In this document: positions 1-34,557 of the stretch, piece by piece
Layout of the letters: every line of letters starts with the position of its first letter
How positions within the stretch are numbered: the stretch's first letter is position 1
Assembly (NCBI GenBank): GCA_009777155.1
Contig: WRMK01000005.1
Coordinates: forward strand, 1 to 34,557
Direction of reading: 5' to 3'
DNA: 34,557 bases
From: Oscillospiraceae bacterium
GTDB taxonomy: Bacteria; Bacillota; Clostridia; Oscillospirales; Ruminococcaceae
Notes under the pieces: generated by a model
The model's input: only the letters and a program-made list of their open reading frames with translations
Told to the model about the DNA's origin: nothing
Database searches by the model: none
Translations under genes and position numbers: made by a program

Positions 1-1
1 A

Positions 2-700
2 CAGGCCGATATTAATTATCAGCTGTTCCATAAAGAGCCGCGGTTGGCGGCGGGGAGCAGTTGGGATACACCCGACATGGTCGCGGAGGATAGCAGGGGC
101 GCGGACGTTAATCTTGTGAAAACCGCTTATAATTTTACGGTGATACGGAATGGGCAGAAATTGCACCTTGAGAATGTCCCGCTGTATGCGGTCGTAATGG
201 ACGACGGGAGCAGGGAAATCTACCTCGATTTTGTCAATGCGCGTGAGGATAAAACTTTCGTGAATGTCATCGTGAGGGCGGGCAAGGAGACTGCGAGCCT
301 TTCGCGGTTGATTATAATTACGCTGGTTGACTTGATTCGCGGGACTTATGGGCTTAATGAAATTTCGGGGCCTGTGGGCGTGGTTAATGCAATCGGCGAG
401 GTCTCGCAAACCGGCTTTGAGCGCGGGGTTGAGGCGGGCGGGTTCTGGACCGGGATTAAGGAAGGCTTGCGTATGTGCCTGTTCATGGCGGCGTTGATTA
501 CTATCAATGTGGGGATTTTCAACCTGCTGCCTGTCCCTGCGTTGGACGGGGCGCGGTTCTTGTTTTTGGGCGTCGAGGCGGTGCGTAGAAAGCCCGTCAA
601 GGCCGAGGTCGAGGGCATGATTCACTTTGTCGGGTTTGCGGCGTTGATGCTGTTTATGTTGGTGATAACTGTGTTTGATATACGAGGATTGTTTCAATGA
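2..700 (+). CDS. rseP: RseP-family site-2 protease, C-terminal part
   Basis: This is the C-terminal part of a membrane zinc metalloprotease that cleaves transmembrane substrates such as anti-sigma factors inside the bilayer. The frame is open to the left edge, so the gene starts outside the window and the HExxH zinc motif is not visible. What can be seen is a weak PDZ-like stretch, the GPVG motif typical of the family, and NLLPVPALDGAR, which carries the conserved third zinc-ligand aspartate (LDG), set among hydrophobic membrane segments. The final helix ends close to the stop. The stop overlaps the ispG start as ATGA, which indicates translational coupling. rseP followed by ispG and polC is a common order in Clostridia. 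The family assignment is firm; the physiological substrate cannot be told from here. Confidence 0.9.
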   Translation, partial: QADINYQLFHKEPRLAAGSSWDTPDMVAEDSRGADVNLVKTAYNFTVIRNGQKLHLENVPLYAVVMDDGSREIYLDFVNAREDKTFVNVIVRAGKETASLSRLIIITLVDLIRGTYGLNEISGPVGVVNAIGEVSQTGFERGVEAGGFWTGIKEGLRMCLFMAALITINVGIFNLLPVPALDGARFLFLGVEAVRRKPVKAEVEGMIHFVGFAALMLFMLVITVFDIRGLFQ

Positions 701-1728
701 AAAAGGCAGTAAAAGTCGGCGATATTGTACTTGGAAATGGCAATATCTACATTCAAACCATGCTGAAAAAACCCGCGCATGACATTGACGGCAATGTCAT
801 TCAAGCGTTGGAGCTTGAGGCGGCGGGGTGCAATATTATACGGGCGGCTGTCCCCGAAAAGGCCGATGCCGCGCTGATTTACGCGCTGAAACAGAAGCTT
901 GCAATGCCTGTGGTCGCGGACATTCACTTTGATTACAAAATCGCGCTTGAAGCCATAAGTGCGGGCGCGGACAAGATTCGCTTGAACCCGGGCAACTTGG
1001 AACCGGACAAGCGCAGGGCGGTTGCACTCGAGTGCCAAAAGCGCGGTATTCCCATTAGAATCGGCATTAACGCGGGGTCATTGGAGCGGGAGATACTGCA
1101 AAAGTATGGCGTGTCGGATGTAGCAATGGCGGAGAGTGCGCTGGCGAGTGCAAAATTGTTGGAGGAAATCGGGTTCGGCGATATTGTGTTGTCTGTAAAA
1201 TCGTCGAGCGTTAAGCTGACGATTGCGGCGTGTCGATTGCTACATAAAAACTGCGATTACCCACTGCATTTAGGTGTCACCGAGGCGGGGACTAAACGAG
1301 TGGGGATTATTAAGTCGGCAGTCGGCATCGGCGGCTTGCTTTGCGACGGAATCGGCGATACAATCAGGGTTTCGCTGACTGATGAGCCGCTTGAAGAAGT
1401 GAGGACTGCGAAAGATTTGCTGACGGCTGTGGGGCGCGGAAACTCGCCCGAAATTATAAGCTGTCCGACTTGTGGCAGATGCAAAATTGATGTGCAGAAA
1501 ATTGCAAGCGAGGTTGAAAAACTGTGTGCAAAAATTAATAAACCCATCAAAATTGCCGTGATGGGGTGCGCGGTCAACGGGCCGGGCGAGGCGCGCGAGG
1601 CCGACATCGGAATCGCGGGCGGCGCGGACGCGGGCGTGCTGTTCAAGAAGGGCGAGATTGTCGGGAAGTTCGCCGAAAATCGGTTGGTTGAGGAATTGAT
1701 AAAGGGGGTAAAAGAATTATATGAGTGA
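697..1728 (+). CDS. ispG: 4-hydroxy-3-methylbut-2-enyl diphosphate synthase (IspG)
   Basis: IspG is the [4Fe-4S] enzyme of the MEP isoprenoid pathway that reduces methylerythritol cyclodiphosphate to HMBPP. At 343 residues it has the usual bacterial length. The N-terminal TIM-barrel part shows LEAAGCNIIRAAVP, VADIHFDYKIAL and KIRLNPGN. The C-terminal cluster-binding part shows CPTCGRCKID and MGCAVNGPGEAREADIG, supplying the three cluster cysteines and the conserved glutamate. The N-terminal block reads IQTMLKKPAHD where the family usually has VQSMTNT, a mild divergence. It starts at the ATG that overlaps the rseP stop and overlaps polC by 8 bases, so the three genes are probably cotranscribed. 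Confidence 0.95.
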   Translation: MKKAVKVGDIVLGNGNIYIQTMLKKPAHDIDGNVIQALELEAAGCNIIRAAVPEKADAALIYALKQKLAMPVVADIHFDYKIALEAISAGADKIRLNPGNLEPDKRRAVALECQKRGIPIRIGINAGSLEREILQKYGVSDVAMAESALASAKLLEEIGFGDIVLSVKSSSVKLTIAACRLLHKNCDYPLHLGVTEAGTKRVGIIKSAVGIGGLLCDGIGDTIRVSLTDEPLEEVRTAKDLLTAVGRGNSPEIISCPTCGRCKIDVQKIASEVEKLCAKINKPIKIAVMGCAVNGPGEAREADIGIAGGADAGVLFKKGEIVGKFAENRLVEELIKGVKELYE

Positions 1729-4700
1729 AAGATTATCTGTGTTGTTTGAGGGTGTGAATTTGCCTGCGGAATTAGCGGACAAGCATGTCATTTCCGCTGT
1801 GCATGAGAGCGGGAGCGGCCTGTTCATACTGCAAATTCTTTCGGACGAGTTGATTTCGGCCGAGAGTATAAATAAAACTGCCGATATAATTAAAACCGAA
1901 TTGGGGGTTCGCGAGACGCGGATTTACCCTAAGTATCCCGGGGAATTATTCAGCGGCGAATACATACACGAAATCATCGGGATTATCAAGCCATTTCCCA
2001 CCTACACGAACGCCGCAAAAGCCGTCCTTGACGGCGTTGAGGTCAATGACGACGGCGAAGTTTTCGAGATTACTTTGGGGGGCGGCGGCAGGGAAATTCT
2101 CATGAGTGAGAAAGTTGACAACGAGATTATTAAGTTAGTACGCGGGTTTTTCGGGGTTACTATTAAAGTGGATTTTGCAAACCCCGTGAGTTTTGAGCAT
2201 AGCATTTCCGATTCGCAGGAAGAAAAAATTCCCGTGTTTGTTTCGACCAAGCCGATTGAAACTGTGAAGAATTACAGTGAAAATAACGGCGAAAAACGCT
2301 ACAACGGCGGCAGAAAAACCCCGAAAACTTTACAAGATTCAAAAGAAATTACACTGCCTTTTAAGCACGAGAAATTCTCGGAAGCGGCGCAGTTGATTTT
2401 TGGCGAAAGTATTCAAAACCCGCCTGTAGAGATGATTAGTCTGAGTGGTGAGACTGAAAATATTGTGCTTTGGGGCGAGGTTTTCAGCTTTGAAAATAAG
2501 TCGGTGAGTCAGGGGAAAAACGCGAGTATTTCCGTGGGGTTTTCGGACGGGACTTCGTCGCAGACCATGAAGATTTTCACCTCGGCGAAAAATGCCGACG
2601 GCTTTAAGCAGATTAAAAATGCGGGTGCGATTTTGGTACAAGGCGACTTGAAATTTGACAAGTTTGTTGACGAAATTGTAGTCGAGCCAAAGGCGATTGC
2701 GCTGTTGCAGATTCATGAGAAACTTGACAATGCCGCAGTCAAACGCTGTGAGTTGCATTTGCATACGAATATGTCGGACATGGACGGCATTACGCCTGTC
2801 ACCGAGCTGATTAATCAGGCGTATAAGTGGGGGCACAGAGCAATCGCGATTACCGACCACGGCAACGCGCAGGCGTTTCCCGAGGCGATGTATGCCCTTG
2901 AAAAAATCACCAAGAAAAATCCTGCCGCCGATTTTAAAGTTATCTACGGCGTGGAGGCGTATTTTGTGCGGGACGGAAAGGCGTTGATAGAGGGCGACGA
3001 GCTGTTGAATTACCCCGTTTCGGGCGAGCTGATTATTTTTGATGTCGAGACGACCGGTCTTTCTCCGGTGAACGAGCGTATAATAGAAATAGGCGCGGTC
3101 AAGCTTCGCAATTTGGAAATTATCGGCGAGTTTTCGAGTTTCGTCAACCCCGCAAAGCCAATCCCCGAGCATATTACCGCGATTAATGGCATTTCGGACG
3201 ATATGGTTAAGGACGCGCCTACCGAGTCGGAAGTCCTTGCGAAATTTATCGAGTTTTGCGGTGATTCTCCGCTGATTGCACACAACGCGAGTTTTGACGG
3301 CGGCTTTCTTAGGGAGACATGCAAAAGGTGCAATATTGTCTATAATTTTAACACGATTGACACCGTCAAGCTCTGTCGTGCCGCTGTTCCGGGGGTGAAA
3401 AGCCACTCGCTTGACGCTATGGCGAAGTATTACAAGGCGGGCGAATTTAATCATCACCGCGCCCTTGACGATTCTAAAGTTTTAGCAATAATTTTCAAGA
3501 AGTTAATAGAAGATGCGGCGCGGGGGAAAAGTCTGAAATTGCTTGGCGAATTGAACTCGGTTTTCGGCGAGGTGGACATTAAAAAAGAACACTCCTATCA
3601 CATGATTATCCTTGTCAAAAACAAGGCGGGGCTGAAGAATCTTTACAGGCTAATATCGCTCTCCAACTTGAATTATTACTACAAGCGGCCGCGGGTTCCG
3701 CTGTCTGTTTTGCAGGAAAATCGCGAGGGGTTAATTATCGGGAGCGGGTGCGAGGGCGGCGAATTATTTCAGGCGGTTTTGGACGGATTGCCCGAGGAAA
3801 AGCTTGTTGAAATTGCGGAAATTTACGATTATTTTGAGATACAGCCGACGTCCAACAATGCGTTTTTGGTTCGGGAAGGTCGAGTGGATTCGGAGCTGAA
3901 ACTGCAAATTTTCAACCGTAAAATTGTCGAGCTTGGAAAGAAGTTAAACAAGCCTGTAGTCGCGACTTGCGATGTCCATTACAAGGACGCGGGGGATAGT
4001 ATTTTTAGGGAGATTTTGCAGGTTAGCCAGAAGTACAAGGACGCGGTGAATCAGCCGCCGTTGTACTTTCGGACGACTGATGAGATGTTGGAAGAATTTG
4101 GGTATTTGGGGGACGATGTTGCGTTTGAAGTCGTCGTTGCTAACACCAATAAAATTGCCGATGAAGTTGAACAAGTCCGGCCGATTCCTAAGGGGACTTA
4201 CACCCCGAAAGTCGAGGGTGCGGAGGAGGAAATTCGCAGGTTTGCTTATGAGCGGGCGCGGGAGTTGTATGGTGAAAAATTGCCCGAAATTGTTGAGAAG
4301 CAACTTGAAAAAGAGTTGACTGCAATCGTGAACAATGGATTCGCGGGGCTTTACATGATTGCGCGAAAGTTGGTTAAACGCTCGGAGGAGTCGGGGTATT
4401 TGGTGGGTTCGCGGGGTTCGGTAGGCTCGTCTTTTGCGGCGACTGTGCTTGGGATTTCGGAGGTGAACCCGTTGCCGCCGCATTATCGGTGTCCGTTGTG
4501 TAAGCACTCGGAGTTTGTCAAGGACGTGCAGTCGGGATTTGATTTGCCGCCGAAAAATTGCCCTGTATGCAAAAATCAGCAAAGTCAAGTTGCCATGGAA
4601 CGTGACGGGCATGATATACCTTTCGAGACTTTCATGGGGTTTGACGGCGATAAGGCCCCCGATATTGACTTGAATTTCAGCGGCGAGTATCAGGCGCAGG

Positions 4701-6097
4701 CCCATCGCCATACCGAGGAGATGTTCGGGAAAGAATACGTCTTTAAGGCGGGTACGATTTCGTCGATTAAGGATAAGACGGCGTTCGGGTGTGTGAAAAA
4801 GTTCTTGGAGGAGCGGAATTTAAGCGTGAACAAGGCTGAAATTAACCGCCTTGTCAAGGGTTGCACGGGGGTGAAACGCACTACCGGCCAGCATCCGGGG
4901 GGCATGGTGGTTGTGCCGCGTGAGTATGATGTCTACGATTTTACGCCGGTTCAGCACCCTGCGGAAGAAGGCGGCAAGGATATAATTACTACCCACTTTG
5001 ATTTCCATTCGCTACATGATACGATTTTGAAACTTGACGAATTGGGGCATGATGTGCCGACTTTGTACAAGTATCTTGAGGATATGACGGGGGTGAAAAT
5101 CGCGGCTGTGCCTACTTCGGACGAGCGTGTGATGAGCTTGTTCACCTCGACCGACGCGCTGGAATTATCCCCCGATTACGACAAAAATTTAATCCCGCTC
5201 GGCACTTATGGATTGCCCGAATTTGGGACGAGTTTTGTAATCGGCATGCTCAAAGATGCCTGCCCGTCTAAGTTTTCGGACTTGTTGCAGATTTCGGGAT
5301 TGTCGCACGGAACCGACGTTTGGATTGGCAACGCGCAGGAGTTAATCAAGGACGGCACTTGCGATATTTCGACTGTAATCGGCACTCGCGATAATATTAT
5401 GGTGCATTTAATGCACAAGGGTATGGATTCTTCGATGGCGTTCAAAATTACCGAAATTACGCGCAAAGGCAATGCGTGGGCTTTGTTTGACGACGCGATT
5501 TATAAGGCGTTCGAGGATTGCAAGGTCGAGCCGTGGTACATCGAAAGTTGCAAAAAAATTAAGTACATGTTCCCGAAGGCCCACGCGGCCGCTTATGTCA
5601 CGGGGGCGGTAAAGCTCGGCTGGTTCAAGGTTTATCACCCGGTTGCGTTTTATGCGGCGGTCTTGACAAAGCATACCGAGAATTTTGAGACTGATTGTGT
5701 ACTCGGCGGCAAGGAGGCGGTGCGGGCGCGGATTCACGCGATTTCGCAAAGCCCCGATGCGTCCAAAAAGGAAAAAGACGTTCAGGAAGCTTTGTATTTG
5801 GTCTACGAAATGCAGTGCAGGGGGATTAATTTCCTGCCGGCGCGGTATGACAAGTCCGAGGCGGCGCGGTATGTCATTGAGGGCGGGAATTTGCGGCTGC
5901 CGTTTTTGGCGATTGCGGGGTGCGGGGAGAATGCGGCGGCGCGGCTCTGCGAGGTCGTGAGGTCGGGAGATTTTATCAGTGTGGATGATATTAAGTTGAA
6001 GTCGGGCTTGAATAATACGGTTATGGAGCGGTTGGCGGAGATGGATGTGTTTGAGGGGTTGCCGCAGTCGGCGCAGATGTCTTTGTTTGATTTTTAG
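1721..6097 (+). CDS. polC: DNA polymerase III alpha subunit, PolC type
   Basis: PolC is the replicative polymerase of low-GC Gram-positive bacteria. Length (1458 residues) matches the family. Domains in order: a poorly conserved N-terminal domain; an OB-fold region around 250-330; the start of the PHP domain at about 340 (ELHLHTNMSDMDG, AITDHGN); an inserted DEDDh 3'-5' proofreading exonuclease from about 436 (IIFDVETTGLS, LIAHNASFDGGFL, HRALDDSKVLA); the rest of PHP; then the polymerase core with GSRGSVGSSFAATVLGI near 893, a zinc module with CPLC and CPVC pairs near 924-950, and the catalytic PDIDLNFSG near 980. The end, QMSLFDF, is typical. The stop is directly abutted by a palindromic repeat. 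All signature motifs are intact. Confidence 0.97.
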   Translation: MSERLSVLFEGVNLPAELADKHVISAVHESGSGLFILQILSDELISAESINKTADIIKTELGVRETRIYPKYPGELFSGEYIHEIIGIIKPFPTYTNAAKAVLDGVEVNDDGEVFEITLGGGGREILMSEKVDNEIIKLVRGFFGVTIKVDFANPVSFEHSISDSQEEKIPVFVSTKPIETVKNYSENNGEKRYNGGRKTPKTLQDSKEITLPFKHEKFSEAAQLIFGESIQNPPVEMISLSGETENIVLWGEVFSFENKSVSQGKNASISVGFSDGTSSQTMKIFTSAKNADGFKQIKNAGAILVQGDLKFDKFVDEIVVEPKAIALLQIHEKLDNAAVKRCELHLHTNMSDMDGITPVTELINQAYKWGHRAIAITDHGNAQAFPEAMYALEKITKKNPAADFKVIYGVEAYFVRDGKALIEGDELLNYPVSGELIIFDVETTGLSPVNERIIEIGAVKLRNLEIIGEFSSFVNPAKPIPEHITAINGISDDMVKDAPTESEVLAKFIEFCGDSPLIAHNASFDGGFLRETCKRCNIVYNFNTIDTVKLCRAAVPGVKSHSLDAMAKYYKAGEFNHHRALDDSKVLAIIFKKLIEDAARGKSLKLLGELNSVFGEVDIKKEHSYHMIILVKNKAGLKNLYRLISLSNLNYYYKRPRVPLSVLQENREGLIIGSGCEGGELFQAVLDGLPEEKLVEIAEIYDYFEIQPTSNNAFLVREGRVDSELKLQIFNRKIVELGKKLNKPVVATCDVHYKDAGDSIFREILQVSQKYKDAVNQPPLYFRTTDEMLEEFGYLGDDVAFEVVVANTNKIADEVEQVRPIPKGTYTPKVEGAEEEIRRFAYERARELYGEKLPEIVEKQLEKELTAIVNNGFAGLYMIARKLVKRSEESGYLVGSRGSVGSSFAATVLGISEVNPLPPHYRCPLCKHSEFVKDVQSGFDLPPKNCPVCKNQQSQVAMERDGHDIPFETFMGFDGDKAPDIDLNFSGEYQAQAHRHTEEMFGKEYVFKAGTISSIKDKTAFGCVKKFLEERNLSVNKAEINRLVKGCTGVKRTTGQHPGGMVVVPREYDVYDFTPVQHPAEEGGKDIITTHFDFHSLHDTILKLDELGHDVPTLYKYLEDMTGVKIAAVPTSDERVMSLFTSTDALELSPDYDKNLIPLGTYGLPEFGTSFVIGMLKDACPSKFSDLLQISGLSHGTDVWIGNAQELIKDGTCDISTVIGTRDNIMVHLMHKGMDSSMAFKITEITRKGNAWALFDDAIYKAFEDCKVEPWYIESCKKIKYMFPKAHAAAYVTGAVKLGWFKVYHPVAFYAAVLTKHTENFETDCVLGGKEAVRARIHAISQSPDASKKEKDVQEALYLVYEMQCRGINFLPARYDKSEAARYVIEGGNLRLPFLAIAGCGENAAARLCEVVRSGDFISVDDIKLKSGLNNTVMERLAEMDVFEGLPQSAQMSLFDF

Positions 6098-6197
6098 TAG
6101 CAATTCCGGTTAGAAATTGCCCGATATACGAGCGCAAAAGCTTTGATTTATGCGGTTTTGTGCTCGGATTGCGGTGCAATTTCAAGCGGAATTGCTA
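6098..6197 (+). repeat. ~100-bp palindromic repeat, copy 1
   Basis: Imperfect palindrome starting at the base after the polC stop. Its ends are TAGCAATTCCG and the exact complement CGGAATTGCTA. An inner stem pairs CGAGCGCAAAA with TTTTGTGCTCG around a loop containing TTTATGCGG. The inner stem and loop recur almost unchanged, inverted, at 34228-34328. Related copies lie at 24260, 24386 and 25522. The TA at each end resembles the target of IS630/mariner-type small inverted-repeat elements, but no transposase is linked. By position it could also work as a transcription barrier after polC. Confidence 0.85.
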
Positions 6198-6198
6198 C

Positions 6199-6473
6199 AG
6201 GGCAACAGGGGGGTGTGGGGGTCTATGTCTGCGCCACCGTAAAGGTCTGCCAGCCCGCCACACAGGCTGTTCAGACTCCACTTTCTCGATTGCGAGTTTA
6301 CAAGTTCACGACTTAATAGGTTTAATCTACTTAAAAAGTCTGCGCTCGCATAGGGTTTGTGCTACGTGATAACGGTTCGGCTCGAGAAAGTTAAGCTTTA
6401 TCAAGCGTAGAACGCGGGCGTGCAGACCTTTACGGTGGCGCAGACATAGACCCCCACACCCCCCTGTTGCCCT
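6199..6473. repeat. Long-armed inverted-repeat element, copy 1
   Basis: The arms at 6199-6250 and 6422-6473 are exact reverse complements over 52 bases. Each outer end begins AGGGCAACAGGGGGG (read inward). They enclose 171 bases. A second element with the same 171-base centre length lies at 29011-29266. When that copy is reverse-complemented, about 100 of the 171 centre positions match without gaps by my hand count. The best-conserved parts are CAGCCCGCC at one edge, GAGAAAGTTAA and GGGCGT at the other, and a TCGCATA...GGGTTT...GCTAC block. The centre carries stop codons in this copy and is not coding. The arms contain G-runs that could form a quadruplex. Bases 6474-6558 hold nothing I recognise. 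Confidence 0.85.
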
Positions 6474-6558
6474 CTACAGTTTCTGCGCCCTTGCCACTCT
6501 GCTCATTTGTAGCTAAATGTACTCTTGATATGTTGAAAATGTTTGTGGGATTCATCAA

Positions 6559-6587
6559 TTGACTTTACCGTGCTAATATGTTATCAT
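6559..6587 (+). promoter_or_regulatory. Promoter of the his operon
   Basis: TTGACT (6559-6564), a 17-base spacer and TATCAT (6582-6587) give a strong sigma-A type promoter with one mismatch in each box. It is the only good promoter before hisZ. The transcript would have a leader of about 70 bases to the first candidate start, too short for a T-box. Confidence 0.75.
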
Positions 6588-6607
6588 GATACTATAGTAG
6601 CATGATA
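6582..6607. promoter_or_regulatory. Dyad overlapping the his promoter -10 box
   Basis: TATCATG (6582-6588) and CATGATA (6601-6607) are exact inverted copies 12 bases apart. They cover the -10 box and the expected transcription start. The position suits a repressor operator, but no regulator gene is nearby and the dyad is short. Confidence 0.4.
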
Positions 6608-6650
6608 GTGTAAAAATATCGGTGGCAATGACGAGGCTTGAAAATTATTA

Positions 6651-6737
6651 AGGGAGGCATGCCCCATGCCGCAATTTTCGGTAGCTTTAGCTACAGAAAT
6701 TCTGTGGTGGCGCGGGCGGCATGGTATTGAAAATATG
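6651..6737 (+). promoter_or_regulatory. Leader hairpin upstream of hisZ (shared with the 25933-26616 HD gene)
   Basis: CCCATGCCGC (6663-6672) pairs with GCGGCATGG (ending 6724), and a nested stem GTAGC/GCTAC lies inside. The sequence TATTGAAAAT then leads to the ATG at 6735. A near-identical outer frame, with a different nested stem (CTTC/GAAG), precedes the HD gene at 26614-26674 with the same 10-base distance to its ATG. A good ribosome site, GGGAGG at 6652-6657, sits before an earlier ATG at 6666. That opens a reading frame in phase with hisZ, so the element could be translated as a 23-residue extension or act as a regulatory leader. Confidence 0.6.
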
Positions 6738-7700
6738 AAGAAAAATAATTTGATAACCCCTGAAGGCACTCGTGACCTGCTTTTTGATGAGTGCTTGGCG
6801 CGGCGGAAAATCGAGACCGACTTGATGAGTTTGTTCAAAAGTAAGGGATTTTCCGAGGTGGTTACGCCGCTTTTGGAGTTTTACGACGTGTTTGACAATT
6901 ATTTCACACAAGAGCAGATGTACAAATTGCCCGACGCGAAAGGGCGTCTGATGGTTTTGCGGCCGGACTCGACGCTGCCGATTATTCGGCTCGCGGAGAC
7001 CCGATTGCGCGACGAACCGCGCCCGTTGCGGCTTTGTTACAACCAGGTGATTTACCGCGCGAACCCGAAAGAGGCGGGCGTGGACGACGAAATCGCGCAG
7101 TGCGGAATTGAGCTGATTGGCGGGAGCAGCGCGGGGATTTTGAAGCTTGCGGTCGAGGTTTTCAAGACGATTGGCGGGAATTATCGCTTTGAATTGGGCA
7201 ATTGCAGGATTTTCAGCCGATTGGCGAAGGAGTATAAAATCGACCCGGAAAAGGCCGAGTTGATTCGGCGGTTGGTCGAAACTAAAAATTATTCGGGCTT
7301 GTCGGCTTTAGATATACCTGCGATTTTTGTCGAGTTGCCAAAACTTTTCGGCGGTTTTGAGGTCTTTGAAAAGGCCGAGAAATTATTCAAAACCGAGACT
7401 ATGAAAAATCGCTTGATGGCTCTAAAGCGGGTCTACACCGAGCTTTGTGAGTATGTCAAGGGGGATAAAATTACTGTCGATTTGGGGCTTACGAACGAGC
7501 TTGGTTATTACACGGGAATAATTTTTAACGGCTATTCCGAGGGCTTTGGCGAGCCGGTTTTGACCGGCGGAAAGTATAAAGTTGGTAACACTTTGGCGGC
7601 AGGTTTTGCGGTTAATATTAGTGAATTGAGTTTGAAAACGAATCTACAAAATCGGGGAAAACGATACATTTCATCCCTCGTTTGTGAGGGTGGACAATGA
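6735..7700 (+). CDS. hisZ: ATP phosphoribosyltransferase regulatory subunit HisZ
   Basis: HisZ is a HisRS-like protein without aminoacylation activity. It binds short-form HisG and is needed for the first step of histidine synthesis. The sequence opens with LITPEGTRDLL, as class II HisRS-type proteins do, and keeps MVLRPDSTLPIIRL (motif 2 region) and ELGYYTGIIFNGY. The histidine-specific motifs of true HisRS and its anticodon domain are missing, and the length (321 residues) is a little short for the family. I chose the ATG at 6735 because homologous proteins start here. An in-phase ATG at 6666 has a better ribosome site and would add 23 residues encoded by a hairpin repeat. hisG follows 21 bases downstream, which supports the call. 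Confidence 0.88.
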   Translation: MKKNNLITPEGTRDLLFDECLARRKIETDLMSLFKSKGFSEVVTPLLEFYDVFDNYFTQEQMYKLPDAKGRLMVLRPDSTLPIIRLAETRLRDEPRPLRLCYNQVIYRANPKEAGVDDEIAQCGIELIGGSSAGILKLAVEVFKTIGGNYRFELGNCRIFSRLAKEYKIDPEKAELIRRLVETKNYSGLSALDIPAIFVELPKLFGGFEVFEKAEKLFKTETMKNRLMALKRVYTELCEYVKGDKITVDLGLTNELGYYTGIIFNGYSEGFGEPVLTGGKYKVGNTLAAGFAVNISELSLKTNLQNRGKRYISSLVCEGGQ

Positions 7701-7721
7701 TGAAAAATTTGGTGAAAAATT

Positions 7722-8366
7722 ATGAGTGATAACGCTAAAAACGCAATCAGAATCGCACTTACAAAGGGGCGGCTTGAGAAAGATGCAGTGAAACTTTTCG
7801 GCAAAATGGAGTGGGATATTTCTGCGTTTCTTGACAAGGGCAGAAAGTTAATCTTTGACATTCCGGAGCAGAATATCGAGGTCGTAATCGCGAAGCCCAC
7901 AGACGTGCTGACATACGTTGAACACGGCGTTTGCGACGTTGGGCTGGTTGGAAAAGATACGATTTTGGAGTACGGCGGGAAGTATTTTGAGGTACTCGAC
8001 CTCGGCTTCGGGAGGTGTCGTTTTGGGCTGGCTGTCAAAAAAGGCGCGGATTTTTACAGCGGTTGCGGCGTGAAAACTGTCGCGTCAAAGTATACAAATG
8101 TCACTCGCGAATTTTTTGAAAGTAAGGACATGGATGTTGACATTGTGAAGATTGAAGGGTCGGTCGAACTTGCGCCTTTGTTGGGGTTGGCGGACGGGAT
8201 TGTGGACTTGATTGAGACCGGCTCAACCCTGCGGGAGAACGGCTTAGAGGAGATTGAGAAACTTGCGGATATTTCCGCGAGATTAATAATTAATACCGTT
8301 AGCATGAAGATGAAAAAGGCGGAAATTGACAAAATTATTAGCGGAATTGAGAGGAACTTGACATGA
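7722..8366 (+). CDS. hisG: ATP phosphoribosyltransferase catalytic subunit, short form
   Basis: HisG condenses ATP with PRPP, the committed and feedback-regulated step of histidine synthesis. The 214-residue length, without the C-terminal ACT-like regulatory domain, marks the HisZ-dependent short form and agrees with the hisZ gene just before it. Visible motifs are IALTKGRLEKDAVKLF at the N-terminus, DVGLVGKDTILE, and the PRPP-binding segment ADGIVDLIETGSTLRENGL. The stop overlaps the hisD start by 4 bases (ATGA). Confidence 0.95.
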   Translation: MSDNAKNAIRIALTKGRLEKDAVKLFGKMEWDISAFLDKGRKLIFDIPEQNIEVVIAKPTDVLTYVEHGVCDVGLVGKDTILEYGGKYFEVLDLGFGRCRFGLAVKKGADFYSGCGVKTVASKYTNVTREFFESKDMDVDIVKIEGSVELAPLLGLADGIVDLIETGSTLRENGLEEIEKLADISARLIINTVSMKMKKAEIDKIISGIERNLT

Positions 8367-9643
8367 TTAAAATACTGAAAAATTCTACTGAAATTGCCGA
8401 ATTCGTGCAGAATATTTCACTGCGCGGTGGCGAAAATTGCGGTGCGGAAAAAGTCGCACTTGACATAATTAATGACGTGAAACTTCGCGGCGATGAGGCT
8501 GTAAATGAGTTGACAAAAAGATTCGATTGCGAGAATTTAGAATACTATGAAGTCCCGAAAAACGCTGTAGACAAGGCGTTTTACGAGGCTGATGAAGACT
8601 TTGTAAACGCGCTGAAACGCTGTAAAGTTAATATAGAAACTTATCACGAGAAACAGGTGCGCGCGGGGTATGAAATTAGACAAGAAAATGATGTAATTTT
8701 GAAGCAACGTGTGATTCCACTTGACAAGGTCGGAATCTACATTCCGGGCGGCACTGCGCCGTTGTTTTCGTCGGTTTTAATGTGCGCGGTTCCTGCGAAA
8801 ATTGCGGGCGTGGGCGAAATAATTATGGCGACACCGCCGCGCAGTGACGGTTCGCCGAATCCGGATACACTTGTGGCGGCGAAATTGTGCGGTGTAGACA
8901 GGGTTTTTCTGTGCGGCGGCGCGCAAGCGATTGCGGCGATGGCTTACGGAACTTTACAAATTCCGAAAGTTTCTAAAATTGTCGGGCCCGGAAATGCTTA
9001 TGTTGCGGCGGCGAAAAAGTTACTGTTCGGCGAAATTGACATTGATATGATTGCGGGGCCGAGCGAGATTTTAATCATCGCTGATGACTCCGCAAACCCG
9101 CGCTACATCGCGGCTGACATGCTTTCTCAGGCTGAACATGACAAGCTTGCGAGCGCGGTTTTAATTACCACGAGCGAGGAAATAGCGAACTTGACAATTG
9201 CGGAACTTGACAAGCAGTTAAAGGCACTTTCGCGCGGTGAAATGGCGGCAGAATCGCTGAAAAATTATGGTGCGATTATAATTCAAGACGAGTTGGAAAA
9301 AGCAATCGAAATTGCAAATTTAATTGCTCCCGAACACCTTGAAATTCTCACTGAAAATCCTTTTGAAGTAGAAGAAAAAATTAGAAATGCGGGCTCGGTT
9401 TTTGTCGGCGAGTATTCGCCGGAGCCGCTCGGGGACTACTTTGCGGGGACTAACCATGTCTTGCCTACGAATGGCACTGCGAGGTTTTTCTCGCCTTTGT
9501 CGGTTGATGATTTTGTGAAAAAGTCGAGCAGTATTTTTTACACAAACGAGGCTTTAAAGTCGGCCGCAAGTGATATAATTTTAGTCGCTGAACGCGAAGG
9601 ATTAACCGCTCACGCAAATTCAATCAGGGTTAGAATGGGGTGA
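8363..9643 (+). CDS. hisD: Histidinol dehydrogenase
   Basis: HisD is a zinc enzyme that oxidises L-histidinol to L-histidine in two NAD-dependent steps, the last in the pathway. At 426 residues it is full length. Motifs seen are YIPGGTAPLFSSVLM, GGAQAIAAMAYGT, VGPGNAYVAAAKKLLFG, IDMIAGPSEILIIAD, and the conserved SQAEHD and NHVLPT segments that contribute zinc and substrate ligands. It overlaps hisG by 4 bases and its TGA stop sits inside the ribosome site region of hisC. Confidence 0.96.
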   Translation: MIKILKNSTEIAEFVQNISLRGGENCGAEKVALDIINDVKLRGDEAVNELTKRFDCENLEYYEVPKNAVDKAFYEADEDFVNALKRCKVNIETYHEKQVRAGYEIRQENDVILKQRVIPLDKVGIYIPGGTAPLFSSVLMCAVPAKIAGVGEIIMATPPRSDGSPNPDTLVAAKLCGVDRVFLCGGAQAIAAMAYGTLQIPKVSKIVGPGNAYVAAAKKLLFGEIDIDMIAGPSEILIIADDSANPRYIAADMLSQAEHDKLASAVLITTSEEIANLTIAELDKQLKALSRGEMAAESLKNYGAIIIQDELEKAIEIANLIAPEHLEILTENPFEVEEKIRNAGSVFVGEYSPEPLGDYFAGTNHVLPTNGTARFFSPLSVDDFVKKSSSIFYTNEALKSAASDIILVAEREGLTAHANSIRVRMG

Positions 9644-9648
9644 AAACG

Positions 9649-10707
9649 ATGTATAAATTGCCCGACAAGTTGTCATGTTTTGCGCCTTATGAGCCTTTAG
9701 TCGGCGAGTATAAAATTCGTCTTGATGTAAATGAAAGTTTCATTCAAGTTGACAAAAAAATAATAGTAGAAGCTGTGAAAAACGTCACTTTGAACAGATA
9801 CCCTGACCCCTTTGCAACCGGCACTGTTAGGGCGTTTGCGAGACTTTTTAATGTCAAACCGGAGCTTGTGGTTGCCGGGAACGGCTCTGATGAATTGATT
9901 GGTGTTATTGTTGCGGCGTTGCTGCAAAAAGGCGATAAATTGCTGTGTTTTAAGCCGGATTTTACGATGTATAGTTTCTATTCAAAATTGTACGAACTTG
10001 ACATTATTGAGCTTGAAAAAGGCGAAGATATGACACTTAATGTTGATGAAATTGTAAAGTTTATTAATGAAAATGATGTCAAGTGTGTAATTTTTTCAAA
10101 CCCTTGCAATCCCACTTCGCTTGCTGTGAAAAAAGCTGATTTGAGAAGACTTATAGAGGGCGTAAACGCGCTTGTGGTCGTTGATGAGGCCTATATTGAT
10201 TTTTGGGACGAGCGTGAAAGTTTACTGAGTGATGTGGAAAATTATAGCAACTTGATAGTGTTACGCACTTGCTCAAAATCGGTTGCGCTTGCGGGGATTC
10301 GCCTTGGTTTTGCGGTTGCGAACTTGACAATTATTGATGTGTTGAAAACTGTAAAATCACCGTTTAATGTTAATGTAATTACACAGGAAATTGGAAAAAT
10401 TATTCTTTCTGATAGTGAGAATTATCACAATTCGATTGCGAAGATAAAGGCGGCTACAGCGCGGCTTTATGCTGATTTAACCAACTTGAAAATGTTTGAA
10501 AAAATATTTGATACTTCTACTAATTTTGTTTTTATAAAGACAAAAAATGCAGAAAAAATATATCAATTTCTGTTGGAAAAAAGCATCGCTGTGCGCTGTT
10601 TTGGCGAGTATTTACGCATATGTACAGGGACTGATGATGAGAATAAAAAGTTAATCAGTGAATTGGAAAAATTCAAAGGAGAAATGTATGAGAAAAGCGG
10701 AAATTAA
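9649..10707 (+). CDS. hisC: Histidinol-phosphate aminotransferase
   Basis: HisC is a PLP-dependent class I/II aminotransferase that converts imidazole acetol phosphate to histidinol phosphate. The start at ATG 9649 is preferred because GGGGTG lies 6 bases upstream; an in-phase GTG at 9640 would overlap hisD. Visible features: RLDVNESF near the N-terminus, NRYPDPF, the glycine/asparagine segment VAGNGSDELI, NPCNPTS where most relatives have NPNNPTG, VVDEAYIDFW (PLP aspartate), and SKSVALAGIRLGFAV with the Schiff-base lysine. The last 20 bases overlap hisB. Family and operon position agree. Confidence 0.94.
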   Translation: MYKLPDKLSCFAPYEPLVGEYKIRLDVNESFIQVDKKIIVEAVKNVTLNRYPDPFATGTVRAFARLFNVKPELVVAGNGSDELIGVIVAALLQKGDKLLCFKPDFTMYSFYSKLYELDIIELEKGEDMTLNVDEIVKFINENDVKCVIFSNPCNPTSLAVKKADLRRLIEGVNALVVVDEAYIDFWDERESLLSDVENYSNLIVLRTCSKSVALAGIRLGFAVANLTIIDVLKTVKSPFNVNVITQEIGKIILSDSENYHNSIAKIKAATARLYADLTNLKMFEKIFDTSTNFVFIKTKNAEKIYQFLLEKSIAVRCFGEYLRICTGTDDENKKLISELEKFKGEMYEKSGN

Positions 10708-11266
10708 AAGAAAAACGAACGAAACTGAAATATTTGTTTCGCTTGAAATTGATGGAGATGGAATCGCGGAAATCAGCACAGGCATTGGTTTTTTCGACCA
10801 TATGTTAACTGCTTTTGCTGTACATTGCGGGGTTAATCTTGCTGTAAAATGTGTTGGCGATTTGGAAGTTGACGCACATCACACGGTTGAGGACGTGGGA
10901 ATTGTGCTTGGAACTGCATTGAAAAACGCACTTAGTGACACAAAAATTACACGTTTCGGTCACGCTTCAATTCCCATGGATGACGCGATTGGGGTCTGTA
11001 GCCTTGACATTTGTAATCGGCCATTTTTAGTTTATAATGCTAAGTTTGAACTTGAAAAAACCGGCGATTTTGACAACTGTTTAACCAAAGAATTTATGCA
11101 GGCTTTTGCGTTTAATGCAGGTATAACTTTACACATTTCTGCCCTTTACGGTGAAAATGACCATCACAAAAATGAAGCAATGTTTAAGGCGTTGGCGTAT
11201 GCTTTAAAGCAAGCTGTAGTGCCGAAAAAAGACGGAAAAATTGCTACTACGAAAGGTGTTTTATAA
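10688..11266 (+). CDS. hisB: Imidazoleglycerol-phosphate dehydratase
   Basis: HisB dehydrates imidazole glycerol phosphate to imidazole acetol phosphate using a di-manganese site. This is the monofunctional 192-residue form, without the phosphatase domain of enteric HisB. Diagnostic metal-binding motifs are GFFDHMLTAFAVHCG, DAHHTVEDVGIVLG and NDHHKNEAMFKAL. The ATG at 10688 is chosen because AAGGAG lies just upstream and the protein then begins like its relatives; it overlaps hisC by 20 bases. The stop TAA shares a base with the hisA ATG, so there is no room for hisH, which usually lies here. Confidence 0.95.
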   Translation: MRKAEIKRKTNETEIFVSLEIDGDGIAEISTGIGFFDHMLTAFAVHCGVNLAVKCVGDLEVDAHHTVEDVGIVLGTALKNALSDTKITRFGHASIPMDDAIGVCSLDICNRPFLVYNAKFELEKTGDFDNCLTKEFMQAFAFNAGITLHISALYGENDHHKNEAMFKALAYALKQAVVPKKDGKIATTKGVL

Positions 11267-11988
11267 TGAAAATATTTCCTGCAATTGATTTGAAAAACGG
11301 TGAATGTGTGCGGCTTTTTCAAGGCGATTATGACACCGCACATAGAGTTTCCGATGACTATTTGGAAACTGCGGAAACATTCGCAAACAGCGGTGTAGAG
11401 TGGATTCACATGATTGATTTAGACGGCGCGAAAGATGCAAAAAGGAAGAATCAAGATATAATTTTTGATGTTGCTAAAAATACGAAGTTGAAAGTCCAAA
11501 CGGGGGGTGGAATTCGTACACTTGACGATATTAAACAGTGCTTTGAAAATAACATTTCGCGTGTAATAATCGGCTCTGCGGCTGTGAAAAATCCCGAAAT
11601 TGTAAAGGATGCGGTGAGAATATTTGGCGACAAAATCGCGGTCGGAATTGATGCGCGAAATGGTATAGTTGCTACTGAAGGTTGGCTTGAAAACAGTGGA
11701 ATTAATTACATTGATTTGGCTTTGCAGATGTGCGAAAATGGCGTTAAATACTACGTTTTCACCGATATTGCAAAAGACGGAATGTTAACGGGACCGAATT
11801 TTGAGATGACATATTTATTACAAAAAAAAGTTAACGTTTATGGCGCAAAAGTTATTGCAAGTGGGGGGATAAAAACGATTGATGATATAAAAAAACTCCA
11901 TGAAAATGACGTCTACGGCGCGATTTGTGGCAAGTCAATTTATAGCGGAACATTAGATTTAAGAGAGGCTGTTGAGGTGGCAAAATGA
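11266..11988 (+). CDS. hisA: Phosphoribosylformimino-AICAR phosphate isomerase HisA
   Basis: HisA is a (beta/alpha)8 barrel that performs an Amadori rearrangement of ProFAR to PRFAR. At 240 residues it is full length. Catalytic aspartates appear in FPAIDLKNGECVRL near residue 8 and in YVFTDIAKDGMLTGPN. Phosphate-binding glycines are seen in VQTGGGIRT and VIASGGIKT. The start overlaps the hisB stop by one base and the end overlaps hisF by four. The related trp-pathway isomerase PriA is excluded by context and by the full his gene set around it. Confidence 0.95.
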   Translation: MKIFPAIDLKNGECVRLFQGDYDTAHRVSDDYLETAETFANSGVEWIHMIDLDGAKDAKRKNQDIIFDVAKNTKLKVQTGGGIRTLDDIKQCFENNISRVIIGSAAVKNPEIVKDAVRIFGDKIAVGIDARNGIVATEGWLENSGINYIDLALQMCENGVKYYVFTDIAKDGMLTGPNFEMTYLLQKKVNVYGAKVIASGGIKTIDDIKKLHENDVYGAICGKSIYSGTLDLREAVEVAK

Positions 11989-12749
11989 TAAATAATAACA
12001 TTAAAAAAATAATTCCTTGTCTTGATATTCGGGACGGAAAAGTGGTAAAAGGTGTAAAGTTTCAAGATATTAAAGACGTCGGGGACCCTGTTGAACTCGC
12101 CAAAAGTTATGTTTTGCAAGGTGCTGATGAGCTCGTGATGTATGATATTTCTGCTTCAAATGAAAATAGAACTGTTATGCTTGAGCTTGTAAAAAAGGTG
12201 TCGGAAAATATAAATGTACCTTTTTGTGTTGCCGGCGGAATTGGTTCAATTAAGGATTTTGAAAGTGTGTTAAATGCAGGCGCAGACAAGGTTTCTGTGA
12301 ATTCATACGCTGTAAAAAAACCGCAGTTGATTTGTCAAGTTGCTGAGAAATTCGGTAGTGAAAAAGTAGTTGTCGGGATTGATGCAAAGCGAACGAAATC
12401 CGGAAATTTTACAGTTACCGCAAACGGCGGGACGCTCGAAACGGGTTGGGATCTATTTGGCTGGGCCAAGCAAATTGAGGATTTGGGCGCGGGTGAAATT
12501 TGTCTAAATTCTATTGATGCGGACGGTGTTAAACAGGGTTATGACCTCAAAATGCTGAACGCAGTTTGTCAAGTTGTGAAGATTCCGGTGATTGCGAGTG
12601 GAGGTTGCGGAAGGCTTGAACATTTTTCTGAAGTGTTCACCAAAACCGGTGCTACTGCGGCTTTAGCGGCTTCTGTTTTTCACTTTGGCGAACTTACAGT
12701 TTGTCAAGTAAAGGAACATTTGAGAAAAAATAACATCACGGTGGAGTAG
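11985..12749 (+). CDS. hisF: Imidazole glycerol phosphate synthase cyclase subunit HisF
   Basis: HisF is the cyclase barrel that uses ammonia to turn PRFAR into imidazole glycerol phosphate and AICAR. The ammonia normally comes from the glutaminase partner HisH. The 254-residue length is standard. Catalytic aspartates lie in IPCLDIRDGKVVKGVKF (about residue 11) and in CLNSIDADGVKQGYD. Phosphate-binding motifs VAGGIGSI and VIASGGCG are present. The partner hisH is not encoded anywhere in this window, so HisF must use a distant HisH or free ammonia. It overlaps hisA by 4 bases. Confidence 0.95.
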   Translation: MINNNIKKIIPCLDIRDGKVVKGVKFQDIKDVGDPVELAKSYVLQGADELVMYDISASNENRTVMLELVKKVSENINVPFCVAGGIGSIKDFESVLNAGADKVSVNSYAVKKPQLICQVAEKFGSEKVVVGIDAKRTKSGNFTVTANGGTLETGWDLFGWAKQIEDLGAGEICLNSIDADGVKQGYDLKMLNAVCQVVKIPVIASGGCGRLEHFSEVFTKTGATAALAASVFHFGELTVCQVKEHLRKNNITVE

Positions 12750-12758
12750 AGGTATAAA

Positions 12759-13601
12759 ATGAAGTTTACACTTTACAACGATTTGAAGCATTTTGCTTCG
12801 GATACGCTTGAAATTCTGCTCGAAAACGAGGTGCAAAATAACCTGCCGATAAGTTTTATTAAGAACGAAAATAATAGTGATTCCTCGAGTTGGATTTTAG
12901 CAACTATACAGGACGAAAATGGCTCTGTTATGCTAACCGCGGCATGTACGCCGCCGTATAATATCGTGCTTTTTGAGACGAAAAACATACCTAATGACAC
13001 TGCTGTGAAGTTGTTATCTGATGAGTTAAAATCATTAAAAATTAAAGTTCCGGGAGTTTTGGCCCAGCAGAATTTAGCGCACAGATTTTCGCAAAATTAT
13101 GCAGAAAACGACAACTTTCATCTGCATGTGTCGATGAATATTATGCAATTAGATGAGGTTTTTGATGTGAAAAAATCCCCCGGTTTTTGTCGAGAATTGA
13201 ATGAAAATGACTTGTTTTATATGCCTTATTGGGAGCGTGCTTTTGAAGAAGATTGTAAACTAAATTTGAGTACTTTACAAAAAAGATTTCACAAAATTAA
13301 TCAAAGAATCGGCAAAAACACGCATTATATCTGGGAAAATCAGCATCCGGTTGCTTGCTGTGTTAATCATCGCAACACCGAAAATGGCGCAGGAATTGGT
13401 TTCGTTTATACGCCGCCGCATTACCGCGGAAATGGTTATGCGACCTCGGTTGTTGCGGAATTGTCGCAAAATTTGTTGGAGCGCGGAAATAAGTTTTGCT
13501 TCCTTTTTGCAGATGCCGCAAACCCTATTTCTTGCGGGATTTATCGCAAAATTGGATTCAAAGATTTGTGTGTGGTTGACCAGATACATTTTAATTTTTA
13601 G
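12759..13601 (+). CDS. GNAT-family N-acetyltransferase inserted in the his operon
   Basis: A 280-residue protein with a C-terminal GNAT fold, expected to move an acyl group from acyl-CoA to an amine. The acetyl-CoA pyrophosphate loop is visible as VYTPPHYRGNGYATSVV (R-G-N-G-Y-A matches R/Q-x-x-G-x-G/A), followed by NPISCGIYRKIGF, the usual motif B. The N-terminal half (about 1-140) has no motif I recognise and may be a second, degenerate GNAT-like domain. It lies 9 bases after hisF and 9 before hisI, on the same strand, so it is very probably cotranscribed with the his genes. Its substrate is unknown. It is not a known step of histidine synthesis. Confidence 0.8.
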   Translation: MKFTLYNDLKHFASDTLEILLENEVQNNLPISFIKNENNSDSSSWILATIQDENGSVMLTAACTPPYNIVLFETKNIPNDTAVKLLSDELKSLKIKVPGVLAQQNLAHRFSQNYAENDNFHLHVSMNIMQLDEVFDVKKSPGFCRELNENDLFYMPYWERAFEEDCKLNLSTLQKRFHKINQRIGKNTHYIWENQHPVACCVNHRNTENGAGIGFVYTPPHYRGNGYATSVVAELSQNLLERGNKFCFLFADAANPISCGIYRKIGFKDLCVVDQIHFNF

Positions 13602-13610
13602 GAGGGAAAA

Positions 13611-13928
13611 ATGAACATAAGTGAACTTTTTGAGAAGTCAGAATTGATACCGGCAATTGTACAATGTGCGGAAACAAGTGAAGTTTTGATGCTTGCTTAT
13701 ATGAATTTGCAAAGCTTGCAAAAGACCATGGAGAGCGGTTATACGTGGTTTTGGAGCCGCTCGAGAAGTGAACTTTGGAATAAAGGCGCGACTTCCGGCA
13801 ACACACAAAAAGTTAAAGAAATTTTTGTCGATTGCGATAGTGACACCTTGCTGATTAAAGTTGAACAGCGCGGGGTTGCGTGCCATACGGGCAACAAAAC
13901 TTGTTTTTTTAGAAAGTTAGGAGGGTAA
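13611..13928 (+). CDS. hisI: Phosphoribosyl-AMP cyclohydrolase
   Basis: HisI opens the purine ring of phosphoribosyl-AMP, the third step of the pathway, using zinc. The 105-residue single-domain protein shows the family motifs [41 protein letters not shown] and [13 protein letters not shown]; the cysteines at these sites bind zinc and the DCDSD acids bind magnesium. A strong AGGAGG ribosome site precedes the ATG. It is separate from hisE (six bases apart), unlike the fused HisIE of many bacteria. Confidence 0.95.
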
Positions 13929-13934
13929 ATTAAA

Positions 13935-14261
13935 ATGAGCGTTTTAAGTAATCTTTACGAGTTGGTTTGCGAGCGCAGAAATAGCCCTGCGCCTAATTCT
14001 TACACGGGTTATTTGTTTGAAAAAGGACTTGACAAAATTCTCAAAAAATGCGGTGAAGAGTCCGCAGAAATGATAATTGCCGCGAAAAATCAAGACACAT
14101 TGGAATTGAAAAACGAAATCGCCGACTTGATTTTTCACATCGTTGTTTTGTGTGCAGAAGCGGGTTTATCGTGGGAAGAAGTCGAGGAAGTTTTGAACGA
14201 AAGGGCAAAAAAAGCAGGAAATTTGAAACAATTTCACAATAGTGAAAATGATATGTTATGA
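13935..14261 (+). CDS. hisE: Phosphoribosyl-ATP pyrophosphatase
   Basis: HisE removes pyrophosphate from phosphoribosyl-ATP, the second step of the pathway. It is an all-alpha MazG-like fold. The 108-residue protein contains SYTGYLFEKGLDKILKKCGE, ESAEMIIAAKN and NEIADLIFHIVVLCAE, supplying the acidic metal-binding residues. GGAGGG lies before the start. This is the last gene of the his run; the next gene is 62 bases away and may have its own promoter. Confidence 0.95.
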   Translation: MSVLSNLYELVCERRNSPAPNSYTGYLFEKGLDKILKKCGEESAEMIIAAKNQDTLELKNEIADLIFHIVVLCAEAGLSWEEVEEVLNERAKKAGNLKQFHNSENDML

Positions 14262-14284
14262 TTTTCAGATTTCTCTCATATAAT
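14256..14284 (+). promoter_or_regulatory. Possible promoter of the small membrane protein / M50 pair
   Basis: TTATGA (14256-14261), 17 bases and a perfect TATAAT (14279-14284) lie across the hisE stop. The -10 box is strong and the -35 box weak (3 of 6). The next gene starts 40 bases downstream with an AAGGAGAG ribosome site. Confidence 0.45.
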
Positions 14285-14323
14285 TTATGGACGAGCGTTT
14301 AATATAAATTTAAGGAGAGAATT

Positions 14324-14575
14324 ATGGAAAAAATTAATGGAAATTCAGTTGCAAATATTATACAGGAAATACCTCCAATATTTCCCCAAAATGACAAAAT
14401 TGACTCAAAAAATCCGTCTAAAAAGGCAGAAAAAAGCATTATTTTATATCGAATTGTCACATCAATGTTAATAGTTTTTGCATTAATTTTTATGAAGATT
14501 ATTACACCGGAAATATACGCGGTATTTAATTCTTGGATAACAGAAAAACTCGCTCTGAATCAGCTTTTATTATGA
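14324..14575 (+). CDS. Small single-pass membrane protein, possibly SpoIVFA-like
   Basis: An 83-residue protein with a strong ribosome site (AAGGAGAG). The first 40 residues are polar and rich in lysine, asparagine and proline. One hydrophobic helix follows (about 41-62, IVTSMLIVFALIFMKII), then a short tail. I do not recognise the sequence. Its stop overlaps the start of an M50 protease (ATGA), so the two are translationally coupled. In sporulating Bacillota the SpoIVFB protease is encoded beside its membrane partner SpoIVFA, whose topology (cytosolic N-terminus, one helix) is similar. SpoIVFA proper carries a C-terminal LytM-like domain that is absent here. The partner role is an inference from position and topology only. 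Confidence 0.7.
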   Translation: MEKINGNSVANIIQEIPPIFPQNDKIDSKNPSKKAEKSIILYRIVTSMLIVFALIFMKIITPEIYAVFNSWITEKLALNQLLL

Positions 14576-15168
14576 TTGTACTTCATTTTTACTCGAATAA
14601 AAAACTAATAATAGACTTCACATTTTTTACAGCAATTGCATTATTTTTTTACTTTGATGATACCGGAATAGGATTTTTGAGTATTGCGGCTTGTATAATT
14701 CATGAAATTGGGCATGTTTTTGCATTGGCTATTAAAAAAAAGAGCCTTTTTTCGCTGACATTTTATGGCGGCGGAATCAAAATGGGATATGAAAAAAATG
14801 CCGAAACGCCGTTAATAATTTTGATGTCCGGAAGCTTGTTAAATTTGATTGTTTTTGCTGTTTTATACTACCTTTTTCAAGGAAACTATACACTAAAAAT
14901 ATTTGCTGTTCTAAATTTAATAATAGGCGTGTTTAATTTACTTCCGCTGAAATATTTCGATGGTGGGCGTATTTTCGAGAAAGTTTTAGTTGTATTTGTG
15001 CCGATGAAAGTAGCGAATTTCATTATAAAAATTAAAGATAAAATCACTGTCTTTTTTGTTATTATTCTTTCAATTTATATTATAACATTTTTTAATGTAA
15101 ATATCTCGGTTTTATTGGTCGTAATTTATATAATTTTCACTGATATTGTTGTTAAAACTAACCATTAA
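14572..15168 (+). CDS. SpoIVFB-like M50 site-2 protease
   Basis: An intramembrane zinc protease of about 198 residues, almost entirely hydrophobic. The zinc site is IIHEIGHVFAL (HExxH, near residue 44), and the third ligand lies in NLLPLKYFDGGRIF, in the NxxPxxxxDG form typical of the SpoIVFB branch. There is no PDZ domain, unlike RseP at the left of the window. SpoIVFB activates pro-sigma-K during sporulation, but many Clostridia have relatives with unknown substrates. The ATG at 14572 overlaps the previous stop; an in-frame upstream ATG at 14533 lies inside the preceding gene and is less likely. The class is certain, the role in sporulation is a guess. Confidence 0.85.
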   Translation: MIVLHFYSNKKLIIDFTFFTAIALFFYFDDTGIGFLSIAACIIHEIGHVFALAIKKKSLFSLTFYGGGIKMGYEKNAETPLIILMSGSLLNLIVFAVLYYLFQGNYTLKIFAVLNLIIGVFNLLPLKYFDGGRIFEKVLVVFVPMKVANFIIKIKDKITVFFVIILSIYIITFFNVNISVLLVVIYIIFTDIVVKTNH

Positions 15169-15191
15169 TTTGCAAAGGAATTTTAAAGCAA

Positions 15192-17024
15192 GTGTACAAA
15201 GAAAAGTTAGAAAATATTTTGAAAAATGTACAAAAACCCGCTCGCTATATAGGTGGGGAATATGGCTCTGTTATCAAGAAAAACGGGGCTTTGCGCTTTG
15301 CGTTTTGCTTCCCTGATACCTACGAAATTGGCATGTCGCATTTAGGCATGAAAATTCTTTACAATATTATAAATAGTGATGATAATTTTTGTTGCGAACG
15401 AGTTTTTATGCCGTTGCCCGATATGGCGGATGCGATGCGTAAAAATGAGATATTGCTTTATGGTTTAGAAAGTTTGGAAGCGATTCGCAACTTTGATTTT
15501 ATCGGATTTACTTTGCAATACGAACTAACCTATACAAACCTACTCGCCATGCTGGATTTGGCGGGTTTAGAGTTGTTGGCAAGTGATAGAAATGACACCG
15601 ACCCGATTGTAATTGGTGGTGGGCCTTGCGCTTGTAATCCGGAGCCGATTGCTGATTTTTTTGATATGTTTGTAATAGGTGAAGGTGAGGAAGTTATACT
15701 TGAAATTTTGCAGCTTTATAAAGCGTGCAAAAGTGAAGGTTTTATTAAGTCGGTATTTCTCGAAAAAGCCGCACAAATAAAGGGTGTATACGTGCCGTCT
15801 TTGTATAATATTACATACAAAAAAAGCGGTGAAATTGACAAAATTATTGCACTTAAAAACGCCCCCGAAACTGTAAAAAAGTGTCTAATTAACAACATCA
15901 ATGATGTGCTTTTTCCTGATGAATTTGTTGTACCTTTTTGCGATATTGTGCATGACCGTGCTGTTATTGAAATACTACGGGGTTGTATTCGCGGGTGCAG
16001 GTTTTGTCAAGCGGGATTTATTTATCGCCCGTTCCGCGAAAAAAGTGCTGAGAAGAATTTGGAAAACGCAGTCGCGCTCTGTGAAAACACAGGATACGAC
16101 GAGGTTTCGCTATCGTCGCTAAGTACGGGCGACTATAGCGAAATTGAATTACTTCTGACGAAATTGACAAATTATTGTAACCCTAAAAACATAAATTTGT
16201 CGCTTCCTTCTATGAGAATTGACAGTTTCAGTGATGATATTTTGCAAAAAATTAAGAGTGTCCGTAAAAGCGGACTGACTTTCGCGCCGGAAGCGGGCAC
16301 TGCAAAGTTGCGTGATATTATCAACAAAAATATTACAGAAGATGAGATTATGAAAGGCTGCAAAGTCGCATTTGAAGGGGGTTATACAAGTGTCAAGTTG
16401 TATTTTATGCTTGGGCTTCCCGGTGAAACTGATGAAGATATTTTAGGTATAAAACAATTAGTTGACAAAATTATCGAACTCTACTATAACACGCCAAATC
16501 GCCAAAAAGGCAAGCAAATTTCAATTTCCGTGAGCTTGTCAACTTTCATTCCAAAACCATTTACGCCTTTTCAATTTGAGCCGCAACTTGACAAAAATGA
16601 AGTCATTCGGCGCAGGAAATTACTGCTTTCCGAGCTCAAAAATAAAAAGGTAAGTATCAGTTGGTCAAGTTATGACGAATCGCTTTTAGAAGCGGCTTTA
16701 GCGCGGGGCGACAGGCGGCTCGGACAGGTAATTTTGAACGCTTATAAAAACGGTTCTTACCTTGATGGTTGGGAAGAATATTTCAACTTTTCTAACTGGG
16801 AAAAGGCCTTTGCGGATTGTCAACTTGACATGTCATTTTATGCAAATCGCAGGCGAGATTACGCCGAAATCCCGCCTTGGGGAATGCTCGATTTTTTAGT
16901 TGACAGGGACTTTTTAATTGAAGAAAACAGAAAAGCGCACGCCGGAATTACGACGCCGTCATGCCGCGAAAAGTGCGCCGGTTGCGGCGTTTCGCGGTGC
17001 TTGGGAGGTGCTCGTCTTGAGTAA
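15192..17024 (+). CDS. B12-binding radical SAM protein (TIGR03960 type)
   Basis: A 610-residue protein starting at GTG. The N-terminal third resembles a cobalamin-binding-like Rossmann domain (FCFPDTYEIGMSHLGMKIL, VIGGGPCACNPEP, VIGEGE). The radical SAM core follows, with the cluster motif GCIRGCRFCQAGF (Cys265, 269, 272) and the later PSMRIDSFS, FAPEAGT and LGLPGET strands. The C-terminus holds CREKCAGCGVSRC, possibly a further metal site. The gene overlaps the next one, a DUF2344 protein, by 8 bases. These two families are regularly adjacent or fused in Clostridia, often near ribosome-related genes. Their reaction is not known to me. The family call is strong; the function is open. Confidence 0.9.
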   Translation: MYKEKLENILKNVQKPARYIGGEYGSVIKKNGALRFAFCFPDTYEIGMSHLGMKILYNIINSDDNFCCERVFMPLPDMADAMRKNEILLYGLESLEAIRNFDFIGFTLQYELTYTNLLAMLDLAGLELLASDRNDTDPIVIGGGPCACNPEPIADFFDMFVIGEGEEVILEILQLYKACKSEGFIKSVFLEKAAQIKGVYVPSLYNITYKKSGEIDKIIALKNAPETVKKCLINNINDVLFPDEFVVPFCDIVHDRAVIEILRGCIRGCRFCQAGFIYRPFREKSAEKNLENAVALCENTGYDEVSLSSLSTGDYSEIELLLTKLTNYCNPKNINLSLPSMRIDSFSDDILQKIKSVRKSGLTFAPEAGTAKLRDIINKNITEDEIMKGCKVAFEGGYTSVKLYFMLGLPGETDEDILGIKQLVDKIIELYYNTPNRQKGKQISISVSLSTFIPKPFTPFQFEPQLDKNEVIRRRKLLLSELKNKKVSISWSSYDESLLEAALARGDRRLGQVILNAYKNGSYLDGWEEYFNFSNWEKAFADCQLDMSFYANRRRDYAEIPPWGMLDFLVDRDFLIEENRKAHAGITTPSCREKCAGCGVSRCLGGARLE

Positions 17025-17643
17025 AAATATGCGTATATTTTTCATGAAAAAAGACCGCGCAAAGTACATCTCCCACCTCGATTTGCAACGCACAATGCAA
17101 CGCGCGTTGAAGCGCGCAAAGCTCCCTGTGTGGGAGACTGAGGGCTTCAATCCGCACATCTACTTGACATTTGCACTGCCACTTTCGCTCGGAATTGAGA
17201 GCGTCTCTGAGTCGTTTGATGTCAAGTTAATTGCAGACATTTCGCCGCAAGAAATATGCACAAAACTCGGAGCATCGTTAAGTCAAGACTTGCAGGTAAT
17301 TAAAGCCGCAGAGCCGATTCACAAGCCCGTTGAAATACAAAAAGCGCGTTACGAAATCTTATTAAGTGACAGTGAAAAATTTAATGAATATTTAGAGCAA
17401 GATGAGATAATTATAACCAAAAAGACCAAAAAAGGACAAGCGCAACTTGACATAAAACCATTGATTGAATTAGAGGAACTTGAAAAAAATAAAATTATTC
17501 TGCGCTTGCCTGCGGGGAGCGGCGTGAACCTCAATCCGTTGCAGGTTTTAAGCGGGTTTGAAGCCTTTACGGGTGCGGAATTGCAGACGTGTTCAATCAT
17601 ACGCACAGGAATTTTTTGTGCGAATGGCGAAATTTTTACTTGA
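17017..17643 (+). CDS. DUF2344 (TIGR03936) radical-SAM partner protein
   Basis: About 208 residues. It starts MRIFFMKKDRAKYISHLDLQ, the hallmark of the family, followed by ALKRAKLPVWETEGFNPH and FALPLSLGIES. Two starts are plausible: TTG at 17017, with GGGAGG 8 bases upstream, or ATG at 17029. I use the first because of its ribosome site; it overlaps the radical SAM gene by 8 bases. In some genomes this domain is fused to the C-terminus of the radical SAM protein, so the two probably act together. The molecular activity is unknown. The next gene has its own promoter, so this pair forms the end of a transcription unit. Confidence 0.87.
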   Translation: MSKNMRIFFMKKDRAKYISHLDLQRTMQRALKRAKLPVWETEGFNPHIYLTFALPLSLGIESVSESFDVKLIADISPQEICTKLGASLSQDLQVIKAAEPIHKPVEIQKARYEILLSDSEKFNEYLEQDEIIITKKTKKGQAQLDIKPLIELEELEKNKIILRLPAGSGVNLNPLQVLSGFEAFTGAELQTCSIIRTGIFCANGEIFT

Positions 17644-17668
17644 CAAATCGAAAAATCTATGGTAGAAT
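17640..17668 (+). promoter_or_regulatory. Promoter of the cupin-ilvN-ilvC unit
   Basis: TTGACA (17640-17645), a 17-base spacer and TAGAAT (17663-17668): one mismatch from consensus. It overlaps the stop of the DUF2344 gene and lies 30 bases before the cupin ATG, which has GAGGTGG as ribosome site. The leader is too short for a T-box or riboswitch. Confidence 0.85.
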
Positions 17669-17698
17669 ATACTTAAAGAAAATTTTTGAGGTGGAAAA

Positions 17699-18214
17699 AT
17701 GCAAGAATTAATCATATCTAATGTGAAAAGTGCCGAGTTTGCGACCGCAAATCTTAACGAGTTTTTTGAACCCGCAAAGGCACACAAACGCTCTTTTGAG
17801 TATCAAAAAAGTGCGGTTGCCAACCCATTTACAACCGGCGCGGGCAAGCTCTGTGTCTGCTTTTACACACTCCAACCGGGGAAGGCGAACTACCCGTATC
17901 ATTATCACTTGGGCAGCGAGGAAGTTTTCTACATTATTAGCGGTAGCGGTACTCTGAAAACGCCCGACGGTGAGAAAATCGTTTCGGAGGGCGACGTAAT
18001 TGTCATGCCCGCGAATCAAAATGGCGCGCATATGTTGATTAATACTTCAAATGCGCCGCTCGTTTATCTCGATGTTGACACTGTGGATTTATCCGCTCCG
18101 GAAGCGGCTGTATACCCCGATTCGGGGAAAATTATGACTTGGAAACATGGCAAAAATGAAATCAGAAAAGTGTTCAAATTAAGTGATGAAGTGAATTATC
18201 TTGAGGGGGAATAA
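17699..18214 (+). CDS. Cupin-domain protein
   Basis: A 171-residue soluble protein with one cupin_2 barrel at about 55-125. The first motif is visible as YPYHYHLGSEEVFYIISGSG (two histidines and a glutamate as metal ligands) and the second as EGDVIVMPANQNGAHMLIN, where the usual motif-2 histidine is kept in GAH. The C-terminal 45 residues (from DTVDLSAPEAAVYPDSGK) match a common cupin subgroup that binds small sugar-like or acid ligands. It is the first gene after a strong promoter and lies 6 bases before ilvN, so it is probably cotranscribed with the branched-chain amino acid genes. The ligand and function are unknown. Confidence 0.85.
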   Translation: MQELIISNVKSAEFATANLNEFFEPAKAHKRSFEYQKSAVANPFTTGAGKLCVCFYTLQPGKANYPYHYHLGSEEVFYIISGSGTLKTPDGEKIVSEGDVIVMPANQNGAHMLINTSNAPLVYLDVDTVDLSAPEAAVYPDSGKIMTWKHGKNEIRKVFKLSDEVNYLEGE

Positions 18215-18220
18215 AAAATT

Positions 18221-18706
18221 ATGAAGCACACAATTTCTATTTTAGTTGAAAATAATGCTGGCGTTTTGGCCCGTATTTCAGGGCTTTTCGCGAGGCGCGG
18301 GTACAATATTCACAGCCTCGCGGTCGGTGTTACCGACGATGAAAAAATCTCGCGAATGACGATTGTTGCTGAGGGTTCGGAGTATACTTTGGACCAAATT
18401 GAGAAGCAACTTAACAAATTAATTGACGTTATTAAAGTGCGCTCGCTCCCCGCGGACAAGCTTTTGGCGCGTGAATTAATGTTAGTAAAAGTCAACTGCA
18501 CAAACATGCAACGCCCCGAATTAATTGCAATTGCAGAACTCAGCGGTGCGAAAATTTCCGACGTTTCTTTGGACACAATGACACTTGAATTGTCTGCAAA
18601 CGACGCTAAAATCACGGTTTTCGAGGAGTTGCTCAAGCCGTACGGAATCAAAGAAACAGTGCGAACCGGGGTTGTGGCACTGCAAAAAGGTGCGGGGGCG
18701 TTGTAA
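18221..18706 (+). CDS. ilvN: Acetolactate synthase small (regulatory) subunit
   Basis: The regulatory subunit of acetohydroxyacid synthase, which confers valine feedback on the catalytic subunit. At 161 residues it has the normal small-subunit length. The N-terminal ACT domain is clear: SILVENNAGVLARISGLFAR, RGYNIHSLAVGVT, SRMTIVAEG, then LNKLIDVIKV. The C-terminal domain reads ARELMLVKVNC and ends TGVVALQKG. The catalytic subunit ilvB, usually directly upstream, is not here; a cupin gene takes its place. ilvC follows 51 bases downstream. Some genomes call this subunit ilvH; only the symbol differs. Confidence 0.94.
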   Translation: MKHTISILVENNAGVLARISGLFARRGYNIHSLAVGVTDDEKISRMTIVAEGSEYTLDQIEKQLNKLIDVIKVRSLPADKLLARELMLVKVNCTNMQRPELIAIAELSGAKISDVSLDTMTLELSANDAKITVFEELLKPYGIKETVRTGVVALQKGAGAL

Positions 18707-18718
18707 TAAAAAATGTAA

Positions 18719-19747
<1,029 letters not shown>

Positions 19748-19749
19748 AT

Positions 19750-20472
19750 ATGTTTGTTAGTAAATGTAAAGTAGGCTTTTCAAGCCTTGATGCAGACGGC
19801 AAAATTCGGCTTTCCGCGCTGTTTGATTTTATACAAGACAACACCGATTTTCATTTTCACGAGATGACATATTTGTGGGATTATTTCATGAATGAAAAGG
19901 TGGGAATGTTCGTAGTTTCGCGGCAACTTGACATTGTCAAGTTGCCCGAATACGGCGAAGAACTTACCATAAAAACCTTCACCCACGAGTGCAAAAACAC
20001 TTATGGCGGCAGGAATAATCTCATCTACAGCGAGGCCGGCGAGCTTTGTGTTAAAGCCAATTCCGTTGGTGCGTTCGTGGATTTGAAAACTTCACGCCCC
20101 TTAAAAATTCCTGCGGAAATACTCGCGCAAATTCCAATCGAGCCGAAAATTGACATGGAATATTTGCCGCGAAAAATTAAAATTGACAACGAAAAAACCC
20201 CGGAATTTTGCGGTACATTTCAAATTAGAAATTATCACATCGACGCGAATCGTCACGTCAACAACGCGAGATTTATTGATATTGCACAGGAGTTTTTGCC
20301 GCAATTAAATCCGACAAATTGCGAAATAAAACAGGTGCGAATCGAGTACAAAACGCCCGCGTCTCTCGGCGATATTGTTCGCGCCGAGAGGTGTGTCGGC
20401 GAGGGGAAAATTGCGGTTAGGCTTTTCAATGAGGGCGTGACTTATGCGGTCGCGGAGTTTTGTTTGGCGTGA
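19750..20472 (+). CDS. Acyl-ACP thioesterase (FatA-like hotdog fold)
   Basis: About 240 residues with two hotdog folds, expected to hydrolyse acyl-ACP and release free fatty acids. Family features are the N-terminal half with LDADGKIRLSALFDFIQD and VVSRQLDIVKLPEYGEELTI, and in the second half the catalytic segment YHIDANRHVNNARFIDIA, with the conserved D-x-N-x-H-V-N-N pattern. The ATG at 19750 lies two bases after the ilvC stop; an in-phase ATG at 19735 inside ilvC is also possible, and neither has a strong ribosome site. Coupling to ilvC might link it to branched-chain acyl chains, but that is only a suggestion. Confidence 0.88.
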   Translation: MFVSKCKVGFSSLDADGKIRLSALFDFIQDNTDFHFHEMTYLWDYFMNEKVGMFVVSRQLDIVKLPEYGEELTIKTFTHECKNTYGGRNNLIYSEAGELCVKANSVGAFVDLKTSRPLKIPAEILAQIPIEPKIDMEYLPRKIKIDNEKTPEFCGTFQIRNYHIDANRHVNNARFIDIAQEFLPQLNPTNCEIKQVRIEYKTPASLGDIVRAERCVGEGKIAVRLFNEGVTYAVAEFCLA

Positions 20473-20534
20473 GATTTGGGCGTGTGACACTGTTGCTTGT
20501 TGTAGATGTTTTGGATAGTTTTTTGTAATGTTGG

Positions 20535-20649
20535 GTTAAAATTTTTCGCAGTTCTGTGTTAAAATTTTTCGCGATGTTGTGTTAAAATTTTTCGCAGTTC
20601 TGTGTTAAATTTTTTTGCAATACTGTGTTAAAATTTTCCGCAATGTACA
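20535..20649 (+). repeat. 23-bp tandem array (five units)
   Basis: Five direct units begin at 20535, 20558, 20581, 20604 and 20627, each starting GTTAAAATTTTTCGC with small changes. The units abut with no spacers, so this is not CRISPR. The last unit is the left half of the hairpin at 20632-20666, so the array looks like repeated copying of that half-site. It lies between the thioesterase stop and the tRNA-Leu promoter. Confidence 0.85.
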
Positions 20650-20666
20650 AAGCATTGCGGAAAATT
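20632..20666. repeat. Dispersed hairpin, copy 1
   Basis: AATTTTCCGCAATG (20632-20645) and CATTGCGGAAAATT (20653-20666) are exact 14-base inverted copies with a 7-base loop. A copy about 46 bases long with a few changes is at 34106-34152. It could end transcription of the thioesterase unit, although the run of T is on the wrong side for a standard + strand terminator. A second weak stem (AATCGGA 20684-20690 with TCCGATT 20705-20711, then T7) is a better terminator candidate. Confidence 0.7.
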
Positions 20667-20735
20667 CGCTCAAAATCTGCACAAATCGGATAGTGTCAAC
20701 GCGCTCCGATTCGTCGAATTTTTTTCAAAAAGATG

Positions 20736-20764
20736 TTGACAAGCCGTTATTTTTGTGGTATAAT
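20736..20764 (+). promoter_or_regulatory. Promoter of tRNA-Leu
   Basis: Perfect TTGACA (20736-20741), a 17-base spacer and perfect TATAAT (20759-20764), 37 bases before the tRNA 5' end. This is the strongest promoter in the window, as expected for a tRNA gene. Confidence 0.92.
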
Positions 20765-20801
20765 GGTTTGTGTCGGTATTTTTAGCGGATATTGGCGCCA
20801 T

Positions 20802-20885
20802 GCCGCCGTGGTGGAATCGGCAGACACAAGGGACTTAAAATCCCTCGGTAGCAATACCGTGACGGTTCAAGTCCGTCCGGCGGCA
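20802..20885 (+). tRNA. tRNA-Leu (anticodon UAA)
   Basis: An 84-base class II tRNA with a long variable arm. The acceptor stem pairs GCCGCCG (20802-20808) with CGGCGGC (20878-20884), with discriminator A at 20885. The anticodon stem AGGGA/TCCCT encloses the loop CTTAAAA, giving anticodon TAA. The T arm GACGG-TTCAAGT-CCGTC is perfect. CCA is not encoded. The decayed integrase gene lies on its 3' side, the usual arrangement for elements integrated at tRNA 3' ends, but I found no second copy of the tRNA end to mark the far junction. Confidence 0.96.
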
Positions 20886-20896
20886 GGATAGAAACA

Positions 20897-20935
20897 ATCA
20901 GGGTTTGCGAGATTTCGCAGACCCTGATGTTTTTA
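20897..20935 (+). terminator. Intrinsic terminator after tRNA-Leu
   Basis: ATCAGGGT pairs with ACCCTGAT, with an inner TGCGA/TCGCA stem and GATT loop, followed by GTTTTTAGTTTTT. It lies 11 bases after the tRNA and has all the parts of a rho-independent terminator. Confidence 0.9.
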
Positions 20936-21033
20936 GTTTTTGGAGTGGAATTTGTTTTTTTGGGGAACTTTTGAGGAACTCGCGGGGTAAATTATTTGCG
21001 GATAGGCTCTGCGAAACCTTATCCGCTCTTGAT

Positions 21034-22042
21034 TTAGCTTTTGATGTTTGTTGATAGAGTTAGGACGTTTTCGAGAATGTCAGCCGCCGCTTCGTCTGCC
21101 GATTTAATCTGATGTGTGTAGATATTTCCTGTAACCGAAACATTGCTGTGCCCTAATCTTGAGCTAACGATTTTGATATTTATCCCGCCCGCTATCATTA
21201 TAGAAGCGTTGGAGTGACGAAGACCTTTCAAAGGGATTTGCGGAAGATTTTTTCGTTTTAGGAAATCCTTGAACCAACTTGAAAGGGTGTCGGGGAACAT
21301 TGGTTCACCCCTGTCTTTAGTGAATAATCAACCGCTTTTATGCCAATATGTGCCACATTCTTCTGCGCGGTTGTCCTGCTAAGCTTTGTAGTCGGCGAGT
21401 TGTTGCATTAATCCGGCGGACACTTTGATTGCTCGGTTGCTTGATTTAGTTTTTGTTGTGTCTTCAAAAACTCCTTTTTCGGCAGTGTAGAGAGATGATT
21501 TTGTGATGTGAATAAGATTTCGTTTGAAATCTATATCATCCCACGACAATCCGAGCAATTCTCATCTTATCATTCCACCGAATAACAACATCTGTATCTT
21601 CACTTGATATTGCAAAGGCTCATCTTCAAGGGCTTTGAGTAACTCGGCGGCTTGAATTTCGTCAAGATATTTTGCTTCTACCTGTTCCATTTTGGGAGGC
21701 TTGACACGTTCACAGGGGTTTGCAAATAATATCTGCCATTGTACAGCGGTTGAGAACAGCGAGGATAAAATGCGATGATATTGCAAAACTGTTGTGCCGC
21801 TTAATTTTGTTAAATCTCGTCTGTCGCGACGGCCGCCATCTGATAAAGTTTTATAAAATTCTGTCAAATGATGAGGTTTTATATCACACATCTTCATGTG
21901 ACCAAAAGTTTCAACAATACGTTTCAATTTTAACTTGTAGCCGCATAGAGTTGTGGGGCGTAGGTGCATTTCGGCATAGTCTTTCAGCCATTTTTCTGTA
22001 TACTCGGCAAATTTTATGGTTTCATTTTTCGATGTTTGCCAT
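21034..22042 (-). pseudogene. Tyrosine recombinase (integrase), decayed
   Basis: Remains of a phage/ICE-type site-specific recombinase. The start, read from ATG 22042-22040 with a GAGGTG ribosome site, is MANIEK. A one-base slip in an A-run then shifts the frame into the core-binding domain (EKWLKDYAEMHLRPTTL...). The catalytic domain follows: GMIR-stop-ELLGLSWDDID, a second stop after LADYKA, a third after YWHKSG, then LFTKDRGEPMFPDT, LKGLRHSNASIMI with the Arg and His, RLGHSNVSVT and the tyrosine in NIYTH. So there are three in-frame stops (TGA, TAG, TGA) plus a frameshift. The catalytic R-H-H-Y residues of the C-terminal block survive. It points to an element once integrated beside tRNA-Leu. 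It also lacks the N-terminal arm-binding domain of Tn916-type integrases. Confidence 0.9.
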
Positions 22043-22180
22043 TTGGTTCACCTCTTTTCAAATAATATTATAGATTTTACGGTACACTCCTATTAAAGAA
22101 ATTAAAGCGTATTTTTTATACTTGTCAATAGGAAACGCCTACGATTTTGAATATTTTTGAAAATAATAACGCTGTTTTTA

Positions 22181-22570
22181 TTACGAAAAATGCTGAATTA
22201 TTCTAAAGAGCAAATTCATCAAAACCGCCGCAGGAGCGGCGTAGTACATCAAGTCACGCAGGCTGTTAATACTGCACAATTTGTCACAGAAAACTTTGAT
22301 TTCGCTAACTGCTTCCTCGGCTTTTTTGGTAGCTTGATTTAATTTTGCACTCGCCTTGTCAATTTTCTGTTCCAACTTGAAACCCTTTTCGCCAATGTGC
22401 TTTTCGCACTCGGCAAAAACCTCTTGTTGCCTTTGTTGAAGCACATAATAGGTCTTGTCATAAACCCTTTCAATATCATCTTGCACCCTTGCTTCGTACC
22501 TTTTTTGGAGGTTCAATGTCCCTAACTGTTGCTCGCTCAACTGCTTCAATCGGCTTTCTGTATCGCTCAT
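22181..22570 (-). CDS. Coiled-coil protein with C-terminal membrane helix, element cargo
   Basis: An open frame of about 129 residues, from MSDTESRLKQLSEQQ, made mostly of charged heptad-like sequence (residues about 5-105, rich in E, K, Q) and ending in a hydrophobic segment (MYYAAPAAVLMNLLFRII). It lies just after the relaxase fragment and its frame runs on from the relaxase remnant without a stop, so it may now be read as a fusion or be a remnant itself. There is no ribosome site before the chosen ATG. Similar small coiled-coil membrane proteins are common next to mobilisation genes, but I do not recognise a family. Confidence 0.5.
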   Translation of the reverse strand: MSDTESRLKQLSEQQLGTLNLQKRYEARVQDDIERVYDKTYYVLQQRQQEVFAECEKHIGEKGFKLEQKIDKASAKLNQATKKAEEAVSEIKVFCDKLCSINSLRDLMYYAAPAAVLMNLLFRIIQHFS

Positions 22571-22588
22571 AAAATATGTCAAAATTCG

Positions 22589-23085
22589 GCACCGTTTACC
22601 GATATAACTTGACATTTCGTGCAGGTCTTTTTGGTTTCACTGATAGGATTTTCCGGTGTCAATGTTACAGTTGCTTATAAGAAAATAGCGTGTATATGCG
22701 CGATGTCGGTGCAGACCGCAAATAAAACTTCATGGCCTTTCGAGTGTATAAAATGCTCCGCAAATTCTTTAGCAATTTCAAAAGCAAGTCTATAATTTAA
22801 CTTACAATTATCATCGGGGTGAAACGAAATTGACATCTTGTGCGTGAGTATATCCTTTTCTTTCAATCTTGAATAGCTTTTACCGTTCAGCTTACGAGTA
22901 ACAAGGATATTATTTGCAAAATTATCACGACTGCAACCGAGTGCGGTATACAGTTCGGGTGTTGTTTTCACAACCCCGTCCCTGATTTGATCCGGTTTTT
23001 TGCCGAGCATATACTTTTCTGCCGACTTCAACTGCCCGACCGATTTGCAATGCGTGTAGGCGACATTTACATTTCTGAAAGCCAT
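22589..23085 (-). pseudogene. MobA-type relaxase, truncated and frameshifted
   Basis: The N-terminal part of a mobilisation relaxase, which would nick DNA at oriT. It opens MAFRNVNVAYTHCKSVGQLK, continues through LTHKMSISFHPDD and EFAEHFI, and reaches the histidine motif. Relatives have HTDTAHIHAHFL; here it reads CTDIAHIHAIFL followed by a stop, so two of the three to four metal-binding histidines are lost. A later frame carries KDLHEMSSYIGKRC, another relaxase segment, after which the homology ends. The ATG overlaps the mobC stop (TGATG), the normal coupling in mobilisable elements. The gene is non-functional. Confidence 0.85.
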
Positions 23086-23284
23086 CAGCTCGCTTCCTCT
23101 GAAATTTTTGCGTTGAGTAGCGGCTTGTCAAGAAAATCTTTAATTGACAACATCACGCTGTTATATTTCTCTCGCATATTCCATATTTCCCGCTCTGATT
23201 CAGGCAATCTGCCGCTGTTGGCAAGTGCGGCGCGATTTGATTCAAGTTTACACCGATTTTGCGGAGTTCTTTATAAATAAATTT

Positions 23285-24034
23285 GGCTCTCGACAAGATT
23301 AGAGAGGATTATCCCTAAAATCTTTCAATAAAAATTGATATAAATCATGCCCGCGATTATTAAATCGAAACTCGGTTTCTTTGAGATAAAAAACAAATTT
23401 GTCTTTCGGAATTCCCTTAAATTTAACAAGCTGATGTTTCGCATAACCCCAAAAACTTTCGATGCCGTTAACGTGTCGCCCATCGCCTTTTGAAGACTCA
23501 TTTTCGCCATGAAAAACGCGAAAATGTTTTTTAAAACCGAGGTCAACCAAACCGTTGTAGCCACGCCAACCATCGGTGTGAATCGCACTTTCAATGTTGT
23601 CACGACCCCTGATAATCGCTGATAGAGTCGCACTTTTCACGTCCGGGACAATTTCCGTGTAAACTTTTCAGTCTCTTTTATAAATCCCAAAAACTATTGT
23701 TTTTGACCCAGCGCCTCGACCTCGTTTTCCGTGAACACGGCGAGGTCCGAAATAACTTTCATCGGCCTCAAATTCTTCTTTTTCAGGCTCAATAGGAGAA
23801 GAATTTATGCTTATTTCAAAAATTCTGTTTCTTATTTTTGCAAAAATAATATTGATAGAATTACGGCTGATGTGAGTTATTTTTGCGACTTGTGTTGCCG
23901 TTAAATCAAGCAAAAACAAGCGTAATATCTCTCTGAATTTCGCCTCTGAAATTTTTGAACGGTAAATATACTTGTTTTTCATAGTCTTGACCTCGATTAG
24001 AGTATATCATGTTTTTCTAATCTTGTCGAGACCC
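23285..24034 (-). mobile_element. IS1595-family insertion sequence, 750 bp
   Basis: The terminal inverted repeats read GGCTCTCGACAAGATTAGA at 23285 and GGGTCTCGACAAGATTAGA (complement) ending at 24034, 18 of 19 identical. Flanks are ATAAATTT (23277-23284) and GTAAATTT (24035-24042), an 8-bp target duplication with one change. The size and 8-bp duplication match the small IS1016-like group of the IS1595 family. It sits inside mobC. Confidence 0.92.
23299..23982 (-). pseudogene. IS1595-family transposase with one stop codon
   Basis: A DDE-type transposase of about 227 residues if read through. The N-terminal helix-turn-helix part shows LLDLTATQVAKITHISRNSI. The catalytic core has EADESYFGPRRVHGKRGRG (first Asp), IHTDGWRGYNGL (second Asp) and VNGIESFWGYAKHQL (Asn/Glu motif). 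After VFGIYKRD a TGA replaces the usual glycine codon (probably GGA), and the same frame continues KVYTEIVPD with no other defect. One nonsense change therefore separates it from an intact enzyme. The ends of the element are still well matched, so inactivation looks recent. Confidence 0.9.
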
Positions 24035-24259
24035 GTAAATTTTAGTTTTTCACCAAAACTGTACATCTTTATAACAGAATTACTCAGCAATTTAACAAAG
24101 CAATCTGTCTTGGAAAGTCCGCTTGCGCCTTGCTTTTTGAGCCACAGCGTGTATTCTTCATCTGAAAGAAGAATGGAAAATGAGTGTTTGCGTTTACGAT
24201 TTGACATAAAATAATTCCTCCTGATTCTAATATTTTTTGTATGGGGGGTTCAAAGGGTG

Positions 24260-24362
24260 TAGTAAATTCAGTTGAAAAAAGCACAAAATAAATCGGCGCA
24301 AAAACTATTGCTTATGCGGTTTTGTGCCGAGATATTTTAGTGGTTCTCAACTGAATTTACTA
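24260..24362 (+). repeat. ~100-bp palindromic repeat, copy 2
   Basis: Ends TAGTAAATTCAGTTGA (24260-24275) and its exact complement (24347-24362). The central part holds GGCGCAAAA, the TTATGCGG loop motif and TTTTGTGCC, as in copy 1. Outside the ends, GTTCAAA on the left and TTTGAAC on the right extend the palindrome. It is separated from copy 3 by only 23 bases. Confidence 0.85.
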
Positions 24363-24385
24363 TGCGACCTTTTGAACGGGTTTTA

Positions 24386-24487
24386 TAGTAAATTAACTTA
24401 ATAAAAACACAAAACAAATCGGCGCAAAAGCCTTACTGTATGGGTTTTGTGGCGAGAGGTTTTGGTGTTTTTTAAGTTAATTTACTA
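24386..24487 (+). repeat. ~100-bp palindromic repeat, copy 3
   Basis: Ends TAGTAAATTAACTTAA and its exact complement (24472-24487); two more bases pair on each side. The centre again shows GGCGCAAAAGCC and GGGTTTTGTGGC. Compared with copy 2 the terminal stem differs at several positions, but each change is matched on the opposite arm. The surrounding gap 24208-24669 holds these two repeats, a GTTTTCT/AGAAAAC stem at about 24508-24530 and the next hairpin, and no gene. Confidence 0.85.
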
Positions 24488-24586
24488 TAGGGCAATCAAT
24501 TCTAATTTTGTTTTCTGATATTATTAGAAAACAAAGACACCGCGAATGCGGTGAAAAGCAGGGGTCTCGGGGACGGCAGTCCATGA

Positions 24587-24620
24587 GCAGGTAGTAAGTG
24601 TTTCGACACTTACTACCTGC
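24587..24620. repeat. Perfect 15-bp hairpin with TTCG loop
   Basis: GCAGGTAGTAAGTGT and ACACTTACTACCTGC flank a TTCG tetraloop with no mismatch. No T-run follows on either strand, so it is not a standard terminator. It lies 50 bases from the IS1-type transposase remnant and could mark one end of that element or an old recombination site. Confidence 0.75.
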
Positions 24621-24669
24621 CTATCACTTTTACAGCGCAATTTTGTTGGGCTGTGGCAAAACGCATTAA

Positions 24670-25262
24670 CTACAAAAAATCCAACACCGAAAACGGCAAT
24701 TCGCGCGATTTTATGTCGCGGTTTCGCCTAAATTTCATTTTCGCTTCGCAAAATTTGTTATAAGCATCAACAAAAACTTCGATTACCGCTCGCAAAGTTT
24801 CAATTTTTCGAGCAAAACAGCGACTTCGACGAGCGAGCAAAAGGATATATAGTAAATCGGCGTTCACACTTTCCACGGTAAAAATGTTGCTTTTATCGCG
24901 AATATTGCGAACGTATTTTCCGGGATAAATCACATCAACACACCCACTCCAACCATCGGTGCAGTAAATTGCAGCCGGCAGAGTTTCAGATGTTTTTTTA
25001 ATCCAATTATACACATTTGCCTTGCTTATGCCCAAGGTCTTTCCCACGCCGATTCCACTTGCACCCGCATAATAAATTTTCAAAGCCAACGCCCGCGTTT
25101 CCTCATCGTAAGCGTTTTTCTTCGGCTCTTCGGCTCAAAAGTATACGATTTTTTGCAGTGGCGACAAAGCATAGTTTGTGTCCTTGACCTGTTTTTACCA
25201 TTTCTCATTTGAGCATCCGGTACATTGCATGACGGACTATCTTTCTTTGTTTTGTTTTCCAT
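24670..25262 (-). pseudogene. IS1-family transposase, internally deleted
   Basis: Two overlapping frames as in IS1. The first (25262 down) is an InsA-like zinc-finger start with NRSRTQTMLCRHCKKSYTFE. The second, in the -1 frame, has the helix-turn-helix GVGKTLGISKANVYNWIKK, then IYCTDGWSGCVDV (catalytic Asp), VNADLLYILLLARRSRCFAR and ETLRAVIEVFVDAYNKF. The frames meet at an A5C run (AGA AAA ACG), which fits the programmed -1 slip known for IS1. The block that should lie between WIKK and the second Asp, containing the first catalytic Asp (D-E-x-W), is missing, so the enzyme is dead. I could not identify convincing terminal repeats. Confidence 0.8.
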
Positions 25263-25396
25263 GTTCTTATTATAGCATATTAGATGCTGGTTGTCCGCAT
25301 CTATTGAAATTTCTTCAAAAAGATTTTAAAGTATGAAGAATCGCTTTAGCATCATCTTCGTTGCCTGCGCAATTGTCAATTTGATGCTTACATAAA

Positions 25397-25447
25397 GAGC
25401 AAATCCCCAATATGAGGATTTGCTCCGGATAGAAGAACACGTCTTCT
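25397..25447. repeat. Two consecutive hairpins
   Basis: GAGCAAATCC (25397-25406) pairs with GGATTTGCTC (25416-25425), and AGAAGA (25431-25436) pairs with TCTTCT (25442-25447). The region 25263-25521 has no credible gene; a short stem TAGATGC/GCATCTA lies at 25281-25303. Confidence 0.5.
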
Positions 25448-25521
25448 TATAATTTTTATACACATTGCAGGACGGGTATATTTTGTTCGGATAGTTTTTC
25501 GTAATCATGCATCCTTTTATA

Positions 25522-25622
25522 TAGCAATTTTACTTATTAATTACTCGATAGACAAGCGTAAAAGCTATAACCTATGCGGTTTTGCGCTTGGATTGCGTAG
25601 TAAATTAAAAGTAAAATTGCTA
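25522..25622 (+). repeat. ~100-bp palindromic repeat, copy 4
   Basis: Ends TAGCAATTTTAC (25522-25533) and GTAAAATTGCTA (25611-25622), exact complements. The centre has AAGCGTAAAAGC, CTATGCGG and TTTTGCGCTT. The inner stem differs from copy 1 (AGCG..CGCT) but still pairs. On the minus strand it interrupts an open frame that runs in from 25864. Confidence 0.85.
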
Positions 25623-25864
25623 TATGTCTTAATGATTTCAGAAGGGTTACTGCCACAACCGCCAAAAGTGTAGCTTATTCTCTCGTATTTATTGATTTCT
25701 TGTCTGTTTTTATTCCAACAATTTTTGCGATAAGCTACCGCCTTTTCATGTAAATCTGCTAAGGGTTCATCAATTACATTGCCGGGTATAATTGTGTCGG
25801 GGTTTTTCAATGAAAACCACTTACAGTTAAACCCGGTAATTCTGTCAACAATACAGTTCCCTCT
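25565..25864 (-). pseudogene. Unrecognised gene fragment ending in a palindromic repeat
   Basis: An open frame after two stops at 25870-25865 reads DRITGFNCKWFSLKNPD..., then NVIDEPLADLHEKAVAYRKN and ISYTFGGCGSNPSEI. At 25622 it enters the ~100-bp repeat, which supplies the last 18 or so codons and the stop. No ribosome site fits an internal start. The composition looks coding, but I do not recognise it. It is likely the remains of a gene cut by the repeat. Bases 25865-25932 hold nothing clear. Confidence 0.35.
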
Positions 25865-25932
25865 TTATTAGAATTTGTCAAAATATCCAAGTAATACTGT
25901 TATCCAACAAACATTCACCCCCACACCCCCCC

Positions 25933-26616
25933 TCAAACAATCCTCCCATTATTAATAACCAACCGAAACCTTACCCCCAGCGCCTCCGCCGACAACCGGC
26001 AGAGCGACATTCGTTGCAGAAAAATTTCAAAGTATTCAATAACCGGGCTGATTTTTTCGTCGATAATTAAATCCAAAAACAGCTCGGTTTTGTCGTCCGA
26101 AAAATAGTGCCGCGCCTGTACACAAGCGTAATTGACCCTGTCGTGAATATCGTTGATTACAGGCTCGGCGTTATTTTTTCTACTCTTGCGAAATCGCACA
26201 CGCGACCGCCGCACGTCCATCTTGTCGGCCAAGATTACGGCGGCGGCGACCGGGTTCACAGGCACGGCGGTCAGTTCGTCGTGGTGGCCGATTGCCGACA
26301 TGATTAACGCGATTTCACTCGCGGGCATGCCTAATTGAGCGAGCAGATTTTGCGCCAAAAGCGCGCCCGTATGAGCATGGTTACTGCGATTTATGCAGTT
26401 GCCAATATCGTGCAGATACCCCGAAATCTGCGCCAATCTGCACTCGGTCTCGGCGTACCCCAAAGCCTGCAAAATGCCGCAAGCAGTGTCGGCACAAAGC
26501 TCGGCGTGGGCGTTCGAGTGCTCGGTGTAACCCCGCGTTTCAAGCGATTTGTCGGCGTGGTTTATATACTCTTGAATGTCGGGATTTTGCTTAATTTGCT
26601 CGTAACTTATTTGCAT
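25933..26616 (-). CDS. HD-domain hydrolase
   Basis: A 227-residue metal-dependent phosphohydrolase of the HD superfamily. The motif is spread as H (TEHSNAHAEL), HD (ISGYLHDIGNCI), H (NHAHTGALLAQ) and HH (SAIGHHDEL), with a final Asp in LADKMDVRRSRVR. These fit a two-metal HD protein of the nucleotide- or phosphate-cleaving type; the substrate is unknown. The ATG at 26616 is chosen; an in-phase TTG at 26649 would add 11 residues from the leader hairpin. It is the last gene of the run that includes hslO, whose stop is 69 bases upstream. Confidence 0.82.
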   Translation of the reverse strand: MQISYEQIKQNPDIQEYINHADKSLETRGYTEHSNAHAELCADTACGILQALGYAETECRLAQISGYLHDIGNCINRSNHAHTGALLAQNLLAQLGMPASEIALIMSAIGHHDELTAVPVNPVAAAVILADKMDVRRSRVRFRKSRKNNAEPVINDIHDRVNYACVQARHYFSDDKTELFLDLIIDEKISPVIEYFEIFLQRMSLCRLSAEALGVRFRLVINNGRIV

Positions 26617-26674
26617 AATTTCAATACCATGCCGCCCACGCTTGCACAAACTTCAATGAAGATTGCGGCATGGG
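26614..26674 (-). promoter_or_regulatory. Leader hairpin of the HD gene (second copy of the hisZ leader)
   Basis: On the minus strand, CCCATGCCGC pairs with GCGGCATGG, with a nested CTTC/GAAG stem; TATTGAAATT then precedes the ATG, as before hisZ. AAGGAAG stands 9 bases before an ATG inside the left arm, opening a 16-codon frame (MPQSSLKFVQAWAAWY) that stops 5 bases before the HD start. Reinitiation coupling is thus possible. Confidence 0.6.
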
Positions 26675-26685
26675 ACAGGTCTTCC

Positions 26686-27558
26686 TTAATTATTTTCAAA
26701 CTTTATAATCTCCTGTGCCTCAAAATAATACTTCTTGTCACAAAAGTGACAGCAGACCTCGATTTCCTCGCCCGACTCCGCCATGCTCCGAAGCTCGTCC
26801 TCGCCGAGACTTACAAGCAACTGCCGAGTCCGCTCGGTTGAGCAGTCGCACTTGTAGGCGATTTCCCACTCGTCCAAAATTTCGCCGTCCATGCCCGCCA
26901 AACCCCGCAGTGCAATGGCTTCGGCAGTCATGCCCGCCTCGAACATTTCGGTCACGCTCTGCATAGTTTTGATGTTGTTTTCGATGAGCGCGATTTTACT
27001 TTCGTCAACAGGCGGCAAAAGCTGCAACAAGTATCCACCCGCGGCTTTTATGCTCCAATCGCGGTCCACCAACACGCCCAACCCGCAGACCGTCGGAATC
27101 TGCTCGCTGATGGCGTAATACGCGGTTATATCCTCGGCAATTTCGCCCGACACAAGCGGCACTTGCGCCGTGTGCGGTGTTTTCAAGCCGGTATCGCGGA
27201 TTACCCCCAGAACGCCCGAAGCCCCGACGTACCCCGCAACGTCCAATTTGCCTTTAAGGTTTAGCGGCAAATCGACGTTGTAATTCCCCGCACAGCATCG
27301 CACATTGCCCCTGTAGTCGGCGGTGACGGTGATAATGCCCGCCTTGCCGCCGCCGTCAATCCGCAGGGTGAGCAGGTCGCGCTCGTTCTTCATGAACCCG
27401 CCCATAATTGCCCCCGCAGTCGCCGCCCGCCCGAGGGCCGCGCTTGCAACGGGGGTTGTTTTGTGTATACGGTGGATTTCATTTACAATATCCCGCGTAT
27501 CGGCAACAGCGCAAAGCACGCCGCCATCGCGGGATAGGGCTCTTACTATTCTACTCAT
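26686..27558 (-). CDS. hslO: Hsp33 redox-regulated chaperone
   Basis: Hsp33 is a cytosolic holdase switched on by oxidation of a zinc-bound cysteine cluster. At 290 residues it is full length. The N-terminal domain shows SRDGGVLCAVADTRDIV, ALGRAATAGAIMGGFMK and GGGKAGIITVTADYRGNVRC. The C-terminal redox switch has the expected CxC in YKCDCSTER and CxxC in CCHFCDKKYYF. The ribosome site is weak. It lies downstream of the DUF4160/DUF2442 pair (33 bases apart) and upstream of an HD gene on the same strand. The spacer before it contains a short T/A-rich duplication (CTTTCTA and CTTGCTA units). Confidence 0.95.
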   Translation of the reverse strand: MSRIVRALSRDGGVLCAVADTRDIVNEIHRIHKTTPVASAALGRAATAGAIMGGFMKNERDLLTLRIDGGGKAGIITVTADYRGNVRCCAGNYNVDLPLNLKGKLDVAGYVGASGVLGVIRDTGLKTPHTAQVPLVSGEIAEDITAYYAISEQIPTVCGLGVLVDRDWSIKAAGGYLLQLLPPVDESKIALIENNIKTMQSVTEMFEAGMTAEAIALRGLAGMDGEILDEWEIAYKCDCSTERTRQLLVSLGEDELRSMAESGEEIEVCCHFCDKKYYFEAQEIIKFENN

Positions 27559-27591
27559 TTTTCGTTACACTTTCTATACTTGCTATACTTT

Positions 27592-27837
27592 CTACACTTG
27601 GTATGGAACCGACAATTCATAAAGCTCATGCGGGGCGATGTCCTGCCCGTCCGACCACGCAATCGTGCTTCCTTCAACATGAACCGCCTTGAAAAATTCT
27701 TCGTCCCTCAATTGCCCGAACCAGTCGCCGCTGATATACGGCGCGACGTCGAAAATTTTTGTTTCGCCCGTGTCAAACGACACAATGACTTTGTAATCGG
27801 GCAAAGGGTTAACATTGACAACTCCGGGTTGTAGCAT
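27592..27837 (-). CDS. DUF2442 protein
   Basis: An 81-residue protein of the DUF2442 family. It has the typical core VNPLPDYKVIVSFDTGETKIFDVAPYI cut here by motif: PLPDY, DTGETKIFDV, and IAWSDGQDIAPHELYE at the C-terminus. AAGGAGA precedes the ATG at 27837. It follows DUF4160 by 16 bases on the same strand. The two families are frequently neighbours and have been suggested to form toxin-antitoxin-like pairs; I see nothing here that tests this. Function unknown. Confidence 0.85.
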   Translation of the reverse strand: MLQPGVVNVNPLPDYKVIVSFDTGETKIFDVAPYISGDWFGQLRDEEFFKAVHVEGSTIAWSDGQDIAPHELYELSVPYQV

Positions 27838-27853
27838 ATTATTTCCGGTCTCC

Positions 27854-28120
27854 TTATCTTAAAGGGTCAATCCTAAAATATTTTCGACCCTCGCTTAATA
27901 ATTTCCAATTGGCTTCAAGGTCTTCCTTGTGGATTTCTGCCCATGCGGTAATCAGTTTCAACTTCTTTTTCGGGATACTGCCCTCAAGGACTTCGCCGTC
28001 AAAGGTAACGGCGACTTCTTGACCTTGGTATTCGGCGTGAAAGTGGGGGATATGGTGCTTGCCGCCCACCTCACGATACATAGAAATTATAATCCCGTAA
28101 AAAACGCTTAGTGTAGGCAT
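27854..28120 (-). CDS. DUF4160 protein
   Basis: An 88-residue protein with the DUF4160 signature: it starts MPTLSVFYGIIISMY and contains HHIPHFHAEYQGQEVAV, a histidine-rich segment typical of the family, then LEGSIPKKKLKLITAW. The ATG at 28120 has GGGAGG upstream and gives the usual start; an in-phase TTG at 28126 overlaps the HD stop. DUF2442 follows. Members often sit as a two-gene unit on mobile or variable loci. Function unknown. Confidence 0.87.
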   Translation of the reverse strand: MPTLSVFYGIIISMYREVGGKHHIPHFHAEYQGQEVAVTFDGEVLEGSIPKKKLKLITAWAEIHKEDLEANWKLLSEGRKYFRIDPLR

Positions 28121-28122
28121 AA

Positions 28123-28704
28123 TCAACCTCCCTCAATGAAATACGTCGCCTCCATATCCGCCACAGTCAACGCGAAAGCAAGCGGGTACTTCTCCAAGGC
28201 ATTCCCAATCGTATTCTTATCCTCAATCCCCGAAAACCCCATGTGCCAGCGAATCGCCATCGCCTCCTCGCGTGTCAGCCGCATAAACCCGCTAACCATG
28301 TAGACCGACTTCTCGCCATGCCCATACGGCAGATTATCCTCAAAATTATAGCACGGCACCTTTTCCCACTGCCCGCTCTGCTCGTTCTTGACGTTTCGGG
28401 TGCTTTTTTTGTAGACATCAATCTTGCAAACATCGTGCAAAAGTGCGACAATCGCCGCGCTCTCCTCGGAATATTCAAGCTTGTAGACGCTTTTTATTCT
28501 TTCACGCGCAAGATAATCCGCAAGGCAATGCCAGACATTGACGCTGTGAATCGCCAAGCCGCCCTCGTAAGCCCCGTGATAGCGGGTGCTTGCGGGGGCG
28601 GTGAAAAAATCACTGCCTTTCAGATACTCCAACAGCTTATCCGCGCCGGGGCGCGAAATATTCTCGTTGTAAATTTCAATAAATTCTGATTTTATGTCTC
28701 GCAT
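28123..28704 (-). CDS. HD-domain phosphohydrolase
   Basis: A 193-residue HD hydrolase. It shows the pattern H (YEGGLAIHSVNVW), HD (AAIVALLHDVCKIDVY), H (LPYGHGEKSV) and a final D in VADMEATYF. The arrangement with IHSVNV before ALLHDVCK and the YGHGEKS segment resembles the HD domains of YhaM-like exoribonucleases or small nucleotide hydrolases of Bacillota, but without the OB domain of YhaM. Substrate unknown. Its stop lies next to the DUF4160 ribosome site, so the genes are probably cotranscribed. Nothing before it serves as a clear promoter: the upstream 300 bases are filled with repeats. Confidence 0.82.
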   Translation of the reverse strand: MRDIKSEFIEIYNENISRPGADKLLEYLKGSDFFTAPASTRYHGAYEGGLAIHSVNVWHCLADYLARERIKSVYKLEYSEESAAIVALLHDVCKIDVYKKSTRNVKNEQSGQWEKVPCYNFEDNLPYGHGEKSVYMVSGFMRLTREEAMAIRWHMGFSGIEDKNTIGNALEKYPLAFALTVADMEATYFIEGG

Positions 28705-28816
28705 ATGATACTCCGTGGGGGTTTTTCTGTTGTGGGGGTGGGGTTTTTGCGGTTGTGGAGTTTAGGGGGGCGGTAGGAGTGTGGGGGTCTTGCGGTTGCA
28801 GGGGATTCGTGGTTGC

Positions 28817-28983
28817 GGGCGAACGCAGTTCGCCCCTACATGCGGGGATATTTTTCTGCGGTTGAAAATTTTTGCTGTAGGGTCGGGCTTCCAACGCCCC
28901 GTCGGGCATGAAAATCATGCCCGACCGCGGGTTTTGCGGTTGTTTGCATTTTTTATCAACGTAGGGGCGAACTGCGTTCGCCC
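28817..28983. repeat. Cluster of REP-like palindromes
   Basis: GGGCGAACGCAGTTCGCCCC... (28817-28839) is itself a palindrome and recurs as an exact 23-base reverse complement at 28961-28983. Between them GTCGGGCATGA and TCATGCCCGAC (28901-28925) form a third perfect stem with loop AAA. Units with a GTAGGGGCG edge are known as abundant intergenic repeats in several Clostridia. The region 28705-28816 is G-rich with no gene. Confidence 0.75.
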
Positions 28984-29010
28984 GTGGTTTTTTTGTGGGG
29001 TTTTCAAGGG

Positions 29011-29266
29011 TGGGGGGCGACAGGGTGGTAGGGGTCGGCAGACGAACAGCCGCACGCCCCGCTTTTTCGATTGTTAAAATTTAACTTTCTCGTCCTCAAG
29101 ACTTTTCAAGTAGCAAAAACCCATATGCGAGAGTAAATTTTCAACAACAGCAAGCCCATAAGTCGGGAAGGGGATAAGTTTCATGTCGAGGGAGTGGGGG
29201 TTAAGCGGCTTGTGCGGCGGGCTGGCGGCTGTTCGTCTGCCGACCCCTACCACCCTGTCGCCCCCA
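29011..29266. repeat. Long-armed inverted-repeat element, copy 2
   Basis: The arms 29011-29053 and 29225-29266 are reverse complements with a single G insertion (43 against 42 bases). The centre, 29054-29224, is 171 bases, the same length as in copy 1 at 6199-6473, and aligns with it when reverse-complemented. The outer arm parts resemble copy 1 (GGCGACAGGG against GGCAACAGGG), while the inner arm parts do not. In one orientation the centre reads as a 36-codon frame (MKLIPFPTYGLAVVENLLSH and onward); copy 1 has a stop there, so coding is doubtful. It lies between the BMP lipoprotein stop and the HD gene. Confidence 0.82.
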
Positions 29267-29294
29267 CGCATGGGTTTTGCGAGCTTGCGATAAC

Positions 29295-30491
29295 CTACGA
29301 CTTCACAATCAAATCCGAGTGAACCAAATCCTCCTCGATATACTGTGTCGAGAAATTCTGCTGTCTCACGATGGTGTTCACGAGCCAGTCTATCCTGTAA
29401 ATTTGGTCGGTTATCATGTATTCGCCGTTGCGAACCCGCACATAGTCATTCGTGTCGCGGATTTCGCCGCCGAAAACAGGTGCTAAATCTTCAGAGACGT
29501 AATCCATCATGGCGTCGGTCAATTCTTTTGTACCATCGACCGCCAAGCTCTCGTTCAGCATAACTAATCGCACCTGCTGATGTTTCAAGCCGCCCCGCGT
29601 TAAATCGCCCGAGAAAGTATCGTACATAATGCCGCGGCTCTTGTCAATCAGGAAGGTGTTGAGGTTGAGGTACATGCCGGTGAGGTAGGTGTCGGGGGCG
29701 AGTTCGGGCATGTTGTAGGCGAATCCGACGACGGTGAGGCCCAGTTCGTTGCATTTTCTGATACCGAAATCGTTTAGTTGGTAAACTAAAACTATGTCAC
29801 AACCCTGCTCAACCAAGTCGTTGATTGCATTTTGAGTATCGCTGATATTTGCCGAGCGCGCCCAGTTCAGATACATGTCAATCCGCGAGTTAGGCAGGTC
29901 TCGCACACCGAGCGAGAAGGCGTTGATGATTCCGTAGACGTTGTACATCGCGGGGTCGGCAACTATGCCAATTTTACTGCTCTTGGTGTTAAACGCGGCA
30001 GTGAACCCGTTTACATAGGCCGCTTGATACAACAACGGCTGAACCGATGCCAAGTTATAGGAGTTATCACTCGCCCCGAAGCTGACGAATTTAGTATTAA
30101 TATTATTACGTGCCGCCAAAACCGCCGCCCCGCTGAATCGGCTGTCCGCGGCGACTATCATGTTACTGCCGCTTGCGATTGCAATGTCCACCGCGTCTTG
30201 AAACTCCTGTACAAGTACGTTTTCGATGTAATTCGTTTCGATACCGAGGGTTCGCTCGGTCTCTTTCCTGCCGAGTTCAAAAATGTTCACCATAGGGTCG
30301 GTGCCGTCCGCAACCGAGCCGCTGTAGATATAAGTAACTCGCGCATAACGCGGGTAGGGGTCTTCCTCCTCACCACGATAAATCGCATCGCCGACGCCGC
30401 CCAGACCGCTTGAGCTCCCGCACGCCGCCAACAAGGGCAGTAAAAGCCCGAGCATCATTGTTAATAGTAGATATTTGTTTACTTTTTTCAT
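29295..30491 (-). CDS. BMP-family lipoprotein (substrate-binding type)
   Basis: A secreted, lipid-anchored protein of about 398 residues related to the Med/BmpA/PnrA basic membrane proteins, which bind nucleosides or other ligands for ABC importers. The signal peptide ends in the lipobox LLAAC with the lipidated cysteine at residue 24, followed by a GSSSG linker. The periplasmic-binding fold starts RVTYIYSGSVADGTD and includes LGIETNYIENV, YVNGFTAAF, KIGIVADPAMYNVYGIINAF and VEQGCDIVLVY. The start at ATG 30491 has AGAGAGG upstream; the frame extends to 30509. No permease or ATPase gene accompanies it. It follows the decarboxylase by 37 bases on the same strand. The ligand is unknown. Confidence 0.85.
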   Translation of the reverse strand: MKKVNKYLLLTMMLGLLLPLLAACGSSSGLGGVGDAIYRGEEEDPYPRYARVTYIYSGSVADGTDPMVNIFELGRKETERTLGIETNYIENVLVQEFQDAVDIAIASGSNMIVAADSRFSGAAVLAARNNINTKFVSFGASDNSYNLASVQPLLYQAAYVNGFTAAFNTKSSKIGIVADPAMYNVYGIINAFSLGVRDLPNSRIDMYLNWARSANISDTQNAINDLVEQGCDIVLVYQLNDFGIRKCNELGLTVVGFAYNMPELAPDTYLTGMYLNLNTFLIDKSRGIMYDTFSGDLTRGGLKHQQVRLVMLNESLAVDGTKELTDAMMDYVSEDLAPVFGGEIRDTNDYVRVRNGEYMITDQIYRIDWLVNTIVRQQNFSTQYIEEDLVHSDLIVKS

Positions 30492-30528
30492 TTTGTACCT
30501 CTCTAACATATAGTATCTTATTTTATTG

Positions 30529-31830
30529 TTAGGTTATTACACGAATTTTCCGGACGCCGAAACTCTTTAGCAACTCGGCTTCGTCCCTGCCGATGATTTC
30601 ACCCGGCATAATCAGCGGGATTCCGGGTGGACACGGCGCGATTATTTCGGCGCAGATTGCACCAACTGCACTTGCAATATCGCAAGAGACTGCCTTTGAA
30701 AATACCGATTGCCTTATGCTTGTTGCGGGTTTTGGGTTCAGCACGGGGTAGGTAATCGGGGGCAGAGAATTTCTCGGCTTAATCGCCGCAAACGCCGCCT
30801 TGACGGCGCGTGTGTCGCGCTCGTCGGTTACTGTTGAGAACAGCAGAACCGTGCAGTTTTCGTCGGCGTACTCGCACTCGACTTTGTTTTGGCGCAGTAA
30901 TCCCGCCAACTCAACGCCGCTGTAACCGCTGTCCCGCGCATTTACCGTAATCCTTAGTAAGTCGCTCTGCATTAGACTAAAACCTATCGCCGACAACTCC
31001 CGCTTTAAGTCTGCAACTAACTCAAAGGCCGCAACCGGTCTTAACTTCAACTCCGCGATATGCCTGTTGCATAAATCCAAGCTCTCCAATATCAGATAGG
31101 ACGGGCTGGACGTGCCGAACAGTGCCATTAGGGGCTTTGAATTCTCGGTAAATTGGCTGTCGTTTATATGTAAGTACGCCGCGCCGGTCAGCGCGGGCAG
31201 GGTTTTATGCGCGCTGTCTGCGGACATCGCCGCGCCAAGGTTCATCGGGTGCTTGTCGGTGAGGCAGAGGTACGCCCCTTGTGCATTGTCAACCAAGAGC
31301 GGAATCTTGTGTGCTGTGCAAATTTCCGCGGCTTTTGCAATATTACAAGAACCGCCGTAGTAGTCGAGGCTGTTGAGGAATACCGCCGCTGTGTCGGGCT
31401 TTATCGCCGCTTTAATGCTTTCGGGGGAGACCGCCGCGCTCACGAACTTATCGGGGTAAATCCAATCGACTTCAAGGCCCAAGAGTGCCGCCGTTGACGC
31501 GAAACTTCGGTGTGCGTACCTGAACGCCGCGATTCTTGAATTGCCGCCGGGATTGCCGCTTTTTACTAACGCCAGCATGGTTTGAATCGCCGTGGTGCTC
31601 CCGGTACAGGAGTAGAGGGTTTTACTTGCTCCGAAAATTTCGGCGGCTGTGGCCTCGCTTTGGGCGATTATGCCTACGTTTGTATCCTCATAAAGACTGG
31701 CGGCACCGCTGATTTCGGTTATATCGTGGGAGGAATCAACCGCAAGTCTGCCTTTCGTGCCGGGGGTGTGGCAACGGGTGAAATTCTCCGCGCTGTATTT
31801 GGTCAGAAAGTCGTGAATCGGTGTATTCAT
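30529..31830 (-). CDS. Orn/Lys/Arg decarboxylase-family PLP enzyme
   Basis: A 433-residue fold-type I PLP enzyme of the YaaO/SpeA-like branch, which decarboxylates basic amino acids to polyamine precursors. It opens with FTRCHTPGTKG, typical of the family, and shows YSCTGSTTAIQTML (phosphate cup), VFLNSLDYYGG, LLVDNAQGAYL (Asp181 for the pyridine nitrogen; relatives more often read DEAHGAH) and SADSAHKTLPALTGAAYLH with the Schiff-base Lys209. The C-terminal domain ends in PGIPLIMPGE, also usual. The substrate cannot be read from the sequence. The start overlaps the FapA stop by one base (TGATG). Confidence 0.88.
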   Translation of the reverse strand: MNTPIHDFLTKYSAENFTRCHTPGTKGRLAVDSSHDITEISGAASLYEDTNVGIIAQSEATAAEIFGASKTLYSCTGSTTAIQTMLALVKSGNPGGNSRIAAFRYAHRSFASTAALLGLEVDWIYPDKFVSAAVSPESIKAAIKPDTAAVFLNSLDYYGGSCNIAKAAEICTAHKIPLLVDNAQGAYLCLTDKHPMNLGAAMSADSAHKTLPALTGAAYLHINDSQFTENSKPLMALFGTSSPSYLILESLDLCNRHIAELKLRPVAAFELVADLKRELSAIGFSLMQSDLLRITVNARDSGYSGVELAGLLRQNKVECEYADENCTVLLFSTVTDERDTRAVKAAFAAIKPRNSLPPITYPVLNPKPATSIRQSVFSKAVSCDIASAVGAICAEIIAPCPPGIPLIMPGEIIGRDEAELLKSFGVRKIRVIT

Positions 31831-33272
31831 CAGGGTTTTTTGTATGGCAGATAGGACAATACGCCCTCTTGGTCTTTGCCTATCAGCACCGACGTCATGT
31901 GGCGGTCAACTATCAGTAATTCCGTTCCGACGCGGATTACGACCCCGGGCCAGAGGTGCTTGTGGACGATTACGGATTGGTCGCCCGCGCTCTCAAGCTC
32001 CGACTCGATTTCCTCGAGCCGCTTGTTCAGCTGTTTCACCTCGCGTTGGAAGGTGAACCTTGAGCGGATTGCAGTCGTGAGCATGGCCTCGCGGTCGGCC
32101 GAGAGCTGACCTTGGCTTTTTTTCTGTGTATTCAACACTTCGGCGACTTGCAGCAGTTTCTTTGTGCGGTCTTCAAGGTCTTTGATTTTGTCGGTTATAT
32201 CGACCTTTTCCTCGCTTAGAACCGCACTGTTGCCGAGTGTAATCTGTGTTTTGGTGTAGTTTTCTGTGCCGATAATATTCGCGTTGAAGCCCGAAAGTGC
32301 GGTGTATTTGCCGCCGAAGACGACGCCCCTGCCGCCCGTTGCATTGAACTCACCCGCGCAAAAGACCTCGCCGCCGATTACCGACTGGCTGATGAAGTCT
32401 CTCTTGCACTCGATTCGCGAACTCTCGCAAAAGCCGAGCTTGACCGTGCCTTGTGCGATAATATCGGAATTAACGCTGCCGAGTGCAATCATAACATCGC
32501 CGCCCGCAATGACCGTCGCGTTCGTCACCGTGCCGTTTACACTCACGCTTAGTTTGGACTTTACCGAGAAATTCTCCGCTACGTTGCCTTTTACGACGAC
32601 GTTTCCGATAAAGTCAATGTTACCGGTTGAGACATCGACGTTTTCGGGGATTACGAGGGTCTCGCTGACCGTGAAACGGTCTTTCGCCCAGGTCAAATTG
32701 CCGCTGACCGCCGCGATTATCTCGGTCTCGGTCTCGGTTAGCTCGGTGCCTGTGCCTACGATGTATCTCACGGGCTTACCCGCAACGGGCATGAGCGGCT
32801 GACCGTAGACATTCTGCCCTTCTTCCCCTGTTGTGGGCTGGGTAATCTCGGCGATAATCTCGCCCTTTGTTATGTTTCGCACCAAGCCTAAATCCTTGTA
32901 ATCGACCTCGCCCGTGCTGCCTTTTTTTGGTACTAATGTATTGCTGGGGTCAAAGAGGTAGTTTATCGTTCCGTCTGTGCCGTGTGTGGGCAGGTAGCCT
33001 TTTGCCACACAGACTTTCTTGTTGTATTTCTTGTCCGCCAACAGCTGATTAGCCGCGTCATAGTCCACATCTGACAAGAGATGGTCAACTTCCAACACGC
33101 GATTTATGTCATCGCTCGTCACAGGCTCGCCGCCGTCGCGCTCCTCGGTAATATAGAGGTAGGCGTGAAGCTTATCTTCAGTCACCTCAACAAAAACCCC
33201 GCCATTCACGGGAACCCGCGCCATCGGCTGTTCCGGTTGCCCCGATTGACTGAAATTGTTGTGTTCGTCCAT
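31830..33272 (-). CDS. FapA-family protein (DUF342)
   Basis: A 480-residue protein of the FapA/DUF342 family. After a polar N-terminus there are the family's repeats: GYLPTHGTDGTINYLF, NITKGEIIAEIT, TTGEEGQNVYGQPL. A right-handed beta-helix-like region follows (about 200-350) with recurrent V-x-G-x-V turns (GNIDFIGNVVVKGNV, SVNGTVTNATVIAGGDV, GTVKLGF). The C-terminus contains a coiled coil (KIKDLEDRTKKLLQVAEVL and VKQLNKRLEEIESELES). A strong GGAAGGAGG ribosome site precedes the ATG. In other Bacillota these proteins have been tied to flagellar or surface functions, but their biochemistry is not established. It is the first gene of a minus-strand run. Confidence 0.87.
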   Translation of the reverse strand: MDEHNNFSQSGQPEQPMARVPVNGGVFVEVTEDKLHAYLYITEERDGGEPVTSDDINRVLEVDHLLSDVDYDAANQLLADKKYNKKVCVAKGYLPTHGTDGTINYLFDPSNTLVPKKGSTGEVDYKDLGLVRNITKGEIIAEITQPTTGEEGQNVYGQPLMPVAGKPVRYIVGTGTELTETETEIIAAVSGNLTWAKDRFTVSETLVIPENVDVSTGNIDFIGNVVVKGNVAENFSVKSKLSVSVNGTVTNATVIAGGDVMIALGSVNSDIIAQGTVKLGFCESSRIECKRDFISQSVIGGEVFCAGEFNATGGRGVVFGGKYTALSGFNANIIGTENYTKTQITLGNSAVLSEEKVDITDKIKDLEDRTKKLLQVAEVLNTQKKSQGQLSADREAMLTTAIRSRFTFQREVKQLNKRLEEIESELESAGDQSVIVHKHLWPGVVIRVGTELLIVDRHMTSVLIGKDQEGVLSYLPYKKP

Positions 33273-33329
33273 AACAAGACCCTCCTTCCGAGGATTTTTG
33301 AATTTCTCACGTCCGTTTTTTATACGCTT

Positions 33330-33349
33330 ATATGTTAATCATAACATAT
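33330..33349. promoter_or_regulatory. Perfect dyad upstream of the FapA gene
   Basis: ATATGTTA (33330-33337) and TAACATAT (33342-33349) are exact inverted copies around ATCA, 57 bases before the ATG. The site could be an operator; I find no -35/-10 pair of good quality around it. Bases 33350-33650 are AT-rich then G-rich and hold no gene or other structure I can name. Confidence 0.4.
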
Positions 33350-33650
33350 CCTTGCGTAAAATACTATACCTATTTTGAAATTTTTTATTAATTTTCTTAT
33401 AATTTTTTGTTAATTTTGAAAATTTTACGTTTATGTGAGATTTTCGGGTGACGGGCGTTGTGTTTTTGGTTATATTTGCTATATAATTTTTGCGGGCGTT
33501 AGTCACGGTGGGTAACGTATTTTAATTTATACCAATGTTTTGGGACGGGGGGTAATGTTTTTGGGTGGTTGGGGGGGAATGGCGGTTGAGGAAGTCGAGC
33601 AGGGGGTGAGAAAATTTGTATTGTCACAAGCTGTAAATTTTCACGCTCTA

Positions 33651-33712
33651 AGAACCCGTCTCAATAGGAAACGTGCCGCTTATCCGGCACGTTTCCTATT
33701 GAGACGGGTTCT
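33651..33712. repeat. Perfect 28-bp inverted repeat (long hairpin)
   Basis: The arms at 33651-33678 and 33685-33712 are exact reverse complements (AGAACCCGTCTCAATAGGAA at the outer end) around the 6-base loop CTTATC. No T-run follows, so it is not a standard terminator. The perfect match over 28 bases suggests a recent fold-back duplication or strong selection for the structure. Confidence 0.8.
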
Positions 33713-33719
33713 AAATTCG

Positions 33720-34077
33720 GCATATTGCACAATAGGTATATCCGTGAACCTTTGAGCGAGTGGGTTTTCGAGCGAGTTTTTTCGCCGCACGAGGGCTTTC
33801 GCAATGCGCTTTTTTGTATATTGGACGATTGCGAAACTCGTCGTTTAGCGGACGGGCAATGCCCGTCCCTAGAATATGCAGGCGAACGACTAAACTAAAT
33901 CGCCATATGTAGGGGCGCAGCATTGCTTCGCAAGCGATGCGCGTCCGTGAGCTTCGCAATCGCCTATTTGTATATTACAAGGAGATTCAATGCGCGTATG
34001 ATGTGGAAAAATCCACGGGAATCCGCCGCAGAGATGCCGCGAACGAGGGTCGCGGATAAGTCTATTGTGCAATATGC
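33720..34077. repeat. 358-bp segment bounded by inverted repeats, rich in hairpins
   Basis: GCATATTGCACAATAG at 33720 recurs exactly, inverted, ending at 34077; extended to 25 bases, 22 match. Inside are GGACGGGCA/TGCCCGTCC (33850-33868), a GCATTGCTT/AAGCGATGC stem (33919-33939), and two related blocks with TTCGCAAT and TTTGTATATT (about 33794-33835 and 33952-33990). No open frame is credible. It may be a small non-autonomous element. Confidence 0.6.
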
Positions 34078-34105
34078 ACAAACTTTGCGGTCTTTTTGTC
34101 GCCGT

Positions 34106-34152
34106 ACTGCGTTAAAAATTTCCGCAATGTATAAAGCATTACGGAAAATAGC
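34106..34152. repeat. Dispersed hairpin, copy 2
   Basis: TTTCCGCAATG and CATTACGGAAA pair around TATAAAG. This copy and its flanking ACTGCGTTAAAAA match the block at 20622-20669 (ACTGTGTTAAAA, then the same stem) with only a few changes. No tandem array is present at this site. Confidence 0.7.
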
Positions 34153-34227
34153 GCACTGCGCCGGCCTTCAGTGTGACGACAAAAATCCGCGCAAATTCTT
34201 CAACCATTCTTAAACTGACCGACTACA

Positions 34228-34328
34228 TAGCAATTCCGCTTGAAATTGACACCGAAATCCGTGCACAAAACCGCATAAATCAAAGCTTTCGCGCTCGTCT
34301 ATCGGGCGATTTTTTAGCGGGATTGCTA
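34228..34328 (-). repeat. ~100-bp palindromic repeat, copy 5 (inverted orientation)
   Basis: Ends TAGCAATTCCGCTTGA and GCGGGATTGCTA, complementary except for one or two positions. The central segment is the reverse complement of copy 1 at 6131-6162 with about one mismatch in 28 bases, so copies 1 and 5 are closely related although 28 kb apart. Bases 34329-34557 hold no gene or structure I recognise. Confidence 0.85.
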
Positions 34329-34557
34329 TATTTTGTCAAGCTACTATGGCCGCGTCGGAGCTGATGTCTGCCGACTTCGGCGGCGAGCGTAATTGAGGAC
34401 TTCGCGTTCTCGATTATGCAATTTCCAACTTGCTATAATGCCATTGCCGAAAAAATGGCGAATTTGTACGTTTGTCAATGATATGTTACAAATTTTTTCA
34501 AAAAACTTCACCCGATATAAGAAAAGCGTTCAAAACCTCTCTCGGAGATTTCCAATT

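Follow-up and report, generated by a model that had tools for sequence, protein, structure and literature searches.

In a stretch of 34,557 nt from an Oscillospiraceae bacterium, analyzed as a whole (hereafter the window), 2 copies are present of an element that is high-copy, non-coding, and apparently non-autonomous, with a core of approximately 172 bases between inverted arms of approximately 40 to 60 bases. Comparison of the copies shows that core and arms are nearly uncoupled between copies, while the 2 arms within a copy are tightly coupled. The reading that we favor, with a probability of roughly 0.6, is that of an intergenic repeat, non-autonomous, in which arm-to-arm copying keeps the arms of each copy alike and can also invert the core. 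The open-access literature searched yielded no described family with such a layout. In our view the element constitutes a new family of repeats, unusual in one feature, and its builder is most likely a known mutational process.

Copies in the window and across the genome

Copy 1, on the plus strand, consists of a 52-nt left arm (6199–6250), a 171-base core (6251–6421), and a 52-nt right arm (6422–6473). On recomputation the 2 arms are exact reverse complements, as the earlier note had stated; the first base outward of this pairing is unpaired, and the chance expectation in the window for exact 52-base inverted pairs within 1 kb is approximately 2e-24. The proposed continuation of the pairing into the core through GCCCGC/GCGGGC, beyond a 2×2 mismatch, is present in the predicted fold of copy 1. 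Copy 2, on the minus strand, has a 171-base core (29054–29224) between the arm at the window's left (29011–29053, 43 nt) and the arm at the window's right (29225–29266, 42 nt), and recomputation again found these arms to pair save for one extra G. The core model (R1) matched positions 6250–6423 for copy 1 (196.8 bits) and 29052–29225 on the minus strand for copy 2 (161.7 bits), the 2 cores being in opposite orientation. The ungapped identity of about 60% reported for the centers was reproduced (59%) once one of them was reverse-complemented; in the same orientation it was 24% to 35% over the five offsets tried, and in a gapped alignment 121 of 168 aligned positions agree. Copy 1 has a DNA polymerase III alpha gene on one side and, on the other, a gene encoding a histidyl-tRNA-synthetase domain, presumably HisZ; copy 2 is flanked by an HD-domain gene and a Bmp/PnrA-like gene.

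Other repeats were observed in the window. A different palindromic repeat (GTAGCAATT...AATTGCTAC) at 6097–6198 directly abuts copy 1 and has relatives at 25515–25625 and 34227–34331. Another dispersed repeat pair is found at 6638–6744 and 26607–26699; its first member covers the start of an ORF listed at 6666, so this gene may start near 6735. Tandem 23-base units occupy 20496–20665, with a related single stretch at 34072–34149, and a perfect 28-base inverted repeat with a 6-base loop lies at 33651–33712.

The element had been described as a two-copy element with a fixed 171-base center. This description had to be abandoned with respect to copy number, because a core model built from 51 cores gave at least 113 core matches in the element's own genome, an assembly of 2.36 Mb in 209 contigs (E ≤ 0.001; 150 of 911 candidates scored). 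The concern that the center might lack homologues is thereby settled. As to its length, 171 bases applies to both window copies but not genome-wide, where the model matches of 104 full cores measure 170 to 176 nt (174 for copy 1). Additional single arms occur at contig ends beyond these 113 matches, and blastn searches started from either window copy returned tens of own-genome relatives (40 candidates scored in each case). Among the core-model matches, half-cores were present only at contig ends, and there was no longer version with the same ends.

All matches to the core came from its own genome. There were none in 59 relatives, 35 of them of the same genus, and none in 393 other genomes of the order, 2 overlapping sets searched with stricter filters and with at most 46 and 7 candidates scored per genome, respectively. 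Plasmids and phages gave no match, nor did a pattern search of a genome contig collection; in viral contigs, three patterns led to seven loci, none of which holds the element according to the model. In 40 copies with wide flanks, no ORF of 90 amino acids or more runs across the element, and an ORF overlaps it partly in 10. The neighboring genes of 40 copies (leaving out three copies that lack a neighbor on one side) are in tandem in 28 cases, divergent in 6, and convergent in 6. The lack of a spanning ORF together with this layout identifies the element as an intergenic repeat.

Arm likeness within and between copies

All 113 copies were examined together with as much flanking sequence as the contigs provide, and 99 of them were testable for arms. 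Over the 40 nt beside the core, the left and right arms were at least 97.5% identical in 46 of the 99 copies, 90% to 97.5% identical in 35, and less identical in 18, part of which lie at contig ends or carry a run of C. Arms within a copy thus reached 90% identity in 81 of 99 copies, a value attained by 3.8% of 3,000 sampled comparisons between copies. The best local arm alignments of the 99 copies, which omit unmatched ends, contained 154 mismatches in 4,787 positions and 30 gaps. Arms of different copies are alike by a median of approximately 74% and form 47 types when clustered at 90%. Even in the 94 pairs of copies with cores at least 90% alike, median arm likeness was only 84.5%, and the Spearman correlation between core identity and arm identity was 0.14. 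The earlier proposal that the pairing of the arms is conserved rather than their sequence, and that arms differ between copies, is borne out in most testable copies; unpaired arms, which would speak against it, are not the rule, yet the 18 copies below 90% show that pairing is not universal.

We also searched the genome with the motif of one common arm type, obtaining 109 matches, of which 100 were listed. The listed matches lacking a core were 12 single arms no more than 95 nt from a contig end and two stretches inside contigs (L166 and L167) that look like truncated fragments; 2 of the 14 core-less stretches were inspected as sequence. A core that invades pre-existing palindromes is disfavored, since the listed core-less matches of this one arm type are contig-end arms or fragment-like stretches.

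Regarding arm composition, the outer half of the right arm is C-rich (56% C in this family and 52% in the second family described below) and has two or more CCC runs in 94 of 99 copies; four C runs within 75 nt occur in 30 of 99. The opposite strand of these runs might form G-quadruplexes, and that these stall replication is a guess. One copy (L047, contig C131) has a long run of C in place of its right arm, which is probably an assembly error.

A similar arrangement was found around another core. A scan for inverted repeats with arms of at least 38 nt and spacers of 100 to 400 nt covered 397 kb of the own genome, in stretches picked by contig and not randomly, and found 7 there; a single-contig congener had 1 in 400 kb, and five others had 0 in 371 kb. 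Three of the seven own-genome repeats belong to the first family and two to a second one (6289–6510 and 14246–14473 of locus L242, contig C14), which has a core of approximately 135 bases and arms of approximately 40 nt. Searches for the second core, with 16 candidates scored per genome, gave 13 matches in the own genome; the 196 other genomes searched from the taxonomic family had none. Across the 11 copies flanked on both sides, the arms of a copy are alike by a median of 90% (range 62% to 100%) compared with 73% between copies, so the second family shows the same arm pattern, less cleanly. Comparing the six best second-family cores with the first core by nhmmer gave E values of 0.05 to 0.9, mostly from one 25-nt stretch, and one weak hit appeared among 240 shuffled controls; a shared 25-nt stretch is suggestive only.

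Apparent core inversion, possible exchange, and competing explanations

Several features of the copies bear on how the arms stay alike. Two copies, C4:8294 and C175:85, have different arm types on their two sides, which is the state expected after exchange between copies and before correction. Arm mismatch is 9.4% at nucleotides 1 to 5 from the core and 1% to 3% at nucleotides 20 to 39, climbing again to 7.8% at nucleotides 40 to 44, where some arms end. The excess beside the core is the pattern that partial copying tracts would leave; had the hairpin been rebuilt at each insertion, the best match should lie beside the loop. Among 48 nearest-neighbor pairs, drawn from the 78 copies whose arms agree by 85% and hence biased toward symmetric changes, 130 positions had changed alike in both arms and 72 in one arm only. 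Moreover, two pairs of alternative core blocks are seen in all four combinations (37, 5, 8, and 3 copies), which suggests exchange between cores; recurrent mutation can also yield some block and column combinations. A four-combination test on alignment columns (2,528 of 3,570 pairs), the signal of which scarcely falls with distance below 150 columns, was judged too weak to use, since recurrent mutation at such divergence gives the same result.

Many copies belong to a larger module in which side sequences, termed A and B, accompany the element. By motif, A lies left and B right of the core in 14 copies and the reverse holds in 12; A is on both sides in 3, one side only is occupied in 19, and 65 copies have neither. 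In a blast search with A, for which 40 of 98 candidates were scored, 39 rows were obtained. The inner end of A was reached by 32 of them, and 31 of these 32 lie one arm length (29 to 45 nt) from a core, while the 32nd lies beside an arm at a contig start. A was left of the core 18 times and right of it 13 times, the copy on C175 being counted on both sides. In the own-genome loci examined, most of which had been chosen around cores, all 38 inner-end A matches have a core within 90 nt. If A never occurs without the element, then the presence of both core orientations implies that the module spread with the element and that the core turned inside it. The alternative of a hairpin inserting repeatedly into an existing A-B module is disfavored by the scored A matches, which adjoin a core or, in one case, an arm, and by the 38 of 38 matches near a core. 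The core thus appears to have been inverted repeatedly. At least 9 orientation changes are required on a tree of 32 cores, 4 of them forced by well-supported branches; this tree is weak (4 of 29 inner branches well supported), and the changes are no more clustered on it than shuffled labels.

We propose that within a copy one arm would serve as template for the other, by template switching during replication or by arm-to-arm gene conversion, 2 routes that fit equally, and that this templating would keep the arms alike. An intermolecular switch, or a crossover, would invert the core. Recombination between different copies would place a new arm type on one side, and arm-to-arm copying would then carry it to the opposite side; one-sided uptake followed by copying would therefore let arms diverge between copies and stay paired inside each. 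The conserved blocks of the core could be contact points for a putative helper. In PMC8604942, template switching between inverted-repeat arms is described as homogenizing them and its intermolecular form as inverting the spacer. Both features are seen here, arms within a copy being more alike than arms of related copies and the spacer occurring inverted, the latter subject to the assembly. According to PMC8794818, template switching can create perfect stems and help maintain them, its role in maintaining short RNA stems being called "less clear." Among the three readings put forward in the earlier note, namely a structured RNA, a cruciform-forming element, and arm homogenization by gene conversion, the last is the best supported, by the chimeric intermediates, the core inversion, and the lack of a wobble bias. 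Its weak point is the spacer of approximately 172 bases: the spacer inversions tabulated in PMC8604942 have spacers of a few bases, and switching is tied there to short spacers. In addition, the evidence comes from comparison among the copies of a single assembly, probably made from short reads, and with 209 contigs such fragmentation may inflate arm identity and scramble orientation through merging of near-identical arms and mis-ordering of repeats.

Selection on the paired form could give a pattern similar to that of homogenization. The most serious competitor, to which we nevertheless give clearly lower odds, is that the element is mobilized, or cut, in the form of a DNA hairpin or cruciform recognized by its shape, with the helper contacting the core; selection would preserve the pairing of the arms, as copies that lose it would stop spreading. 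Such a structure is possible given the predicted energy of the copy 1 DNA hairpin (−100.8 kcal/mol, z −15.2). This explanation is also consistent with variable arms of which the right one shares a C-rich outer half, with the similar layout of a second family around another core, and with the lack of a target duplication in 87 copies, the flanking matches of which were no longer than with shuffled partners. It is at odds with the innermost arm bases, the closing point of the hairpin, being the least matched (9.4%), and no transposase was tied to the element in a search for one family, Y1_Tnp. This search found a single gene (L181:703–1290, contig C154), which we take to be RAYT-like. An element copy lies approximately 600 bases from it with another ORF between them, so a link to the element as its transposase is not clear. 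The reading frame of this gene contains copies of a GTAGGGTCGGGC...GCCCGACCCTAC-like palindrome.

A broader, rather doubtful idea is that these repeats represent a class of mobile element with its identity in a short core and with ends that are only self-complementary and have no fixed sequence. New arms would be acquired on one side from other copies or from the site and then copied across. The layout of two families in this genome, which differ in their cores, agrees with such a plan, that of the second less cleanly. If the arms are needed for movement, "fixed core, free ends" would be an unusual plan for a mobile element.

A structured RNA, with the arms as a long closing stem around a conserved core fold, is improbable. 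The predicted RNA of copy 1 does fold far better than shuffles (z −17.4), mostly through its arms; the set of 51 cores gives a weak consensus fold on one strand (−7.46 kcal/mol, z −6.7), a 44-copy subset lies 3.6 SD below 8 column shuffles on one strand, and for the core of the second family a clear fold is predicted on both strands (z approximately −6). However, RNAalifold, which gave almost nothing on the first strand of the 51 cores, finds no structure on either strand when all 104 full cores are used with default scoring, and with RIBOSUM scoring three of four strand-and-subset folds are within approximately 1.4 SD of shuffles. Two candidate helices, ACTTTCTCGA/TCGAGAAAGT and GCCCGC/GCGGGC, have no covariation above shuffles. 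In Rfam, the element has no match at the gathering score, at which the window yields only a tRNA, and one weak chance match lies beside it; the second family's element gives nothing. RNA pairing should moreover leave many tolerated G-U pairs among the arm mismatches, and these are not dominant (31 of 154 on one strand, 25 on the other, and 98 of other kinds), which disfavors RNA.

An inverton, in which a site-specific recombinase flips the core and so switches neighboring genes, would account for inverted arms around a short segment present in both orientations (A left of it 18 times and right of it 13 times, subject to the assembly); the 47 arm types leave no common recombination site in the arms, and the 28 tandem, 6 divergent, and 6 convergent gene pairs are no special arrangement, making this explanation very unlikely. 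We give equally little credence to arm identity being largely an assembly artifact, in which merging of near-identical paths equalized arms and mixed orientations: 29 of 113 copies are within 250 nt of a contig end and the right arm on C131 is a run of C, but path merging acts on nearly identical arms and cannot create 47 self-matching types, and both window copies lie inside one contig with distinct arms.

Significance and relation to known systems

That the arms of inverted repeats can correct each other is known from work on laboratory loci and on short stems. What this genome offers is a natural record of such correction, made up of about a hundred copies that have a long spacer and represent dozens of arm types; the rate of correction, its tract length, and its link with spacer inversion could be measured from it. 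The family also cautions that symmetric changes which preserve pairing, a pattern commonly taken for selection on RNA, can stem from DNA copying: the arms resemble compensatory evolution, yet their mismatches have no G-U excess.

The family shares with MITEs that it is short, non-coding, dispersed, and high in copy number, but its terminal inverted repeats are not conserved between copies. In the pneumococcal RUP and BOX elements and the enterobacterial RU elements, the ends are shared between copies. The likeness to these MITE-like bacterial repeats is that they are short and occupy many intergenic places, as described in PMC3049150 and PMC2759123. They differ from the element described here, the arms of which are long and copy-specific and for which neither a target duplication nor a partner transposase was found. 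Eukaryotic foldback elements have long inverted arms as well, whereas our element is bacterial and small and its arms are copy-specific. REP/BIME sequences with RAYT transposases, the unit of which bears a GTAG or CGTC tag, are likewise high-copy palindromic DNA, and one RAYT-like Y1_Tnp gene is present here. REPs are palindromic repeats of 20 to 40 bp according to PMC3733652; the arms of our element are 40 to 60 nt long, by eye do not resemble palindromes themselves, and vary by copy. Invertons (PMC11892184) likewise consist of a short segment that occurs in either orientation between inverted repeats, but the present family, with over 100 copies, has no shared recombination site in its arms and no gene-linked pattern. 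Finally, quasipalindrome correction by template switching resembles the behavior of this family in both arm homogenization and spacer inversion, going by PMC8604942 and PMC8794818; it is a mutational process and not an element family, and its spacers in the cases tabulated in PMC8604942 are a few bases long, compared with approximately 172 here.
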